DNA from: Persicirhabdus sediminis | GTDB taxonomy: Bacteria; Verrucomicrobiota; Verrucomicrobiia; Verrucomicrobiales; Akkermansiaceae | Direction: 5' to 3' | Length of the DNA: 64,000 nt | NCBI RefSeq assembly: GCF_016595495.1 | Contig: NZ_JAENIM010000047.1 | Span: 17,945 to 81,944, forward strand | Program-made: the position numbers and the translations under genes | The notes under the pieces: model-generated | The model's input: only the letters and a program-made list of their open reading frames with translations | Databases searched by the model: none | Told to the model about the DNA's origin: nothing | Part shown: one piece after another, positions 1 through 64,000 of the stretch | How the letters are laid out: each line of letters starts with the position of its first letter | Numbering within the stretch: the stretch's first letter is position 1

Positions 1-157
1 CAAATAAGATTCCCCGCAGGGGAAATGGATTCCCAGCTGGCTGAAAACACCCCAGAAAAACCCACTTTCCATTCACCCAAAATCCACGCAAACCCTTATA
101 GCTACAATAAAGAGCCTAAACATTAGCTACAAAATGCCGTGCATTATTTGCAGGCCA
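1..157. repeat. 157-bp dispersed repeat, copy 1
   Basis: This stretch recurs almost unchanged at 305-461, with scattered substitutions. Each copy starts with a small hairpin (TTCCCC gca GGGGAA), then has the CCAGCTGG word, and ends in the shared AAAATGCCGTGCATTATTTG. Copy 1 may extend beyond the window edge. No protein is supported in it. Confidence 0.85.
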
Positions 158-257
158 GCCAGACGAATCATAGTCCGATAAAAGTATCAGTATCATTTAC
201 ACAATTGGTTCAGAACATGGTTTCCACCTGCTAGCCCGGAGGGCTTATGGATTTTAA

Positions 258-293
258 CCGCGGGTCAGCGAGCCCAGCGAGCGCAACCCGTGG
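258..293. repeat. REP-like palindrome
   Basis: The arms CCGCGGGT and ACCCGTGG pair across a spacer rich in GCGAGC. Short extragenic palindromes of this kind are common in Verrucomicrobia and Planctomycetes genomes. It sits between the two copies of the 157-bp repeat. No coding function is seen. Confidence 0.6.
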
Positions 294-304
294 ATAGCCC
301 GTAA

Positions 305-461
305 CAAATAAGATTCCCCGCAGGGGAAATGGATTCCCAGCTGGCTGAAAACGCCCCAGAAAAACCCACATTCAGTTCCCCCAAAATCCGCCCAAACCCT
401 CATAGCTACAATAAAGAGCCTAAACATCAGCCACAAAATGCCGTGCATTATTTGTAGGCCA
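305..461. repeat. 157-bp dispersed repeat, copy 2
   Basis: Second copy of the repeat at 1-157, in the same orientation and of the same length. It differs at scattered positions, for example AAAACGCC where copy 1 has AAAACACC, which suggests an old duplication rather than an assembly artefact. Confidence 0.85.
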
Positions 462-503
462 TGAACCCCACACAGAAAATGCCGAAGGCATAAAACAGCC
501 CAG

Positions 504-580
504 CCTATGGTAAGGCAGCACCGAAGGTGCAACGCAACCATAGGTTTCATCCACACACATCCATCGCTCTGAAAGAGCGA
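504..580. repeat. Two adjacent REP-like hairpins
   Basis: CCTATGGT (504-511) pairs with ACCATAGG (537-544) around an inner hairpin GCACC gaa GGTGC. A second hairpin follows: TCGCTCT gaa AGAGCGA (564-580). They could be extragenic palindromes. An open reading frame on the minus strand over this region (254-583) is just repeat DNA. Confidence 0.6.
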
Positions 581-628
581 CACAGCCCGGCACGCTACAA
601 CTCAGTTAGAAAAATCCGCATGGCCAGC

Positions 629-720
629 CTGAAAACTGAAAACTGAAAACTGAAAACTGAAAACTGAAAACTGAAAACTGAAAACTGAAAACTGAAAACT
701 GAAAACTGAAAACTGAAAAC
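629..720. repeat. Heptamer tandem array, 13 copies of CTGAAAA
   Basis: Thirteen perfect head-to-tail copies of CTGAAAA fill 629-719. The array ends 10 bp before the stop of the minus-strand gene at 731, so it lies downstream of that gene. Such an array is prone to slippage and could vary in copy number between strains. Short single copies of the same word occur at about 14067 and 60740. Confidence 0.95.
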
Positions 721-730
721 TAACAACTTC

Positions 731-2419
731 TCACCTCCTCCCCCAAACCTTCAAAAACTCCAAGGGCTTCTTCAAATTCACATAATACCCCGCGGGGTCC
801 CCCATCAGATAATAATCTCGATACCAAACATCTGGCGTATCTAGCGGCTCCCCCCAATGGTCCCCCTCAGCTAACCAATCCAACTGGCGTAGCTGACCAC
901 TCATCCACGACTCCGCCTCAGGCGAACAAACCACCCGCGTCACCGCCTGCACATGGCCCGCTACATCCGCCGTCAGCTGGCCAAATAATGTAAGCTCCTC
1001 ACTCTGTAGCCTACACATGCTGGTTTTCACCACTCCAGCATTAGCTAACAAACTCGCCTGCAATCGATCAAACTGGTGCAGCGGCCGACCTGGCTGAGTG
1101 GCTAATTTCACCTTACCCGACTGAATCGCCGCGCGCGCGCGAAACGACCGCAACTGGCGCAAGTTGCCAGCTAACTGGAACCCGCCAGTCAATCCATCCA
1201 CATCACACTGGAAAAAATCTCCCGCGCCACCACCGAGCTGGCTGGCAGCGCTAATAATTTCAGCCAATTCATTAGGAAAATCCCCATCAGTCACCCAGCT
1301 AACATCCTGCTGGGGAATCACCGCATTCACCACCACGACACCTCCAGCAAATGGACTCAAGCGAACATTCGCCTGCATCTTCAGCCAAGCGTCAGCGCCA
1401 CTTTCATAGTCGATTTGTAAATGCCTACCTTTCCAGCTAGCTGGAATTTCTATGCTATCAGCACTCTCTAGCAGCTGAGCTCCGTGCACACTTATCTCTG
1501 AAAATTTCACCCGCACGTCCTGCTCACCAGCGCCAAGAACCACGCCTAACGACACACCATCAAGCGCCACTAACTCATCATCGCGCCAACTCAGCTTCCC
1601 GCCACCACCACGCACTTTGATCTCACACGGCCAAGACTTTTTCACATCAACCGCTGCTCTCTTTGGTTGCACACGAGCCGGCACCACCACCGCAGGGCCA
1701 GTCGTTGCGCCTGAGCTTGCTGCTCCCTGCGCCGTTTTTCCAGCTGGCTCCATCTGTTTTTCCAATCCAGCTACAGCCGTGTGATCTTGCCCAGTTCCCC
1801 CACCAGCTGAACCAGCTGGCGTAGCTTCCGCAGCCACGTCATCGCCCTCAGCCAGACTAACACCTCCAGCTAGATCTACCGCAGATGGCGCACTACCAGC
1901 AGCTACACTCGTATCTCCGTCACCCGCTGGCCTATCAGAATCAGCTACTTGCCCAGCAGCCAAAGGATCCTCATCTTGTCTTGCGGCTAGCTGGCCAGAA
2001 ACTGTGGCCACCCGTCGATTTCGCTCCGCCATCTGCTTCACTAACTCTAGCAGCTTCTCAGCATCACCATTCACTTGCGGGTCATCCACCACCACTAACT
2101 TCAAGCGTTTCTTACCAGCTAACACCTCAGTCCAATACGGCACGGCCTGCACATTGGCCACCTGCAAATTATACGCGCCAGCCAGCTGCGAGTGCATGCT
2201 CAGCTCACTCACCCGCACACCTCGCCACGGATCAACCATCACAGAATCGTAATGCCACACACCACCTAACTTCGCCTGCAATTTCCCACCAACCCACGCT
2301 TTACCAGCAGGCACATTCAGCCAAATCAATCCAGCTAGATACACCAGTACCAAGCCAATCAATCCTCCCAGGATCAACCACTTCAGCCAGCGCAGCGCAA
2401 TTTTCACCCGAGAAGACAT
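731..2419 (-). CDS. AsmA-like membrane-anchored protein
   Basis: 562-residue protein with one N-terminal membrane segment (about residues 13-38), then a large extracytoplasmic part. The layout, with a short cytoplasmic N-terminus, one anchor and a beta-rich region, resembles AsmA/DUF748-type envelope proteins; this is a fold-level guess, not a firm family match. About residues 130-255 form a low-complexity Ala/Gly/Ser/Pro-rich linker. ATG at 2417-2419 is taken as the start because it lies directly before the basic residues and the membrane anchor; a GTG 30 bp upstream is possible. A role in outer-membrane biogenesis is inferred from the family only. Confidence 0.6.
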   Translation of the reverse strand: MSSRVKIALRWLKWLILGGLIGLVLVYLAGLIWLNVPAGKAWVGGKLQAKLGGVWHYDSVMVDPWRGVRVSELSMHSQLAGAYNLQVANVQAVPYWTEVLAGKKRLKLVVVDDPQVNGDAEKLLELVKQMAERNRRVATVSGQLAARQDEDPLAAGQVADSDRPAGDGDTSVAAGSAPSAVDLAGGVSLAEGDDVAAEATPAGSAGGGTGQDHTAVAGLEKQMEPAGKTAQGAASSGATTGPAVVVPARVQPKRAAVDVKKSWPCEIKVRGGGGKLSWRDDELVALDGVSLGVVLGAGEQDVRVKFSEISVHGAQLLESADSIEIPASWKGRHLQIDYESGADAWLKMQANVRLSPFAGGVVVVNAVIPQQDVSWVTDGDFPNELAEIISAASQLGGGAGDFFQCDVDGLTGGFQLAGNLRQLRSFRARAAIQSGKVKLATQPGRPLHQFDRLQASLLANAGVVKTSMCRLQSEELTLFGQLTADVAGHVQAVTRVVCSPEAESWMSGQLRQLDWLAEGDHWGEPLDTPDVWYRDYYLMGDPAGYYVNLKKPLEFLKVWGRR

Positions 2420-2480
2420 CGCCAGCACACTAGCAAATCCACCAGCCACTGGCCAACATTTATGCGCAACAAATAGACCA

Positions 2481-2517
2481 CAAAAAAACCGCGCTGGGAA
2501 TCACCCCAGAGCGGTTT
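2481..2517 (-). terminator. Rho-independent terminator after the gene at 2538
   Basis: A 13-bp stem with one mismatch (arms 2486-2498 and 2505-2517) is followed on the minus strand by seven T residues. It ends transcription of the secreted-protein gene upstream of it. Confidence 0.85.
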
Positions 2518-2537
2518 AGAAATATAGTATCGCCTAA

Positions 2538-3308
2538 CTACTTAGTCAGCGGAAAACGAATCACAATGCTATCGTCGCCTAAAAACTCGCCACCAGAAAC
2601 CGACTGCTGCAGTCGATAGATCAGGTAGCCATGTTTGCCGTCAGCCTTTTTACCGATGGCAAAGTTCTCCTTGCTCATGATGTAGCCGTCGTCGCCTTCG
2701 TACTTCCATTCCTGGCCAGCCCACGCGCCGAGAATGCTTTCTTTGTCAGCATCGATGTCTTTCAGACGAGTCAACACACCGTTAGGTGATTGCAGCTCGT
2801 TTTTCTTCGGGAAATAACGCAGCAGCGAAATTGGCATACCGGCACCACTAACACGCACCGCCCATTTGTCTTCACCTTTGTCCTGCACTTCAATGAATAC
2901 CTTAGCCATCGCCTTGAATTGGCGCTCGCCCCACAGCTTAATATACTGTTCGTAGTCGTCTTTGCTCAGGCCTAACTTCTCATGATACGGAAGCGGGCGC
3001 CCCGGAGGGTTAGATGCCGCATACTCGCGGTGCCACTCAGGGTCTTTCACCGCAGCTTCCTGCACCTTAGACATGTATTTATTGATCTCGTTAGGTGGTA
3101 CCACCACGCCGATGAATGCCTCAACCGACTCACCCACCTTGAAATAATCTAGCAAATAATTATGTCCGTCGTTAGCTGGCACTTCAGCTTTCGCTTCAGT
3201 CTTTTCACCTTCCTTAGCAGCTGCCTCTTTTGCTTCATCCTGAGCGCTAGCCACTACGGGAGCCATGCTTAATGCCCCCATCAGCCATAAATGTTTCATT
3301 TTCATCAT
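2538..3308 (-). CDS. Secreted protein of unknown function
   Basis: 256 residues with a clear signal peptide (MMKMKH, hydrophobic core, cleavage near VASAQ at residue 22). A charged Glu/Lys/Ala segment follows to about residue 45, then a globular domain. No enzyme motif was recognised. The globular part has aromatic-rich stretches such as EYAASNPPGRPLPYHEK. It is probably periplasmic or surface exposed. A strong terminator follows, and the gene appears to be transcribed alone. Confidence 0.7.
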   Translation of the reverse strand: MMKMKHLWLMGALSMAPVVASAQDEAKEAAAKEGEKTEAKAEVPANDGHNYLLDYFKVGESVEAFIGVVVPPNEINKYMSKVQEAAVKDPEWHREYAASNPPGRPLPYHEKLGLSKDDYEQYIKLWGERQFKAMAKVFIEVQDKGEDKWAVRVSGAGMPISLLRYFPKKNELQSPNGVLTRLKDIDADKESILGAWAGQEWKYEGDDGYIMSKENFAIGKKADGKHGYLIYRLQQSVSGGEFLGDDSIVIRFPLTK

Positions 3309-3379
3309 GATCTTAGAAATCTGTTATCTAGCGCAGTCACCCGCGCCTTGCTTGCGCAAAGCTACCCAGCTAGCCGCTA

Positions 3380-3907
3380 TTAGCAAGTCGTTTTCCGCCA
3401 CATCCCGCTCTCAATATATTCACCAGCAAAGCTAGCCACCGTGTCCTCATCCATCACATAAACCCACGCCAGCTGGTAGCGGTCAGCCACCCGTACCGGC
3501 ACCAATACCCGCCGGTATAAACAGGGGCCTCCTACCGAATACGCCTCTAAGTCATCCAGACCTGCTAGACTCTCCTGCACATTGGAGAAAGCCATCAACT
3601 CGCCGTACACTTCCCCCCAGCCACAATCAAAGGCTGCATTCCACATCCCACGGCTCTCACCTTGGCAAATGTCAGAGTCCAGCCAAGCCGCACTCGCTCG
3701 TTGTTGCAGTGCCACGTCAGCTAGCGCATCCGCTGTGCCCACCCCTCGCTCAAATCCTCCTGGGACTAACAAACCCGGATAACCAGCACTCAGCCCGTAC
3801 AATTTCCCGATCACCGCCGCCTCACTAACACTCTGCAAATAACGACAATAAGGCAGGTGGTTCTCAAAACCACGCTTCAAACTACCATAAACAAAAACCA
3901 TCAACAT
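3380..3907 (-). CDS. Gamma-glutamylcyclotransferase-like (AIG2/GGCT) protein
   Basis: The N-terminal FVYGSLKRG is the substrate-loop signature of the GGCT/AIG2 fold, and LDDLEAY supplies the conserved acidic residue of the family. Members release 5-oxoproline from gamma-glutamyl compounds, though many bacterial ones have unknown substrates. An ATG at 3905-3907 (MLMVFVYGSL) gives the usual short lead into the YGSL motif and 175 residues. An upstream ATG at 3994 would add about 29 hydrophobic residues not expected in the family. The HNH gene diverges from it. Confidence 0.75.
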   Translation of the reverse strand: MLMVFVYGSLKRGFENHLPYCRYLQSVSEAAVIGKLYGLSAGYPGLLVPGGFERGVGTADALADVALQQRASAAWLDSDICQGESRGMWNAAFDCGWGEVYGELMAFSNVQESLAGLDDLEAYSVGGPCLYRRVLVPVRVADRYQLAWVYVMDEDTVASFAGEYIESGMWRKTTC

Positions 3908-4081
3908 GTCCTCCACCATATCACCAAAATCCAGCAAACACCATGCCAGAGGAAATCCTACGCAAAAAATGCCCACCAAATGCAAATCCATCACCAGCCA
4001 CTACCAGCCAGCTAATTCTCAATTTCATCCTTCCCCTATCAGCAGGCATTAGAAATACTGGACCCAATCCACTTCCAGCCA

Positions 4082-5050
4082 ATGCCTACAGCTAACAAAA
4101 CGTCAGAAAACGACTACCAGCCGAGCCTATTCGGCAACCATCTGACATCACCACTGCAATACTTCGAAGATCAATTTTACGATCTTCACACGGGCATCGT
4201 CGGCAACCACGAGCGCCCGCACAAACCCGTCATGCTGCTAGCTGTCATGGATCTCATCGAGCTGAAAGTCATCACTAACAACCTCATTCCTTTCTCCGAC
4301 CAGCTGCGCCAGCGATTCACCCATTACTTCGACATCGTTAGAAAAAGCAACGATAGCAACACCCCCATCAATCCCTTTTTCTACATGAGAAAGGAAAATT
4401 TCTGGAACCACGTTGCAACGGCGGGAAATCAGGAAATTGTTAAGCTGCTGCCCAAGGCACCGGGCATAGCACAGACCCGCAAGCTCATTGCCGGCGCATC
4501 GCTCGACGAGAAGCTATGGCTCTGCCTGCAAGATAACACCAGCCGCGCAGCTCTCAGAGATGTTCTCATCTCACGCTATTTCCCTAGCAAAAGAAACCAG
4601 CTGATCAATAATATCTCAGCCCGCCTACCTAACGTCGTCAATGAAGATCCCGTCATCTACGACAGCAAGGGCCGATCCGCTGGTTTCAGAAAAGTCGTGG
4701 TGCAGGTATACGAGCATCAATGCGCAGCTTGCGGAGTTCGCATTCGTCTACCTAACGGACAAACTATTGTCGACGCCGCTCACATCATTCCTTTTGCCGA
4801 AACCAAAAACGACCATCCTTGTAATGGCATGGCTCTCTGCAAAAACCACCACTGGGCAATGGATCGCCAACTCATCGCCCCCACACCTGATCTCCGCTGG
4901 GTGGTCAATCAGGAGTTAGACGACCGCCAAGCTGGTGAAAAAGAGCTCATCGATCTAGCTGGAAAACGTGTCATCGTGCCCAAAGAAAAAGCCTATCACC
5001 CAAACGCCGACGCCCTAGCATGGCGACACGAACAACTGCTGCGTGCTTGA
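4082..5050 (+). CDS. HNH endonuclease, putative type IV-like restriction enzyme
   Basis: 322 residues. The C-terminal HNH domain has a zinc-type C214-x2-C217 pair, the AAHIIPF core (His234) and CKNHHWAMDR with its catalytic and metal-site residues. The N-terminal domain contains ERPHKPVMLLAVMDLIE (about residues 44-60). This matches the PHKP-LLL motif found in predicted restriction endonucleases of the COG3440 type, where a modified-base or phosphorothioate-sensing domain precedes HNH. It probably cuts foreign or modified DNA. There is no methyltransferase next to it, which fits a modification-dependent enzyme. The sensing specificity is inferred. Confidence 0.8.
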   Translation: MPTANKTSENDYQPSLFGNHLTSPLQYFEDQFYDLHTGIVGNHERPHKPVMLLAVMDLIELKVITNNLIPFSDQLRQRFTHYFDIVRKSNDSNTPINPFFYMRKENFWNHVATAGNQEIVKLLPKAPGIAQTRKLIAGASLDEKLWLCLQDNTSRAALRDVLISRYFPSKRNQLINNISARLPNVVNEDPVIYDSKGRSAGFRKVVVQVYEHQCAACGVRIRLPNGQTIVDAAHIIPFAETKNDHPCNGMALCKNHHWAMDRQLIAPTPDLRWVVNQELDDRQAGEKELIDLAGKRVIVPKEKAYHPNADALAWRHEQLLRA

Positions 5051-5107
5051 TAATCATCTACCAAACAATGCTAATAGCCAACTGAGCTGAACTCGAAGCC
5101 GCCCCCG

Positions 5108-5347
5108 TCTAGAGTGCGCGTGCTTTAGCACCGCTTTTAGCCCAGCAACGGATCAATAATCAATCGGCGCCCTATTATTCAACACATCCAGCCAGCTAGA
5201 AATTTTGACTGGATAAATGTGCCAGCAAAACCTTCATCCTTTAAGATAGCTCAGCACCTAATCAACGGGCACCAAAGTGCCTAGATTCTCACAGGCTTGC
5301 CATTAGCTCATCTACCCAAAGCGGTGCTAAAGCACGCGCGCTCTAGA
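5108..5347. repeat. Inverted-repeat element, copy 1 (MITE-like)
   Basis: A 240-bp element whose ends (5108-5137 and 5318-5347) are 30-bp inverted repeats with a single G.T-type mismatch. Each end also holds an inner palindrome GTGCTTTAGCAC. The interior encodes nothing visible. It is homologous to 9411-9680, including interior words such as CAACACATCC and AAAGTGCCTA. It starts 57 bp after the HNH gene. No target-site duplication is evident. Confidence 0.85.
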
Positions 5348-5357
5348 TCCAGCCAGC

Positions 5358-5393
5358 AAAAAGCGCCACTTTCGAGTGAAAATGACGCTTTTT
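5358..5393 (-). terminator. Terminator of initiator tRNA gene 1
   Basis: A 16-bp imperfect stem (5358-5373 with 5378-5393) carries AAAAAGCG on one side and CGCTTTTT on the other, 5 bp downstream of the tRNA CCA end in the minus direction. The same structure follows the second tRNA and the tRNA remnant. Confidence 0.85.
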
Positions 5394-5398
5394 AAATT

Positions 5399-5475
<77 letters not shown>

Positions 5476-5535
5476 ATTTAGAAATTTTCTTAACCTTTGT
5501 TGGAAAGCTTTGCTGCCTTTCGGCGGTGCGGGCGG

Positions 5536-5564
5536 AACCTAGGACAGAATTCGAAAAACTACAA
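5536..5564 (-). promoter_or_regulatory. Promoter of initiator tRNA gene 1
   Basis: On the minus strand TTGTAG, 17 bp, TAGGTT. The same boxes with the same spacing occur in front of tRNA gene 2 (10052-10080), while the spacer has diverged, which supports it as the promoter. A conserved GC-rich stretch (CCGCCCGCA) follows the -10 box. Confidence 0.65.
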
Positions 5565-5954
5565 GAAGTTTCTGCATTAATTTTTAAGTTTTTTATTTTG
5601 GCTCATTTCCACCCCAGAAAAACAACACAACTCATTGTAAAACATCACCTTACAAAAACCCACCCACATAATCAACATGGCCCATTTCTCACAAGTCGCT
5701 AAGATACTGCGAGCTATGCGGCAGCCAACTAGCCAGTTGGCTGGAAATTTTCACCCTATCTAGTCACCCGAGAGACGTGGCGATTTGCCCAGCCATCTCA
5801 CCGCGCTGACTCCAGCTGGCTGGATCATGCTCCCTGAGCCATCGTCTGAGCTAGTGGAGAAATGAGAAATCGCGAGGGAAACTTACGCTGCTGGCTTGTC
5901 AGCCATGCACATAGCACTTATGGATATCATCGCGTCAGCGCGCACTCAGCTACC
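5565..5954. other. Intergenic region before the SNF2 gene
   Basis: About 390 bp with no supported gene. The left part (to about 5605) is the upstream flank of tRNA gene 1, homologous to DNA around 10080-10120. The rest contains CCAGCTGG-type words (for example near 5740 and 5812) and the possible but unlikely upstream start of the helicase gene at 5862. Confidence 0.5.
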
Positions 5955-8900
5955 ATGATCATCACAGGCCTGTACGATACCCCGCTAGAAATGATTCACT
6001 ACTTTGTTAGTGGTGATTGGCAGCGCTTATTTGAGCCATCACGTCGGCAGCGCGGCCTACAGTATTTTAAGGCAGGTAATATAATCGACGAGCTAGACAT
6101 TTCAGCCAGTGTTGAGTCGGATTATTGTTTCATCGATACCGTCGTGACAGGTAATAAAAAATACTCGGTATCAATCGAGCTCGAGCACGACCTCGACCCA
6201 GATTGTTATTGTGAATGCCCGGACAAAAAAAGCCACTTGTGCAAACATCTAGCCGCTGTGTTTTACAAAATGCAGAACCAATGCCAGCTGTTTCTTGAGC
6301 AAAAACGTGAGCTCACTGGCATCATCGACGAGGCACTGGAACCAACTAACCCCGGACCACATCCAGACCAATGGTTAGAGAAACTAGCCACTCTGCACAA
6401 AGATCCCAAGCACCACTGGCAGGACAAGCAGCTAGAGGAATTTGCACCACATAACAAACAACGATTGGCCTATGTCTTATGCGAGAACTACCTGGGCGTA
6501 TTGACGCTGGAAACCCGCAAGGCTAGATTAGATAAAGACGGGCAATTTATCGTTGAGGCAAAATCTATCGAACCACAAATCTCACGCGGCAGACGAGCCA
6601 GCTACCTAGCCAAGGTCGACTTGCCTATTTTGCGCATGATAGACGCCTACCGCTCGCTATATGCATCCAGTCTATCAGTAGATGTTTCTGACCCCGTATT
6701 CCCGGAGCTCCTGAAAAAATGCATCGCTACTGGCCGCTGTGTGCTCGATGCCGAGAACTCATCATCGCCTCGCATCATCGCTCCCTTGAAATGGGCCGCT
6801 GATAGAAAACTCATTCTCAGCTGGAAATCAGACGATGAAGGCAGGGTGAAACCAGCTCTAGAGGTGGTGCCAGAGATTGACATCATGATCCCTAGCGAGC
6901 CAAAGCTATACTACGACCATCTAGAACTCGCTGTCGGCGGCATCAGCCAAGAATATAGCAACGAATTCCTCGATGAATGGTTAGAAGGCCCTGCACTAGC
7001 TCCGGAGCGAGCGGACAAGCTACGTGAGAAAATCAAAAAATCATCCATTCCAGATGTGGCAGCCATTCCAGCACCACCGCAGCAGGTGGTGATAGAAAAT
7101 GTTCTCCCTACACCCATCCTGCGGGTGAGCAGGCATGATGCTAGCGCAGCTGGAAGTTTTTTCAAAGACCCCGGACTAACTGACATCCTCATGGCTACCG
7201 TAGCCTTTGATTACGCTGGTGTGCCCGTTGCCATGTATCCGCAAATGGATATTCAGGTAGGTGAACTAAACGGCAAAATCACAACGGTACACAGAAACCT
7301 CGAACTTGAGGATGCCGCCGCAATTCAGCTAGATGATGCCGGTCTAGCAGCTCTGAAATATTTATTCAGGCCCGAGCACCTATCAGCATCAATGCAGCGG
7401 GCCTTCGCCTTCCACTCAAATAATAACGAAAATACCAGCCGCTGGGTGCAGTTCATGGCAACCAGCGCCCGCCAGCTAGAAGCCAAAGGCTGGCTGATAG
7501 AAACCTACGGCGAGCTCGGCTACCAGCTGGTAGAAAATGAAGAATACTACGAAGAGCTCAACGAAAGCCAATCTGGCAACCAGTGGTTTGAGTTTGAGCT
7601 CGGCGTGGAATACCAAGGGCAGCGGATCAGCCTGATCCCCGCGCTCGCCCATGCGCTGAAGTCAGGCATGGATGAGAGCCTCGATGAAGAAAACCTAGGT
7701 GATAGCAAAATCCCCGTACAAGTAGACGAAAAAGGCACCTTCATTCTATTTCCAGCCAAGCGCTTCAAACTCATCCTCGATAAGCTGCGCGACCTTTTCA
7801 ATCACGTCAATGACGACGATGTGATAGAGATGCCCAAGCTCAGAGCTGCCACACTAGCAGACGAGCTAGATTTAGCCAAAACCAACCAAACCCACCAGGC
7901 GCTAGCTGAGCTGGGCAGACAACTAACTAACATCAAAGAAATCCCCAAAGCAAAGGCACCAAAAAACCTTGTCGCCACGCTCAGAGATTACCAGCTGGAA
8001 GGGTTTCAGTGGTTGCAGTTTCTCGCCAAATACCAGCTCAATGGCATCCTAGCAGATGACATGGGCTTAGGAAAAACCATCCAAACGCTAGCGCATATCC
8101 TCGCGGAGAAAAATGGCCGCCGCAATAACCGACTGCCCAGCTTGATTGTCGCCCCTACGAGCGTGATTCCTAACTGGCAAGCTGAAGCTGCCAAATTTAC
8201 CCCTAGTCTAAAGGTGCTCATGCTGCACGGCAGCGACCGCTCCGCTAGATTCAAAGACATCGCCAAACACGACATCGTCATCACCAGCTACGCATTGCTG
8301 CACCGCGACCAGCAAGTCCACCGCAGACAGCTCTATCATAATGCCGTGCTCGACGAATCGCAGTATATTAAAAACCACAAAACGCAAACCAGCCAGGCGG
8401 CCTATCAGATTAATGCCAATCACCGCATTTGTCTATCAGGCACGCCAATGGAAAACCACCTCGGCGAGCTGTGGAGCTGCATGCACTTCCTCATGCCCGG
8501 TCTGCTAGAATCAGCGCAACGGTTTCACTCCACCTTCAGAACTCCCATTGAACGCCACAACGACCACACCGCGCTACAAACACTGCACCGCAGAGTGGCA
8601 CCGCTCATTCTCCGCCGCACCAAAGAAAAAGTCGCCCGTGAGCTGCCAGCCAAAACCATCATCCCGCACTACATCACGCTGAGTAAAACACAGGTGGACC
8701 TGTACGAAAGCGTGCGCGCCACCATGGACAAACGCGTGCGCAAGGCCATCAAGGAAAAAGGACTGTCTAAATCTCATATCATCGTGCTAGACGCGCTGCT
8801 CAAGCTGCGGCAAATCTGCTGTCACCCGCAGCTGCTGAAAACCACCGAAGCACAGAAGATAGAATCCTCAGCCAAGCTCGACTATCTAAGTCAGCTGTTA

Positions 8901-9377
8901 GCCACATTGATAGAGGAAGACCGCAGAATTCTCATCTTTTCGCAGTTCACCACCATGCTGGAGAAGATAGAAAACCACCTTGTTAGCGAGCGCATTCCAT
9001 TTGTCAAAATCACCGGTAGCACACGCGACCGCAAGACACCCGTCGAGCTCTTCCAGTCTGGCCAAATCCCCGTCTTTCTCATTTCTCTCAAAGCTGGCGG
9101 CACCGGCCTCAACCTAACCGCCGCGGATACCGTCATCCACTACGACCCGTGGTGGAACCCTGCATCGGAAAATCAAGCCACTGACCGCGCCTACCGCATC
9201 GGCCAGACCAAACCCGTATTTGTCCACAAGCTCATCTGCCAAGGGACTATCGAACAACGCATCCAAGTGCTGCAGGAAAAGAAAGCCAAACTCGTCGAGT
9301 CATTGCTAGGCAATTCCACCGAAAAACTCCACATCGACCAAGCCGCCCTCAGCGGACTGCTCGCCCCGATAGATTAA
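5955..9377 (+). CDS. SWIM zinc finger / SNF2-family helicase
   Basis: About 1140 residues. N-terminal SWIM zinc finger (C84-x-C86, C96-x-H98), a long middle region, then a SNF2 ATPase. The ATPase shows Walker A DDMGLGKTIQT (about residue 701), motif II DESQ (about 800), SGTPMENHLGELW, and a C-terminal helicase lobe ending with QATDRAYRIGQ (about 1073). Such proteins are double-stranded DNA translocases that remodel protein-DNA complexes; SWIM-SNF2 proteins are widespread in bacteria, and some relatives occur in defence islands. ATG 5955 is preferred because the 31 residues added by ATG 5862 look non-conserved and its GGAG lies only 2 nt away. The gene is bracketed by two tRNA-fMet / inverted-repeat units. 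Confidence 0.9.
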   Translation: MIITGLYDTPLEMIHYFVSGDWQRLFEPSRRQRGLQYFKAGNIIDELDISASVESDYCFIDTVVTGNKKYSVSIELEHDLDPDCYCECPDKKSHLCKHLAAVFYKMQNQCQLFLEQKRELTGIIDEALEPTNPGPHPDQWLEKLATLHKDPKHHWQDKQLEEFAPHNKQRLAYVLCENYLGVLTLETRKARLDKDGQFIVEAKSIEPQISRGRRASYLAKVDLPILRMIDAYRSLYASSLSVDVSDPVFPELLKKCIATGRCVLDAENSSSPRIIAPLKWAADRKLILSWKSDDEGRVKPALEVVPEIDIMIPSEPKLYYDHLELAVGGISQEYSNEFLDEWLEGPALAPERADKLREKIKKSSIPDVAAIPAPPQQVVIENVLPTPILRVSRHDASAAGSFFKDPGLTDILMATVAFDYAGVPVAMYPQMDIQVGELNGKITTVHRNLELEDAAAIQLDDAGLAALKYLFRPEHLSASMQRAFAFHSNNNENTSRWVQFMATSARQLEAKGWLIETYGELGYQLVENEEYYEELNESQSGNQWFEFELGVEYQGQRISLIPALAHALKSGMDESLDEENLGDSKIPVQVDEKGTFILFPAKRFKLILDKLRDLFNHVNDDDVIEMPKLRAATLADELDLAKTNQTHQALAELGRQLTNIKEIPKAKAPKNLVATLRDYQLEGFQWLQFLAKYQLNGILADDMGLGKTIQTLAHILAEKNGRRNNRLPSLIVAPTSVIPNWQAEAAKFTPSLKVLMLHGSDRSARFKDIAKHDIVITSYALLHRDQQVHRRQLYHNAVLDESQYIKNHKTQTSQAAYQINANHRICLSGTPMENHLGELWSCMHFLMPGLLESAQRFHSTFRTPIERHNDHTALQTLHRRVAPLILRRTKEKVARELPAKTIIPHYITLSKTQVDLYESVRATMDKRVRKAIKEKGLSKSHIIVLDALLKLRQICCHPQLLKTTEAQKIESSAKLDYLSQLLATLIEEDRRILIFSQFTTMLEKIENHLVSERIPFVKITGSTRDRKTPVELFQSGQIPVFLISLKAGGTGLNLTAADTVIHYDPWWNPASENQATDRAYRIGQTKPVFVHKLICQGTIEQRIQVLQEKKAKLVESLLGNSTEKLHIDQAALSGLLAPID

Positions 9378-9410
9378 TTTCCTCAGCTAGAAAACTACAC
9401 CTAACTCCCA

Positions 9411-9680
9411 TTTAGAGTGCGCGTGCTTTAGCACCGCTTTTTGCTAGTTTCGGGCCGATCTCCCTTCGGCTCCCTCTTAAGCAACACATCCCGCCAGCTG
9501 GAATATTTCAGAAGAGCTTTTCACTAGCTGCAATATTTCTAGCTAGAAAATGACTCCGCAAAACCTGCATTCCGACATCTAGCTCGGCATCAATTCAACG
9601 GTCACTAAAGTGCCTAAATTCCCATTGGGCGGCAATAATTTCAGCTGACAAAAGCGGTGCTAAAGCACGCGCACTCTAAA
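9411..9680. repeat. Inverted-repeat element, copy 2 (MITE-like)
   Basis: A 270-bp element with perfect 31-bp terminal inverted repeats (9411-9441 and 9650-9680), homologous to 5108-5347 but longer inside. The outermost bases differ from copy 1 on both arms in a compensating way (TCTAGA/TCTAGA in copy 1, TTTAGA/TCTAAA here). It begins 33 bp after the SNF2 stop codon. No transposase is present. Confidence 0.88.
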
Positions 9681-9738
9681 TCCAGCCAGCTGGCCCCCCT
9701 CATCCCAGATGGAAAATTTCACCAAATACCCAGCCAGC

Positions 9739-9774
9739 AAAAAGCGCCACTTCCGTGTGAAAGTGACGCTTTTT
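9739..9774 (-). terminator. Terminator copy beside the tRNA remnant
   Basis: Duplicate of the tRNA-fMet terminator (AAAAAGCG and CGCTTTTT arms), located just downstream of the broken tRNA in the minus direction. It may serve as a second terminator for the minus-strand transcript of tRNA gene 2. Confidence 0.7.
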
Positions 9775-9779
9775 AAATT

Positions 9780-9834
9780 TGGTTACGGGAGTAGGATTTG
9801 ATTCTACGATCCCGCGGCCGCGGGATTATGAGCC
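9780..9834 (-). pseudogene. tRNA-fMet remnant with scrambled anticodon arm
   Basis: The CCA end, the 3' acceptor strand and most of the T arm match the neighbouring initiator tRNA. The anticodon 3' side is replaced by a perfect 18-bp palindrome, ATCCCGCGGCCGCGGGAT (9809-9826), whose halves match the tRNA 5' end (CGCGGGAT). The 5' half of the tRNA is missing. It cannot fold as a tRNA and looks like a by-product of a template-switch or inverted duplication. Confidence 0.8.
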
Positions 9835-9886
9835 AGCTGGCCCCCCTCATCCCAGATGGAAAATTTCACCGAAATACCCAGTCAGC

Positions 9887-9921
9887 AAAAAGCGCCACTT
9901 CCGAGTGAAAGTGACGCTTTT
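9887..9921 (-). terminator. Terminator of initiator tRNA gene 2
   Basis: Same hairpin as at 5358-5393, with arms AAAAAGCG...CACTT and AAGTG...CGCTTTT, placed 6 bp beyond the CCA end of the second tRNA-fMet gene in the minus direction. Confidence 0.8.
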
Positions 9922-9927
9922 AAAATT

Positions 9928-10004
<77 letters not shown>

Positions 10005-10051
10005 ATTTAGAAATACTTGAAATCTTTGCTGCCTTTCGGCGTTGCGGGCGG

Positions 10052-10080
10052 AACCTAGTCCAGTCACACCGTAACTACGA
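10052..10080 (-). promoter_or_regulatory. Promoter of initiator tRNA gene 2
   Basis: On the minus strand TCGTAG, 17 bp, TAGGTT, matching the boxes and spacing of the promoter at 5536-5564. The DNA between the boxes is unrelated in the two copies, which points to selection on the boxes. Confidence 0.65.
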
Positions 10081-10137
10081 GAAGTTTCTGCATAAAAGGT
10101 GAAGTTTTTTATTTGCCCGCTAATATCACTTGATTTT

Positions 10138-10154
10138 ATGCCAAATAGTGGCAT
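10138..10154. promoter_or_regulatory. Small palindrome upstream of tmRNA
   Basis: ATGCCA aatag TGGCAT lies 25 bp before the tmRNA 5' end, about where a -35 region would be. It could be a protein-binding site. No convincing -10/-35 pair was found for ssrA, so its role is open. Confidence 0.3.
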
Positions 10155-10178
10155 CTTTCTGCAGCTTCACAGCAATGT

Positions 10179-10538
10179 GGGGGCGCCTTGGTTTCGACTG
10201 GATGGTAGAAACGATGGTTGCATGTAGAGGTTGATCGGTTGGCCTCTTAAAAAAGCCGTTCAAACAAATTAATTGCAGACTCTAACGAGCTCGCACTTGC
10301 TGCTTAATTGACAGCAACGACTCCTTCCCGGACGCCTATTAAGGGAACAGTCGACAACTAAAATAGGCTGGCTGTGTACCGGGTGTCCGGGCTACTCAGT
10401 GAGATTCAACAGGGCAATCGGAATAGCAACGCGGCTGGTGAGCTTAGCGATTCCTAAAACCAAAATCTCCAGCTAAACATGTAGACGCTATCATGGGCAT
10501 CATTTAGGACAGGGGTTCAACTCCCCTCGCCTCCACCA
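10179..10538 (+). ncRNA. ssrA: tmRNA (transfer-messenger RNA)
   Basis: 360-nt one-piece tmRNA that rescues stalled ribosomes with SmpB. The 5' GGGGGCG pairs with the 3' CGCCTCC before A-CCA, and the T arm GGGGTTCAACTCCCC is intact. The tag reading frame starts at the GCA at 10275 and stops with TAA at 10305-10307, giving the degradation tag ADSNELALAA. The hydrophobic ALAA end is the usual ClpXP signal. Pseudoknot-forming GC-rich arms follow the tag. A strong terminator is 4 bp downstream. Confidence 0.97.
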
Positions 10539-10542
10539 TATA

Positions 10543-10580
10543 TCAGGTCCACCGGTTCACCCCGGTGGACCTGACTTATT
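10543..10580 (+). terminator. Terminator of ssrA
   Basis: A perfect 13-bp stem (10543-10555 with 10562-10574) and 6-nt loop, followed by CTTATTTT. It lies directly after the tmRNA CCA end. Confidence 0.9.
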
Positions 10581-10638
10581 TTAAGATTAAAGGGTGAAGA
10601 GAGAAGGGTGAATTCCCGCTAGCTGAGCTGCAAGTACA

Positions 10639-10739
10639 GCCTGCGGCCTAAGGTTCTCACGCAGTCGCGGGATGCAGGTCCACTTCGTTGCAGGTTCGGC
10701 CTGCGCCCTATGGGTCTCCCGCAGTCGCGGGATGCAGGT
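10639..10739. repeat. Imperfect tandem repeat, 60-bp period
   Basis: GCCTGCG...GCAGTCGCGGGATGCAGGT occurs at 10639-10679 and again at 10699-10739. The second half of each unit (GCAGTCGCGGGATGCAGGT) is identical. GC-rich and non-coding, probably an extragenic repeat family. Confidence 0.7.
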
Positions 10740-10796
10740 TGACTTTTCTAGCCAGTCATTGGGGTGAAAGCGCATCAGAACAAAGCTCGGGGTCGC

Positions 10797-10840
10797 AACT
10801 CCGAGGAGTTACCAACACCTATCGTGTCCTGAAGGGACAC
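10797..10840. repeat. Two short hairpins in intergenic DNA
   Basis: AACTCC ga GGAGTT (10797-10810) and GTGTCC tgaag GGACAC (10824-10840), the latter followed by four T residues. Likely extragenic palindromes; the second could act as a weak plus-strand terminator. Confidence 0.45.
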
Positions 10841-10881
10841 TTTTGACGCTGACGACAGAATGGTGAAACCAGCCAGACGAA

Positions 10882-10920
10882 CCGCCAGCTATGTCATTGA
10901 CCGATTAGAGATTTCTATCA
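10882..10920. repeat. 39-bp dispersed repeat, copy 1
   Basis: CCGCCAGCTATGTCATTGAC followed by a variable few bases and then TTTCTATCA. The same sequence occurs at 14011-14049 in the same orientation with a few differences. Not part of any recognised gene. Confidence 0.7.
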
Positions 10921-10964
10921 AGCTTCGTTAGCTCACTCAACGAATTCTAAGAACCAATACTGTT

Positions 10965-11111
10965 ATGCAGATAAGAATAAAACTGATAGCGACCCTCATA
11001 CTATTGACTATGCTTTTGCCTAACTGCCGTGAGAAGGCTGATACCCCCAGTAAGCTAAAAAACCTCTCCCGTATTTTTCAAGTATTCCATCACATACAGC
11101 TAATCTCCTGA
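10965..11111 (+). CDS. Possible 48-residue membrane peptide or lipoprotein
   Basis: A 48-codon frame starting MQIRIKLIATLILLTMLLPNC: basic start, hydrophobic core and a Cys at residue 21, like a lipoprotein signal, but the box LPNC is not canonical. No ribosome binding site is visible and the rest (about 27 residues) shows no motif. It may be a real small exported peptide or the stub of a decayed lipoprotein gene. Confidence 0.3.
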   Translation: MQIRIKLIATLILLTMLLPNCREKADTPSKLKNLSRIFQVFHHIQLIS

Positions 11112-11194
11112 ATTCTTGCAGCCAACAGCGGAAGCTGATTAATTGTTATGTGCACCTATGATCCGTGTAACGGTTCCGCCTACGCCTAAACATC

Positions 11195-11716
11195 ATGCAA
11201 CAATATCCAGAAGACAACTGTGCATACAAAGTTAGAAAACCACTTTTACCTTTCATCCCTGGACCAATATGCCTATGCATAGGCTTCTATTTCCTTTTTT
11301 GGCATTTTGCCGCCGAGACCTATCGCTATCTTAGCTACAGAAATGCAATTGAGATTCCTGTCGCTGAAGTGATTCAGGTAAAGTTAGATCGATCAAGCAG
11401 TTCAAAAGGAGGCGCAGCAAGTACCGTCATTGCCTCATTTGATTATGATTTTGAAGGTCACAGATACACAAGTCACACCCCGTCTATCTACCAAGGCGGC
11501 GACAACTTTGGATCATTCCAGAAAGACTTATTCACTAAGATCCAATCCTTTGCTAAACAGGGAGGAGAGTTATCATGTTTCGTTAGAACGAGCTCTCCTG
11601 ATTCGGCTGTAATTAATAGAGATTTCAGACCTAGCAGATTCCTTATCTCACTCTTATTTTGCACTGCATTTCTCGGCCTTGGCGGAGTCCTAACATACAG
11701 CTCAGCAAAAGGCTAA
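11195..11716 (+). CDS. DUF3592-like membrane protein
   Basis: 173 residues with a membrane segment at about 18-45, an extracytoplasmic beta-rich domain and a second membrane segment at about 148-168. The central part (ASFDYDFEGHRYTSH and GGELSCFVRTSSPDSAVI) resembles the DUF3592 family, where F-Y-x-G-x-x-Y is followed by a Cys-Phe-Val/Tyr strand. Function unknown. It stands alone in repeat-rich accessory DNA. Confidence 0.6.
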   Translation: MQQYPEDNCAYKVRKPLLPFIPGPICLCIGFYFLFWHFAAETYRYLSYRNAIEIPVAEVIQVKLDRSSSSKGGAASTVIASFDYDFEGHRYTSHTPSIYQGGDNFGSFQKDLFTKIQSFAKQGGELSCFVRTSSPDSAVINRDFRPSRFLISLLFCTAFLGLGGVLTYSSAKG

Positions 11717-12231
11717 TTTCATAAGCCAGCCCCTTAGTTAGTAATTTCTTTTGCTATTGAGGCGCCTCATTTCAGAGAATTAACGGCTTCAATTTAAACT
11801 TGCCTCTTGAGCTAAGCTGCTTAGCTAGTTTACATTATTCTGACTTTACCGGCAGCTAAATCCGTTAGAAAACACAAGCATCAATTTAATCGATACTTGC
11901 AGAAAAATAATCAATTACCAATTTTTGAGTTCACCAGATATTTCGTTGAGGCATGACCTCACCGACTAAGTCCCTGAGCTATTTCAAGCGCAGTCCACTT
12001 TTCACCATCCCGCTGCTATCAACGAGCTATCCTGCTCTTCACCTAGTATTTCCAATACTCTGATGGGCTTTCAAGCAGATAAAGCAGGAACTATCGAATA
12101 CCAAAATGGTGGCAGCACATGCTGATTGGATAGCCTTAAAAGGAACTATTACCTTCATTAGCGCTAGACCTAACTAACCAATCTAGGAAACGGCTAACTA
12201 TTAGATCAATTCCCCCCTTAGGAAAAAAATC
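11717..12231. other. Gene-free stretch
   Basis: About 515 bp, AT-richer than the surroundings, with no gene I can support. Two overlapping short frames near 12060-12177 are too short and have no start signal. An AGGA 9 bp before the ATG at 12232 is the ribosome binding site of the next gene. Confidence 0.5.
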
Positions 12232-12810
12232 ATGAAATATACACACATAGTAAACATCGCCATTTCTATGATACTTGTCGCCTGCAATGCAGGCTCTCTA
12301 GAAGTATCAGAATATGATCATGTCACAAAAACGACATCAAAAAAAAGATACTCAAAATACTATGATGACGGTGATTGGGCGCTTAGAAATAAGGTCGGGG
12401 TAAGTCTAGTAGTGGACCACAAAAAGAAAGTGATTCCGGGATGGCAAGGCGTGAAGCAATCAATGGGCGCGTTAGGGCCTGAGGATGCTTGGGCAGAGGG
12501 GAAGGTTACTTTATATATCTGGAATCGCACAGATACCCCCCAGAGCATTCGATTTGTGACCACTACGATAAAAGATCAAGAGCTAAAATCTAATGGCAAT
12601 GTAATTACAGTTCCTCCAAATACTAGAATGGGTGGAGCAATTGGCTCAGTAAAAATATTTAACTCGGGCACCGAGTTGCCATCAGAAATCCAGTACATTC
12701 TTAATGGACAGACACGAGTATTAAAATTGAATCTAAAGCGCAGAACATACGAGGAGTTGAAACTATATTTCTCACCTAACGGCAAGCCCCCATATCCATG
12801 GATTGATTAG
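12232..12810 (+). CDS. Lipoprotein of unknown function
   Basis: 192 residues. The signal peptide ends in the lipobox LVAC with the lipidated Cys at residue 18. An AGGA box lies before the ATG. The mature part has a beta-rich region (VTLYIWNRTDTPQSIRFVTT, then PPNTRMGGAIGSVKIFNSG), looking like an immunoglobulin-like or transthyretin-like sandwich; this is an impression only. It may be anchored in the inner or outer membrane. No operon partner. Confidence 0.65.
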   Translation: MKYTHIVNIAISMILVACNAGSLEVSEYDHVTKTTSKKRYSKYYDDGDWALRNKVGVSLVVDHKKKVIPGWQGVKQSMGALGPEDAWAEGKVTLYIWNRTDTPQSIRFVTTTIKDQELKSNGNVITVPPNTRMGGAIGSVKIFNSGTELPSEIQYILNGQTRVLKLNLKRRTYEELKLYFSPNGKPPYPWID

Positions 12811-13222
12811 GAGAAACTCAACCAGTCGTTGCTAGCGAGCGCTAGCAGCAGCCAAGTCATCCTCTAAGGCACATAATCAGAATACATACATCAATCGTTA
12901 TTCTGAGTTTTCATCACTATGGTGAACTCTAAGTAAAGGACTGCCCCATCAACACCACTAGCTCGTCAGTTATCTGGCAATGACGGAAATTTAATAGTCT
13001 AAATAGACAGACTAATAAATCACCATGATTCCTTCATTAAAGGATTCTATCACTCTTAGGTATATAAACACGACATTCTCTATAACCTTAAAATCCCCCT
13101 ACTATCTAGGATCTCAGCTAGCCCATAGATATTACCATGAAAACTACCAGCCAAATCAAACTGCAACCTAGCAGAACCTATCAAGGTCATGATTTCAGCC
13201 ACGGCTAAGCTACCTAAAAATA
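12811..13222. other. Gene-free stretch with two hairpins
   Basis: About 410 bp without a supported gene. GCTAGC gagc GCTAGC (12831-12846) and TCAGAATA/TATTCTGA (12877-12906, followed by GTTTT) could help end transcription of the upstream lipoprotein gene. Nothing else recognised. Confidence 0.45.
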
Positions 13223-13370
13223 AGTTGAATCACACACCAGCACACCAAACCAATACTCTAGTTGAATCACACACCAGCACACCAAACCAATACTCTAGTT
13301 GAATCACACACCAGTACACCAAACCAATACTCTAGTTGAATCACACACCAGTACACCAAACCAATACTCT
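13223..13370. repeat. 37-bp tandem repeat, four units
   Basis: Four head-to-tail 37-bp units at 13223, 13260, 13297 and 13334, each beginning AGTTGAATCACACACCAG and ending CCAATACTCT. Units 1-2 share one variant base (CCAGCACA) and units 3-4 another (CCAGTACA). The array ends 9 bp before the ATG of the next gene. There are no spacers, so it is not a CRISPR. Confidence 0.95.
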
Positions 13371-13379
13371 TCTACTAAA

Positions 13380-13811
13380 ATGATAAGCATCATCAAACCT
13401 TCAGTTGTATCCGCCATTGCCCTTTTCTTAGCCTCTTGTGGCTATAATAGTTCACCTTCAATGAACAGTATTGCGCTGGCTGGATCGCTGTCCTCATATC
13501 ACCTTCCAGACAAAAATGTTAGTCCCGCAAACAATTCTGATCCAATAGTTCTAAATTGTCTAGAGACAACACGAAGTCTAGCAGCCAAACATGGACTTGT
13601 ATTTGACGGGAGTCGTGCAGAAAAAGGCATCGCCATTGTTGGAGACGATAACTCAGGGTCAAAACCCTTACTTATAGCTATTCATTTTTTCCAGCGTCAG
13701 GATGGGCTTTATGCTTTCGAGCACGTCACGACTTCTTCAGTCGCTGACATGGCTGCAATGAAGCGGCTAGAAAATACTTTTATTAGGGAACTAAAAAGCA
13801 AGCTAAGATAA
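13380..13811 (+). CDS. Small lipoprotein of unknown function
   Basis: 143 residues. ATG at 13380 gives MISIIKPSVVSAIALFLASC, a lipoprotein signal with lipobox LASC (Cys20). An in-frame ATG 81 bp upstream lies inside the 37-bp repeats and would hide the signal peptide, so it is rejected. The mature part has a compact alpha/beta look: LETTRSLAAKHGLVFDGSRA, then a strand pair around LLIAIHFFQRQDG, then a helix. No family assigned. The tandem repeat directly upstream may affect its expression. Confidence 0.65.
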   Translation: MISIIKPSVVSAIALFLASCGYNSSPSMNSIALAGSLSSYHLPDKNVSPANNSDPIVLNCLETTRSLAAKHGLVFDGSRAEKGIAIVGDDNSGSKPLLIAIHFFQRQDGLYAFEHVTTSSVADMAAMKRLENTFIRELKSKLR

Positions 13812-14216
13812 GAGCTGAACCAAACTTGGCACCTATCGCATCCACCAGCTCGTGAAGCAGCGAGCTGCGCGACGCCTTTACTTCGGACTCACCAGCTGAT
13901 GTAGTTTTACATCGCTGGTGTAGCTATTTGAAGAAGAAGCTACAGTATCGCTGAGCCTCATAATTTCCCACCTTGAGATGCTTGTCTAGTTAGCACTCCG
14001 GTCTAATTAGCCGCCAGCTATGTCATTGACTGGCTAGAAATTTCTATCACCCTGCAATGGATTCACTGAAAACTGTCCACTGCTCACTATGGACGCAGAA
14101 CTAGATGACAATAGTGAATCCTAACAAATAACAGCTAGATGCAGAGCTAGTGAATATATAAAAAGCGTAGATATCGCTCTAAATGGCAACAAATCCGAAA
14201 CACCTGCCCCCTGTAG
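13812..14216. other. Gene-free stretch with hairpins
   Basis: About 400 bp without a supported gene. It holds a strong hairpin CACCAGC t GATGTA / TACATC GCTGGTG (13890-13920), a second GTAGCT/AGCTAC pair right after it, the dispersed 39-bp repeat at 14011-14049 and a CTGAAAACTG word near 14067. Confidence 0.5.
14011..14049. repeat. 39-bp dispersed repeat, copy 2
   Basis: Matches 10882-10920 in the same orientation. It includes GGCTAGAAATTTCT, a form of the CTAG/CTGG-GAAATTT word seen in many intergenic places of this window. Confidence 0.7.
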
Positions 14217-14250
14217 AAAAAGCACCGAGCCAGCTGGCTCGGTGCTTTTT
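14217..14250 (-). terminator. Bidirectional terminator closing the guanidine-type operon
   Basis: A perfect 34-bp palindrome centred on AGCT: AAAAAGCACCGAGCCAG and its complement. It lies 24 bp beyond the stop codon of the allophanate hydrolase gene and has T-runs in both directions. Confidence 0.9.
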
Positions 14251-14273
14251 TATGTTCATGTAACCATCGGCTT

Positions 14274-16010
14274 CTATGCCTGAGAAGCGATAAAATTTCT
14301 CCAGCCAGCAAACTCTGTAATATCTTCAGCCCCCAGTGAAGCGCGCGCTTCTGCAATGAAACCACAAACACAGGAGCCATCTACCAGCTCGACTTTACCA
14401 ATTCCTAATGGTTGAGGAATCTGACTAACAAAATCACCAAAGGCCTCAACAGAAAGGCGCCAAACTTCCACCTCTAATGCAGCGCCCCCATCCGCAACAT
14501 GCACCATGGCTGGACGCTGAGGCAATCCACCACTAGCTGGGATCAGGTACATTTTATAGCTCGGCGCACTTTGCGTTTTCTTTATCAAACTGGCCCCTCT
14601 CTCCTCTAGCTGGTGATTAAGCGTCATGCCTGATAGATGGGCACCACATACAACTAACTCCACTTCATCCCAACCTATATCAGCGACAGGCTCATCACTA
14701 TAGCCAGCTAACATTTCATAACGAGATCCAAGCTCTAGCAAGGCCCGATCGCAGCCAGCTGGCCCAAACATAGTAATCCCCCAAGGTAGCTTTTGCTTAT
14801 ACCTGCCAGCCGGTAGAGCCAGTGCAGCAAAATCCAACAGGTTCATAAAATTAGTATAGCTTCCGAGAATTGAATTCAGTTTCACTGGTTCAGCCTCAAC
14901 TTCAGCCACGGTGAAATTCCTTGGTGTAGTGGGTAAAATCACCACCTGCACACTCTCAAAAACCTGATCAGCTAGACGCTTACACTCAGCCAAACGATAC
15001 TGAGCCTTGAATGCATCAACTGCTAGAGGCGTTGAGCCACCCTCAATGATAGAACGTGTTACCGGCCAGATCTCATCTGGCTGATCTTTAAGAAAGTCTT
15101 CAATTGCAGCGTAGCGCTCGCTCACCCACGGTCCCTCATATAGCAGCTTAGCTGCAGCCATAAAGGGCTCCATATCGACTTCCTCACGAATACCTCCAAG
15201 GGCCTCTAGCCTCTGAGCAGCCTGCTCAAAAAGCACACTACATTCATCCCAACCATGGTAATTCAGCTGGCCTAACATAGGCACTGCAAATCGAAATCTC
15301 TCAGCAAACCTAGACCACTTCGGCGGCATAGAACGGCTCCATGCCTCCTCTCTATCAATGCCAGCTGTCAGCCGCAAAACCAAATCGGCGTCGGCACAAT
15401 GGTGAGCAAAGACAGACACACAATCTAAGGATTTACAGGCATCGACCACGCCTCTAGTAGATAGGTAGCCACGTGTCGGCTTTAACCCCACCAGCTCGTT
15501 GAAAGCAGCTGGAACGCGACCAGAGCCCGCGGTGTCTGTACCTAGGGAAAAAGCCGCTAGATTTTTAGCGACTCCAACAGCCGACCCACAGCTCGACCCT
15601 CCTGGTAAATAATCCACATCAAAGGCATTCTTTGGCGTTGGGTAAGGCGTACGTACTCCAACTAATCCAGTGGCAAATTGATCAAGGTTAGTTTTACCCA
15701 AACAAATCGCGCCAGCCGCTCGCAAACGGGCGACAACAGTAGCATCAGCTATAGCTTCGTAGGCATAAGCTGGACATGCAGCTGTAGTTGGCATGCCAGC
15801 AACATCAATATTGTCCTTCACCAAGTAAGGAACTCCATAGAGCGGCTGATCATTTATATCAGTCAGGTTATTTATCTGAGATTGAATCTCATCCCAGCTA
15901 GCTTTGTGAATGAATACCCCTTCAACGTCTAGCTGCCAGCATTCATAGATCACTTCTTCGACTTGCGCCCCCTTACGATACCTATCCCTATAATCGCTTA
16001 TTGTCTTCAT
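14274..16010 (-). CDS. atzF: Allophanate hydrolase (AtzF type)
   Basis: 578 residues. Splits allophanate into ammonia and CO2, the last step of this operon's pathway, in the cytoplasm. An amidase-signature domain fills about residues 1-440 with the Ser-cisSer-Lys triad visible: Lys65 in LVKDNID, Ser139 in PGGSSCGS and Ser163 in TDTAGSGR. A C-terminal domain (about 455-578) contains the GxLPQRPAMV type segment of AtzF. Length is close to known AtzF proteins (about 600). It is the last gene of the operon, 3 bp after the carboxylase, so it is cotranscribed with it. Confidence 0.93.
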   Translation of the reverse strand: MKTISDYRDRYRKGAQVEEVIYECWQLDVEGVFIHKASWDEIQSQINNLTDINDQPLYGVPYLVKDNIDVAGMPTTAACPAYAYEAIADATVVARLRAAGAICLGKTNLDQFATGLVGVRTPYPTPKNAFDVDYLPGGSSCGSAVGVAKNLAAFSLGTDTAGSGRVPAAFNELVGLKPTRGYLSTRGVVDACKSLDCVSVFAHHCADADLVLRLTAGIDREEAWSRSMPPKWSRFAERFRFAVPMLGQLNYHGWDECSVLFEQAAQRLEALGGIREEVDMEPFMAAAKLLYEGPWVSERYAAIEDFLKDQPDEIWPVTRSIIEGGSTPLAVDAFKAQYRLAECKRLADQVFESVQVVILPTTPRNFTVAEVEAEPVKLNSILGSYTNFMNLLDFAALALPAGRYKQKLPWGITMFGPAGCDRALLELGSRYEMLAGYSDEPVADIGWDEVELVVCGAHLSGMTLNHQLEERGASLIKKTQSAPSYKMYLIPASGGLPQRPAMVHVADGGAALEVEVWRLSVEAFGDFVSQIPQPLGIGKVELVDGSCVCGFIAEARASLGAEDITEFAGWRNFIASQA

Positions 16011-16013
16011 GGC

Positions 16014-19000
16014 CTAAATTGTATCACATGTTCTAACCAACATCAGAGGATCACCAGCTTTGACGGAGGCCCCTGGCTTCACTAACAACCTTACTACTTC
16101 GCCACAGTACTCACTCTGCACACTCATCTCCATTTTCATAGCTTCCAAAATGATCACCGTCTGATCGACACTAACTTTGCTCTCTGGCGCGACCTCAATT
16201 TTCCAGACACTGCCAGCCATAGGCGCTTCTATCAAATCATGACCATCAGGCACATCAATATCGTCGGCGGCCACCTCTAACTCTTTTATGCTGACAATAT
16301 CGAGTCCAGCATCATCCCACCGCTGGCGTTCGTCCGCAAATGCCTTGCGCTGGCTTAGCTGAAACTCTTCTATCGACTCAGCCTCGCGACTTAAGAAATC
16401 TAAGTATTCACCTAACTTCAATGTAGACTCTTCGATCTTAGGCTCAAATTGCCCCGTTAGCATGTCACGCCTCAGCTCATCAAGATCTTCGTGCGCAACC
16501 TCATACCATTTGATTCGGTCAAAAAATCTCAACAGCCACGGCTTATCTTCTTTGAAGACAGCCGTCTGATGATACTTGTTCCAGACGGGTACAGTACGTC
16601 CAACAAACTGATAGCCACCAGGTCCTTCCATGCCATAGATACACATGTAGGCGCCACCAATTCCCACAGCATTCTCAGGCGTCCACGTTCTTGCAGGGTT
16701 GTATTTTGTAGTTACCAATCGGTGTCTCGGATCTAAGGGTGTCGCTACTGGGGCACCCAAATAAACATCCCCCAAGCCCATCACCAAATACTCAGCATCA
16801 TACACAATGCGCTTCACATCATCGATAGAATCCAAGCCATTGATACGGCGAATAAACTCAATATTGCTAGGGCACCATGGCGCGTCAGGGTTAACCATCT
16901 TGTACCTATCAATGGCTAACTGAGTGCTAGGGTCGTCCCAAGACAACGGTAAATGAACAGCTCGTGATCTAACCTCAGCGTGGCGAGGATCAGGCAATGA
17001 CTGCATGCCAGCTAATAGGTGCTGCACGACGATTCCCTCGGTAACTTCAGCGGGTGCGTAGTGCACTTGCAATGAACGGATGCCCGGAGTCACATCCACT
17101 ACTCCCTCTAATGGATTTTCCTCTAGCCACTCATATAGCAAATGCCCTAAGAAGCGCAACCTCAGGTCTAGCTCCATGTCGCCCAGTTCTAGCAAAACAT
17201 TGCGGTCACCACTACGCCTAACTACAGCGCGTGTACCATCCACTAACTTGTCCGCTAAAATTGGGTTTTCTCTGAGCATTCCAGCTGGAGAAATCGGCTC
17301 AGCAGGATCATTCACCAGCCTCAAGCGCTCGGCCTCGGCAAGACTAACTGCAACAAACTGGATTTTATCACCTGGCCGCAGCTGGCCCATTTTCCATAGA
17401 TCAGCTTGAATTATCGTCACCGGACAGACAAACCCGCCTAAGCTAGGACCATCAGGCCCCAAAATCACAGGCATATCACCCGTGAAGTCGATCGCCCCAA
17501 TTCCATAGGCGTTATCGTGAATATTAGACGGGTGTAATCCCGCTTCTCCTCCATCTTTTCTCGCCCATGCAGGCTTAGGCCCTATCAATCTAACGCCAGT
17601 TCTCGCTGAATTGTGATGAACCTCCCATTTTGCGTCAAAAAATGTCTGCATATCCGCCTCAGTAAAAAACTCTGGCGCTCCATGAGGTCCGTACAATACT
17701 GCTATTTCCCACTCGTTCTGGTAGATGATTGGCTCTTCAGTCGCGACGATTTCTGTAACCGTAGCCTCTGCTATCTCCAGCACATCTCCACTAACTAATG
17801 CTCGGCCACCGTGGCCACCAAATTGTCCGAGGGTAAAAGTAGACTTACTGCCCAAATAATCAGGAACATCAATCCCTCCTGCAATAGCTAAGTATGCTCG
17901 GCAGCCAGTAGTAGCCGCCTTGCCAATCGCTAAAACCTGCCCCTTTCTAACCTCCATACGCTGCCAGCTAGCCACAGGTTCACCATCTATGGTTGCATCC
18001 ATTTCAGCTCCAGTGATCGCGCAGACCGTATCGTAGCCAAATCTCAAACTCGGCCCAGCCATAGTCATTTCCAGCGCCGCATCGCCCTCTTGATTACCAA
18101 CAAGTCGGTTGGCGCAACGAAACGCGCACTCGTCCATTGGACCTGATGGAGGCACACCAACATTCCAAAAACCTAACCTCGCAGGCAAATCCTGAACCGT
18201 TGTCATGGTGCCCCCCTTGAGCACTTCGATGATTCGGTCATCGTATTGCAAACTATCTAACCAATGTGTATGAACTCCTCCAGCTTGAAAGTCTTCGTCA
18301 GAAATGATTTGTTTGAGATAGGCTAGGTTCGTCCTGATTCCAGCAATTTTAGATTCTATCAGAGCATTCTCCATCTTATCCAATGCCTGATGACGATCTT
18401 CTCCGAAAGTCTGAATCTTAACTAACAATGGGTCATAAAACGAACTAACTTCAGAACCAGATTCAATCCATCCATCACAGCGAACATCTTCCGGCAAACT
18501 AACGTAAGTGATCAAACCCGCGCTAGGTAAAAAATCTTTCGCTGGATCTTCCGCGTAAACGCGTACCTCAATGGCCGCACCAGACGCTTCAACTTTATCA
18601 ATATGTTCGATTGGGTTTCCACCTGTCCCTAGCAGAACCATCCACTCTACGATATCAACGCCGGTCACTAATTCTGTAACCCCATGCTCAACCTGTAGCC
18701 GCGTATTGACCTCGAGAAAATAAAACTCCTCGTTAGCCATATCATAGAGAAATTCTACAGTACCAGCGGAACGATAGCTCACGCTCTCCGCTAGGCAAAC
18801 AGCACTATCTAATAGGGCCTGCCGTGTTTGCTCAGAGATTAGCGGAGCTGGTGTTTCCTCAACCACTTTTTGATGTCTCCTCTGCACCGAGCAATCACGC
18901 TCTCCTAGAGCAACAACCTTACCTTTGCCGTCACCAAAAACCTGCACTTCGATGTGGCGAGCTTTCTCAACATAACGCTCAAGAAACACTCCCGCGTCAT

Positions 19001-19574
19001 TAAAGTTAGACTGAGCCAAGCGAATCACAGACTCAAAGCCTTCCTCTAACTCTGATAGGGAACGGCACAGCTGCATACCAATACCGCCGCCTCCTGCTGT
19101 GCTCTTTAACATCAGCGGAAAACCTATACGCAGGGCTTCTTCACGCGCATGCTGTAAGTCATTGATCAAATCAGTCCCTGGGCACAGAGGCACTCCAGCT
19201 GCTACAGCTAACTCTCTAGCCGTATGCTTAAGTCCAAACGATTTTAAAGTATCAACGGTGGGCCCTAACCACACGCAGCCGAGTTTGTTGCACAGCTCTA
19301 CAAATCCCGCATTTTCGCTAAGTAAACCATAACCAGGATGAACCGCCTCGGCCTTACTCTCTGTGATCACCTTTTCTAACTGGACCAAATCAAGATAGGT
19401 ATCCTTGACCCCTTCACCTTCGAGTAAATAGCTTTCATCGGCATCTAGCACGTATCTGGAATTTCTATCAGCAGATGAATAAACCACCACTACCTTGATG
19501 CCCATTGAGCGCAGCGTCAAACTAATCCGAGCTGCAATCTCACCGCGGTTAGCAATTAATACTTTAGCAAACAT
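16014..19574 (-). CDS. Biotin-dependent guanidine (or urea) carboxylase
   Basis: 1186 residues, ATP- and biotin-dependent carboxylase of the urea carboxylase family. Order: biotin carboxylase (about 1-450, with KSTAGGGGIGMQ ATP loop and EVNTRLQVEHGVTE), AHS2/KipA-like half (about 455-760, TVQDLPARLGFWNVGVPPSG), AHS1/KipI-like half (about 795-1010, SGDRNVLLELGD) and a biotinyl domain with EAMKMEM (biotin Lys1147). Relatives next to DUF1989 pairs have been shown to carboxylate guanidine rather than urea, and that setting is present here, so guanidine is the likely substrate (inference). The single substrate-pocket residue that separates the two was not assigned. Confidence 0.9.
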   Translation of the reverse strand: MFAKVLIANRGEIAARISLTLRSMGIKVVVVYSSADRNSRYVLDADESYLLEGEGVKDTYLDLVQLEKVITESKAEAVHPGYGLLSENAGFVELCNKLGCVWLGPTVDTLKSFGLKHTARELAVAAGVPLCPGTDLINDLQHAREEALRIGFPLMLKSTAGGGGIGMQLCRSLSELEEGFESVIRLAQSNFNDAGVFLERYVEKARHIEVQVFGDGKGKVVALGERDCSVQRRHQKVVEETPAPLISEQTRQALLDSAVCLAESVSYRSAGTVEFLYDMANEEFYFLEVNTRLQVEHGVTELVTGVDIVEWMVLLGTGGNPIEHIDKVEASGAAIEVRVYAEDPAKDFLPSAGLITYVSLPEDVRCDGWIESGSEVSSFYDPLLVKIQTFGEDRHQALDKMENALIESKIAGIRTNLAYLKQIISDEDFQAGGVHTHWLDSLQYDDRIIEVLKGGTMTTVQDLPARLGFWNVGVPPSGPMDECAFRCANRLVGNQEGDAALEMTMAGPSLRFGYDTVCAITGAEMDATIDGEPVASWQRMEVRKGQVLAIGKAATTGCRAYLAIAGGIDVPDYLGSKSTFTLGQFGGHGGRALVSGDVLEIAEATVTEIVATEEPIIYQNEWEIAVLYGPHGAPEFFTEADMQTFFDAKWEVHHNSARTGVRLIGPKPAWARKDGGEAGLHPSNIHDNAYGIGAIDFTGDMPVILGPDGPSLGGFVCPVTIIQADLWKMGQLRPGDKIQFVAVSLAEAERLRLVNDPAEPISPAGMLRENPILADKLVDGTRAVVRRSGDRNVLLELGDMELDLRLRFLGHLLYEWLEENPLEGVVDVTPGIRSLQVHYAPAEVTEGIVVQHLLAGMQSLPDPRHAEVRSRAVHLPLSWDDPSTQLAIDRYKMVNPDAPWCPSNIEFIRRINGLDSIDDVKRIVYDAEYLVMGLGDVYLGAPVATPLDPRHRLVTTKYNPARTWTPENAVGIGGAYMCIYGMEGPGGYQFVGRTVPVWNKYHQTAVFKEDKPWLLRFFDRIKWYEVAHEDLDELRRDMLTGQFEPKIEESTLKLGEYLDFLSREAESIEEFQLSQRKAFADERQRWDDAGLDIVSIKELEVAADDIDVPDGHDLIEAPMAGSVWKIEVAPESKVSVDQTVIILEAMKMEMSVQSEYCGEVVRLLVKPGASVKAGDPLMLVRTCDTI

Positions 19575-19591
19575 AAGTCACAAAATTAAGG

Positions 19592-20221
19592 TTACCAGAT
19601 AGCCACCTCTACTGGTGTTGGATTCCAGCCATTACATGGGTTATTCAGCTGCGGACAGTTAGAAATAAGTACTTCAACATCCATCTTAGCGACTAACTCG
19701 ACGTAACGACCCGGCGCAGAAATTCCATCATCAAAACGCAAGCCACCAGCTGGCGTCACGGGTACATTCATGAAAAAGTTAATGTTACAAGTGATGTCGC
19801 TCTTTCCTCTGCCCATTTCTTGCACGCCACGGATAAAGCTATCTCGGCACGCGTGCATCGGTTCTTTATTGAGAGCATAGCGCATCGTATTACTCTCGCG
19901 CGAACAAGCTCCGCCAAGCGTATCGTGACGGCCACAAGTATCAGCCACGATTTCTAGCATCTCGTTTCCTCGCGTCGACATCAGCTTACTCCCTGTCGTT
20001 AGATAGACTTTCCCCTGCGCTTGTATCGTATCACTCGCGCTATATCTCTCGTCCTCATCATCAGCTACATAAAATAAAGTATCCGCTGCTTGGTTTCCCT
20101 CTAGGTCAACAATGCGGATCGTCTGACCAGCGGCCACCCGCTTCCACCAATAATCACCCGCTCCAATCACATGCCTGTATTGAGCGTCCTCCACCATCAA
20201 ATCACTTTTTACCGTCTTCAT
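19592..20221 (-). CDS. DUF1989 protein, likely carboxyguanidine deiminase subunit
   Basis: 209 residues, urea carboxylase-associated protein family (DUF1989). It carries [19 protein letters not shown], a Cys/His-containing motif shared with the next gene upstream, and NFFMNVPV typical of the family. Pairs of such proteins next to this carboxylase form a heteromeric deiminase turning carboxyguanidine into allophanate and ammonia. This copy resembles the shorter partner (often called associated protein 2). Lies 17 bp upstream of the carboxylase. Confidence 0.88.
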
Positions 20222-20243
20222 GTCGTCTCCTATCTCTAACTAT

Positions 20244-20966
20244 CTAAAATCTTAACAAATGATACTCCTCTGTATTTTCAAAGGCCCTAGCGTTCTCTGG
20301 GTGCGAGAGCCTGCAGTGATCATCACCTCCTGCGGCATCCGCCTCATACACCTCTAGCAGAACGGGCTTCTCCGTGTAATGCGGAGCTGAAGAAAGTGGA
20401 TGCTGGCACAAATTGAGCACCACAAGACAATCCATTTCCATTCTCAGATCAATATAACTCCCCGCCTCGGAGTTCCCCTCCACGTAGGATAGCTCGCCAT
20501 CTTCGCCGCTCACTACTTTACTGAATAAATTCAAGTTAGGTACTAGGTCTTTCTCGCCTAGTCCCCACTTCGCTAGCTCTATCATGAAGCAATCATGCCC
20601 ATTTCTATGGAAATCATTTTTTGCATTTTGATAGCTGCACTCACCATACTTGTACTCTACCAGTTTAGCATTAGATGCGCCACAAACGGTGTCATGCCAG
20701 CCGCATGTGTCAGCAATCACTGAAGATAACAAGCGCCCCATATCTGAGTGCAAACAATTGCCCTTGCTTAGATAAAAAACCTGCTGCCCCTTCAGGGTGT
20801 CCGGCATGTTGTAGCGCTCGTGTCTCTCCAGGGCATTGTACAATAACATACCAACATTGGCGCCACCTTCTAGATCAGTTAAGCGCAGGACCTTTCCACG
20901 GCTGATGATTTTCGACCACATCCCCGCTCCTGTTAACTTCTTACTGTATATCATCTCTTGCTTCAT
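20244..20966 (-). CDS. DUF1989 protein, second carboxyguanidine deiminase subunit
   Basis: 240 residues, the longer DUF1989 partner (urea carboxylase-associated protein 1 type). It shares [15 protein letters not shown] with its neighbour and has NLNLFSKV in the place of the partner's NFFMNV. The C-terminal tail (residues about 205-240) is extra. Together with the gene at 19592 it probably forms the heteromeric deiminase; the naming of subunits A and B was not resolved from sequence. Confidence 0.88.
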
Positions 20967-20970
20967 CTTC

Positions 20971-21495
20971 TTAATTGTTAGTCTCTTTCGTTTGAGGATA
21001 TTGAATGGGTGGCATAAGAGTTGATGAAAGAGTCATTGAGCCACTCATTACCCCTTTGGTAGTAATCAAATCATCTGCTATTTTTCTAAGTTTGTTAGCT
21101 CGGCCTTGCACCAATACAACCTCCATAGTTCGTTCATCCTCTAGGTGCACATGGAGTGAACTAATAACCTCTTCCAAGTAACCATATTGTATATCAGCCA
21201 GTCTTTTTTTGATGCCACGTTTAGAATGTGCATAAACTAAAGTGATGGCCCCGGTCATGATATTGGAACCTTCTTCACATGCGTAGCGGTCTAACTCACG
21301 CATCAGAAGTTCACTCACCCCTTGTGAACGACTTTCAAAGCCTCGCTGATCAATCAACGAGTCAAAGCGCCGAATCAAGCTGCGGGGAACTGACAGGCTA
21401 ATTCGTTCCATCGGCTCACTTGCCGTGGTTGAAGCCGTCATCATAACAGGCTCGGAATAATACTTTTCCTTCATTTTGTAATAACTGGATGGCAA
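20971..21495 (-). CDS. NikR-family ribbon-helix-helix regulator lacking nickel ligands
   Basis: 174 residues. Ribbon-helix-helix DNA-binding domain (about 30-70: [19 protein letters not shown], then [10 protein letters not shown]), then an ACT-like ligand domain with [18 protein letters not shown]. Compared with Escherichia coli NikR, the LHVH pair is kept (His115, His117), but the His76 position is Tyr104 and the Cys95 position is Thr123. High-affinity square-planar nickel binding is therefore unlikely. Cotranscribed between the transporter and the DUF1989 genes, so it probably senses a pathway compound, perhaps guanidine (inference). Confidence 0.85.
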
Positions 21496-21501
21496 ATAAT
21501 T

Positions 21502-22404
21502 TTAATAAACATCATCACCTACCGCTGTCATACGCGGGATAACAACACGCTTCTGTTCACTAGCAGGTTTGTAGATGAGCTCTTCCAGGCGTTGCTTAAC
21601 AGACAAGAATTCAGGAGAGATGAATTGTTCAGGTCCCCTTGGGTGCGGCACAGGTACTTCTATCACCTCTTGTACACAGCTAGGATTCGCTCCTAGAACC
21701 AGTACCCTATCAGATAAATAAATTGCCTCATCGAGGTCGTGAGTAATAAACAAAACTGTGACGTCAACATTCTTCCAGATTTCCAACAGGTAAGCCTGCA
21801 TTTGAGCTCGCGTCTGGGCATCTAGGGCTCCAAATGGCTCATCCATCAGAAGGATTCTTGGCTGATTTGCTAGAGCGCGGGCAATAGCTACACGCTGTTT
21901 CATCCCTCCGGACAATTCATGAGGATAGGCATTAGCGAAGCGAGTGAGTCCAACAATATCCAGCCACTGCATAGCCTCGCTCTCGGCCGAAGTGCCTGAT
22001 TCACCACGCATTTTCATGCCAAACATAACGTTCTTCTTCACCGTCAGCCAAGGGAACAAAGTATATCCTTGAAAGACCATACCGCGGTCGGGGCCTGGGC
22101 CATCAATTTGCTTACCATCCAACAAAACTTGCCCACTCGTGACCGATTCCAATCCAGCCAATATGCGGATCAATGTCGACTTACCACAACCCGACTGTCC
22201 AATTACGCTGATAAATTCGCGACGATGAACATTAAAGCTAATGTTATCGAGTGCGTGCACGTCACCTTTAGGCGTTGAGAAAACCCGGCTGGCCGATTTG
22301 ACTTCTAGCACTTTTGGTCGCTGCTTGAGCTGATCAAAGCGGTTCTTCACCAGCTCGCTTTGCTCTGTGTAACTAGGAAGATGTATTCCTGAGGACGTAT
22401 TCAT
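21502..22404 (-). CDS. ABC transporter ATP-binding protein (guanidine/nitrogen compound uptake)
   Basis: 300 residues, NitT/TauT-type ATPase. Walker [10 protein letters not shown], signature LSGGMKQR, Walker B ILLMDEP, switch His in FITHDLDEA. Couples ATP hydrolysis to import with the permease at 22407 (2 bp away) and the binding protein at 23859. Related transporters accompany guanidine carboxylase operons, so guanidine is the probable cargo (inference from context). Confidence 0.92.
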
Positions 22405-22406
22405 AA

Positions 22407-23828
22407 TTAGATAGCTTTGGTATTAATTTCAGGTTCAAGACGCCCCTCAGTCAGCCACGCTACAAACCTAGCAGGTAGCCGCACAATTTGTGCAATCGGG
22501 CCGGATTTTTCATCCACAATCCATGGGAAGAAAACCACCCTTACACCTGATAGGATTTGATCGACAAAGAAACCAGTCAGGCCAATAAGGAAAATAATTG
22601 GATAAACGTGGTCGAACTGGAAACGACGGCCCTGAGTATCAATAATTTCCGTGAGTCCACTTTTCATGCCGATAAGCTCCGCAATGACTAACCATGTCCA
22701 CGCCCAGCCCAACAGAATCCGAAGATCGTTATACAAGCTTGGTAGAATAGCTGGAATCACGACATCCTTAATCACCTGAAGCCTGCTCGCTCCCAGAGTT
22801 TGGGCGGCGTCCAACAGCGAACGGTCTACTGTCCTAGTTGTGTTCGCCACCATGAGGATCAGATGCGGAAGTGTGCCTATAACAACCAAGGCAACCTTAG
22901 GCGCCTGCGCGAGACCAAACACTGCAATGAGCACGGTACTGAATGCCGGTGCGGGCATGTAGCGGAAGAAATCGACAAATGGTTCTATCAGCTTGGATAA
23001 AAAAGTGAATGTTCCAGCTAGCAAAGCGATAGGTACGCCAATGAGTGCCGCCAGTAGAAATCCTGAAAAGACCACCGAAATAGATGAACGATAACGGCTA
23101 GCAACTTGTAGATCCCCGAGTTCAGATTGGTTTGTAAAATCAGCCCATGCGCTGTTAAAAACCTCATCTGGAGCAGGGATGTAAACTGGTCTAGCAACTT
23201 TCAATCTACCCTGAGGAACCAGCTGAAACATGGGCTCAGATAGAAACTTGTTGGCGTCGTAGTTATCTGCCACTTGATTGAGTAGCTGATAGTTGGTTTT
23301 GATCAACTGGAGGTTTTCGTCACTGAGCGTCCCGTCAGCAACTTGCAACTCTCCGCTGTCCAGCTGCCCCCATAAGCGAAACATTGTCGCATACATTTCG
23401 CGGTAGTAATCTTTAGAGCTCAGCTGATCTTTAATGCGAACATTGAACCAGCCATTTTCTTCGGCAACAGGGACAAATGAGCGAAGAATCTTTTTGTTAT
23501 AACTACGCGCACTGCGTTCACTCATGCCGAAGTCCTTAGCCGAACTTTCACGCATTTCCGCTAGAGCAGCGTTATCGTCTCTAATCGCTTGCTGATAATC
23601 GTGAAAATAATCATCAGAAACAACATCGCCAGCTAGATAAGTGGCCGGAAAGGCCTGCGTATCTGATGGTGCCGATACAATTGTTAGTCTATAATCACGC
23701 TCCCATAAAAACGGGGCATAAGAGACCACGCACCATAAGACGAGAGGAATCAAAAATGAACACATCACAAGGACGCGAGCACTCATATCGCCGAGCGGTG
23801 CAGCTACTTTAAACCAATTCCTCATCAT
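22407..23828 (-). CDS. ABC transporter permease with large periplasmic insertion
   Basis: 473 residues, BPD_transp_1 family. After a first membrane segment (about 20-40) comes a roughly 200-residue extracytoplasmic segment. The usual permease core follows from about residue 245, with the EAA-type loop [24 protein letters not shown] near residue 340. Typical NitT/TauT permeases are about 250-300 residues, so the insertion is the odd feature. It may dock the binding protein or sense ligand. Confidence 0.88.
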
Positions 23829-23858
23829 CTTATGAGCTAATGTGACTATAATGACTGC

Positions 23859-24833
23859 CTACTTGGCTAACTCCGCAGTTAGGCTGGCGTCGAAATATTT
23901 ACTGATATCTTGAGCTGACTCATAAACCTTATACTTCACGTTGAAGTCATCAGATATTTTGCTAGATCCGTAAACAGAAGATAGCCCTTCGCCAGGCTGA
24001 TAGGCAGCTAGCGCCTGCTCGAGCGAGAGGATGAATGTACCATCGAGAAGCGGTTCATAAGCATCAGGTTTCATGCCGACACGCTGAGCTAAGATATCTA
24101 ATGATTCTTCGTGGTTCTCTTCATCTTTAAGGTATTCGACGATCTGATACCAAACCTTGACGACTTTTAGCCACTCAGCTCTGTTCTTTTGCAAACTTTC
24201 AGGGCTGACAAACAGGCCATCATAAATGATGCCTGGTGCGTTGGCTGAGGAAAACAGCACTTTAGAACCAGCTACTTCCTTTAGCGCTGTTCCTGAGTTA
24301 GGCTGCCAAGCACAGATAGCAGCTACTTTTCCGCTCTTCAATACCTGAGGAGTTTCATCTGTTGGAGTATTAACAATCTCGATATCAGACTCGCTCATGC
24401 CATGCGCCTCGAGGGCCTTTAGGGTGAGCAGATGTGGGACAAAGCCCTCTTCAAGAGCAACTTTTTTCCCCTTCAAGTCCTTAACGTCTTTGATGTCTTT
24501 AGTTCCAACCAGAATATCGTTACCGTTAGAATAATCATTAAGAACAATAGCCACGGATGGTTTAGCGGTTGCTCCTGTCACTAGGGCGTCGCCGTTAGTC
24601 ATGCACACCGCATCTAACTGCCCAGCACCATAAGCTTCCATTGAGGCGACGTAATCCATCCATACAAAATCCACCTCAACACCCGCTTCTTTGAACCAGC
24701 CTTTTTGAACACCAATTTCCCAAGCCACCCAGCCTGGCCAATCACTGTAGCCTACTTTGAGGGGTTCAGCGTGCAAAGTTGTCGTCATAGCCACTGCGGC
24801 TATGCCCATTACCATTGTCTTGATCTTTTTCAT
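23859..24833 (-). CDS. ABC transporter substrate-binding protein
   Basis: 324 residues, periplasmic NMT1/SsuA-type binding protein. Signal peptide [22 protein letters not shown], then [23 protein letters not shown], the typical first lobe with Asp-Trp-Pro-Gly. First gene of the operon. Expected to bring guanidine or a related cation to the permease (context-based). It is preceded by a candidate promoter and a cluster of GCATG words. Confidence 0.9.
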
Positions 24834-24852
24834 CTGCTCAGCATGTTAATTT

Positions 24853-24882
24853 TGATTAGGCGCGAGTAATACTTTTTGACAA
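24853..24882 (-). promoter_or_regulatory. Candidate promoter of the guanidine-type operon
   Basis: On the minus strand TTGTCA, 18 bp, TAATCA, about 20 bp before the ATG. The -35 box lies inside a perfect inverted repeat CTTTTTG/CAAAAAG. A short leader is implied, which leaves no room for a riboswitch. Confidence 0.4.
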
Positions 24883-24900
24883 AAAGCTCACACGCTAACC

Positions 24901-24956
24901 CATGCTGAGCAGGCGGCATGCCAGCGGGCCAAACCATGCATGACAGTCATTCATGC
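24901..24956. promoter_or_regulatory. Cluster of GCATG/CATGC half-sites, candidate regulator operator
   Basis: Five CATG cores fall within 56 bp (at 24901, 24917, 24935, 24939 and 24952), including a dyad TCATGC/GCATGA and a palindrome GGCATGCC. A sixth is in the leader at 24842. NikR operators use GTATGA and TCATAC half-sites, so these are reasonable targets for the operon's NikR-like protein. They sit upstream of the proposed -35 box. Confidence 0.4.
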
Positions 24957-25145
24957 TGGAAATGCCTCAAATTCATCTTACAGATCTGGCTGGAAAATGG
25001 CGTTACAAATAGGTATCACTTAGCCATTCAAAACAGCTCGCTTGCAGCAGGTCTAACTAGCTAACTAATCCCTACCCACGCAGAGTAGTCAGCCAGAATA
25101 CTAACTAGGCTAACGAAAAAGAGCTCGGAAGTTAGAAACGCAATG

Positions 25146-25571
25146 CTAAATCCCCCACTCGCGGCGGAAGTTGCCTAGTTGGCGGTCGATGTCTTCTAGC
25201 AATGATCTGGCGCTCATGCAGTGGCCACCGAAGGCAGCTACGGTATCGAGTTCCATTCTATCATTGCTGGCCACGGTGATGTCGAATTTGGCGGCTTTCT
25301 GAGCGACAATTCGCTCGATAACAGAATCAGCGGTTTGGCCATTTTTAGAATAGAGCACCAAGATCTCGCTATTGGTGCCGCCAGCTTGGCCACGTTTGGT
25401 TTGTTTACCATCGTAGACTAAGACGACGTTGGCACCGGTGATGTCTTGGTAATGATTGAGGTCGTCGATGAGCTGCTGGCGCGCAGCTGGTTGATCACGA
25501 TCATGTAATGTACGCAGCTCATCTGACGCAAATATGACACTGTGCCCATCGACGATAATTACCCGCTGCAT
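25146..25571 (-). CDS. NYN-domain nuclease (YacP/Rae1-like)
   Basis: 141 residues. PIN-like NYN fold: VIIVDGHSVIF at the N-terminus with catalytic Asp8, VVLVYDGKQ (Asp near 55), QTADSVIERIV and ITVASNDRMELDTV. Members of the YacP/Rae1 branch cleave mRNA, some of them on the ribosome. The usual DGYN motif reads DGHS here. It lies upstream of the guanidine operon but 312 bp apart and is probably independent of it. Confidence 0.75.
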   Translation of the reverse strand: MQRVIIVDGHSVIFASDELRTLHDRDQPAARQQLIDDLNHYQDITGANVVLVYDGKQTKRGQAGGTNSEILVLYSKNGQTADSVIERIVAQKAAKFDITVASNDRMELDTVAAFGGHCMSARSLLEDIDRQLGNFRREWGI

Positions 25572-25663
25572 GCGGATAAGCTGGCGTAAAACCAGTCAGC
25601 TGGCAACCGTTGGCTAAGGATAATTTCCAACACCCAGCTGGAGCCTATACTCGTAAAATAAAA

Positions 25664-25691
25664 AGCCCCGCTCGAATGAACGAGCGGGGCT
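25664..25691 (-). terminator. Terminator after the Lys/Ala-rich protein gene
   Basis: AGCCCCGCTCG aatgaa CGAGCGGGGCT, an 11-bp perfect stem, with T-rich DNA on both sides. Confidence 0.9.
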
Positions 25692-25730
25692 GGGTGATTT
25701 TTTACTAACTACCAGATTTATCTGAGCAGA

Positions 25731-26036
25731 CTAGTCTTCCTTAGTTTCGGTAGATTTTTTAGCGGCTTTCTTGGCTACCTTTTTAGTCGCTTTCTTAGCG
25801 GCTTTTTTGGCTGTCTTTTTAGCGGCAGCTTTTTTAGCTGTTTTCTTGGCAGCCTTTTTAGCTGGCGCTTTTTTTGGTGGTTCAGCTTTGGCTGGAGCGT
25901 CCTCTTTCACAGGAGCATCAGCCTTAGATGTGGAGATCTTTTTCGCTCCGATCAGAGCGTTGGTTAGTTGCTTTTTCCGTTTGATGTATTGCTTACGACG
26001 ACGACGCTTAGTGGCAGTTCTATGTGGTTTTCCCAT
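25731..26036 (-). CDS. Lys/Ala-rich basic protein, histone H1-like
   Basis: 101 residues from the ATG at 26034-26036 (MGKPHRTATKRRRRKQYIKRKK). The N-terminal 35 residues are very basic. The C-terminal half is built of PAKKAAKKTAKKAAAKKT-like repeats, as in histone H1 tails and chlamydial Hc proteins. It probably binds DNA or RNA; a ribosome-associated role cannot be excluded because the N-terminus resembles small basic ribosomal proteins. An upstream start would add 16 residues that look non-coding. Confidence 0.6.
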   Translation of the reverse strand: MGKPHRTATKRRRRKQYIKRKKQLTNALIGAKKISTSKADAPVKEDAPAKAEPPKKAPAKKAAKKTAKKAAAKKTAKKAAKKATKKVAKKAAKKSTETKED

Positions 26037-26105
26037 ATTATTTGAATTTAACTGCCTAAGGATGACAAACCAACACCCGTTCATGCAAGCGTAAAGTACA
26101 CGCCG

Positions 26106-27650
26106 TCATACATTGCGTCCGGTGAGACGGTAAAATGTCTCATCACTGACGGCTCTAGCTGAACGGATAGACTCACCTTCTAGCTGGCTGAGCAAATGTT
26201 CACAACTCGCTCTGTCAGCATCACTAGCGAACTCCATGCCCACTAGAGCGCGACCAACGCGTTCACCTGAATAGGCGTAGTTGAAATAACACAAACTAGC
26301 CAGCTGGCTAACTTTGCTCATAAACTCAAGAAATGCGCCAGCGCGCTCGGGAAATTCGATATTCACAAATAAGACACGCTCAAACAATTCCGGGCTGTAG
26401 TTGATGATGCGGTATCCCACATCTTCAGCTAGCGAGACATCTTGTGAGGTAATGCCATTGGCTGATAGGTGCTGGTCTAGCTGATGATATTGATCTTCGC
26501 TACCTATCAGACCTAGAACTGGAAATTGCATATCACCTGCAACGCGACCGTATTGCACATCAACAATGCTGATACCCTCTGGTAAGCTAGCTAGGAAATT
26601 GACTAAAGTTCCGCGACCTTCAGGAATATGTACACGCATGAAGCGACGCTTGCGCGAACCAATGCCCGCCTTACGCGCGATCATGCTCAGCTGGGCAAAA
26701 TCCATGTTAGCTCCACAGATGACGGTGAGCACACGCTCGCCGGCTTGAATGTGACCCGCCGCGCGATCTTGCAGGATACCTGCGAGTCCCATTGCCCCAC
26801 TCGGCTCTGGGATGACTCTGAGATTTTCCCACATCATGCGGATGGCATGGCAGACTTCGTCGTTGGTTACGGTGACAATATCATCAAGCAGCTGAGAACA
26901 CATTTGATGGGTATTGCTTCCCACCTTTCGCACCGCGGTGCCATCGCAGAAAACATCGACGTAATCTAAGGCAACTGGCTGGCCAGCGGCGATGGCGGAT
27001 TTCATGGATGCTTGGTCAACACCTTCAACACCGATGACTTTCACCTGTGGCCAGAATTTTTTCAGCCAGCAAGCGACTGAGGATGCGAGCCCACCACCAC
27101 CAACGGCTAGGTAAACTCTATCAAACGCGCCCTGGCCGCTCATGACAATCTCATCAGCTAGGGTGCCTTGGCCACCCATGGTAGCTGGATCATTATACGG
27201 GTGAATGTAGGTAGCTTGGTGCTCATCACAGTAAGCTAGCGCGGCGAGGCCAGCGTCGTCGTAGGTATCACCCACTAGCTGGATTTCTACCATCTCACCA
27301 CCGTGACGCAGCACTTCACTTTGCTTCACCTCAGGCGTTGAGCGCGGCATGAATATCGTTGCCTTACAGCCGAGTGACTTAGCAGCTAGGGCGACTCCTT
27401 GTGCGTGGTTGCCAGCTGACGCGGCGACGATACCACTGGCGCGTTGCGCATCAGTAAGTGCCGCCATGGCATTGTAGGCACCACGCCATTTGTAGGCTTT
27501 GATTGGGCCAAGATCTTCGCGTTTCACCCAAATCTCAAAATCATCATTGAATGCGGGTAAGCGCTGCAGAGGCGTCGGTTGGCCAACGGCGTAAACACGC
27601 TCGCGCGCCATGAGTATTTCGCTGAAAAGTTGATCGAGTGTAACTGTCAT
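26106..27650 (-). CDS. ilvA: Threonine ammonia-lyase, biosynthetic
   Basis: 514 residues from the ATG at 27650, the length of the Escherichia coli enzyme. Converts threonine to 2-oxobutanoate for isoleucine synthesis with pyridoxal phosphate. The PLP lysine lies in KAYKWRGAYNAM, the phosphate loop is AVGGGGLASS, and AASAGNHAQGVA is the second conserved loop. The C-terminal 200 residues carry two ACT-like domains for isoleucine feedback control. A GTG 27 bp upstream could also serve as start. It lies beyond the terminator of the ribosomal operon. Confidence 0.93.
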   Translation of the reverse strand: MTVTLDQLFSEILMARERVYAVGQPTPLQRLPAFNDDFEIWVKREDLGPIKAYKWRGAYNAMAALTDAQRASGIVAASAGNHAQGVALAAKSLGCKATIFMPRSTPEVKQSEVLRHGGEMVEIQLVGDTYDDAGLAALAYCDEHQATYIHPYNDPATMGGQGTLADEIVMSGQGAFDRVYLAVGGGGLASSVACWLKKFWPQVKVIGVEGVDQASMKSAIAAGQPVALDYVDVFCDGTAVRKVGSNTHQMCSQLLDDIVTVTNDEVCHAIRMMWENLRVIPEPSGAMGLAGILQDRAAGHIQAGERVLTVICGANMDFAQLSMIARKAGIGSRKRRFMRVHIPEGRGTLVNFLASLPEGISIVDVQYGRVAGDMQFPVLGLIGSEDQYHQLDQHLSANGITSQDVSLAEDVGYRIINYSPELFERVLFVNIEFPERAGAFLEFMSKVSQLASLCYFNYAYSGERVGRALVGMEFASDADRASCEHLLSQLEGESIRSARAVSDETFYRLTGRNV

Positions 27651-27700
27651 GATGGATGAGTTGGTAGAATTTAACACGCTAGCAGCTGCTAGCTAGAAAC

Positions 27701-27736
27701 AAAAAAAAGCCTCACACGATTGGATCGCGTGAGGCT
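27701..27736 (-). terminator. Terminator of the ribosomal protein/secY operon
   Basis: A 13-bp stem with one mismatch (27708-27720 with 27724-27736) followed on the minus strand by eight T residues, 24 bp after the secY stop codon. Confidence 0.92.
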
Positions 27737-27759
27737 AGAAATTGAGAAGCAATTTTCAA

Positions 27760-29295
27760 TTAGTTAGCGAACCAAGATGCTGCACCGAGCACGAGGATAA
27801 CTGCCATGAAAATAATGAGGTAGAGCGTCACATTGCTGCTCGCTGTAGCACCATTTTGCTGAAGTTTGTCGTAGCGACCTTTGAGCTTACCTTTTCTGAG
27901 GAAGCCGTCGTAGTTACGCTGCAAGAGGTGAGTTTCCACCTGACGCATCATGTCGAGCAATACACCCACAAGGATGAGCAGTGATGTACCACCGAAGAAA
28001 CTGGTGACCATAAGGTCGAGTTTCTTGCTCATGAAGATCAATGGCATGAGAGAAACAAACCAAGGAAGGACAAAGATGATAGACAGGAAGATAGAACCCG
28101 CGAATGTGAGGCGAGTCATAGTGAAGTCGAGGAAGTCAGCAGTTGGCTTACCTGGACGCACACCTGGCACATAGCCACCGCTACGCTTGAGGTTTTCAGA
28201 AATCTCACTTGGCTGGAACATAGTGGCCACCCAGAAGTATGAGAAGAAGAAGATCATCACACCTGAGATAACGTAGAACCAAACGTTGTCCTGACGGAAC
28301 AGCTCTTGTGATTTGATCAGCCAGTCCCAATCCTTGAACATTTCAAGGTTGTGCAGCTGAGAGAAAAGGAATGGTGGCAGTGAAAGAATCGCTGTGGCGA
28401 AGATGATTGGCATCACACCTGCGTAGTTCACTTTTAGCGGTAGGTACTGAACTTGGTCAGATCCGTACTGTTTGCGGCCAACAACACGCTTGGCGTATTT
28501 GATGGCGATGCGGCGCTGGGCCTGAGTGATGGCAATAACCGCGGCGATAACACCGATGAGGAAAGCTACCAAGAATACCAGGAAGGCTGCAGCTGGAGCA
28601 CCAGCGTCACCCACTACGAGTGTCTGCCATGCGATACCAAGAGCACCAGGAAGAGCAGAGATGATGTTTACTGAGATGATGATGGAAATACCATTACCAA
28701 GTCCACGTTCAGTGATCTGGTCACCCAGCCACATTAGCAAGAGTGTACCTGTGACAATAGTCACCACTGTAGTGAAGATGAATACCCAGCCGTAGTTCGG
28801 CACAAGTTCGCCATGTGTAGCGGCTACTTGCTCGATGCCTTGAAGTCCCGGAATGTTACCTGGGTTGTTCAAGCTGATCGCCAGCAGGTAACCTTGTACC
28901 AAAGCGATGACGATTGTAGCAAAGCGAGTATATTGCGTGATTTTCTGACGTCCGCCGTCTTCACGTGATAGCTTGGCAAGTTTAGGGACAACAGCCGTCA
29001 TCAGCTGCATCATAATCGATGCTGAGATGTATGGCATAATGCCCAGAGCGAAAACGCCCATCTGAGTGAGACCACCACCTGAAAAGATAGTGAGCATTGT
29101 ACCGATGCTAGCGCTGCCGCTATCATCGCCACCCATAGCCTGCTTCTGCTTGAGGAATTCATCAATGACTGAAGAGTCAACACCCGGCAAGGTGACATGA
29201 ACGCCAAGGCGAACAAGAACGATCATCGCCAGCGTGAAAAGAATACGCTCGCGCAGTTCAGGTACTTTCCAAGTACTCGCAAATGCGGAAATCAT
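27760..29295 (-). CDS. secY: Preprotein translocase channel SecY
   Basis: 511 residues, inner-membrane channel of the Sec pathway. Ten predicted membrane segments; the N-terminal region PELRERILFTLAMIVLVRLGVHVTLPGVD and the cytoplasmic loop YAKRVVGRKQYGSDQVQYLPLKVNYAGVMPIIFA are diagnostic. It is longer than Escherichia coli SecY (443) owing to loops after membrane segments 1 and 3 and the C-terminus. Separated from rplO by about 205 bp that include a terminator, so it may have its own promoter. Confidence 0.97.
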   Translation of the reverse strand: MISAFASTWKVPELRERILFTLAMIVLVRLGVHVTLPGVDSSVIDEFLKQKQAMGGDDSGSASIGTMLTIFSGGGLTQMGVFALGIMPYISASIMMQLMTAVVPKLAKLSREDGGRQKITQYTRFATIVIALVQGYLLAISLNNPGNIPGLQGIEQVAATHGELVPNYGWVFIFTTVVTIVTGTLLLMWLGDQITERGLGNGISIIISVNIISALPGALGIAWQTLVVGDAGAPAAAFLVFLVAFLIGVIAAVIAITQAQRRIAIKYAKRVVGRKQYGSDQVQYLPLKVNYAGVMPIIFATAILSLPPFLFSQLHNLEMFKDWDWLIKSQELFRQDNVWFYVISGVMIFFFSYFWVATMFQPSEISENLKRSGGYVPGVRPGKPTADFLDFTMTRLTFAGSIFLSIIFVLPWFVSLMPLIFMSKKLDLMVTSFFGGTSLLILVGVLLDMMRQVETHLLQRNYDGFLRKGKLKGRYDKLQQNGATASSNVTLYLIIFMAVILVLGAASWFAN

Positions 29296-29373
29296 AGTGT
29301 GATTTTTGTTTGTAGTAGATTAATGGCCTACCAGAGGCCAAAAGAGAAAATTGCGGGGGTCTTTATACGCAAC

Positions 29374-29401
29374 AAGAGGAAGCGATCAAGCGCTTCCTCT
29401 T
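29374..29401 (-). other. Hairpin in the secY leader
   Basis: A perfect 11-bp stem AAGAGGAAGCG / CGCTTCCTCTT with a 6-nt loop, about 80 bp upstream of secY. No T-run on the minus strand, so not a simple terminator. It may be a processing or regulatory structure in the secY leader. Confidence 0.5.
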
Positions 29402-29461
29402 TGTAATCGCAAATTTTTCAGCTAAGTCACTGAAAGAGATGATCTTTAACTTAATAAAAAG

Positions 29462-29494
29462 TAAAAAGTGAGAGCCGATTGCTCGGCTCTCACT
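29462..29494 (-). terminator. Terminator between rplO and secY
   Basis: AGTGAGAGCCGA ttgc TCGGCTCTCACT, a perfect 12-bp stem followed on the minus strand by TTTTTACTTTTTATT. Located 7 bp after the rplO stop codon; probably lowers read-through from the ribosomal genes into secY. Confidence 0.88.
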
Positions 29495-29500
29495 AGTAAA

Positions 29501-29941
29501 TTAGGCGATTGTGCCGCCAGCCTTTTCAATTTTCTCTTTAGCAGAAGCACTGAGTGCGTCTACTGAAACAGTGAGCTTTTTGCTGAGCTCGCCAGTTCCG
29601 AGAACCTTGATGGCATCGAAGCTACCTTTGATGAGGTTCGCTGCACGAAGTGTTTCTTCGTTGACGGTAGCACCGTCTTCAAAACGAGTCTCGAGGTCGC
29701 CTACGTTGACGATTACGATCGTATCCTGGAAACGTGTGTTGTTGAATCCGCGCTTAGGAAGACGACGATGCAGAGGCATCTGACCACCTTCGAAACCTGG
29801 ACGAACACCACCACCAGAACGTGATTTCTGACCTTTATGACCACGGCCAGAAGTCTTACCAAGACCGGAGCTTTCACCGCGACCAAGGATCTTAATTCTG
29901 TGCTTAGCACCAGGACGTGGTTGAAGATTATGTAGATTCAT
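29501..29941 (-). CDS. rplO: Ribosomal protein uL15
   Basis: 146 residues, late-assembling protein of the 50S subunit. The Gly/Arg-rich N-terminus ([26 protein letters not shown]) that threads into 23S rRNA and the C-terminal globular domain are present; length matches the usual 144. rpmD, normally just before it, is missing: only 32 bp separate it from rpsE. Confidence 0.97.
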
Positions 29942-29973
29942 AATAGTAATTTTTAGCTAGGTTATGAGTCCGA

Positions 29974-30681
29974 TTAGATGGACTTCTCTTTCTTCTTCTT
30001 GCCACGACCACCAAGAACTTGGTCTGCAGTACGCAGAGAACCGAGTGCCTTGAGAGTAGCTTTCACTACGTTAGCGTGGTTGTTTGAGCCGAGGCTCTTA
30101 CCCAGCACGTCAGTGATACCAACTGCTTCACAAACAGCACGCACACCACCACCAGCAATAATACCGGTACCTGGAGATGCAGGCTTGAGAAGAACTACAC
30201 CACCACCGTACTCAGCCTGAACTTCGTGTGGGATAGTGCCGTTGACGATTTCAACACGCTGAAGCTGACGCTTCGCATCTTCACTTGACTTGCGGATACA
30301 GTCAGCAACTTCGTTTGCTTTACCAAATCCAACACCAACGCGGCCTTCTTTAGTACCAGAGACCATCAGTGCGGAGAAGCTGAAGCGACGTCCACCTTTT
30401 ACGACTTTAGCACAGCGGTTAATGAAAACCACTTTTTCGGTAAGTTCCTTACCGTCTTCTGTCATTGGCTTTGGAGGCGCTTGACGAGGAGGACGAGGAC
30501 CACGGCCACCGCGGCCTTGTGGACCACCACGGCCTGGGCCACCAGGGCCACCTGGACCGCCACGGCCTGGACCACCTGGGCCACCACGACCTGGGCCGTT
30601 ACCTGGGCCACGGCGATCATTTGAGTCTTGAGGCTTAGCTGCGCCTGCAGGAGCTGTCTTATTTGTTTCGTTATCAGCCAT
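29974..30681 (-). CDS. rpsE: Ribosomal protein uS5 with Gly/Pro/Arg-rich extension
   Basis: 235 residues against about 167 in Escherichia coli. The canonical S5 begins near residue 80 ([30 protein letters not shown]-like region) and ends with the normal C-terminal domain. The first 75 residues are extra and low complexity, with repeated GGPGRGG units. S5 lies at the mRNA entry and takes part in decoding accuracy. The extension is probably disordered and may touch RNA. Confidence 0.96.
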
Positions 30682-30692
30682 GATATTAAGAA

Positions 30693-31049
30693 TTAGAATT
30701 GAAGACCAGCTTCGCGTGCGGCATCAGCAAGTGCTTTGATTTTTCCGTGATAGAGGTGACCACCGCGGTCAAAAACTACCTGTTCGATATTCTTCTCTTT
30801 AGCGCGTTCAGCGATAAGAGAACCTACTTTTGCAGCTACTTCACAGTTTGAAGCGGCTTTCTCGATTGATTTGTCGAGGCTGTTGGCTGCTGCCAGAGTC
30901 ACACCAGCTTCATCGTCGATGAGCTGAGTGTAAACGTGCTGGTTTGAGTAATTAACAGCAAGACGTGGACGCTCAGCAGTACCGGATAGCTTCTTACGAA
31001 TGCGACGGTGAATTTTCTGACGAGCTGATTTACGGTTGAGAGTGCTCAT
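30693..31049 (-). CDS. rplR: Ribosomal protein uL18
   Basis: 118 residues, 5S rRNA-binding protein of the large subunit. [30 protein letters not shown] is the characteristic N-terminal motif and [26 protein letters not shown] the conserved C-terminus. Length is normal. Confidence 0.97.
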
Positions 31050-31077
31050 AATTTTAAATATTTTATAATTTCAGTGA

Positions 31078-31617
31078 TTACTTAACGCTCTTACCTGCCT
31101 TACGACGTACGTACTCACCAACGTAACGCACACCCTTACCTTTATATGGCTCAGGTGGGTAGTAACCACGGATTTCCGCGGCCATTTGGCCTACAAGCTG
31201 CTTGTCGATACCTTCAACTTTAACGTTGGTGTTCTTATCGACAGATACAGTGATACCCTCTGGAATTGGGTGAAGAATTGGGTGTGACTTACCAAGGCTG
31301 AGGTCAAGTGCTTTGCCTTTAACAGCAGCACGAAAACCAACACCGATGATTTCAAGCTCTTTAACAAAGCCTTTAGATACACCTTCAACCATGTTGCTTA
31401 CAAGGCTACGGGCGGTGCCGTGAAGTGCCTTGTGTACGCGGTGGTCGCTAGGACGCTCGAGGATAACTTCGTTACCTTCAACCTTGAGTGAAATGCACTC
31501 AGGAAGTGTGTAAGAAAGCTTACCTTTAGGTCCGTCAACAGAAACGTTACCTGCGTCGTCTACCTTAACAGATACTTTCTCTGGAAGTGAGATGGATTTA
31601 TTTCCAATACGTGACAT
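31078..31617 (-). CDS. rplF: Ribosomal protein uL6
   Basis: 179 residues, 50S protein near the GTPase centre. MSRIGNKSISLPEKV start and the KGKGVRYVGEYVRRKAGKSVK end are diagnostic. An AGGAGG box lies 8 bp before the ATG, one of the clearest ribosome binding sites in the cluster. Confidence 0.97.
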   Translation of the reverse strand: MSRIGNKSISLPEKVSVKVDDAGNVSVDGPKGKLSYTLPECISLKVEGNEVILERPSDHRVHKALHGTARSLVSNMVEGVSKGFVKELEIIGVGFRAAVKGKALDLSLGKSHPILHPIPEGITVSVDKNTNVKVEGIDKQLVGQMAAEIRGYYPPEPYKGKGVRYVGEYVRRKAGKSVK

Positions 31618-31640
31618 TATATGTTCCTCCTATGAATTGA

Positions 31641-32042
31641 TTACCAAACTTTAGCGATGATTTCACCACCAAGGTTTTGCTTCTTAGCCTGACCACCTGA
31701 AAGTACACCCTTAGATGTAGACAGGATGGTGATACCTAAGCCATTAAGGACACGCGGAATTTCACCCGCACCAACGTATTGACGAAGACCTGGCTTAGAA
31801 ATGCGCTTAAGGTCTGTAAGAACTGGCTTACCTTCGTCTGAGTACTTAACTTTGCACTCGAGGACTTTGCTGACGCCTTCACCTTTAACTTCAAAGTTCC
31901 AGATGTAGCCTTCGTTTTTAAGGATTTCAGCGATGTGCTCTTTCACATTTGAGTGAGGAGCTGAGAATGACTCGTTACCGGCACGCGATGCGTTTTTGAA
32001 GCGGGTAAGGAAGTCTGAAATTGGGTCACTAAGAACTGCCAT
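31641..32042 (-). CDS. rpsH: Ribosomal protein uS8
   Basis: 133 residues, 16S-binding assembly protein of the 30S subunit. DPISDFLTRFKNASRAG at the start and STSKGVLSGGQAKKQNLGGEIIAKVW at the end are diagnostic. rpsN, which normally separates rplE and rpsH, is absent: the gap to rplE is 31 bp. Confidence 0.97.
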   Translation of the reverse strand: MAVLSDPISDFLTRFKNASRAGNESFSAPHSNVKEHIAEILKNEGYIWNFEVKGEGVSKVLECKVKYSDEGKPVLTDLKRISKPGLRQYVGAGEIPRVLNGLGITILSTSKGVLSGGQAKKQNLGGEIIAKVW

Positions 32043-32073
32043 AATAATTGGTTTCTATAGATAGTGGTTAATA

Positions 32074-32646
32074 TTAAACGGCAGCTTCTTCGCCGGCTTT
32101 CTTGATTTCACGGAATGGCATTCCCAGAGCTTTGAGAAGTGCACGACCTGCGTCATCGTTATTAGCTGATGTCACAAAAATCAGGTCGAATCCGAGCTGG
32201 CGCTTGATTTGGTCAAGCTCGATCTCAGGGAAGATTGATTGATCGTTGATACCAAGGGCATAGTTGCCACGGCCATCAAAGCTCTTTGGTGTAATACCGC
32301 GGAAATCGCGAATATTTGGAGCAGTGACGTTGATGAAACGATCGAGGAATTCCCACATGTGGTTGCCACGAAGAGTCACGCGTGCGCCAACGGCTTCACC
32401 TGCGCGAACTTTGAAGTTAGCAACACTCTTACGAGCGTAGGAGATACTTGGCTTCTGACCAGTGATCTTTGAGATCTCTGCGACAGCATCTTCGACAGCT
32501 TGCTTGCGGTCGTTGTGTTTGCCAATGTGAGTAGTTACAACAATCTTGTCGAGAGTTGGAACCTGATGCGGGTTGCTGCAACCTAGCTCTTCAGTGAGAG
32601 CAGGTACAACCTTATCCTTGTAGTAGGTTTGTAATGTAGGTGTCAT
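32074..32646 (-). CDS. rplE: Ribosomal protein uL5
   Basis: 190 residues, 5S rRNA-binding protein at the central protuberance. PTLDKIVVTTHIGKHNDRKQ, KVRAGEAVGARVTLRG and GNYALGINDQSIFPEI are family motifs. Slightly longer than usual (179). A structured intergenic RNA precedes it. Confidence 0.97.
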   Translation of the reverse strand: MTPTLQTYYKDKVVPALTEELGCSNPHQVPTLDKIVVTTHIGKHNDRKQAVEDAVAEISKITGQKPSISYARKSVANFKVRAGEAVGARVTLRGNHMWEFLDRFINVTAPNIRDFRGITPKSFDGRGNYALGINDQSIFPEIELDQIKRQLGFDLIFVTSANNDDAGRALLKALGMPFREIKKAGEEAAV

Positions 32647-32692
32647 ATTGCGGGTCAGCTCGGATTTAGCGGCTTAAGCGCTTCGTTGAGAT

Positions 32693-32734
32693 GCCAACGG
32701 GCCGGATGCACTAATGCACATCCGGCTTCTTGGC
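32693..32734 (-). other. Two-part hairpin between rplX and rplE
   Basis: Inner arms GCCGGATG and CATCCGGC enclose TGCA/TGCA, and an outer GCCAA/TTGGC pair closes the structure. It sits in the longest gap (99 bp) inside this half of the operon and has no T-run, so an RNA processing site or protein-binding control element is more likely than a terminator. Confidence 0.55.
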
Positions 32735-32745
32735 GAGACTTTTAT

Positions 32746-32976
32746 TTAGGCTTTTTTCACGTTGGAGAGATGAACTGGTCCATCTACCTCAGCGATTCCG
32801 CCTTCTGGATTTTGCTCTGACTTCTTCAGAGTCTTCTTGATAACGCGGGCTCCAGCTACAACGCATGTACCTTTAACGGCATTGATGCTTGTCACCTGGC
32901 CTTTAGCGCCCTTGGCTCCACCAGCAATAACTTCTACTGTGTCACCAACGTTGACGTGTGTTTTAATACGGCTCAT
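32746..32976 (-). CDS. rplX: Ribosomal protein uL24
   Basis: 76 residues, early-assembling 50S protein. KOW motif THVNVGDTVEVIAGGAKGAKGQVTSI is clear. The C-terminus is shorter than in Escherichia coli (104), within the range of short bacterial forms. Confidence 0.95.
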   Translation of the reverse strand: MSRIKTHVNVGDTVEVIAGGAKGAKGQVTSINAVKGTCVVAGARVIKKTLKKSEQNPEGGIAEVDGPVHLSNVKKA

Positions 32977-33011
32977 GTTGTTTGGCTCGGTTGTGAGTTT
33001 GTTATCTGAAA

Positions 33012-33377
33012 TTAGATAACCTCTGGTGCGAGAGAAACGATCTTCATGAACTGCTTCTCGCGGAGTTCACGAGCAACTGGTCCGAAGATACGAGTGCCTT
33101 TTGGGTTACCGTCTTTATCGATGACAACAACAGCGTTGCTATCAAAGCGAAGCACGGAACCGTCTGGGCGACGGATAGGAGCTGCAGTGCGAACGACTAC
33201 GCATTTCACAACAGTTCCCTTTTTAATGCTAGCAGTAGGAGTAGCTTCACGAACGTGAGCTGTGATGATGTCACCCACGTGAGCTTGCTTGGTACGCTTG
33301 CCGATCACACCAATCATCTTGGCTGAACGGGCACCTGTGTTGTCCGCAATCTGGACACTTGATTCCATTTGGAGCAT
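33012..33377 (-). CDS. rplN: Ribosomal protein uL14
   Basis: 121 residues, 50S protein at the subunit interface. [26 protein letters not shown] and [15 protein letters not shown] are diagnostic. Normal length and order (rpsQ-rplN-rplX). Confidence 0.97.
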
Positions 33378-33398
33378 AACGAGATAGTAGGTAAGATG

Positions 33399-33659
33399 TT
33401 AGTGTGAAAGTACTTCAGCAATCTTCCAGCGCTTAAGCTTGGAGATTGGACGAGTTTCAGTAATGCGAACTTTATCACCCACTGCAGCTTCACCAGCTTC
33501 GTCGTGAGCGTAGAATTTCTTAGAACGCTTAATGATCTTCTTGAAACGAGGGTGTGGCACGCGTGCTACGTACTCAACCACTGCGGTCTTGTCCATGGAT
33601 GTGGAAACCACAACTCCAACACGGGACTTACGCAGACCGGCTTCTTCTTTGTTACTCAT
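33399..33659 (-). CDS. rpsQ: Ribosomal protein uS17
   Basis: 86 residues, 16S rRNA-binding primary assembly protein. GVVVSTSMDKTAVVEYVARVPHPRFKKII and VGDKVRITETRPISKLKRWKIAEVL are characteristic. Length normal. Confidence 0.97.
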   Translation of the reverse strand: MSNKEEAGLRKSRVGVVVSTSMDKTAVVEYVARVPHPRFKKIIKRSKKFYAHDEAGEAAVGDKVRITETRPISKLKRWKIAEVLSH

Positions 33660-33690
33660 AGTAAATTTTATCTTGGTGTAACGTTAACGA

Positions 33691-33891
33691 TTATCCGTTG
33701 CTCTTCTGGCTAATAGCAGTTTGCACACGGGCGATCTCGCGGCGCACTGAACGGCGACGAGCGGTATTTTCAAGCTGGCCAGTAGCCTGCTGCAAGCGCA
33801 GGTTGAGAGCTTCTTGTTTCAGATCGCGAAGGCGATTGTTGAGCTCCTTATCGGTGAGCTCAGCGATTTCTTTAAACTTAACTTGGGACAT
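33691..33891 (-). CDS. rpmC: Ribosomal protein uL29
   Basis: 66 residues, two-helix protein at the polypeptide exit tunnel. KEIAELTDKELNNRLRDLKQEALNLRLQ and IARVQTAISQK are typical. AGGAGA before the ATG. Confidence 0.96.
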   Translation of the reverse strand: MSQVKFKEIAELTDKELNNRLRDLKQEALNLRLQQATGQLENTARRRSVRREIARVQTAISQKSNG

Positions 33892-33934
33892 TGCTTTCTC
33901 CTGTAATTATATTGTTTAACTCTATGCTACTGGA

Positions 33935-34354
33935 TTAAGCATGTGAGTTACGTACGATGAAGCGAGTGCGGATACCGAGCTTATTAGAAGCAAGGCGAAG
34001 CGCCTCACGGGCATCTGACTCAGGTACACCTGCGATTTCGAAAAGCATGGTACCAGGGCGAACCACAGCCACCCAAGCTTCAACAGCACCCTTACCTTTA
34101 CCCATACGAGTTTCTGGTGGACGACCGGTGATTGACTTGTGTGGGAAAATGCGGATCCAAACTTTACCTTTACGCTTGAGGTAACGGTTAACTGAGATAC
34201 GGCAAGCTTCAATTTGGCGGTTAGTGATCCATCCGCGGCCGAGGCTCTGCAGACCGAAATCACCGAAGCTAACCTCTGTTCCGCGCTGTGCATTACCTGC
34301 ACGGCTACCGCGCTGGGTCTTGCGGAACTTAACTCTTTTTGGCATCAATGGCAT
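33935..34354 (-). CDS. rplP: Ribosomal protein uL16
   Basis: 139 residues, 50S protein near the peptidyl transferase and A site. [45 protein letters not shown]-like stretch and [19 protein letters not shown] are diagnostic. An AGGAGG box precedes the ATG. Length is normal. Confidence 0.97.
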
Positions 34355-34397
34355 AATATTATCCTCCTAGTAAATGATTGTTATTCCTGTGGGCTAA

Positions 34398-35099
34398 TTA
34401 ACCCTGACGACGATTGTTGTCACGACGCTGGCGGCGTGGACGGTCTCCACCGCGACCACCTTGTGGTCTTGGTGCTTCTTCCTTCTTATTGATCCAGCAC
34501 TTAATACCGATGATTCCGTAAACAGTGTTGGCTTCAGCAAATCCATACTCGATTGGAGCACGAAGTGTCTGAAGAGGCACTTTACCGAGTGCATACCACT
34601 CAGCACGTGCGATGTCAGCACCACCGAGGCGGCCTGCACAGCGAAGACGGATGCCATCAGCACCGAAGTCCATTGCAGTCTGCATTGAACGCTTCATCGC
34701 GCGGCGGAAAGCAACACGACGCTCAAGTTGAATAGCCACCTGCTCAGCGACGAGCTGTGCATCAAGCTCAGGCTTGCGGATTTCAACGATGTCGATTTTG
34801 ACTTGGCTCTCGCTGCAGAACTTAGCGATGTCAGCAGTCATTTTCTCGATTTCGGATCCTTTACGACCGATAACGAGGCCTGGACGAGAAGTGTGAAGAG
34901 TTACGCGAACGCTGTTCCATGCGCGCTCGATGACCACCTTAGAAACAGCAGCAGCTTGCATGCGTCCCTTGATGTACCCACGAATCTTAAGATCTTCGTG
35001 CAGCTTAGTAGTGTAATCCTTGCCAGTGGCGTACCACTTGGAGCGCCAGTTTTTATTAACGGCGAGGCGGAATGAGATCGGATTGACTTTACGGCCCAT
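34398..35099 (-). CDS. rpsC: Ribosomal protein uS3
   Basis: 233 residues, 30S head protein at the mRNA entry channel. The KH domain ([20 protein letters not shown]) and C-terminal domain with [35 protein letters not shown] are present. A basic RGG/RRQRR tail ends the protein. Length as in Escherichia coli. Confidence 0.97.
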
Positions 35100-35120
35100 G
35101 ATATCTGATTTTTAAATAAT

Positions 35121-35522
35121 TTACTCGGCGCTAGCTGCTGCGTTGCGCTTCTTAGGTTTTGATGACTTCTTCTTTGGCTCTGCAATCTCAACTTCGTCGG
35201 TAAGGACGATGCGGATATGACAGCTACGCTTACGGATAGCGCCTGCGCTACCACGAGCACGTGGCTTGAAGCGCTTAAGAATTGGTCCGTCACCAATTAC
35301 TGCTTCTTTAACAACGAGATCGTCAGCGAAGAGCTCGAAGTTGTTTTCTGCGTTTGCAACAGCGCTCTTGAGAGTTTTGTTGATTAGAATCGCTGCCTTA
35401 CGAGGAGTATAAGTCAAAGTCTCGATTGCGGCAGAAACTGGCATTCCCTGAATAGCGCGTGCAACATCGCGGGCTTTGAGTGGCGAGATGCGAGCGTATT
35501 TATGTGTAGCATTTACTTCCAT
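35121..35522 (-). CDS. rplV: Ribosomal protein uL22
   Basis: 133 residues from the ATG at 35520-35522 (MEVNATHKYARISPLKARDVARAIQG). L22 lines the exit tunnel; the loop FKPRARGSAGAIRKRSCHIRIVL is conserved. A longer frame upstream (to 35633) would overlap the preceding coiled-coil gene and adds a Ser/Thr-rich segment unlike L22, so it is rejected. An extra basic Lys/Pro tail follows the usual end. Confidence 0.95.
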   Translation of the reverse strand: MEVNATHKYARISPLKARDVARAIQGMPVSAAIETLTYTPRKAAILINKTLKSAVANAENNFELFADDLVVKEAVIGDGPILKRFKPRARGSAGAIRKRSCHIRIVLTDEVEIAEPKKKSSKPKKRNAAASAE

Positions 35523-35547
35523 CGGAGTAGAATTGGATGTTGTTGAT

Positions 35548-36288
35548 TTAGCGTTGGACGGTGATGACAGATGCATGGTCGCCCTGCCGGATCGTGTCTT
35601 GTGAGTTTTCGATATTTGTCGGTAATGCGCCACAAATGTCTCTTCTGACTTCTGTGACGATCGCCTCGCCTAGTTTTCGATTAGCCCGCCTGATTTCTAC
35701 AAGCATGCCAATTCGAAATCCCCTTTCACTTCCGGCATTGAGAACCAACAAACCAGTTTCAGAGTCGATACTGATGACTGTTGATTGCTGCAAATTACCC
35801 GGTGCGAACTTGGGGCGCGGCTTTTGCCTTATTTCGAGCGCGGCGTCAAGCCCTCTGATTACAGATTCCAATCGAACTCTATCGTCGGGGTCTGCGGTGA
35901 CGGCTTTTTTAGTGTATTGCAGTACTGCGGTGCGGAGCTCCTCAGCGGCTGCGGTGACCTCAGATAGCTGCTTTTGTAAGGCGTTTTGGTTCTTTACTGC
36001 ATCGAGAAGGCGATCAGACCCTCCGTCTAAAGCATTGATCCCCAGCGCCTCAAGCATCAGCTTGATATCTGAGAGTTGTTTCTGAGATTCCTCACTTTCT
36101 TTATTAGCACTTGCTAATGATTCGGCGAGGAGGTGGTTTCGGCGCTCCAGCTGGGCAACTTGTTGTTGCAGCTTGAGCAATTCTTGATTTTTTTTCGAGT
36201 GAGCTGATGATTGCGCGATACACGGTGTGGAAATCATCACAACGAGTGTAATGATGACTGCCAAGATACCATGCATCGCGCAGTTCAT
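35548..36288 (-). CDS. Secreted coiled-coil protein inserted in the S10 operon
   Basis: 246 residues, not a ribosomal protein. Signal peptide or anchor (GILAVIITLVVMISTPCIAQ), then a coiled coil at about residues 30-120 (KNQELLKLQQQVAQLERRNH and on). The C-terminal domain (about 165-246) contains STVISIDSETGLLVLNAGSE, then RGFRIGMLVEIRRANRKLGE, a beta-barrel-like unit that recalls MreC/FlgT C-domains. It lies between rpsS (25 bp) and rplV (25 bp) on the same strand, so it must be cotranscribed. Probably a periplasmic envelope protein. Function unknown. Confidence 0.8.
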   Translation of the reverse strand: MNCAMHGILAVIITLVVMISTPCIAQSSAHSKKNQELLKLQQQVAQLERRNHLLAESLASANKESEESQKQLSDIKLMLEALGINALDGGSDRLLDAVKNQNALQKQLSEVTAAAEELRTAVLQYTKKAVTADPDDRVRLESVIRGLDAALEIRQKPRPKFAPGNLQQSTVISIDSETGLLVLNAGSERGFRIGMLVEIRRANRKLGEAIVTEVRRDICGALPTNIENSQDTIRQGDHASVITVQR

Positions 36289-36313
36289 AAAGTAGCTTAC
36301 TCTTAGCTACGGC

Positions 36314-36583
36314 TTATCGTTTACCGATACCGCCGTGTGCCTTGAAGATGCGAGTCGGGGCAAATTCACCCAGTTTGTGACCCACCATGTTCTCGTTGAC
36401 AAATACAGGAACAAATCCTTTGCCATTGTGAACGTCGAAGGTGTGACCAACGAAGTCTGGTGTGATCATGGACTTGCGGCTCCATGTTTTGATTGGCTTG
36501 CGGTTGCCGGCTGCTTCAGCTTTGTCAATTTTGATCAAAAGCTTTTGGTCGACGAATGCGCCTTTTTTCAGTGAGCGAGACAT
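36314..36583 (-). CDS. rpsS: Ribosomal protein uS19
   Basis: 89 residues, 30S head protein contacting the large subunit. [43 protein letters not shown] and GEFAPTR are diagnostic. Normal length. Confidence 0.97.
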
Positions 36584-36615
36584 AATCTATATATTTCTAG
36601 TTTAGAGTTAGTGGA

Positions 36616-37452
36616 CTACTTCTTGCGTCCCTGAACGATAACCTTGCTGCTGGCCTTGAACTTCTTACGAGTTTTCTGACCTTTAGTGTGTCCCCAAGGT
36701 GACTTAAGGTGCTGGCGACCACCACCTGACTTGGATTTACCTTCACCACCACCGTTCGGGTGATCGACTGGGTTCATACACATACCACGTACAGTTGGGC
36801 GGATGCCGAGCCAACGTGAACGACCTGCTTTAGCAGAAACGACGTTCATGTGATCGCGGTTACCAACCTGACCGATGGTGCAGTAGCAGTTTCCGTTGAA
36901 CTTGCGAATTTCGCCAGAAGGCATCTTCACGAGTGCAGTACCGTCTTCTTCACGGTTGGAAAGGATCGCTTGCTGACCAGCTGAACGAGCCACTTTACCA
37001 CCCATGCCTGGCACGAGTTCGATGTTGTGGATCGCTGTACCCAGAGGTACGTTCTTAAGCTGAGTTGCATTACCTGGCTTAGGCTCAACGCTCTCGCCAG
37101 ACTTAACTGTAGCACCTACTACCAAGCCAACTGGGGCGAGGATGTAGCTCTTAACGCCGTCTGCGTACTCAATAAGGGCAATGCGACATGTACGGTTTGG
37201 ATCGTACTCAATAGCAACGACTGTAGCTTCGATGTCGTGCTTACGACGTTTGAAGTCTACCAGACGGTACTTGCGCTTGTGACCACCACCTTTGTGGCGA
37301 CAAGTGATGCGGCCTTGGTTGTTACGGCCACCTGATTTTTTAAGAGGAGCGGTGAGGCTCTTCTCTGGTGTTGATTTGGTGATCTCCTCAAATGTGTTCC
37401 AAACCTTGTAGCGGTTTGATGGAGTCACTGGCTTAAAATGTTTCAAAGGCAT
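36616..37452 (-). CDS. rplB: Ribosomal protein uL2
   Basis: 278 residues, 23S rRNA-binding protein needed for subunit joining. [26 protein letters not shown], the SH3-like core and the C-terminal [29 protein letters not shown] with its critical His are all present. Length close to usual (273). Confidence 0.98.
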
Positions 37453-37533
37453 AGCTCGCTATTCTGTTCGAATTTATCGTTTTGCAGCGTGACCTTGCGG
37501 CCTTACTTGCGTAGATGAAATTGGGTTAAATTT

Positions 37534-37551
37534 GGGCTGGCGGACCAGCCC
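37534..37551 (-). other. Hairpin between rplW and rplB
   Basis: GGGCTGG and CCAGCCC pair with a 4-nt loop; on the minus strand AAATTTAAC follows. It sits 7 bp after the rplW stop codon in a 105-bp gap. Possible attenuator or RNA processing site. Confidence 0.5.
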
Positions 37552-37557
37552 GGGTAA

Positions 37558-37842
37558 TTAGATGAGGTCGATTGACTCGCCCTCCTTAAGGCGTACGATT
37601 GCTTTCTTCCAGTTGGCGGTACGACCAGCGTCAGCGCGACGATTGCGCTTCTTCTTACCTGCATAGTTGCAAGTGCGTACGCTTTCAACTTTCTTACCGA
37701 AGAGCTCTTCGATAGCGCGCTTGATTTCAAGCTTGTTGGCGTTGCAGTCTACTTGGAATACGTATTCATTGTTGAGCTCCTGAAGCAGGGTAGCCTTTTC
37801 AGTAATACGTACGGTGTCGATAACCTGATAAAGATCTTTCAT
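37558..37842 (-). CDS. rplW: Ribosomal protein uL23
   Basis: 94 residues, exit-tunnel protein that docks trigger factor and the signal recognition particle. RITEKATLLQELNNEYVFQVDCNANKLEIKRAIEELFGKKVESV is diagnostic. Normal length. Confidence 0.97.
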   Translation of the reverse strand: MKDLYQVIDTVRITEKATLLQELNNEYVFQVDCNANKLEIKRAIEELFGKKVESVRTCNYAGKKKRNRRADAGRTANWKKAIVRLKEGESIDLI

Positions 37843-37862
37843 GTTATTTCCTTTCTGTTCGC

Positions 37863-38468
37863 TTAGGCAGTACGCTTAGCAAGAGTTTCGAATGATGATT
37901 CAACGAGAATCACTGCATTTGCGTGCAGAAGTTGCTCGATGTTAACTTCAGCAGCTGTCATGAGCAGAACACTCTGAACGTTACGTCCAGCAAGGTATGT
38001 TTGCTCGTCGAAGCTCTCAGCAACTACGATCACCTTCTTGGCGTCTGTAAGTGCTTTGATTGCTGCTACGAATGATTTGGTTTTGCCGTCTGCTACTGAG
38101 AAATCTGCTACAGAAACTGCTTTGTCTGCACCGATGATTTCGCCGAGCACCTTACGGAGAGCCAGCTTGCGGATTTGCTTAGGCACGCGCTTAGCATAGC
38201 TGCGAGGCTTAGGGCCAAAGATAGTACCACCACCACGCCATACTGGGTTCTTCACAGAACCTGCACGTGCACGGCCAGTACCTTTCTGGCGCCAAAGTTT
38301 CTTGTTTGAGCCAGATACCTCACCACGTGTTTTGGTGTTTGCAGTACCGCTACGGCGGTTTGCGCGGTAGGCTACGATCAGGTCGTGTACCGCCTGATCG
38401 CCCTTGTGACCTTCGATCACTTGGATGTTTGCTGCCTTAGCAGCTTCGATTGAGAATGTATTAGCCAT
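37863..38468 (-). CDS. rplD: Ribosomal protein uL4
   Basis: 201 residues, exit-tunnel protein and, in Escherichia coli, regulator of the S10 operon. The basic tunnel loop [38 protein letters not shown] is present. Length as in Escherichia coli. Confidence 0.97.
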
Positions 38469-38488
38469 TTTCTTGGATAATTAATGGA

Positions 38489-39145
38489 TTACTTAGCTGC
38501 TGGAGCAGCCTTCTTCACGGCTGGGCGAATGACAACGTATTGTCCCTTACGGCCTGGTACGGCACCAGATACGAGAACAACACCATCTTCAGGGCGAACC
38601 TGAACGATTTTGAGGTTCTGAACAGTGCGGCTGTACACACCGTGGCGACCTGGCATCTTCTTGTTTTTCCAGATACGACCTGGCCATGTACCAGCACCAA
38701 CACCACCTGGGCGACGGTGCATCATGTGACCGTGTGAGTCAGGCTGACCGCTGAAGTTGTAACGCTTAACAACACCTTGGAAACCTTTACCCTTGGAGAT
38801 GCCTGAGACATCAACATACTGGCCGTCTTGGAACAGCGCAGCACCTGGGTGTGCTTCTTCTGTGTTTGGCAGGTCTGCATCACTCTCGAAGCGGAATTCC
38901 TTCACGTGCTTCTTAGGTGCAACAGATGCTTTGGCGAAACGACCACGGTCAGGCAGGTTGAGGCGTTGCTCTTTCTGATCGTCGAAACCGACTTGAACAG
39001 CAGAGTACCCATCAGTCTCCTGGGTCTTAACTTGAAGAAACTCGTTACCTGCAACTTCAACAACAGTCACAGGAATACTCGAACCAGCTTCCTGGTCGAA
39101 AACGCGAGTCATACCGATTTTTTTTCCTAATAGTCCTAAAGACAT
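38489..39145 (-). CDS. rplC: Ribosomal protein uL3
   Basis: 218 residues, early-assembling 50S protein near the peptidyl transferase centre. [42 protein letters not shown] and [30 protein letters not shown] are diagnostic. Slightly longer than usual (209). Confidence 0.97.
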
Positions 39146-39165
39146 GTGCGTAGATGGTTTAAAAT

Positions 39166-39474
39166 TCAGATACGGATAGCGATGTCTACACCAGCTGGGA
39201 GATTGAGCTTCTTCAGCTCATCAACGGTGCGTGCGGTTGGGTCTACGATGTCGAGCATGCGCTTATGTGTGCGGATCTCAAACTGCTCAGCAGACTTTTT
39301 GTTTTGGTTTACGGAACGGTTCACGCTGAACTTCTCGATACGAGTAGGAAGCGGAATAGGACCGGCAACTTTGGCACCTGTACGCTTGGCAGTCTCAACG
39401 ATCTCCTGAGCGGATTTGTCGATAGCGCGGTGGTCATAGGCGCGTAGGCGGATTCTGATTTTGGTCTTGGACAT
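39166..39474 (-). CDS. rpsJ: Ribosomal protein uS10
   Basis: 102 residues, 30S protein and NusE partner in transcription antitermination. [29 protein letters not shown] is diagnostic. Directly follows fusA with no tuf gene between. Confidence 0.97.
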
Positions 39475-39507
39475 GGCAAAGATTAGTTTTTGTTTACCAG
39501 AAGTGGG

Positions 39508-41652
39508 TTAATAGTATTCTGAGATGATCTCATCGACGATGAGCTGTGGAACCTGCTCAAACTGGGATGGCTCCATGGAATAGGAGGCACGCCCACTGGA
39601 CAGGGTGCGAACGGCTGTGGAATAGCCGAACATTTCTTTTAGCGGCACAAACGCACGGAGAACGGCGAACATTGCTTTGCTCTCGATTTCCTGAATCTGC
39701 CCGCGGCGGCGATTAAGATCACCCATAATGTCACCTTGGTACTCTTCTGGCGTGGTTACTTCCACTGCCATTACAGGTTCAAGGAGAATCGGGCCGGCTT
39801 TCTCGAAGCCGTCTCTCATCGCGAAAATTGCAGCCATTTTAAACGCATTCTCGTTGGAGTCGACTTCGTGGTAAGAACCATGGACGATCTCAACGTGAAC
39901 ATCGACGACTGGGTAGTTGGCAATCACCCCGTTTGTCATCGCTTCGTTGATACCTGAATACACCGGATTGATGTATTCTTTAGGGATGGCTCCGCCTACG
40001 ATTTTATTCTCGATAGTCAGGCCTTTCCCTTTCTCATTAGGAGAAACTTTTACTTCTACGTGACCATATTGGCCACGGCCACCGCTCTGCTTTTTGAGCA
40101 ACCCTTTGCCGTCAGCGGCTTGGGTGATAGTTTCGCGGTAGGCGATTTGTGGTTTACCCACGTTACACTCGACTTTGAACTCGCGCTTCATGCGGTCAAC
40201 GATGATTTCGAGGTGCAACTCACCCATGCCGGAGATCAATGTCTGACCAGTGTCAGCATCTGTCTTCACAACGAAGGTTGGGTCTTCTTCAGAAAGTCTA
40301 GTGAGTGCCAGTGCCATCTTTTCCTGGTCAGCCTTAGTTCTAGGCTCCACTGCCAATGCGATCACTGGCTCTGGGAATGATGGTGGCTCGAGGAGAATGT
40401 CAAACTTCTCTTCACACAGGGTGTCACCAGTGGTGACGTTTTTCACACCGACAAAAGCTGCGATATCGCCGGAGTAAACAGTTTCCACGTCTTCGTGTTT
40501 ATCAGCCTGCACCTGAATAATGCGGCCGATACGCTCGCGCTTGCGAGTACGTGGGTTAAATACGGTATCACCCTTGGAGATGCTACCTGAGTAAACGCGG
40601 AAGAATACCAACTTGCCGACGTATTTGTCAGCCCACAGTTTGAACGCCAGTGAGCAGAACTTGCTATTGTCGTCGGTTTTAGCAACTACAACGGCTTCTT
40701 CGTCGTCCGCTTCCTGTCCTTCAGCTGAAGGAACTTCCAGCGGGCTAGGAAGATAGTCGACTACGGCATCAACGAGGAACTGAATGCCTTTATTCTTAAA
40801 GGCTGATCCTCCTGCGATTGGTACTACCAAGTTATTGATAGTAGCGCGGCGAAGCGCCTGCTTGATGTCAGCTGAAGTAATTTCCTCTTCCATGAGGAAT
40901 TTTTCAGCCAGCTCATCATCACAGTCACAGAGAGCAGTAACGATCTCTTCACGTGCTTCAGCTGCGATTAGTGCTTGCTCTTCATCGAGCTCGCGAACCT
41001 CAAATGTTGAACCCAATTGATCACTATCTGTGTAGATGACTGCCTTCTCGTTAACCACATCGATTTGACCGATGAGATCTTCTTCAGCTCCAATTGGGAT
41101 CAAGATACGAACTGCACTGACGCCAAACTTCTCACGAACATCTTTCACAACGTTCTCGAAGTTCGCACCAGTGCGATCCATCTTATTGACAAAAACGATG
41201 CGCGGCACGTCATACTTGCTGGCCTGACGCCACACCGTTTCAGTTTGAGGTTGTACACCGGCCACCCCACAGAAGACTACGATTGCTCCGTCGAGCACAC
41301 GCAGTGAGCGCTCAACTTCAGCTGTGAAGTCTACGTGTCCCGGTGTATCAATGATATTAATGCGCTCCTTCTGATTAGGAAAGAGCTTGCATACGCCATC
41401 TACTGGTTTCTGCACCCACTCACATGTTACAGCAGCTGAGGTGATAGTGATACCACGCTCACGCTCTTGCTCCATGTGGTCGGTAGTTGTTGCCCCGTCG
41501 TGCACTTCACCAATCCTGTGAATCATACCTGTGTAAAACAAGATACGCTCCGTAAGCGTGGTCTTACCGGCATCAATATGAGCCGCAATCCCGATATTAC
41601 GGGTGCGCTCAAGCGGATAAGGACGCTTTGGATGATTTGGTGAAGTAGACAT
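39508..41652 (-). CDS. fusA: Elongation factor G
   Basis: 714 residues, GTPase that translocates tRNA and mRNA. G1 AAHIDAGKTT, switch region ERERGITITSAAV, DTPGHVDFTAEVERSLRV and NKMDRTGANF are canonical, followed by domains II-V up to the C-terminal PQLIVDEIISEYY. It is followed at once by rpsJ. Confidence 0.98.
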   Translation of the reverse strand: MSTSPNHPKRPYPLERTRNIGIAAHIDAGKTTLTERILFYTGMIHRIGEVHDGATTTDHMEQERERGITITSAAVTCEWVQKPVDGVCKLFPNQKERINIIDTPGHVDFTAEVERSLRVLDGAIVVFCGVAGVQPQTETVWRQASKYDVPRIVFVNKMDRTGANFENVVKDVREKFGVSAVRILIPIGAEEDLIGQIDVVNEKAVIYTDSDQLGSTFEVRELDEEQALIAAEAREEIVTALCDCDDELAEKFLMEEEITSADIKQALRRATINNLVVPIAGGSAFKNKGIQFLVDAVVDYLPSPLEVPSAEGQEADDEEAVVVAKTDDNSKFCSLAFKLWADKYVGKLVFFRVYSGSISKGDTVFNPRTRKRERIGRIIQVQADKHEDVETVYSGDIAAFVGVKNVTTGDTLCEEKFDILLEPPSFPEPVIALAVEPRTKADQEKMALALTRLSEEDPTFVVKTDADTGQTLISGMGELHLEIIVDRMKREFKVECNVGKPQIAYRETITQAADGKGLLKKQSGGRGQYGHVEVKVSPNEKGKGLTIENKIVGGAIPKEYINPVYSGINEAMTNGVIANYPVVDVHVEIVHGSYHEVDSNENAFKMAAIFAMRDGFEKAGPILLEPVMAVEVTTPEEYQGDIMGDLNRRRGQIQEIESKAMFAVLRAFVPLKEMFGYSTAVRTLSSGRASYSMEPSQFEQVPQLIVDEIISEYY

Positions 41653-41693
41653 GAATTTACAGTTTGTAGATTCCCAACGAGGCGACAGCAGGA

Positions 41694-42167
41694 TTACCAG
41701 CGGAAGTGAGCAAATGCACGGTTAGCCTGAGCCATCTTGTGCATATCGTCGCGCTTACGCACGGCGTTACCTTGGTTATTAGCAGCATCCTTGATCTCGT
41801 TTGCGAGAGCGAGGTGCATTGGAGTACCCTTCTTCTTACGAGCGAAGAGAACCAACCAGCGCATTGCCAGTGAAACAGAACGATCAGGGTCTACCTCGAG
41901 AGGCACCTGGTAAGTAGCACCACCAACGCGACGGCTTTTCACCTCAACGCGTGGCTTAGCATTCTCGATAGCACGAGTGATCACCTCAAGAGGGTCAATT
42001 GTATCTGTGCCTTCGTTTGCTTTATCGATAGCTGCATAAACGATGCGCTCTGAAAGAGAACGCTTACCGTCACGCATCACCTTAGAGATGAGTTTGCCTA
42101 CGAGTTGTGAATCGTAGCGCGGATCACTCATGTCCGGCTTATTGTAGATTTTTTTGCGACGTGCCAT
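41694..42167 (-). CDS. rpsG: Ribosomal protein uS7
   Basis: 157 residues, 16S 3' domain assembly protein and regulator of the str operon in Escherichia coli. PRYDSQLVGKLISKVMRDGKRSLSERIVYAA and GGATYQVPLEV are diagnostic. Confidence 0.97.
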   Translation of the reverse strand: MARRKKIYNKPDMSDPRYDSQLVGKLISKVMRDGKRSLSERIVYAAIDKANEGTDTIDPLEVITRAIENAKPRVEVKSRRVGGATYQVPLEVDPDRSVSLAMRWLVLFARKKKGTPMHLALANEIKDAANNQGNAVRKRDDMHKMAQANRAFAHFRW

Positions 42168-42205
42168 GACTTTATATTATGGTCAAATAGTTAAAAATTG
42201 GGCGA

Positions 42206-42583
42206 TTACTTAGCCTTCGGACGCTTCGCACCATACTTAGAGCGAGCTTGCTTACGACCATCGACACCGAGAGTATCGAGAGCACCACGTACAACGTGAT
42301 AACGAACACCTGGCAAATCCTTCACACGACCACCACGTACCAATACGATACTGTGCTCCTGAAGATTGTGGCCTTCACCACCAATGTAGGCGATCACTTC
42401 CTGACCGTTAGTGAGACGTACCTTAGCTACCTTACGAAGCGCTGAGTTTGGCTTCTTAGGAGTACGAGTCATCACCTGAAGACATACACCGCGGCGCTGC
42501 GGGCAGTTTGAAAGAGCCGGTGACTTCGACTTTTGCACCGGAGTTTTGCGTCCTTTACGAACGAGCTGATTAATTGTCGGCAT
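42206..42583 (-). CDS. rpsL: Ribosomal protein uS12
   Basis: 125 residues from the ATG at 42581-42583 ([13 protein letters not shown]), the universal S12 start; an upstream ATG would add 13 unrelated residues. [15 protein letters not shown] holds the Lys that mutates in streptomycin resistance, wild type here, and [18 protein letters not shown] the second such Lys. First gene of the str-S10-spc cluster, preceded by the promoter at 42744-42771. Confidence 0.97.
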
Positions 42584-42743
42584 AAGATTCCTGCGTTTTT
42601 TGAAGTTTTTACAGGAGCGCACCGAAGATAAAGCGAGATTACTCGCATTTAGCCTCTTTTCCGGAGCTACTCCCGATAATTCTTATAGTTTAGCAGCCTA
42701 TGACGCGGATTTTCCGCCTATCGCTGGCTGCGGGTGGGCGCGC

Positions 42744-42771
42744 AATATACAAATGAACCCCGCTCTGGCAA
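42744..42771 (-). promoter_or_regulatory. Candidate promoter of the str-S10-spc cluster
   Basis: On the minus strand TTGCCA, 16 bp, TATATT, followed by a GC-rich start region and a roughly 150-nt leader before rpsL. The leader could hold regulatory structure. Confidence 0.6.
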
Positions 42772-42842
42772 GACCTTTTTCACGTTTTTTTGCCATTTCT
42801 TTTAATTTTCTCATTTCCCACTGAGCAAATGGATTCTGCACA

Positions 42843-44303
42843 CTAGAGTAATGGGCTGAATAATCTGGCTAAACTGTCCAAGGATCGGCGAAGTCCATGA
42901 CGTTGTGTCCATTCTGCCAAATAGAGTTCACGCGCTTGGCCTAGATAAATGTTCTGCTGGGCAATGAGGCGGTCGACCTCATCACCTGCGTAAAAGATCA
43001 CATTGATCTCAGAATTTATTTCGAATGACCTGATATCAAAGTTACTTGAACCAAAAAAGCCTAAGTAGCCATCCACACTCATGCTTTTAGTATGTAATAA
43101 CTCGCGCACACCATCTTGCTCGCGCCCATGCAGGTGAATTTTCACGCCGCTTTCTAAGATTTCAGCATAATAACTGCGCGCAGCAGCTTGCGGCAAAATC
43201 TGATCCCCCTCTTCTGGCACGATCAACATCACCTCGACACCGCGCTGCACCGCCACGGACATGGCATCCAGCAGTGATTGATCCGGTATTAAATAGGGCG
43301 TCGTAATAACCACCCTTTTGCGTGCATGATACAGAGCGGTAATAATCAGCTGGTGGTAATTCTGGTTTGGATACAAAGCCGCACTTGGCATGATCTGTAC
43401 CAAGCCATTTCCTGCGGGCACTGGATCTCGGAAATAACGCTCACCTTGCAGCAGCTCGCCAGTCTCTTCGTGCCAGTCGGTCACAAACACCGCCTGCAGC
43501 TCCAGCACCACAGGCCCCTGCATGCGCGACATCATATCTACCCACAACAAATCTGCCCTGCCATAGCTCGGCTCGGTGATATTCTGTGAACCAGTAAAGC
43601 CAACCTGTGAATCAATCACCACCACCTTGCGGTGGTTGCGCATATCTACGCGGCCAGAAAATCGATCGCGCAAACCCACTGGCATCGCCGCCACCACTTG
43701 CACGCCAGCGTCACGCAATCTGCCAGCTTCACGTTTGAGCATTTGCTTTGATCCAGCAGCATCCACAATCAGGCGACATTCCACCCCACGCTCAGCTGCC
43801 TTTATTAATGCCTCACTCACCCGCGTGCCCACCGCATCCACTGCATAGATATAGAATAGTAAGTGGACGTGGTCACGAGCTCGGTCAATTTCCTCAACCA
43901 AATGGTCAATGAAACCGTCCGAGCTATTATAGAAGTCTACTTTATTACCTGACAGCGCAGGCAGCTGACCCAGCCGCTGCACAAAGGCTGTCGCGTCAGC
44001 CAGTCGATCATCCTGCTCCGGCAAAACCACTTCATCCTGGCTAGCTAGCCAAGTTTCCATTTCTTTATAATACGGTAACATCCGCCGATGCCGCTCCATC
44101 CTCCACTGCCGTGGTTTTTTCGAGCCAATCATCAAAAACAGCAACAAGCCTAGCCATGGCACTAAATAGATCACCAGTAGCCAAGACATCGCCGCCTGCG
44201 GACTACGCCTGCGCGGCACCGTCAAGAGCATGACCACCCGGATCACCCACTCGCCAATCAGATACAATAGCTTCCAGTCAATCCAGTCAGTTAACTCTTT
44301 CAC
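42843..44303 (-). CDS. cls: Cardiolipin synthase A-type phospholipase D enzyme
   Basis: 486 residues, the same length as Escherichia coli ClsA. Joins two phosphatidylglycerols into cardiolipin at the inner membrane. Two N-terminal membrane segments (about 10-60) and two HKD sites: HNHRKVVVIDSQVGFTGSQN (near 220) and LHTKSMSVDGYLGFFGSSN (near 400). Transcribed on the minus strand, downstream of and convergent with nothing obvious; separate from the ribosomal operon. Confidence 0.92.
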   Translation of the reverse strand: MKELTDWIDWKLLYLIGEWVIRVVMLLTVPRRRSPQAAMSWLLVIYLVPWLGLLLFLMIGSKKPRQWRMERHRRMLPYYKEMETWLASQDEVVLPEQDDRLADATAFVQRLGQLPALSGNKVDFYNSSDGFIDHLVEEIDRARDHVHLLFYIYAVDAVGTRVSEALIKAAERGVECRLIVDAAGSKQMLKREAGRLRDAGVQVVAAMPVGLRDRFSGRVDMRNHRKVVVIDSQVGFTGSQNITEPSYGRADLLWVDMMSRMQGPVVLELQAVFVTDWHEETGELLQGERYFRDPVPAGNGLVQIMPSAALYPNQNYHQLIITALYHARKRVVITTPYLIPDQSLLDAMSVAVQRGVEVMLIVPEEGDQILPQAAARSYYAEILESGVKIHLHGREQDGVRELLHTKSMSVDGYLGFFGSSNFDIRSFEINSEINVIFYAGDEVDRLIAQQNIYLGQARELYLAEWTQRHGLRRSLDSLARLFSPLL

Positions 44304-44411
44304 ACAGCTGTTCTAAACCTTTCGCTGATAGACCTCAAGAGCAGTAAATAAAAAAACGGCAGCTCCTCTCAGCCCTAGCGTATCTATAATACTATAATAG
44401 TGATCCCCTGA

Positions 44412-44500
44412 TCATCTCCGGCGGCGCAGCAGAAAGGCAAAACCCACCACTCCCAGCAAACTTAATGAGCCAGCTCAGGCACTACAGTAATACTAACTAG
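44412..44500 (-). pseudogene. Decayed PEP-CTERM sorting tail
   Basis: On the minus strand one frame reads SITVVPE (GTGCCTGAG at 44474-44482) and, after a frameshift and a stop, another frame reads LSLLGVVGFAFLLRRRR and stops at 44412-44414. Together these make the full PEP-CTERM signature: VPE motif, hydrophobic helix, Arg cluster, stop. The rest of the gene is gone. Compare the intact tail of the protein at 46838. Confidence 0.65.
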
Positions 44501-44637
44501 CGGCACGACCAACTGACTCCTCATGCAATTTCACAATCACCACAGCCTCCACAAACAAAAACATACATTTCCTCGTGGAAGATTTTCAGAAATGCTCTAG
44601 CGTAGGAACAATTAGGTACCAGCTAGATCTAGCAAAC

Positions 44638-45870
44638 ATGAATCCAATGAACACAACAACTGAGACACCCGACACGCTGAGTGATTCTTATTTGAATACA
44701 GAAATCATCCTCAATCCCGAAACACGTCAGTTTCCTCCATATTCTACCGAGCGCCTGCTTCGCCAGGTCTTTGATCCCACAGAAGGATGCCGTGTCTGCA
44801 TCCTCACAGATTTTCAAGAGCCACAAAAATGGATCACTAACTTTGCCTTTCTAGAGTCAGAGGAATTCCCCGTCCAACACCGCGCTCACCAGCACTTCTA
44901 TCAAGCATTCAAAGATGGCGTGATGGATCAGCTAGGCATGACTGGCGGCGAAATGTTCGCCTACAACTCAACCAATGGATCCAACCTCGACCTCAAAGAT
45001 GAATGCTGGGATACACAAGGGAACCAACTCTCGCTAGATAGCGACATCTACCCTAACTACGACATCATCCTCTGCATCAGTGACTGGAGCGCCACCGCCC
45101 CACTCACTGCAAAATGCAAAGAATTTGGCTTCCGCGGCGCCACCATGCACGGCATGAACGACATTATCCTTAGCTCTGGGCTCGCGGTTGACTACGATAA
45201 AGTATCACGCGACGCCGAGCGCATCCGCAAAGTGATGACTAAGGCCGACCACATCGAAATCGACTTCACTCTCGAAGACGGCACCGTCCTAACTGCCGAC
45301 CTCCAGCTAGAACAACAAGAAGCACAAAAATCCCACGGTCTCTGCCGCGGCAAAACTCCTGACGTGGCAAACCTACCAGCTGGCGAGGTCTACTTTGTAC
45401 CCACTGATGCCAATGGCCAATTCCCGATGAAATACGCAGACGGCACACTCGGCATCCTCGATGTCAAAGACCGCAGCATTTACCAGTCCACTCTGATAGA
45501 GGGAAATCAAAGCACCATCGACGAACACAACGCCCGCCTCAAAGCCGACCCAATGACCGGCACCCTTGGCGAACTCGGCTTTGGTACCCAAGTGCTCCCC
45601 GTCTCCATGTCTGACATCCAAGATGAAAAAGTGCTCGGCACCTGCCACCTAGCAACTGGCCGCGACGACCATCTCGGTGGCGACATCGTGCCCGACATGT
45701 TTGTCACTCACGAAAATAGCACTCACGACGACATCCTCTTTGCGCCGCACAAGACGCCTAACTTCGACATCAGCCAAGTGCGCATGTTCCACGGCGAGAA
45801 AATGGAAATCCTAATCGAACACTTCCGCCCCTCAGCACTGCTCACCGCAGCCGTGCGCGGCGAACTCTAA
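44638..45870 (+). CDS. Aminopeptidase-like protein, M29/NicX-type fold
   Basis: 410 residues from the ATG at 44638. The C-terminal part has GELGFGTQ, DEKVLGTCHLATGRDDHLGG and THENSTHDDILF. These align with the M29 aminopeptidase series (E-L-G-x-G-T, D-E-K-x-G-T-x-H, H-x-D), supplying Glu, Glu, His, His and Asp metal ligands. The same fold includes the NicX-type ring-cleaving dioxygenases, so a peptidase or a ring-opening role cannot be separated here. An upstream ATG (44575) would add 21 weakly supported residues. Confidence 0.65.
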   Translation: MNPMNTTTETPDTLSDSYLNTEIILNPETRQFPPYSTERLLRQVFDPTEGCRVCILTDFQEPQKWITNFAFLESEEFPVQHRAHQHFYQAFKDGVMDQLGMTGGEMFAYNSTNGSNLDLKDECWDTQGNQLSLDSDIYPNYDIILCISDWSATAPLTAKCKEFGFRGATMHGMNDIILSSGLAVDYDKVSRDAERIRKVMTKADHIEIDFTLEDGTVLTADLQLEQQEAQKSHGLCRGKTPDVANLPAGEVYFVPTDANGQFPMKYADGTLGILDVKDRSIYQSTLIEGNQSTIDEHNARLKADPMTGTLGELGFGTQVLPVSMSDIQDEKVLGTCHLATGRDDHLGGDIVPDMFVTHENSTHDDILFAPHKTPNFDISQVRMFHGEKMEILIEHFRPSALLTAAVRGEL

Positions 45871-45883
45871 AACATTCCCATCA

Positions 45884-45916
45884 ACCCTCTCCCGCCCTAG
45901 CAGGAGAGGGTTTTTA
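45884..45916 (+). terminator. Terminator after the M29-like gene
   Basis: ACCCTCTCC and GGAGAGGGT form a 9-bp perfect stem followed by TTTTTATTTT. Confidence 0.88.
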
Positions 45917-46018
45917 TTTTCTGCACAATGCCTAGCTGGAAAATCCTAACTGCCTCCCAGTTTCATCGTCAGCTACTAAAAACTCAAAACCAACCCACTG
46001 AAAACGATCCCTTCTCCC

Positions 46019-46771
46019 ATGACCCCAGCTCTAACGTCCCCAGGCAGCCAGCTCTACGAAGAGCAAAAAATGCTCGCTGACTACCTCGCCTTTCACTACG
46101 CGCCAGCCAGCCGCTACATGCCGTGGTCTAGCCAGCTAGAACCATTTCTTAATTTCCCACATCGCACCGCTCAGCTCGCTGAACAATTCTGCCCGTCACC
46201 TGAGCGCACACTCGACCTAGGCTGCTCAGTAGGCCGCGCCACCTTCGAACTCTCCAACTTCAGCCAGCACGTCACCGGCATCGACTTCTCACACGCATTC
46301 ATCCACGCCGCACAGCAGATCCAGCAGCTCGGCAAACTCAGCTACAACGAATCACTCAGCCCGCATTCCAGCTCAGAAGAAATCGCCCACATGCCAGCTG
46401 GCGCAAATCCAGAACGTATCACCTTCAGCCAAGGAGATGCGTTAGACCTGCCCACTAACATTGGCAAGTTCGACCTCATCCACGCCAGCAACCTACTCTG
46501 CCGACTACCTAAACCAGCTGAATTTCTCCAATCACTCAGCCAACTAACAAATACCAATGGCACCGTCCTGCTGGCCACACCATTCAGCTGGCTAGAAAAC
46601 TATACCCCTAGAGAAAATTGGCCCAGCTACGACTCGTGGCAATGGCTGCAGGACCAGCTGAAACCTAACTTTCAACTCGTCCACCAAGCCGACGAACCAT
46701 TCATGATCCGCCAGCACCAACGTAAATACCAATGGGTTGTGTCCAAAATCAGCATCTGGCAAAAACGCTAA
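46019..46771 (+). CDS. Ovothiol-type N1-methyltransferase (OvoA C-terminal family)
   Basis: 250 residues, SAM-dependent methyltransferase. Motif I LDLGCSVGRATFEL, VTGIDFSHAFIHAA, and the family-specific FDLIHASNLLCRLP, NYTPRENW and FMIRQHQRKYQW match the putative 4-mercaptohistidine N1-methyltransferase family, which is normally the C-terminal domain of OvoA. It would methylate the imidazole of 5-thiohistidine to make ovothiol A. The sulfoxide synthase half is not in this window, so it must be encoded elsewhere if the pathway is complete. Confidence 0.85.
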   Translation: MTPALTSPGSQLYEEQKMLADYLAFHYAPASRYMPWSSQLEPFLNFPHRTAQLAEQFCPSPERTLDLGCSVGRATFELSNFSQHVTGIDFSHAFIHAAQQIQQLGKLSYNESLSPHSSSEEIAHMPAGANPERITFSQGDALDLPTNIGKFDLIHASNLLCRLPKPAEFLQSLSQLTNTNGTVLLATPFSWLENYTPRENWPSYDSWQWLQDQLKPNFQLVHQADEPFMIRQHQRKYQWVVSKISIWQKR

Positions 46772-46784
46772 TACCCAGCCAACA

Positions 46785-46817
46785 AAAAAGGCAACCAAGT
46801 GAAACTTGATTGCCTAA
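46785..46817. terminator. Shared terminator between converging genes
   Basis: AGGCAACCAAGT and ACTTGATTGCCT pair over 12 bp with one mismatch and a 3-nt loop. A run of T on the minus strand suits the PEP-CTERM gene; it also lies after the methyltransferase gene. Confidence 0.82.
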
Positions 46818-46837
46818 TTCTAACTGGGATATTTCAT

Positions 46838-47944
46838 CTACGCAGTTTTACGGCGTCTGAAGATATAGGCCATGCCAAACAAGCCCACTAGGCTTATTGA
46901 GCTCGGCTCAGGAACCGCAACCACGGTAATTGTACCATCCACATCCAGCTTGTTATCCCAAGCCAAATCATCCGCTAGATCGGGCAAAATCACAGAATCA
47001 AAAGCTCCTGAGAAGGTGCCATTAAACAGATTAAAGCTATCATCTTCCTGTAATGCTTCTGACCCACCCAGTAGTGAAACCGTCAAGCTCCCTCCGAATT
47101 CAATATTTCCGAGAGTCAAATCTAGCATGTCTTGCGTAAGAACTCCACCTGCATCTCGGTGGATATCAAACATGTTATTTCCTTGTAAGAAGAACGTACC
47201 GGTCTTACCTCCATCTGTGGAAAGGTCACCAGTGAACGAGCCAATGCCGCTAGAACCGTCAGCACCGGGAGCGAAAGTCACCGCCATATAGGCAAACCTG
47301 TCATCATTAGCTGCCGTTGAAGAATCGCCAAAGGAACCGTTGCCACTAAATACGTTAGGTGCAGCAGTACTAAAATCCTTAGCTGTGTTAAATTCAAAAA
47401 GCTGGCCCCGCATGATATGTGTCCCACCCTCAAATTCATTTACATTAGTTGAGTTATTCAGCTTCATCGAGAGTAAGTTATTATAATCAATGGTCGTACC
47501 TGAGGTGAACCCTGCACTATGGTAGATAAGAGAACCTCCATTTGCATCAATAGTAATATTGCCAGACAAATTACCTGTATTTTCCAGCTGGATATTCGAG
47601 TCAGTCGTCAAATTTACTCCTGCTCCAGTCAGCGTAAGTGCAGATCTAATTTTAACTACCGCTGCTTGGTTAGACATAGTCAAAGAATTAGCTGAAGCCC
47701 CGCCTGTGTTTACGATCCTGCTAATCTTCTGGTCAATCACGGCATCACTACCATCAATCCATGCAGATGGGGCGGCTACTCCTGTAGCGTCGGCAGTCCA
47801 TATGTCAGTGGCCCAATCGAGATCTGACGGAGCGGTTCCAAAACCTGGATCAGTGCCATTAAAGTCAGGAAAAAGGTCTACAGCGTGGCAAGCTGTAGTC
47901 GCTGCTAGTATAGTTGTTAGGATTATGGGTATTCGGTTTTTCAT
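46838..47944 (-). CDS. PEP-CTERM surface protein, autotransporter-like beta repeats
   Basis: 368 residues from the ATG at 47942-47944. Signal peptide MKNRIPIILTTILAATTACHA. The middle is rich in short Gly/Asn/Thr/Ser strands (LTLTGAGVNLTTDSNIQLEN), like the beta-helix repeats of autotransporter-associated proteins. The C-terminus is a PEP-CTERM signal: VPEPSSISLVGLFGMAYIF followed by RRRK. The tail would be processed by an exosortase for cell-surface or matrix export. A longer start upstream would bury the signal peptide. Confidence 0.88.
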   Translation of the reverse strand: MKNRIPIILTTILAATTACHAVDLFPDFNGTDPGFGTAPSDLDWATDIWTADATGVAAPSAWIDGSDAVIDQKISRIVNTGGASANSLTMSNQAAVVKIRSALTLTGAGVNLTTDSNIQLENTGNLSGNITIDANGGSLIYHSAGFTSGTTIDYNNLLSMKLNNSTNVNEFEGGTHIMRGQLFEFNTAKDFSTAAPNVFSGNGSFGDSSTAANDDRFAYMAVTFAPGADGSSGIGSFTGDLSTDGGKTGTFFLQGNNMFDIHRDAGGVLTQDMLDLTLGNIEFGGSLTVSLLGGSEALQEDDSFNLFNGTFSGAFDSVILPDLADDLAWDNKLDVDGTITVVAVPEPSSISLVGLFGMAYIFRRRKTA

Positions 47945-48205
47945 AGTGTGTTTAGAGGTAATAGTTTCAGATATTTTAGCGTATGACCCTGCGACAAAAT
48001 CACAAAATAATTTCACTAATGAACCTTACTCTACCCACCCAAGCTATTGCCTAGCAAACAAAAACATCAATAAATTCGTCCTAAACTCCTAAACACCAAT
48101 ATAGACCAAGACAAATAGGTAGTTAGAAAATATATCTGACACCCAAATTTAGCAAGAGTACCCGTCAATTCTAACGAGCACTCAAACTATAATAGTTAGC
48201 CTAAA

Positions 48206-48565
48206 CTAAGCCTTCACTGCCGCGATTACGGAAACCTCAACGAGCAGTTCAGGGCGAGCCATGCGAGCTTCTACACAGGCGCGAGCTGGCGCATGACCTT
48301 CGGGCACCCAAGCATCCCACACCTCATTCATTGCCGCGAAATCTTTCATATCGCGCACATAAACGGTAGCCGAGAGCATGTGCTCACGATCAGAACCCGC
48401 TCGCTCTAGCAACTCATCCACCTTATCTAGCATCGTCTGCGTTTGCTCCTCTATCCCCTTGCTAGCATCCTTGCAAACTTGGCCACACAAATAGACGGTC
48501 CCATTGTGAATCACCACTCGGCTCATGCGCTGCTTTACTTCTTGTCTAGTAATATCCATGGCCAC
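48206..48565 (-). CDS. RidA/YjgF-family protein
   Basis: 119 residues. Rid fold with [28 protein letters not shown] and the [16 protein letters not shown] region holding the conserved Arg that RidA uses to hydrolyse reactive 2-aminoacrylate and other imines. Length near that of RidA (128). Whether it is a true RidA or a Rid1-7 subfamily member was not resolved. Confidence 0.88.
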
Positions 48566-48603
48566 GCCATAACAGGCCTGTCAGCGAACACAAGCAACAA
48601 GCT

Positions 48604-49410
48604 CTACCTCACCTTACAGCCATAGCTAGTTACTACCTGTTTTGGCGTGATGATATCCAAAACACCGTAACGACTGCTACAGCGCAACGAAAACCCAGAA
48701 TAATGTAACGCAGCCACAACCAAGGTACTGCAGCTATACTCAGATTTCACATCAGAGGCGTTTTTCGGTCGCCTATTGCCGTTCCACAATCCCAAAGCGC
48801 CAGAATAGTCGTAGCTCTTAGATGGCGAACTGGCGGACAGACAAACCTGCTCAGTAAACTCGTCCAATCTAGCTAGATCAAGACTGCCTGAAGGAGCTCT
48901 AAAAACCATCCAGTTAGAGTCTCGCAATTTCGACAGATGGGTCGATGCTGTGACAGCCTGCTTCATAGCCACCTGTAATAATCGCAAATCTCCTGAGTGA
49001 TGCTTTCCCCCCTTTGATGCACAAGTCACCAAAGCTAAATGGCCGTATTTGAACATGGCGTATGGCACCTTCTGCACACCGCCAGCTAATACGCTTCGCT
49101 GTGCCTCACTCGATTCCATGTAAAAAGCAATCACATCGCCCGGTTGAAGCAGCTCTACCAGCTCTGTGAAATAATCAGCGCTCAGGACCTTATCGTAGTG
49201 ATAGACTGCCTGCAGACGCTGGTATTGAGCTCCATCAGCTAGCGGTGCACACGGCGCTCCCTCCATCAGGCTGAATGGAAAAAAACCAGCATGGGGCCCA
49301 GCACTAGCTGGCGTTGCTAATTCCTTCAACCCCACACCCACTAACAACAAACAGCAATACATTCTCAACTTTTCGCTCACCGAGCTTCGTTTCGTAGTCA
49401 TCACCAACAA
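48604..49410 (-). CDS. Permuted papain-like (YiiX/NlpC-P60 type) secreted protein
   Basis: 268 residues. Hydrophobic N-terminus (MYCCLLLVG) as secretion signal. LLQPGDVIAFYME then FKYGHLALVTC, and later SEYSCSTLVVAALHYSGF, give the His and Cys order of the permuted NlpC/P60-like YiiX family. These resemble amidases of cell wall peptides or lipid-linked substrates. The substrate is unknown. Ends 39 bp before the Rid gene but is a separate unit. Confidence 0.65.
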   Translation of the reverse strand: MLVMTTKRSSVSEKLRMYCCLLLVGVGLKELATPASAGPHAGFFPFSLMEGAPCAPLADGAQYQRLQAVYHYDKVLSADYFTELVELLQPGDVIAFYMESSEAQRSVLAGGVQKVPYAMFKYGHLALVTCASKGGKHHSGDLRLLQVAMKQAVTASTHLSKLRDSNWMVFRAPSGSLDLARLDEFTEQVCLSASSPSKSYDYSGALGLWNGNRRPKNASDVKSEYSCSTLVVAALHYSGFSLRCSSRYGVLDIITPKQVVTSYGCKVR

Positions 49411-49512
49411 GCTAACTCGAATCTAATTCAGCCAAAATTGATAACCCTATGTCTATCATCAGCTAAATCAATGTTAAGCTGGCGCACTTGGTGAATACTA
49501 CATAGAGCTCAA

Positions 49513-50532
49513 TCAACTAAGCTCTGCTCGCCAATTTTCCAAAGCACGCGCATTGCCTAACGAGTCAGCTAGATCCATGCCCGGAGCGAGAAAACCTTCG
49601 CCTCGCACCAGCTGACCAAATGCCTCAATCTCATAACTCAGTAGTTGTCTATCATCAGGGCTTTTCCAGCTGGTTGACATTTCTGGCCGGTCGTAGATTT
49701 CCGTCACCACCTCGCCAGCGCAGTGCCACGGGTTAGAGACGCGAATGCGCCCCTTCGTACCAGTAATTAGCAATTCATTATCCGCTCGCATTCTCACCGC
49801 ACAGGTGCATTTTGCCACGACTTGATTAGAAAATTTCAAACAAGCTGTGGTCCACATATCCGTGCCTAACCCAGGGTCAATAAATCCCACTGCCTTGAGC
49901 TCGATAGGATCGGCAAATGCCCGACCCATGCTCGCTCCAGCTAATAATCGAGCCATAGAAATCGGATAACCACCCACGTCCAAGATCCCGCCACCGCCAA
50001 GCTCTTTGGCTTGCAAGCGAGAGTTCGGCAGCACCCCAGAATCAAAACAAAAATTTCCCTCAATCATGCGCAGTTCGCCAACCACCCGGTCCTCGATCAT
50101 TTTCACTAACTGAGCCGTCTGCGGGTGGTAGCGGTACATAAATGCCTCGCGCAATATGCAGCCGTGATCTTCAGCTAGCTGGATCGCCTCTTCGGTCTCA
50201 GCCACATTCATTGTTAGCGGCTTTTCACACAGCACATGCTTACCCCTAACGACAGCTTCACGGATCCACTGCAGGTGCAGCGGGTGAATGGTGGCTACAT
50301 AAACAGCCTCGACAGCCGGATCATCTAGCAGCTGAATATAGTCGTCGTAAACGATACAGCTGCCAGCTGGAAAATACTCATCTGCAAATGACTGCGCCTT
50401 TGCCAAATCACGGCTAGCCACAGCCGCCACCTCAGCGCCGGGCGCATCCGCTACCGCCGCAGCAAACTCACGCGCAATCATGCCCGTCGCCAATATCCCC
50501 CACGCTAACTTTCCAACTGACCGATCTTCCAT
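49513..50532 (-). CDS. Gfo/Idh/MocA-family oxidoreductase
   Basis: 339 residues from the ATG at 50530-50532. NAD(P)-binding WGILATGMIAREFA, VYVATIHPLHLQWIREAV and VRGKHVLCEKPLTMN (conserved EKP) mark the family, which oxidises sugars, inositols or related alcohols. GGGGILDVGGYPISMARLL and LKFSNQVVAKCTCAVRM belong to the C-terminal sheet domain. Substrate unknown. Starts further upstream (TTG, ATG) would add up to 11 residues without family support. Confidence 0.85.
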   Translation of the reverse strand: MEDRSVGKLAWGILATGMIAREFAAAVADAPGAEVAAVASRDLAKAQSFADEYFPAGSCIVYDDYIQLLDDPAVEAVYVATIHPLHLQWIREAVVRGKHVLCEKPLTMNVAETEEAIQLAEDHGCILREAFMYRYHPQTAQLVKMIEDRVVGELRMIEGNFCFDSGVLPNSRLQAKELGGGGILDVGGYPISMARLLAGASMGRAFADPIELKAVGFIDPGLGTDMWTTACLKFSNQVVAKCTCAVRMRADNELLITGTKGRIRVSNPWHCAGEVVTEIYDRPEMSTSWKSPDDRQLLSYEIEAFGQLVRGEGFLAPGMDLADSLGNARALENWRAELS

Positions 50533-50647
50533 CCAACTAGCTAAGCAAATCTCCGCCATTTGCAAACCTCTAAAACTACCACAGCCAGACTAATAGCATT
50601 CCAACGCCTGTCAGCTCAGCAGCCTAATGAGCTACTAGCTAGAAATG

Positions 50648-53215
50648 CTATTTCCCCTCTCGGCTGCTGAACGAGAGGTCGACATCCGACGAGCGGATGT
50701 GCAGATCGCGCTGCGGGAATGGGATTTCAATTTCAGCGTCGCACAAGGCTTTGTTAATAGAAGTCGTTAGTTCATCCAACACAGCATTGCGCAGGATGAT
50801 ATTTTGGATAAATACACGTAGCTCGAAATCTAATGAACTATCACCATGGTTTCTAAACAATGCCTGTGGCCCTGGGTTCTCCAATACTTCGGGATGACTG
50901 TTTCCTATCTCCAACAATAGATTTTTAACCACCGCAGGATCGGTTCCATAAGCCACACCAATAGGGATAATGATGCGGGTATGGTGATCATTGAGCGACC
51001 AGTTAGTCACTTTCTGAGTAATCAGATCTTTGTTGGGAATGACATTTTCCAGCCGGTCCCAATCAGTAATGGTTGTGGCTCGGATGTTAATCTGCGAGAC
51101 CGTACCGCTGGTATCACCGATGGTGATGATGTCCCCCACTCGCACTGGGCGCTCTACTAGCAGGATAATGCCAGCAACGAAGTTAGTGACAATTTCCTGT
51201 AAACCAAAGCCAAGGCCCACACCAAGCGCGGCAACCAGCCAGCCCACTTTACTCAAATCCACCTGCAGCAGCGACAGGATGTAAAAAATCAGTCCAGCTA
51301 TCAGCAGGTAGCGAGTGATAGATACCACCGTATATCGCATGCCAGCGTCGAGGTTGAAGCGCGGAAATACAAAGAGCTCGAAGGCAGCCGGCAATGAACG
51401 CAGGACAGCAAAAGACATCACTAACAAGATCATCGAAACGAGCACATTTGCCACGGTCAAATTCTCAAATGACCCCAGATGAATCTGCCCGAGAGCATAA
51501 TACAGCCGGCCGTCAGTATTCCACACCATCTCAGCTAACACCACGGCGACGATCAGGAAGATCGCATTGATCAATGTGCGTGTTCTTTGCACCGTATCCT
51601 TCAGATACTGCGGCTGATTTTCGATGTAAATATTCACCGCCGCATCATCATAGTTGAGCTCAGCAGTCTCACGGATAGATTCGTCCCACGCCACCGCATG
51701 TTTTGCAGCCAGCTTGTTAGCTGCTGATTGGATCGGCTTGTAGAGCGTATACATGATGAAGCCCAAAAAGACCGTTGTCACTATGGCGTGGAATAAGATG
51801 TCACCGGCAAATTGATAGCCTAGCAGGCCAACTACCAAGGTGACGATTAACAAAGAAACCGCTAGTCCAACAATGACACTCCAGTTTTTCCAAACAAAAC
51901 TCTGCGCCCCTTGAGTCGATTTCACATACTGCGCCAGCTGGCGGTTCCTGCGGCAATAAATCAATAAGAGAACAACTAAGCTCAGACGATACGACGCATC
52001 CGCTAGAAATGGCACCGCCTTCCAGCTGGTAGGCGCTATGGCAAAGGTATTAGGCAATACCATTAGCAGCGCATAGAGCAGGCTGGCATCAAAAACCAAA
52101 GCTCTAAACCAGCCCGCGACTTCAGGATTCAAACCCAATACTTGGACAGCAAATCGCTGACGACCACAAATTGCACTAACAGGAAGAACTAAGAATAATA
52201 GCAATGCCAGCTGGTAAAAGAATAAGGACAGCTGCTCGCGCAGCTCTTCACTCAGGCTAGAATTGAGAACGAGAAAACATACCAAAATGAGGATGCAGCC
52301 AGGTAGAACGGCTCTAGTCAAATTGATCACCCCCACGCTAAGCCGATACTTTCTACCAGCGGCTTGATGTCTAATCAATGACCGCTTCAGTGTGCGACTA
52401 GCCCAGAATGCAAAACTAATGGCCAGCGCTACCAATACTAACATTACGCAGTTTTTCGCGGTAAAATAAACCCTAGCAGACTCCGCTATTTCACTGCCAT
52501 TGCTACTGTAATACAACCTAGCAGAAGCCAGCTCATCAGCCGCTTCCCTGAGTGTTTGCAGCGAAAGCCCCTCTGAGCTGCGGAACCAAAAGATTCGCGG
52601 CAGAACAAATGCCTGCAGTTCAGCGTTAAGTGTAGAAATCTCGGAACCCAGTCTGAGAAGTTCCGACTCGCTCTCGATCACAAGCTCGGTTGATTGGCTC
52701 AGCGCGACGAGTGCATCCCTCTCTCTAGCTAAGGCATTACTTAAATCATAACGGTTGGCCACATCTAGCTGGACTAGCTTTTCGCTCTCGAGCTTATTTT
52801 CCAGCTGCCTATCTTTCAGCTCGAATGCCAAGGCTCGGTATGCTTGCACACTGGCTTGGATTCCAGCCACGGTAAATGGTCTATCGCCATCGTCTACCAG
52901 TTGTGTCTTGTGATAGACATCTTGCAGAAGTTCCCCCGCGCGCTCGGAAGAGTTGTGCTCGGTAGCAATTTTCCGCAATGATTGGTCAAAATTCTTCAAC
53001 TCATCGCGCAGCGCTTCCGCTTGCCCATGCCAACTTTGCTGCTGTACCAGACTTCGTTTTTGCGCCTCTAGCTGACTCTCTAACTTCTTTGTCGACTGTG
53101 CGATTTTATGTAACTGGCGCTCGCCGCGATTTCCTTCAGCGTACAGATCCGCCGACATCATGAGAAAACAAATTATGCCCAACAGGCTTCTTATGGTGAT
53201 CGCTAATAGCTTCAT
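50648..53215 (-). CDS. Large mechanosensitive channel (MscK/MscS family)
   Basis: 855 residues. Signal peptide (to about residue 27), periplasmic helical domain (about 28-240, coiled-coil rich), about ten membrane segments, then the MscS core: ALGVGLGFGLQEIVTNFVAG pore helix, RPVRVGDIITIGDTSGTVSQIN and NVIPNKDLITQKVTNWS. Opens when the membrane is stretched, releasing solutes under osmotic downshock. The large N-terminal domain is like MscK. Cytoplasmic vestibule domain ends at about residue 840. Confidence 0.93.
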   Translation of the reverse strand: MKLLAITIRSLLGIICFLMMSADLYAEGNRGERQLHKIAQSTKKLESQLEAQKRSLVQQQSWHGQAEALRDELKNFDQSLRKIATEHNSSERAGELLQDVYHKTQLVDDGDRPFTVAGIQASVQAYRALAFELKDRQLENKLESEKLVQLDVANRYDLSNALARERDALVALSQSTELVIESESELLRLGSEISTLNAELQAFVLPRIFWFRSSEGLSLQTLREAADELASARLYYSSNGSEIAESARVYFTAKNCVMLVLVALAISFAFWASRTLKRSLIRHQAAGRKYRLSVGVINLTRAVLPGCILILVCFLVLNSSLSEELREQLSLFFYQLALLLFLVLPVSAICGRQRFAVQVLGLNPEVAGWFRALVFDASLLYALLMVLPNTFAIAPTSWKAVPFLADASYRLSLVVLLLIYCRRNRQLAQYVKSTQGAQSFVWKNWSVIVGLAVSLLIVTLVVGLLGYQFAGDILFHAIVTTVFLGFIMYTLYKPIQSAANKLAAKHAVAWDESIRETAELNYDDAAVNIYIENQPQYLKDTVQRTRTLINAIFLIVAVVLAEMVWNTDGRLYYALGQIHLGSFENLTVANVLVSMILLVMSFAVLRSLPAAFELFVFPRFNLDAGMRYTVVSITRYLLIAGLIFYILSLLQVDLSKVGWLVAALGVGLGFGLQEIVTNFVAGIILLVERPVRVGDIITIGDTSGTVSQINIRATTITDWDRLENVIPNKDLITQKVTNWSLNDHHTRIIIPIGVAYGTDPAVVKNLLLEIGNSHPEVLENPGPQALFRNHGDSSLDFELRVFIQNIILRNAVLDELTTSINKALCDAEIEIPFPQRDLHIRSSDVDLSFSSREGK

Positions 53216-53356
53216 TACCTTGCGTTTGGTTTTATCTGAACATTGGCTAGCAGAAGCCCATCATGACAAACATGATGAACCATGGAGTGATAGCTAGCCA
53301 GCTAGAAATAAATTAGATCTGACATTAGCCCAGCTTGGGCGAGTAGAGAACCACCA

Positions 53357-54217
53357 CTATCTGGCGGCTTTGAGCAGCATTGCCTTGAGCTGCTTCATCA
53401 CTAACAAGCAATCGTGATAACGAGCTGGCTCGTGAGCACCCCAGCCATTTTCCACAAACACAGCATGGCTCAGGGTAACAACTGGCGCTTCCCCAGCCAC
53501 GTCTGGACGCTGGCCATTGTTGATGAGGAAGTCCGCCCATTGTTGGTCACGTTCATTCGCTGAACTTGCTGACCACTTAGAAATATCTTCAGGCATTTGT
53601 GCCATGGTTGTCAGCTGGACAATGCCTATCAGCTTCTCGTCATTAGCGATGATGTCTTTTCTAACCCAATCAGCTAGCTGATCGTCTGCACAGGCGGCAA
53701 AACCAATACGTATGGTATGCTCAGGCATCTGCCCACTCAGCTGGCGAGCGAGCGCCACTAAGCTAGCGACTACGGATGAATCACCTAACTTACCATCACC
53801 CTGCAAGCTAGCAGCCACGACAACGACTTGCTTTTTATCCACGCGGCCTTCCACATTCACCCATGTGCCTTTCCAGATCAGGCCCCCTTGGGTAAAGCCA
53901 TCGTCTTCGTGGATTACATAGCCCACATTGTTGGGGCCGAGTTCACCTTGCACCATAGCGCTGGCGGAACGCATGCCTTTCTGAGTTTGTTCGCCGGTGA
54001 GCTTGCGCTCGCCGACCATAGAGTGAAGTTTATTGACCCTATCAGCAAACGACTCTTGGGTCATTTCTACATTTTGATAGAGTTCTTGAGCTTCATCATC
54101 TTGGCGCTCCCAGTAGAAATAAAGGTACATGGCAACAACGATGCCAATGATGATTCCCAAGGGGAAAATCATCAACAGAGACTTCACCAATATTGGTTTC
54201 TTTTCCTGGCTACTCAT
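53357..54217 (-). CDS. Membrane-anchored M28-like protein with missing metal ligands
   Basis: 286 residues, one membrane anchor (about 10-35), then a soluble domain. VVVVAASLQGDGKLGDSSVVASLVALARQLSG followed by IRIGFAACADDQ copies the layout of M28 metallopeptidases (the His-Asp and Asn-Asp-Asn-Ala-Ser motifs, then the FGAEE-like strand), but the His and Asp positions read AASLQGD and GKLGDSSV. No intact zinc site can be seen. Probably a catalytically dead relative. It starts 15 bp after lpxB in the same direction. Confidence 0.7.
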   Translation of the reverse strand: MSSQEKKPILVKSLLMIFPLGIIIGIVVAMYLYFYWERQDDEAQELYQNVEMTQESFADRVNKLHSMVGERKLTGEQTQKGMRSASAMVQGELGPNNVGYVIHEDDGFTQGGLIWKGTWVNVEGRVDKKQVVVVAASLQGDGKLGDSSVVASLVALARQLSGQMPEHTIRIGFAACADDQLADWVRKDIIANDEKLIGIVQLTTMAQMPEDISKWSASSANERDQQWADFLINNGQRPDVAGEAPVVTLSHAVFVENGWGAHEPARYHDCLLVMKQLKAMLLKAAR

Positions 54218-54232
54218 AGGGCAAAAAGTGGG

Positions 54233-55366
54233 TTAGACCAATAGCTTGGCAATCTCAGATGCCGCGCGGTCATGAGCTCCATACTCGCCCAGCTTGCTAG
54301 CTGCCAGCAATAAATTTTCTTGCACCTCGTTGCGGTACTTCGGCTGAGCCATCATCAATCCAAGCTCGGTGGCCACATTACACGGGTCAGCTTCACATTG
54401 GATGAATTCTTTCACTACCGCTTTTCCAGCCAGAATATTAGCCAGTCCGATAAACTCTATCTTCACTAAGACCTTCGCCATCAGATAGGTTGGCCAAGCA
54501 ATTTTATAAACCAAACAATAGGGCATCCCTAAAGCAGCTGCTTCCAGCGTGGCCGTTCCACTAGCAATCACACCACAGCTAGCGCGCTGCATCAACGAGT
54601 GGCTGCCGCCTAGTTTTAGCTCCACCTGCATTTCGTGAGGAAGTTTGGCCTCTTCTATCACCTGTTGCATTTTCACACGCAGTTTTTCAGACGCGGCTGC
54701 GGATTCGAATTTCAACCCAGGCTTCGCCGCATGCATGCGCCGTGCAGCTTCTACCATCAGCGGGAATAGTCTAGCAACTTCGCGTTCGCGGCTGCCTGGC
54801 AGCAAAGCTACTAGGTTGTCCGCACGCTGGCAGTCTTCACGTTTTTCTTCCAGCTCATCGACTAATGGGTGGCCGGTGAAAACCGTCTTCAGCCCAGCCT
54901 TTTCAAAAATCTCTTTTTCAAATGGGAAGATGCATAACATCAGGTCTAGCACCTCCGCCATTTTAGGAATGCGCTTTTTATTCCACGCCCAGACTTGCGG
55001 GCTGATGTAGTAGACAATCTTGATGCCCGGAACTTGCTCACGGACTTTGTTAGCCAGTCGCAGATTAAAACCTGGGTAATCGATCAAAACCAAAACATCC
55101 GGCTGCACGCGTTTGATCTCAGCGAGCATTTGGTAGAACTTGTCTTTGAAATACGAATAGTGCTTGAGAACCTCCCAGATCCCCATCACCGCGGCGTCTT
55201 CCACCCAGTCTTGAGTTTCAGAACATTCTAGCTGAGCCATCTGCGGGCCACCAGCGCCATAGAACTTTACTCTGTCGATTTGCGACTCGAGCGCACGCAT
55301 CAACCAAGCTCCGTGGGTATCCCCACTCACCTCTCCTGCTACTATGTATACGCTGCTCATTTCCAA
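54233..55366 (-). CDS. lpxB: Lipid-A-disaccharide synthase
   Basis: 377 residues. Glycosyltransferase that links UDP-diacylglucosamine and lipid X to make the lipid A disaccharide at the inner membrane. YIVAGEVSGDTHGAWLMRAL, YYISPQVWAWNKKRIPKM, HPLVDELEE and VALLPGSREREVARLFPLM are diagnostic. Length close to Escherichia coli LpxB (382). Indicates an outer membrane with lipid A. Divergent from the cytochrome gene. Confidence 0.96.
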   Translation of the reverse strand: MEMSSVYIVAGEVSGDTHGAWLMRALESQIDRVKFYGAGGPQMAQLECSETQDWVEDAAVMGIWEVLKHYSYFKDKFYQMLAEIKRVQPDVLVLIDYPGFNLRLANKVREQVPGIKIVYYISPQVWAWNKKRIPKMAEVLDLMLCIFPFEKEIFEKAGLKTVFTGHPLVDELEEKREDCQRADNLVALLPGSREREVARLFPLMVEAARRMHAAKPGLKFESAAASEKLRVKMQQVIEEAKLPHEMQVELKLGGSHSLMQRASCGVIASGTATLEAAALGMPYCLVYKIAWPTYLMAKVLVKIEFIGLANILAGKAVVKEFIQCEADPCNVATELGLMMAQPKYRNEVQENLLLAASKLGEYGAHDRAASEIAKLLV

Positions 55367-55497
55367 AAACGCTAGTCTCCTCTACGCCATCTAGCCACCA
55401 TTATTTCCAAGATTTTTGACAATCGTTTTAGAAATCGCCTGATCCCCTTGATTTCTGGCCATATCTTGCTACAAGGTGGATAACAACTACTCGAACT

Positions 55498-55962
55498 ATG
55501 AAAAAATCACTCCTTTCAATCGCCACTCTCACAGTAGCCCTATTTGCACCAGCTCATGCTGACGAAAAAGCTGACCTCATGGCCGCTGGTAAAGCAGCCT
55601 ACGGGACCTGCCAAGCATGCCACGGCGCTGACGGCAAAGGCCTCAAGATTGGCGACAAGCTGATGGCACCTCCTATCGCCGGCTCACCATTTGTAAATGG
55701 CAAGCCAGACGTGCTCGCTCTCATCGTGCTCAAAGGTGTGAAAAAAGAAGATGCAGATTACCTGGGCATCATGGCTCCACTCGAAGCCGCTCTCGCTGAT
55801 GACAAAAAATTAGCCGGTGTACTGACATATGTTCGCAACTCATTCGGCAACGAATCCGCCATCGTCACGGCAGAAGAAGCGGCAAAATATCGCGCTCAGT
55901 GGGCGGCTACTTCTTCCGCTCAATCACGCGCAAAGCTTGAAGAACTCAATAACGCTGAGTAA
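55498..55962 (+). CDS. Periplasmic mono-heme cytochrome c
   Basis: 154 residues. Signal peptide MKKSLLSIATLTVALFAPAHA, heme motif CQACH at 38-42, probable axial Met92 in GIMAPLEAAL. Class I cytochrome c fold with a C-terminal extra helix rich in Ala and Glu. It likely shuttles electrons in the periplasm. The downstream maturation genes resB and ccsA fit. An AAGGTGG sequence precedes the start. Confidence 0.92.
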   Translation: MKKSLLSIATLTVALFAPAHADEKADLMAAGKAAYGTCQACHGADGKGLKIGDKLMAPPIAGSPFVNGKPDVLALIVLKGVKKEDADYLGIMAPLEAALADDKKLAGVLTYVRNSFGNESAIVTAEEAAKYRAQWAATSSAQSRAKLEELNNAE

Positions 55963-55994
55963 CTCACAGCTGCTCAAAAGCACAAATTCTAATT

Positions 55995-56034
55995 ACAAAG
56001 TCCACGGTGAAAATTCCCGTGGGCTTTTTTGTAA
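55995..56034 (+). terminator. Terminator after the cytochrome c gene
   Basis: GTCCACGG and CCCGTGGGC pair with a TGAAAATT loop, followed by TTTTTTG. Confidence 0.8.
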
Positions 56035-56114
56035 TCCGTGCTACCTTGCCGCGGCCAGCCCCCCAGCTCGCATCTAACCTGCAAAACATCACATCTCACC
56101 GCGTACTACTGCAC

Positions 56115-56870
56115 ATGAGGCTCGCTCTCTATACAATTATCATCATCGGCACCATCCTTCTCAGTTTTGACCTTAAACAGGTTATGGATCTGTCCCACAA
56201 AGAAACTGAAGCCGCTCTGGAACGTGAACAAAAACGTGCCGAACAAGCTGCTGCAGCGCAAGCTGACGCTCATTCTGGTGGCATGCCAGATGACGCCAAC
56301 CACGCTAATGTTTCTCCAGACACACCAGCACCGCAGGCATCCATGCAAGAGCGCATTCAAATGGCTCTAGACAATGCGGCTAAGGCGATCGCTGACAGCC
56401 CAGAAGATCCTGCTAACTACTCAGCGCGCGCCATGCTCTACATGACTATTGGCGATAACGAAAAAGCCCTAGGCGACCTAGATAAAGCACTCGAGTTAGA
56501 CAGCCGCGACCTGCGTCTGCTCAACCAGCGCGCCTATCTGAAACGCAACTTGCAGCAGTTTGACTCCGCTATTGAAGACCTCAACAGCGCGCTCGAAGTC
56601 AAACCTGACGACATCGATACCAAGCTGCATCGCGGACTCGCCTACATGGATGCTAAAAAATTCGACCTCGCCATTGCCGACTTCACCGTCAGCTTAGAAG
56701 CCGACCCATCACTCAACCTAGCTCGCCGACCACTCGCTCAGGCACTCTACGAAAGTGGTAAAAAAGCCGAAGCGATCAGCCTGCTAGAAGCCTACCTTGA
56801 AGCACTCAAAGACGAACAACTCAGACCCGAAGCTGAAACCACTCTCGCCGAGTGGAAAGCTGCTGAGTAA
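56115..56870 (+). CDS. Membrane-anchored TPR protein
   Basis: 251 residues from the ATG at 56115-56117, which lies at the hydrophobic anchor (LALYTIIIIGTILLSF); an upstream start at 56007 would overlap the terminator. A short coiled coil (EAALEREQKRAEQAAA) leads to three or more TPR units (DPANYSARAMLYMTIGDNEKALGDLDKAL and similar, about residues 95-240). TPR proteins hold partner complexes together; a link to cytochrome c assembly is possible from the neighbours. Confidence 0.82.
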   Translation: MRLALYTIIIIGTILLSFDLKQVMDLSHKETEAALEREQKRAEQAAAAQADAHSGGMPDDANHANVSPDTPAPQASMQERIQMALDNAAKAIADSPEDPANYSARAMLYMTIGDNEKALGDLDKALELDSRDLRLLNQRAYLKRNLQQFDSAIEDLNSALEVKPDDIDTKLHRGLAYMDAKKFDLAIADFTVSLEADPSLNLARRPLAQALYESGKKAEAISLLEAYLEALKDEQLRPEAETTLAEWKAAE

Positions 56871-56944
56871 TAGATCTATCGCTCGTAATTTCTCCAGCTG
56901 GAAATGCTAGCGAACTACCCTAACTAACCTGATTAGAAATTTCC

Positions 56945-57520
56945 ATGTACCGCACACTCGCACTGCTCACGACTTCACTGGCACTCGTTGCCTGTAAAAA
57001 GAAAGGCGAAATCGTAGAATATACGGTTCCCAAATCGCCAGCACCAGGTGAAATGCCTGCCATGCCTGCTGGAATGGCTCCAACTTCTGGTGGCTCAGGC
57101 CACGCTCACGGATCTGGATTCCACTGGGAACTGCCAGCTAACTGGTCAGAGAAAGCTGGCTCAGCCATGCGCCTAGCTACCATCGTTATCCCAACAGTTG
57201 GAGAAGACAGCGTAGAAGCGTCCATCAGCGTATTTGGTGGCAACCTCGCCGCTAACATCAACCGCTGGCGCCAACAAGCCGGACTCGAGCCACTCGAGGA
57301 CCAAGCGCTCGCCGCTAGCATGCAGCCTGTAGAAACTCGCGTCGGACCAGGTTTCATCACTCCTATCTACAACGACCAAGCTCCCGCTAACGGCATTCTC
57401 GGAGCCATCATCCCGCTGCCAGACGAAAAAGCTATATTCATCAAAGCCACTGGTCCTAACGACCAGCTGAAATCAATCCAGTCAGACTTCATCCTCTTTA
57501 CCGAATCTATCTGCAAATGA
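56945..57520 (+). CDS. Lipoprotein of the cytochrome c maturation locus
   Basis: 191 residues. Signal with lipobox LVAC (Cys17), then a Pro/Met/Ala-rich and His/Gly linker (MPAMPAGMAP, SGHAHGSGFHW) and a globular domain. Its stop overlaps the resB start (ATGA), so the two are translationally coupled, which suggests a joint role in heme or cytochrome handling. Function unknown; the His/Met-rich linker could bind metal (speculative). Confidence 0.75.
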   Translation: MYRTLALLTTSLALVACKKKGEIVEYTVPKSPAPGEMPAMPAGMAPTSGGSGHAHGSGFHWELPANWSEKAGSAMRLATIVIPTVGEDSVEASISVFGGNLAANINRWRQQAGLEPLEDQALAASMQPVETRVGPGFITPIYNDQAPANGILGAIIPLPDEKAIFIKATGPNDQLKSIQSDFILFTESICK

Positions 57521-58665
57521 GCCAATCATCCGCATCTAAGTTTTCTATCAAGTCGCTGGCATCAGCGGGCATTTTCTATTACGCCACACTCTGGCTAATC
57601 GTGCTCGTCGTCATCGGCACCATCGCCCAGAAGTATTCAGGCCTGCAGTTCTGCCTAGATAAATACTTCTCTTCATGGTGGATCCAACCGTTGGACATGC
57701 CATTCGTCGTTGTGCCAGGTGGCCGCCTCACCATGGCCATCATCATGGTCAACCTAACTGCTAAACTCATCTTCTCCACCAAGTGGAAGTGGAAAATGAT
57801 TGGCATCAACATCACCCACATCGGCGTGATGATCCTCATGATCGGTGGTGTAGTTACCGCCTATACCACCATCGAGGGCAACGTCGCCCTAAAAGAAGGT
57901 GAGCAAGCCAATCAATTCAGCGCCTTCCACGAGCTGGAAATCGCCGTCATTGATAGATCGTCTGCAGATGAAGACAAAGTCACCGCATTCTCCGATGGTT
58001 TCTTCCGAGTGAACGAGCCATTCTCAGCTGATAGCCTGCCGCTGAAATTCAACATCCTTGAATACTACCCTAACTGTGAGCCAACCGCTCGCAAGGAATC
58101 TGAAGTCAACGACAAGCTGATCAACCGCGCAGCTCAAAACTTCAAACTCAAAGCACTCACTCACGATGCTAAGGACCAAAACCTAGCTGGCATGATGGTA
58201 GACATTAGCGGCCTCAAAGAAGGCCAAAATGGCACCTACATGCTGCTCAACAGCCCTGGCCTGCCACGCATTTCCGTCACCGCTGAAGATGGCAAAGAAT
58301 ACGAAATCATCCTGCAGAGACGCGTTTACAAGCTACCATTCACCATCAAGTTAGACACCTTCACTCGCGAGCTGCACGCTGGCACCAGCATGGCTAGCGC
58401 TTACAGCTCCATGGTTGAGGTGATCGAAGGTGATACTCACGAAAACGTCAAAATCTACATGAACCACCCGCTGCGCCGTCACGGGTTCACGTTCTATCAG
58501 GCATCATTTACCCAAGGTGAACGCAATACCAGCATTCTCCAAGTGGTGTACAACGACGGTGAAAGCCTACCGTATTACGCCATCATCACCATCGCACTGG
58601 GGCTACTGCTCCACCTCGTCATCCAACTTCCACGTCTCATCGTAGCCGCCAAACAAAAAGCTTAA
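57517..58665 (+). CDS. resB: Cytochrome c biogenesis protein ResB (Ccs1)
   Basis: 382 residues. System II heme delivery and ligation partner of CcsA, in the inner membrane. LIVLVVIGTIAQKYSGLQFCLDKYF is the first membrane segment and TMAIIMVNLTAKLIFS the second, with a large periplasmic domain from about 120 to 350 and a last membrane segment near the end. Starts 4 nt inside the upstream gene and ends 8 bp before ccsA. Confidence 0.9.
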   Translation: MSQSSASKFSIKSLASAGIFYYATLWLIVLVVIGTIAQKYSGLQFCLDKYFSSWWIQPLDMPFVVVPGGRLTMAIIMVNLTAKLIFSTKWKWKMIGINITHIGVMILMIGGVVTAYTTIEGNVALKEGEQANQFSAFHELEIAVIDRSSADEDKVTAFSDGFFRVNEPFSADSLPLKFNILEYYPNCEPTARKESEVNDKLINRAAQNFKLKALTHDAKDQNLAGMMVDISGLKEGQNGTYMLLNSPGLPRISVTAEDGKEYEIILQRRVYKLPFTIKLDTFTRELHAGTSMASAYSSMVEVIEGDTHENVKIYMNHPLRRHGFTFYQASFTQGERNTSILQVVYNDGESLPYYAIITIALGLLLHLVIQLPRLIVAAKQKA

Positions 58666-58672
58666 TCATCTC

Positions 58673-60694
58673 ATGACGCCATCATTTCCCATGAAATATC
58701 TAGCCATCCTACTGGCCGCTCTCAGCTGGCTGATTCCAGCTAGCAGCCACGCCTACGAAAAAGAAGCCGGCAAGCTAGCATCCGAGCGCATCACCGCTGA
58801 TGCAGGTGAGTTACTCAGCCCGATCCCTGTGCTCCACGGTGGTCGCATCATGCCGCTAGATAGTTTTGCTAAAGTCCACCTGCTCTCCGCCTATCACAAA
58901 TCTACGGTGAAGGGCGAAGACAAGGAAAAGCTTGGTTACAACCAATGGTTTGCCCAGCTGGTACTCGACCGCGACGCAGCCTATCAGATCAAGTTTTTCC
59001 GCCTGCGCAATCCAGACCTCATCGACCACCTCGGGTTAGAAGAACGTCTCGACGGACTCTTCAGCCTAGACGAACTGCGCGAGCCGATTGACTCTAAGTC
59101 TGACGAAATCCAAATCATCTACGAAAAAGATACTGACCTGCGCACCTTAGTAGAGAAGCAACTGCTCGACCTTAATAACGTCGTACGCACTATCTTTGCC
59201 GTCAGCCGCAGCCTCACAGCACTCACTCCTGAAGTCATGGTGATGGACGCCAAGCTCGCTGCCGACATGCACTTCCCAGCCGGCAAAGCGATCAGCTACT
59301 ACCAGCTGTCCGAAGCCATGCCAAAGCTCGAGCCTATCCTCACAGGCATGCAAGGCAAGCCGTCTAACGAGCACACTGATTACGAGCGCGCCGCTTATGC
59401 CGTCGCCGAGCAGATGTTCCGCATGCAGCAGTACGAGTCATCATTCCAGAGCATCGCACTGATCCCGCCAGCTGAAGATCCAGACTCTAACCCGTGGTTA
59501 TCTCCATGGGAAGCCATTGCTAGAGATGACCTAACGGAGACGCAATCCAGCCAGCTGGCTCAGCTCTCAGAAGTCATTCTCGCACTCTCTTTTAAAGAGG
59601 ACGAAAAAGCCAAAGAGCTGATTCCTAGCTACATTGACAGCCTAGATATCACTCCAAACATCAGACTGGAAATCCCAGAAACCATCAATGCATGGAAAGT
59701 GCCAGGTTTCCTAGCAGGCATCGGTTTCACTCTGCCATTCAGCAAGAATGCCACCGAAATGCTCTACAACCATTTCGACTCATTTGAATACAGCTTAGCG
59801 TTCTACGTACTTGGTTTCATCTTCCTCGCTATCAGCTGGCTGCAAGCTAACGGCAAAAATCTTCGCTGGGTATCCTTCTCATGGGTCACCCTCGGATTCC
59901 TACTTCACACCTATGGCCTGCTGCTTCGCATGCTCATCCGTGGCCGCCCGCCAGTGACCACCATTTACGAGTCTATCATCTTTGTTGGATTCACCTGCGT
60001 TCTTGTTGGCCTCATCGTCGAGTGGAAACGCCGTGACGGACTCGGATTAATTGTCGCCATCGTGCCTGGTTCCATCCTTCACTTTGTCGGCTTCAAATAC
60101 GCCATCGAGGGCGATACTCTTAAACCATTGGTTGCCGTGCTCGATTCTAACTTCTGGCTAGCCACTCACGTGGTGACCATCACCATCGGTTACGGCACCT
60201 CAGCGGTTGCAGGCCTCATCGCCACCGTCTATCTCTACGTTAGACTCTTCAACCAGAAGAACAAAGCACTGCTGCAGAGCATTGCCAAAAACTTCGTTGG
60301 CATCACGCTCGTCTCGTTGCTATTTGCCATCGTTGGTACCATCCTCGGAGGTATTTGGGGTGACCAGAGCTGGGGCCGCTTCTGGGGCTGGGATCCTAAG
60401 GAAAATGGCGCCCTACTCATCTGCCTATGGCTGTTGTTAATTGTCCACGGCAAATGGGGCAAGCAGCTCGACGAACTCGGCTACGCCACCATGCTCTCGC
60501 TGACATCAATCACCGTGTTAGTAGCTTGGTTTGGCGTTAACCTACTCAGCGTTGGCCTTCATAGCTACGGCTTTACCGATGGTGCACTATTCTGGCTAAC
60601 ACTCTCATGTGGAGCTATTGCCGTGATCACCTTCGTGCCAGCGATCCTCATCTATCTGCGCGACAGAGCCAATAGCACACCACCGCAAAATTAA
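58673..60694 (+). CDS. ccsA: Cytochrome c biogenesis protein CcsA (ResC), with N-terminal periplasmic domain
   Basis: 673 residues, heme channel and synthase subunit of system II. The first ATG is followed by a second (MKYLAILLAALSWLIPASSHA) that starts a neat signal peptide at 58691. A roughly 350-residue periplasmic domain with Gln/Leu-rich helices precedes the CcsA core. The core shows the WWD-type heme motif GDQSWGRFWGWDPKENGALL (near 570), followed by eight or so membrane segments in total. The N-terminal extension is larger than in textbook CcsA. Confidence 0.88.
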   Translation: MTPSFPMKYLAILLAALSWLIPASSHAYEKEAGKLASERITADAGELLSPIPVLHGGRIMPLDSFAKVHLLSAYHKSTVKGEDKEKLGYNQWFAQLVLDRDAAYQIKFFRLRNPDLIDHLGLEERLDGLFSLDELREPIDSKSDEIQIIYEKDTDLRTLVEKQLLDLNNVVRTIFAVSRSLTALTPEVMVMDAKLAADMHFPAGKAISYYQLSEAMPKLEPILTGMQGKPSNEHTDYERAAYAVAEQMFRMQQYESSFQSIALIPPAEDPDSNPWLSPWEAIARDDLTETQSSQLAQLSEVILALSFKEDEKAKELIPSYIDSLDITPNIRLEIPETINAWKVPGFLAGIGFTLPFSKNATEMLYNHFDSFEYSLAFYVLGFIFLAISWLQANGKNLRWVSFSWVTLGFLLHTYGLLLRMLIRGRPPVTTIYESIIFVGFTCVLVGLIVEWKRRDGLGLIVAIVPGSILHFVGFKYAIEGDTLKPLVAVLDSNFWLATHVVTITIGYGTSAVAGLIATVYLYVRLFNQKNKALLQSIAKNFVGITLVSLLFAIVGTILGGIWGDQSWGRFWGWDPKENGALLICLWLLLIVHGKWGKQLDELGYATMLSLTSITVLVAWFGVNLLSVGLHSYGFTDGALFWLTLSCGAIAVITFVPAILIYLRDRANSTPPQN

Positions 60695-60713
60695 GTCCCT
60701 TTCTTCATTCAAA

Positions 60714-60741
60714 AGCAGCCAGCTCCAGCTGGCTCGCTGCT
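60714..60741. other. Inverted repeat before hemE
   Basis: AGCCAGCT cc AGCTGGCT, flanked by AGC/GCT, makes a stem-loop in the 87-bp gap between ccsA and hemE. It has no T-run, and it is followed by the CTGAAAACTG word also found near 14067. Confidence 0.45.
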
Positions 60742-60781
60742 GAAAACTGCACACTGAAAACAAACCTACTTCTTTCCTATC

Positions 60782-61810
60782 ATGACCTCACGTCAACGAT
60801 TCCTAGCAGCCGCCCACCGTCAAGAAACTGACCAAACTCCTGTGTGGGTGATGCGTCAAGCTGGCCGTTATTTGCCAGAGTATCGCGCGCTCAAAGAGAA
60901 ATATAGCTTCACTGAAATGGTGCGCTCGCCAGAGCTCGCCACTGAAGTCACCCTGCAGCCACTGCGCCGCTACGCGCTGGATGCCGCTATCATTTTCTCA
61001 GACATCCTCATCATTCCTGAAGCGCTTGGCCAACCGTACCACTTCCGCGATGGCGGCGGTATCGGCATGGATTTCATCATCGATAGCCCAGAAAAAATCG
61101 CCGCTCTCGATCCTACTAACATCGAGGAAAAACTCGCCTACCTTCCAGCCGCACTCAAGCTAACTCGCAACGAGATTGGCGACGAAAAAGCACTGCTTGG
61201 ATTTGCAGGATCACCATGGACGCTCGCAGCCTACATGACTGAAGGTGGCTCACTAAAAGACTGTCTTGCTCTGAAAACACTTTATTACAAAGAGCCTGCT
61301 CAGTTTGAAGCGCTGATGGAAAAACTCGTTGCCTCTATCACCGACCTGATCAAGATGAAAATCGCCGCCGGTGTGGATGCCATCCAGATCTTCGACAGCG
61401 CAGGTGCCTATTGCCCAGCTGGCCACTACGAAGACATGTCCATGAAGTGGATCCGCCGCATCATCGACGCTCTACCAGCTGATTTCCCAGTGATCCTATT
61501 TGCCAAAGGCATGGCTCACCAAAAAGACGCGCTCGTCGCCTCTGGCGCTAGCATCCTCAGCCTAGACTGGACTGTGGACCTGCCTAGCTACTACGACGAC
61601 CTGCCAGCTAACATCGCGGTTCAGGGCAATCTCGACCCAATCATTCTCAGCGCCGACGCTGACATCGTTAGAGCGGAAGCTCGCCGCCTGCTCAGCTCTA
61701 TGGAAGGCCGCCACGGTCATATTCTCAACCTTGGCCACGGCATCCTGCCATCTGCCAAGCCTGAGAACATGCAGGTACTGATGGAAACTATCGCCGAGTT
61801 CAAACGCTAA
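60782..61810 (+). CDS. hemE: Uroporphyrinogen decarboxylase
   Basis: 342 residues. Removes four carboxyl groups from uroporphyrinogen III to give coproporphyrinogen III, in the cytoplasm, on the route to heme. PVWVMRQAGRYLPEYRALK (with the conserved Arg pair), DAAIIFSDILIIPEALG and GFAGSPWTLAAYM are diagnostic. Lies just behind the cytochrome c maturation genes, so heme supply and heme use sit together. Confidence 0.96.
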   Translation: MTSRQRFLAAAHRQETDQTPVWVMRQAGRYLPEYRALKEKYSFTEMVRSPELATEVTLQPLRRYALDAAIIFSDILIIPEALGQPYHFRDGGGIGMDFIIDSPEKIAALDPTNIEEKLAYLPAALKLTRNEIGDEKALLGFAGSPWTLAAYMTEGGSLKDCLALKTLYYKEPAQFEALMEKLVASITDLIKMKIAAGVDAIQIFDSAGAYCPAGHYEDMSMKWIRRIIDALPADFPVILFAKGMAHQKDALVASGASILSLDWTVDLPSYYDDLPANIAVQGNLDPIILSADADIVRAEARRLLSSMEGRHGHILNLGHGILPSAKPENMQVLMETIAEFKR

Positions 61811-61857
61811 GCGCAAATCATTCTACCAGCTGGAAATTTCTAGCTGAAAAAATCATC

Positions 61858-61893
61858 AAAGCGACGCCACCTGATGGCTGTCGCTTTTTTTTT
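61858..61893 (+). terminator. Terminator of hemE
   Basis: AAAGCGACGCCA pairs with TGGCTGTCGCTTT (one bulged T), followed by a run of T residues. Confidence 0.88.
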
Positions 61894-61896
61894 GCG

Positions 61897-61992
61897 CTAG
61901 TCAGACGAGCCAGCTAACAGACGATCATAGACAGCTTCAATCTGAGCAGGACTGAATTGCCTCCTAGCCAAACGTACCTTCCTACTCCCCAT
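61897..61992 (-). CDS. Possible 31-residue HTH-like peptide, translationally coupled
   Basis: Reads MGSRKVRLARRQFSPAQIEA then a stretch ending LLAGSSD and stop. The ATG at 61990-61992 overlaps the 3' end of the upstream gene by 11 nt. The sequence resembles the first helices of a resolvase- or RHH-type helix-turn-helix, cut by a stop directly at the terminator of hemE. It may be a real short peptide or the stub of a lost DNA-binding protein. Confidence 0.3.
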   Translation of the reverse strand: MGSRKVRLARRQFSPAQIEAVYDRLLAGSSD

Positions 61993-63160
61993 CAACTACC
62001 GTGTCGAAGTCAGGATAAGTAATCTCTGGGAGATTATTACCACCCGTATAGATTCCTGCATAACTTGAACTCGCACTACTGCTCGTTGGAAAATTTGAAG
62101 AAGAGTCTGGCTCAGGCTGAAATACAGGTATAGGAATAGGAGCTATCTCCGGCTCACTCCTAACGTAATCCGAAGACTGCTCCATCACGGCTTCATAATA
62201 AGCCAAATGCTCCCGCTCCATTTTCTCAAGCTCACTTAATTGATCATCTTCACCTAACGGTCTTTCTAGTTGGACTTGATTATCACGATCAGCTTGCATC
62301 TCCTTTTCTAAAAGCATAAGAGTCTCTTGAAGTAAGCGTTCTCGCTCAGCCCGAGCTTCTTCGGCTTCACGAGCCATCTCAGCTTGATGTGCTTGAATGG
62401 CTTCCATTCGCTCTTGGCGATCAGCTGCTAACTCATTGTTAAACCTAATAATCTGTGCGGTATTTTTCTTTTGAGCCTCGATGGTACGCGCCTGCACCAT
62501 CTGCGCATGCTGGGTTTGCGACTCTCGCTCAGCATGCTTTTCTATCGCCAATGCCGCACTCACTTTAAGATAAACCTGATCAGCCAGCAGCGCAGCGTCA
62601 GCTAAAACTCCGGAATAGCCAAATTGAACTTTGTCTGATTCTGCCAAATCAGCCACGCTAACAAATGATGATCCTTCATCGTGGTCGGCCCAAAATCCGT
62701 CAGCTTGAAAGTCGCGAGATTTAACATTTTTTAAGCTACGTCCGTCAGCCAAGGTCAACTCGGGTAAACCTGACGGCACTCTAGCGGAACTGCTCACCCA
62801 TTGAGTAGGTATGGATCTAGCTGGAGAGAAATCACAGGCAGCAACAAGCATGCGACCGCCGTCTAGCATCTGAGCAGCCTGACCAGCTAGCTTCGCTTCT
62901 TCAGCTTGGAGCAAACTATATCTATCTTTTAGCTGAAGGTGTTTCGCTTGCCAGTCATCACGCGAGGCTAGCAAATAATCGTTAGAGCTGGCTAGAATTG
63001 ATTCGCATAATTCCTGCTGCTCTGCGAAGAGCGCGTTCACCTTCTCATCAAGCTGGCTGTGCTCGCCAGCCACTACAACACGCTGCTGCGTTTGCTCGCA
63101 ATTTCCAGCTAGAAATGAACTGGCAAAAAATAGACTCGTTAGGATACTTGACTTCATCAT
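61982..63160 (-). CDS. Secreted coiled-coil protein of unknown function
   Basis: 392 residues. Signal peptide (SILTSLFFASSFLAGNC) with a Cys at 21 that could be lipidated. Globular region about 25-215 (contains LPELTLADGRSLKNVKSRDF), then a long charged coiled coil (about 220-320, with AEEARAERERLLQETL) and a Ser/Pro-rich low-complexity tail. Probably periplasmic or envelope attached. No enzyme motif recognised. Confidence 0.65.
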   Translation of the reverse strand: MMKSSILTSLFFASSFLAGNCEQTQQRVVVAGEHSQLDEKVNALFAEQQELCESILASSNDYLLASRDDWQAKHLQLKDRYSLLQAEEAKLAGQAAQMLDGGRMLVAACDFSPARSIPTQWVSSSARVPSGLPELTLADGRSLKNVKSRDFQADGFWADHDEGSSFVSVADLAESDKVQFGYSGVLADAALLADQVYLKVSAALAIEKHAERESQTQHAQMVQARTIEAQKKNTAQIIRFNNELAADRQERMEAIQAHQAEMAREAEEARAERERLLQETLMLLEKEMQADRDNQVQLERPLGEDDQLSELEKMEREHLAYYEAVMEQSSDYVRSEPEIAPIPIPVFQPEPDSSSNFPTSSSASSSYAGIYTGGNNLPEITYPDFDTVVDGE

Positions 63161-63269
63161 CGTGGCATGACTTCAGCTTGCCTCACAAAAGAATTGTTCG
63201 GCAGTTACTGAAGACAAAACAACGACAATGAACGTTTAAGTCAAGACCTTAAACTTGCTGAGAGAAGGT

Positions 63270-64000
63270 CTAGATCCCCTTCCACTCGAAGCTGCTCATC
63301 ATCTGCATGATTTCAGCTGGTGGGCGCTGGGCTTTGAGCAGTTGGGCCATAGTTTTCATGTAAGGCTCAGTGTGCTTGAAGAACGCGTAATAACCTTCGC
63401 AGAGGTAGGCGATTTTTTCACCTTCTTCGTTAGTGGTGATACGATGTTTTGGACACTCACCAAAACATGCTGGTAGATATTTACAGCGCAGGCACTGTTG
63501 TGGCAGCGTGGTGTATTTCTTCTCACCAAAGTTTTCCTGGAAAGTTGAGCAGGCCATCTCCTCGAGTGAGTTCTCTTTGATATTGCCAATCTTGAACTCA
63601 GGATAGACGTAGTGGTCACAGGCGAAGACGTCGCCATTGTGCTCCATCACTAGGCCTTGGCCGCAATGTTTACTATGCACACAGGTGCTCGGCATTTGCC
63701 CAGCAAAGGCCTCCAGCGCATTGTCGAATTGTTTGACGTATACACGACCAACATCACGCTGCACCCAGATATTGAAAATCTCTATCAAGAACTTACCCCA
63801 TGCCTCAGGGCTCACACTTTCTTTGGTGACTTGGGCTTCACCTTCGTACTCGTTAGTAACTAACTTAAGCACGGCATTTTCATCCTGAGTGATGCGCTCT
63901 TGGATAGGAATGAACTGGATCCAGCCATCACCGATGCGGCGGAGAAACTCGTAAACTTTGCGTGGTTGCTGAGCATTCAGGCTATTAACCACCACCATGA
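63270..64000 (-). CDS. Radical SAM/SPASM protein, sulfatase-maturase-like (partial)
   Basis: The 3' part of a gene whose start lies beyond the window. The visible 240 or so residues include the SPASM domain: CVHSKHCGQGLVMEHNGDVFACDHYVYPEFKIGNI, then PQQCLRCKYLPACFGECPKHR and YLCEGYYAFFKHTEPYM. The cysteine pattern binds auxiliary iron-sulfur clusters. The order matches anaerobic sulfatase-maturating enzymes, which convert a Cys or Ser of sulfatases into formylglycine. An ATG near the window edge is probably internal. No sulfatase is seen in this window. Confidence 0.85.
   Translation of the reverse strand, partial: MVVVNSLNAQQPRKVYEFLRRIGDGWIQFIPIQERITQDENAVLKLVTNEYEGEAQVTKESVSPEAWGKFLIEIFNIWVQRDVGRVYVKQFDNALEAFAGQMPSTCVHSKHCGQGLVMEHNGDVFACDHYVYPEFKIGNIKENSLEEMACSTFQENFGEKKYTTLPQQCLRCKYLPACFGECPKHRITTNEEGEKIAYLCEGYYAFFKHTEPYMKTMAQLLKAQRPPAEIMQMMSSFEWKGI

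Follow-up and report, generated by a model that had tools for sequence, protein, structure and literature searches.

We propose that the fourth gene of an eight-gene operon in the 64 kb stretch of DNA analysed here (hereafter the window) encodes a NikR-family repressor that has been freed from nickel, acts independently of metal, and is released by guanidine or, less likely, by a close compound of the same pathway, as a protein counterpart of the guanidine-I riboswitch. We assign this reading a probability of about 0.58. NikR-like control of guanidine operons is well supported by comparative sequence evidence, and guanidine is the best inference for the ligand of the NikR-like protein. By a slight balance of probability, we also favour the view that the metal site of this protein clade has been turned into a guanidinium site of inverted polarity, which would make the clade the first guanidine-sensing transcription factor and a replacement for the guanidine-I riboswitch in several lineages.

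Genomic context of the NikR-like gene

All eight genes lie on the minus strand. The run begins with the three genes of an ABC importer, encoding a substrate-binding protein (23859–24833; matched by the urea-carboxylase-linked binding protein model TIGR03427 with E 2e-46, below the cutoff of that model), a permease (22407–23828; PF00528) and an ATPase (21502–22404; PF00005). The NikR-like gene (20971–21444) follows, and downstream of it are genes for the UAAP1 and UAAP2 subunits of a carboxyguanidine deiminase of the CgdA/B, DUF1989 type (20244–20966 and 19592–20221; TIGR03425 and TIGR03424, both above cutoff), guanidine carboxylase (16014–19574; TIGR02712) and allophanate hydrolase (14274–16010; TIGR02713, above cutoff). 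The regulator was originally read as a minus-strand ORF spanning 20971–21495 with a TTG start at 21495. An ATG at 21444 agrees with the starts of its relatives and is probably the true start.

Aspartates at the positions equivalent to residues 1330 and 1584 of Kluyveromyces lactis urea carboxylase are a published diagnostic of guanidine carboxylase (PMC11410670). The window enzyme carries both, the first in place of Asn1330, and is accompanied by UAAP1, UAAP2 and allophanate hydrolase, which upholds the original assignment of a guanidine-type operon. The same aspartate marks were found in 42 of 42 and 90 of 90 linked loci in which the motif was readable.

Association of the regulator with this pathway is the rule in the window's order. 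Among 289 genomes, 69 carry a NikR-like gene, 70 carry a deiminase gene and 68 carry both (p 1e-62), and 66 of the 71 NikR-like genes are located directly upstream of UAAP1 on the same strand. The co-occurrence raised in the original prediction is thus found, and its remark that this type of regulator is not usually linked to the pathway fails for the order, where 68 of the 70 deiminase genomes have the gene. The remark holds for the literature, as no paper that ties NikR in this way to guanidine carboxylase, to operons of urea carboxylase or to guanidine riboswitches was found in a search that left most subscription journals and regulon databases outside its reach. No second NikR is encoded in the window's genome. 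The NikR-like proteins of guanidine carboxylase operons form a separate clade (branch support 99) that is also present in Alpha-, Beta- and Gammaproteobacteria, with a deiminase gene less than 9 kb away in 68 of 80 loci. One guanidine operon of the same order (L067, 7251–8964 and around) includes an SMR-type exporter gene and has neither a NikR-like gene nor a guanidine riboswitch.

Loss of the nickel site

The window protein scores above the cutoffs of PF01402 and PF08753 and combines a ribbon-helix-helix (RHH_1) with a NikR_C fold. Its AF2 model, a monomer that serves here for the fold and not for claims about the pocket, matches the fold of Pyrococcus horikoshii NikR. The protein also exceeds the cutoff of NF003381, the NCBIfam model for nickel-responsive NikR, a label that probably misdescribes the clade as a whole.

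Alignments to NikR of P. horikoshii (E=8e-32) and E. coli (E=4e-16) contain no gaps across the ligand stretch. Nickel is bound in E. coli NikR by His76′, His87, His89 and Cys95 (PMC7055735). At these positions the window protein has Tyr104, His115, His117 and Thr123 (counted from the TTG start), and the square-planar nickel site is therefore incomplete. The gapless alignment bears out the original reading that the His115-x-His117 pair, equivalent to His87 and His89, is kept and that Tyr104 and Thr123 take the places of His76 and Cys95. The lost ligands are not replaced; in the protein sequence, neither Tyr104 nor Thr123 has a Cys or His close by that could substitute, and the sole Cys of the protein, residue 73, is in the linker. 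The potassium site formed by Glu30 and Asp34 is likewise altered, to Gln58 and Glu62.

The description of a regulator that has lost half of its nickel site is accurate for the window (Y-H-H-T) but understates the loss in the family, where Cys95 is gone throughout and His89 is often Leu. In 112 clade members, part of which were retrieved with a pattern requiring Thr or Val at position 95, the Cys95 position is held by Thr in 94, Val in 14 and other residues in the remainder. At the His89 position, 53 members have His and 43 have Leu, the residue of most Verrucomicrobiota, and at the His76 position only 35 have His; the window's His-x-His pair represents one of several variants. Because the search pattern biased the genome-collection scan, that scan was excluded from the counting of Cys95 loss. 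In the unbiased sets, Cys95 is missing from every operon-linked member read in the window's order and from five of five clade members read in a class sample of Gammaproteobacteria; the unlinked NikRs of this sample have His-His-His-Cys in 25 of 25 cases and Glu30 in 24 of 25. Glu30 is replaced by Gln in 107 of 115 clade relatives, and Arg33 is also lost. Despite these differences and its position as a separate clade, the group shares with the NikR proteins of E. coli, P. horikoshii and Helicobacter pylori the ribbon-helix-helix and NikR_C fold and a DNA-reading strand with Arg3, Ser/Thr5 and Ser/Thr7. Its predicted target is guanidine uptake and degradation rather than nickel import.

Predicted operator and promoter

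A de novo dyad search upstream of regulator and importer genes in the window's order returned GTATGA-N16-TCATAC as the top motif (13 loci, at most 4 in shuffles), and in the wider set GTATTA-N16-TAATAC ranked first upstream of the importer (50 of 58 loci, at most 5 in shuffles). The former, found in many loci of the clade, is the operator of E. coli NikR (PMC7055735; PMC4486848), and both the clade and the window site keep its geometry of two half-sites 16 bases apart. A matrix trained on 81 sites from outside the window identifies a single site in the 64 kb, GTGTGAGCTTTTTGTCAAAAAGTATTAC at 24893–24866 on the minus strand (GTGTGA-N16-TATTAC), ahead of the substrate-binding protein gene that opens the operon. 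This predicted operator is the only position in the window that reaches at least 15.5 bits; its score was attained in 0 of 500 shuffles, and 0 of 20 riboswitch loci passed the training threshold. An inverted repeat, GCTCAGCATG/CATGCTGAGC (24901–24910 and 24834–24843), flanks the site in the operon leader. The repeat was our first guess for the operator and was dropped, as the motif search and the matrix scan indicate the other site.

Perfect operator matches in 29 whole genomes amount to 22 sites, 19 of them before an importer or regulator gene of this system, compared with 6 sites for the reversed control pattern. Two genomes in which the importer is unlinked to the regulator still have a perfect site before the importer, and in many loci the regulator gene has a predicted operator of its own. 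Protein and DNA also vary together: every one of the 23 loci whose half-sites are of the GTATGA type has Thr as residue 5 of the DNA-reading strand, and the 69 GTATTA-type loci and 4 mixed loci all have Ser or Cys there. There is no exception in 96 loci, but these trace to only three independent changes (3/3 concordant, sign test p 0.25). In E. coli NikR, Arg3, Thr5 and Thr7 contact bases.

A sigma54-like promoter, TGGCATGCCGCCTGCT (24908–24923, minus strand), matches 10 of 12 consensus positions and lies 15 bases before the window operator. Of 68 loci, 59 have such an element (GG-N10-GC) ahead of the operator, and the match is good in 54 of the 68 (0.5 in shuffles). RpoN (sigma54) is encoded in 10 of 10 genomes checked, including that of the window. 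We considered a sigma70 promoter lying within the operator but abandoned it in favour of the sigma54-like element, which is better supported. With this arrangement the operator would overlap the transcription start or lie just downstream of it, the position of a repressor. We suggest that the tetramer occupies the operator without metal and blocks transcription, that guanidine entering the cell would bind the former metal domain and cause the tetramer to leave the DNA, and that the genes for the importer, the regulator and the degradation enzymes would then be transcribed if nitrogen limitation has activated sigma54, which amounts to AND logic.

Guanidine riboswitches and the identity of the ligand

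Neither guanidine-I (RF00442) nor guanidine-II (RF01068) aptamers are present in the window or its genome, and riboswitch control of the window operon was rejected for this reason. Under strict filters, guanidine-I riboswitches were found in 0 of the 70 deiminase genomes of the order. The class sample of Gammaproteobacteria includes 22 genomes with a deiminase above cutoff. A guanidine-I riboswitch occurs in none of the 7 in which a NikR-like gene is adjacent and in all 15 of those in which it is not (Fisher p 6e-6), and 14 of the 15 riboswitches are on the same contig as the deiminase, within about 4 kb. Riboswitch and NikR-like protein, the one an RNA and the other a protein, both head guanidine carboxylase operons and are expected to permit expression when substrate is present, yet they are mutually exclusive at the deiminase operon. 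Together with the linkage, the separate clade and its own operator, this exclusion strongly supports the original proposal that a NikR with a defective nickel site appears to have been recruited to the guanidine operon.

NikR-headed operons often carry a guanidine-sensing element of another kind. In Methylobacillus a guanidine-II aptamer (L104, 11283–11329) is located inside the operon directly before the guanidine carboxylase gene, and besides Methylobacillus seven proteobacterial genomes have guanidine-II aptamers at matching distances. In a Methylobacterium operon a guanidine-II riboswitch (L125, 2644–2693) is near the carboxylase gene. The guanidine operon of Vreelandella boliviensis, which shares the carboxylase, the deiminase subunits, the allophanate hydrolase and the ABC importer, likewise has an internal guanidine-II switch before the carboxylase, but a guanidine-I switch is at its head (PMC12508155) where the operons described here have the NikR-like protein and the predicted operator. 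Given this correspondence, the NikR-like protein would stand at the head of an operon that guanidine regulates in any case.

The same repressor might answer to another compound handled by the importer or the pathway, such as methylguanidine, a substrate of the creatininase-family and glutamine-synthetase-like enzymes, carboxyguanidine, allophanate or urea. In most proteobacterial operons of the NikR-headed type, genes for these two enzymes separate the importer from the NikR-like gene (for example L077, 6764–7543, and L076, 7546–8907), and in many Verrucomicrobiota they are near the NikR-like gene. They possibly constitute a further route by which guanidine, or a compound related to it, is handled; no paper connecting creatininase with guanidine riboswitches was found. 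Operons with the importer, both of these genes and the NikR-like gene but no deiminase occur in L076, L077, L092, L093, L102 and L133, some of them in genomes that already have guanidine-I riboswitches. In L077, L133, L144 and L127 the deiminase operon has the riboswitch, and the operon with the importer and this enzyme pair carries the NikR-like gene; the presence of both sensors in one genome means that the ligand of the protein could be a different compound. Guanidine itself is indicated, however, by the guanidine-II aptamers within NikR-headed operons and by the strict mutual exclusion with guanidine-I riboswitches at the operon of the deiminase, and the window operon has neither a creatininase nor a glutamine-synthetase gene. 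We regard a different ligand as possible, though distinctly less probable than guanidine. Other observations also count against our main reading: no obvious acidic guanidinium pocket specific to the clade was found, polarity must have reversed in the clade since canonical NikR binds DNA with its ligand, and the L067 operon has neither sensor.

It is unlikely that the protein still responds to nickel or a different metal and switches between nickel urease and a nickel-free nitrogen supply. Nickel sensing is retained as a minor rival because urease is common in these genomes and adjoins the operon in two of them. The original prediction noted that no nickel enzyme accompanies the regulator, which is correct for the operon and incorrect for the genome, where urease is encoded elsewhere (G000, C32:70043–70447). 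Urease is present in 33 of 40 of these genomes, directly 3′ of the operon in the nearest relative (L032, 15556–17760) and divergent from it in L037 (12674–17903). The window protein and many proteobacterial members keep His87 and His89, some of the latter together with His76. Against this stand the loss of Cys95 throughout the clade and of Glu30 and Arg33, the Leu at position 89 of most Verrucomicrobiota even where urease adjoins the operon, and the perfect operator matches, which occur at the guanidine operon and were not seen at urease in the genomes searched. A nickel signal would also leave the exclusion with guanidine riboswitches unexplained. Still more improbable is a ligand-free autoregulator or fixed repressor, with sigma54 and a nitrogen activator as the on-switch. 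The sigma54-like elements before most operators, the RpoN genes and the regulator's own operator in many loci are consistent with it, but under this reading the operon would lack a substrate signal at exactly the point where one is retained in other bacteria, and the ligand domain shows good conservation.

According to a 2025 review, riboswitches are the only known guanidine receptors besides transporters and enzymes, no guanidine-binding transcription factor is known, and protein regulators are still to be found (PMC12186494). A NikR-like repressor released by guanidine would clearly exemplify both the conversion of a metal sensor, its operator being kept, into a sensor for a small organic molecule and the replacement of a riboswitch by a protein at the same gene set. 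In this clade there is a specific candidate whose operator has been predicted, which makes the question testable at once. Three genomes (L152, G313; L157, G301; L202, G402) encode a canonical His-His-His-Cys NikR beside the guanidine-type protein and offer a natural pair for comparison of operators.
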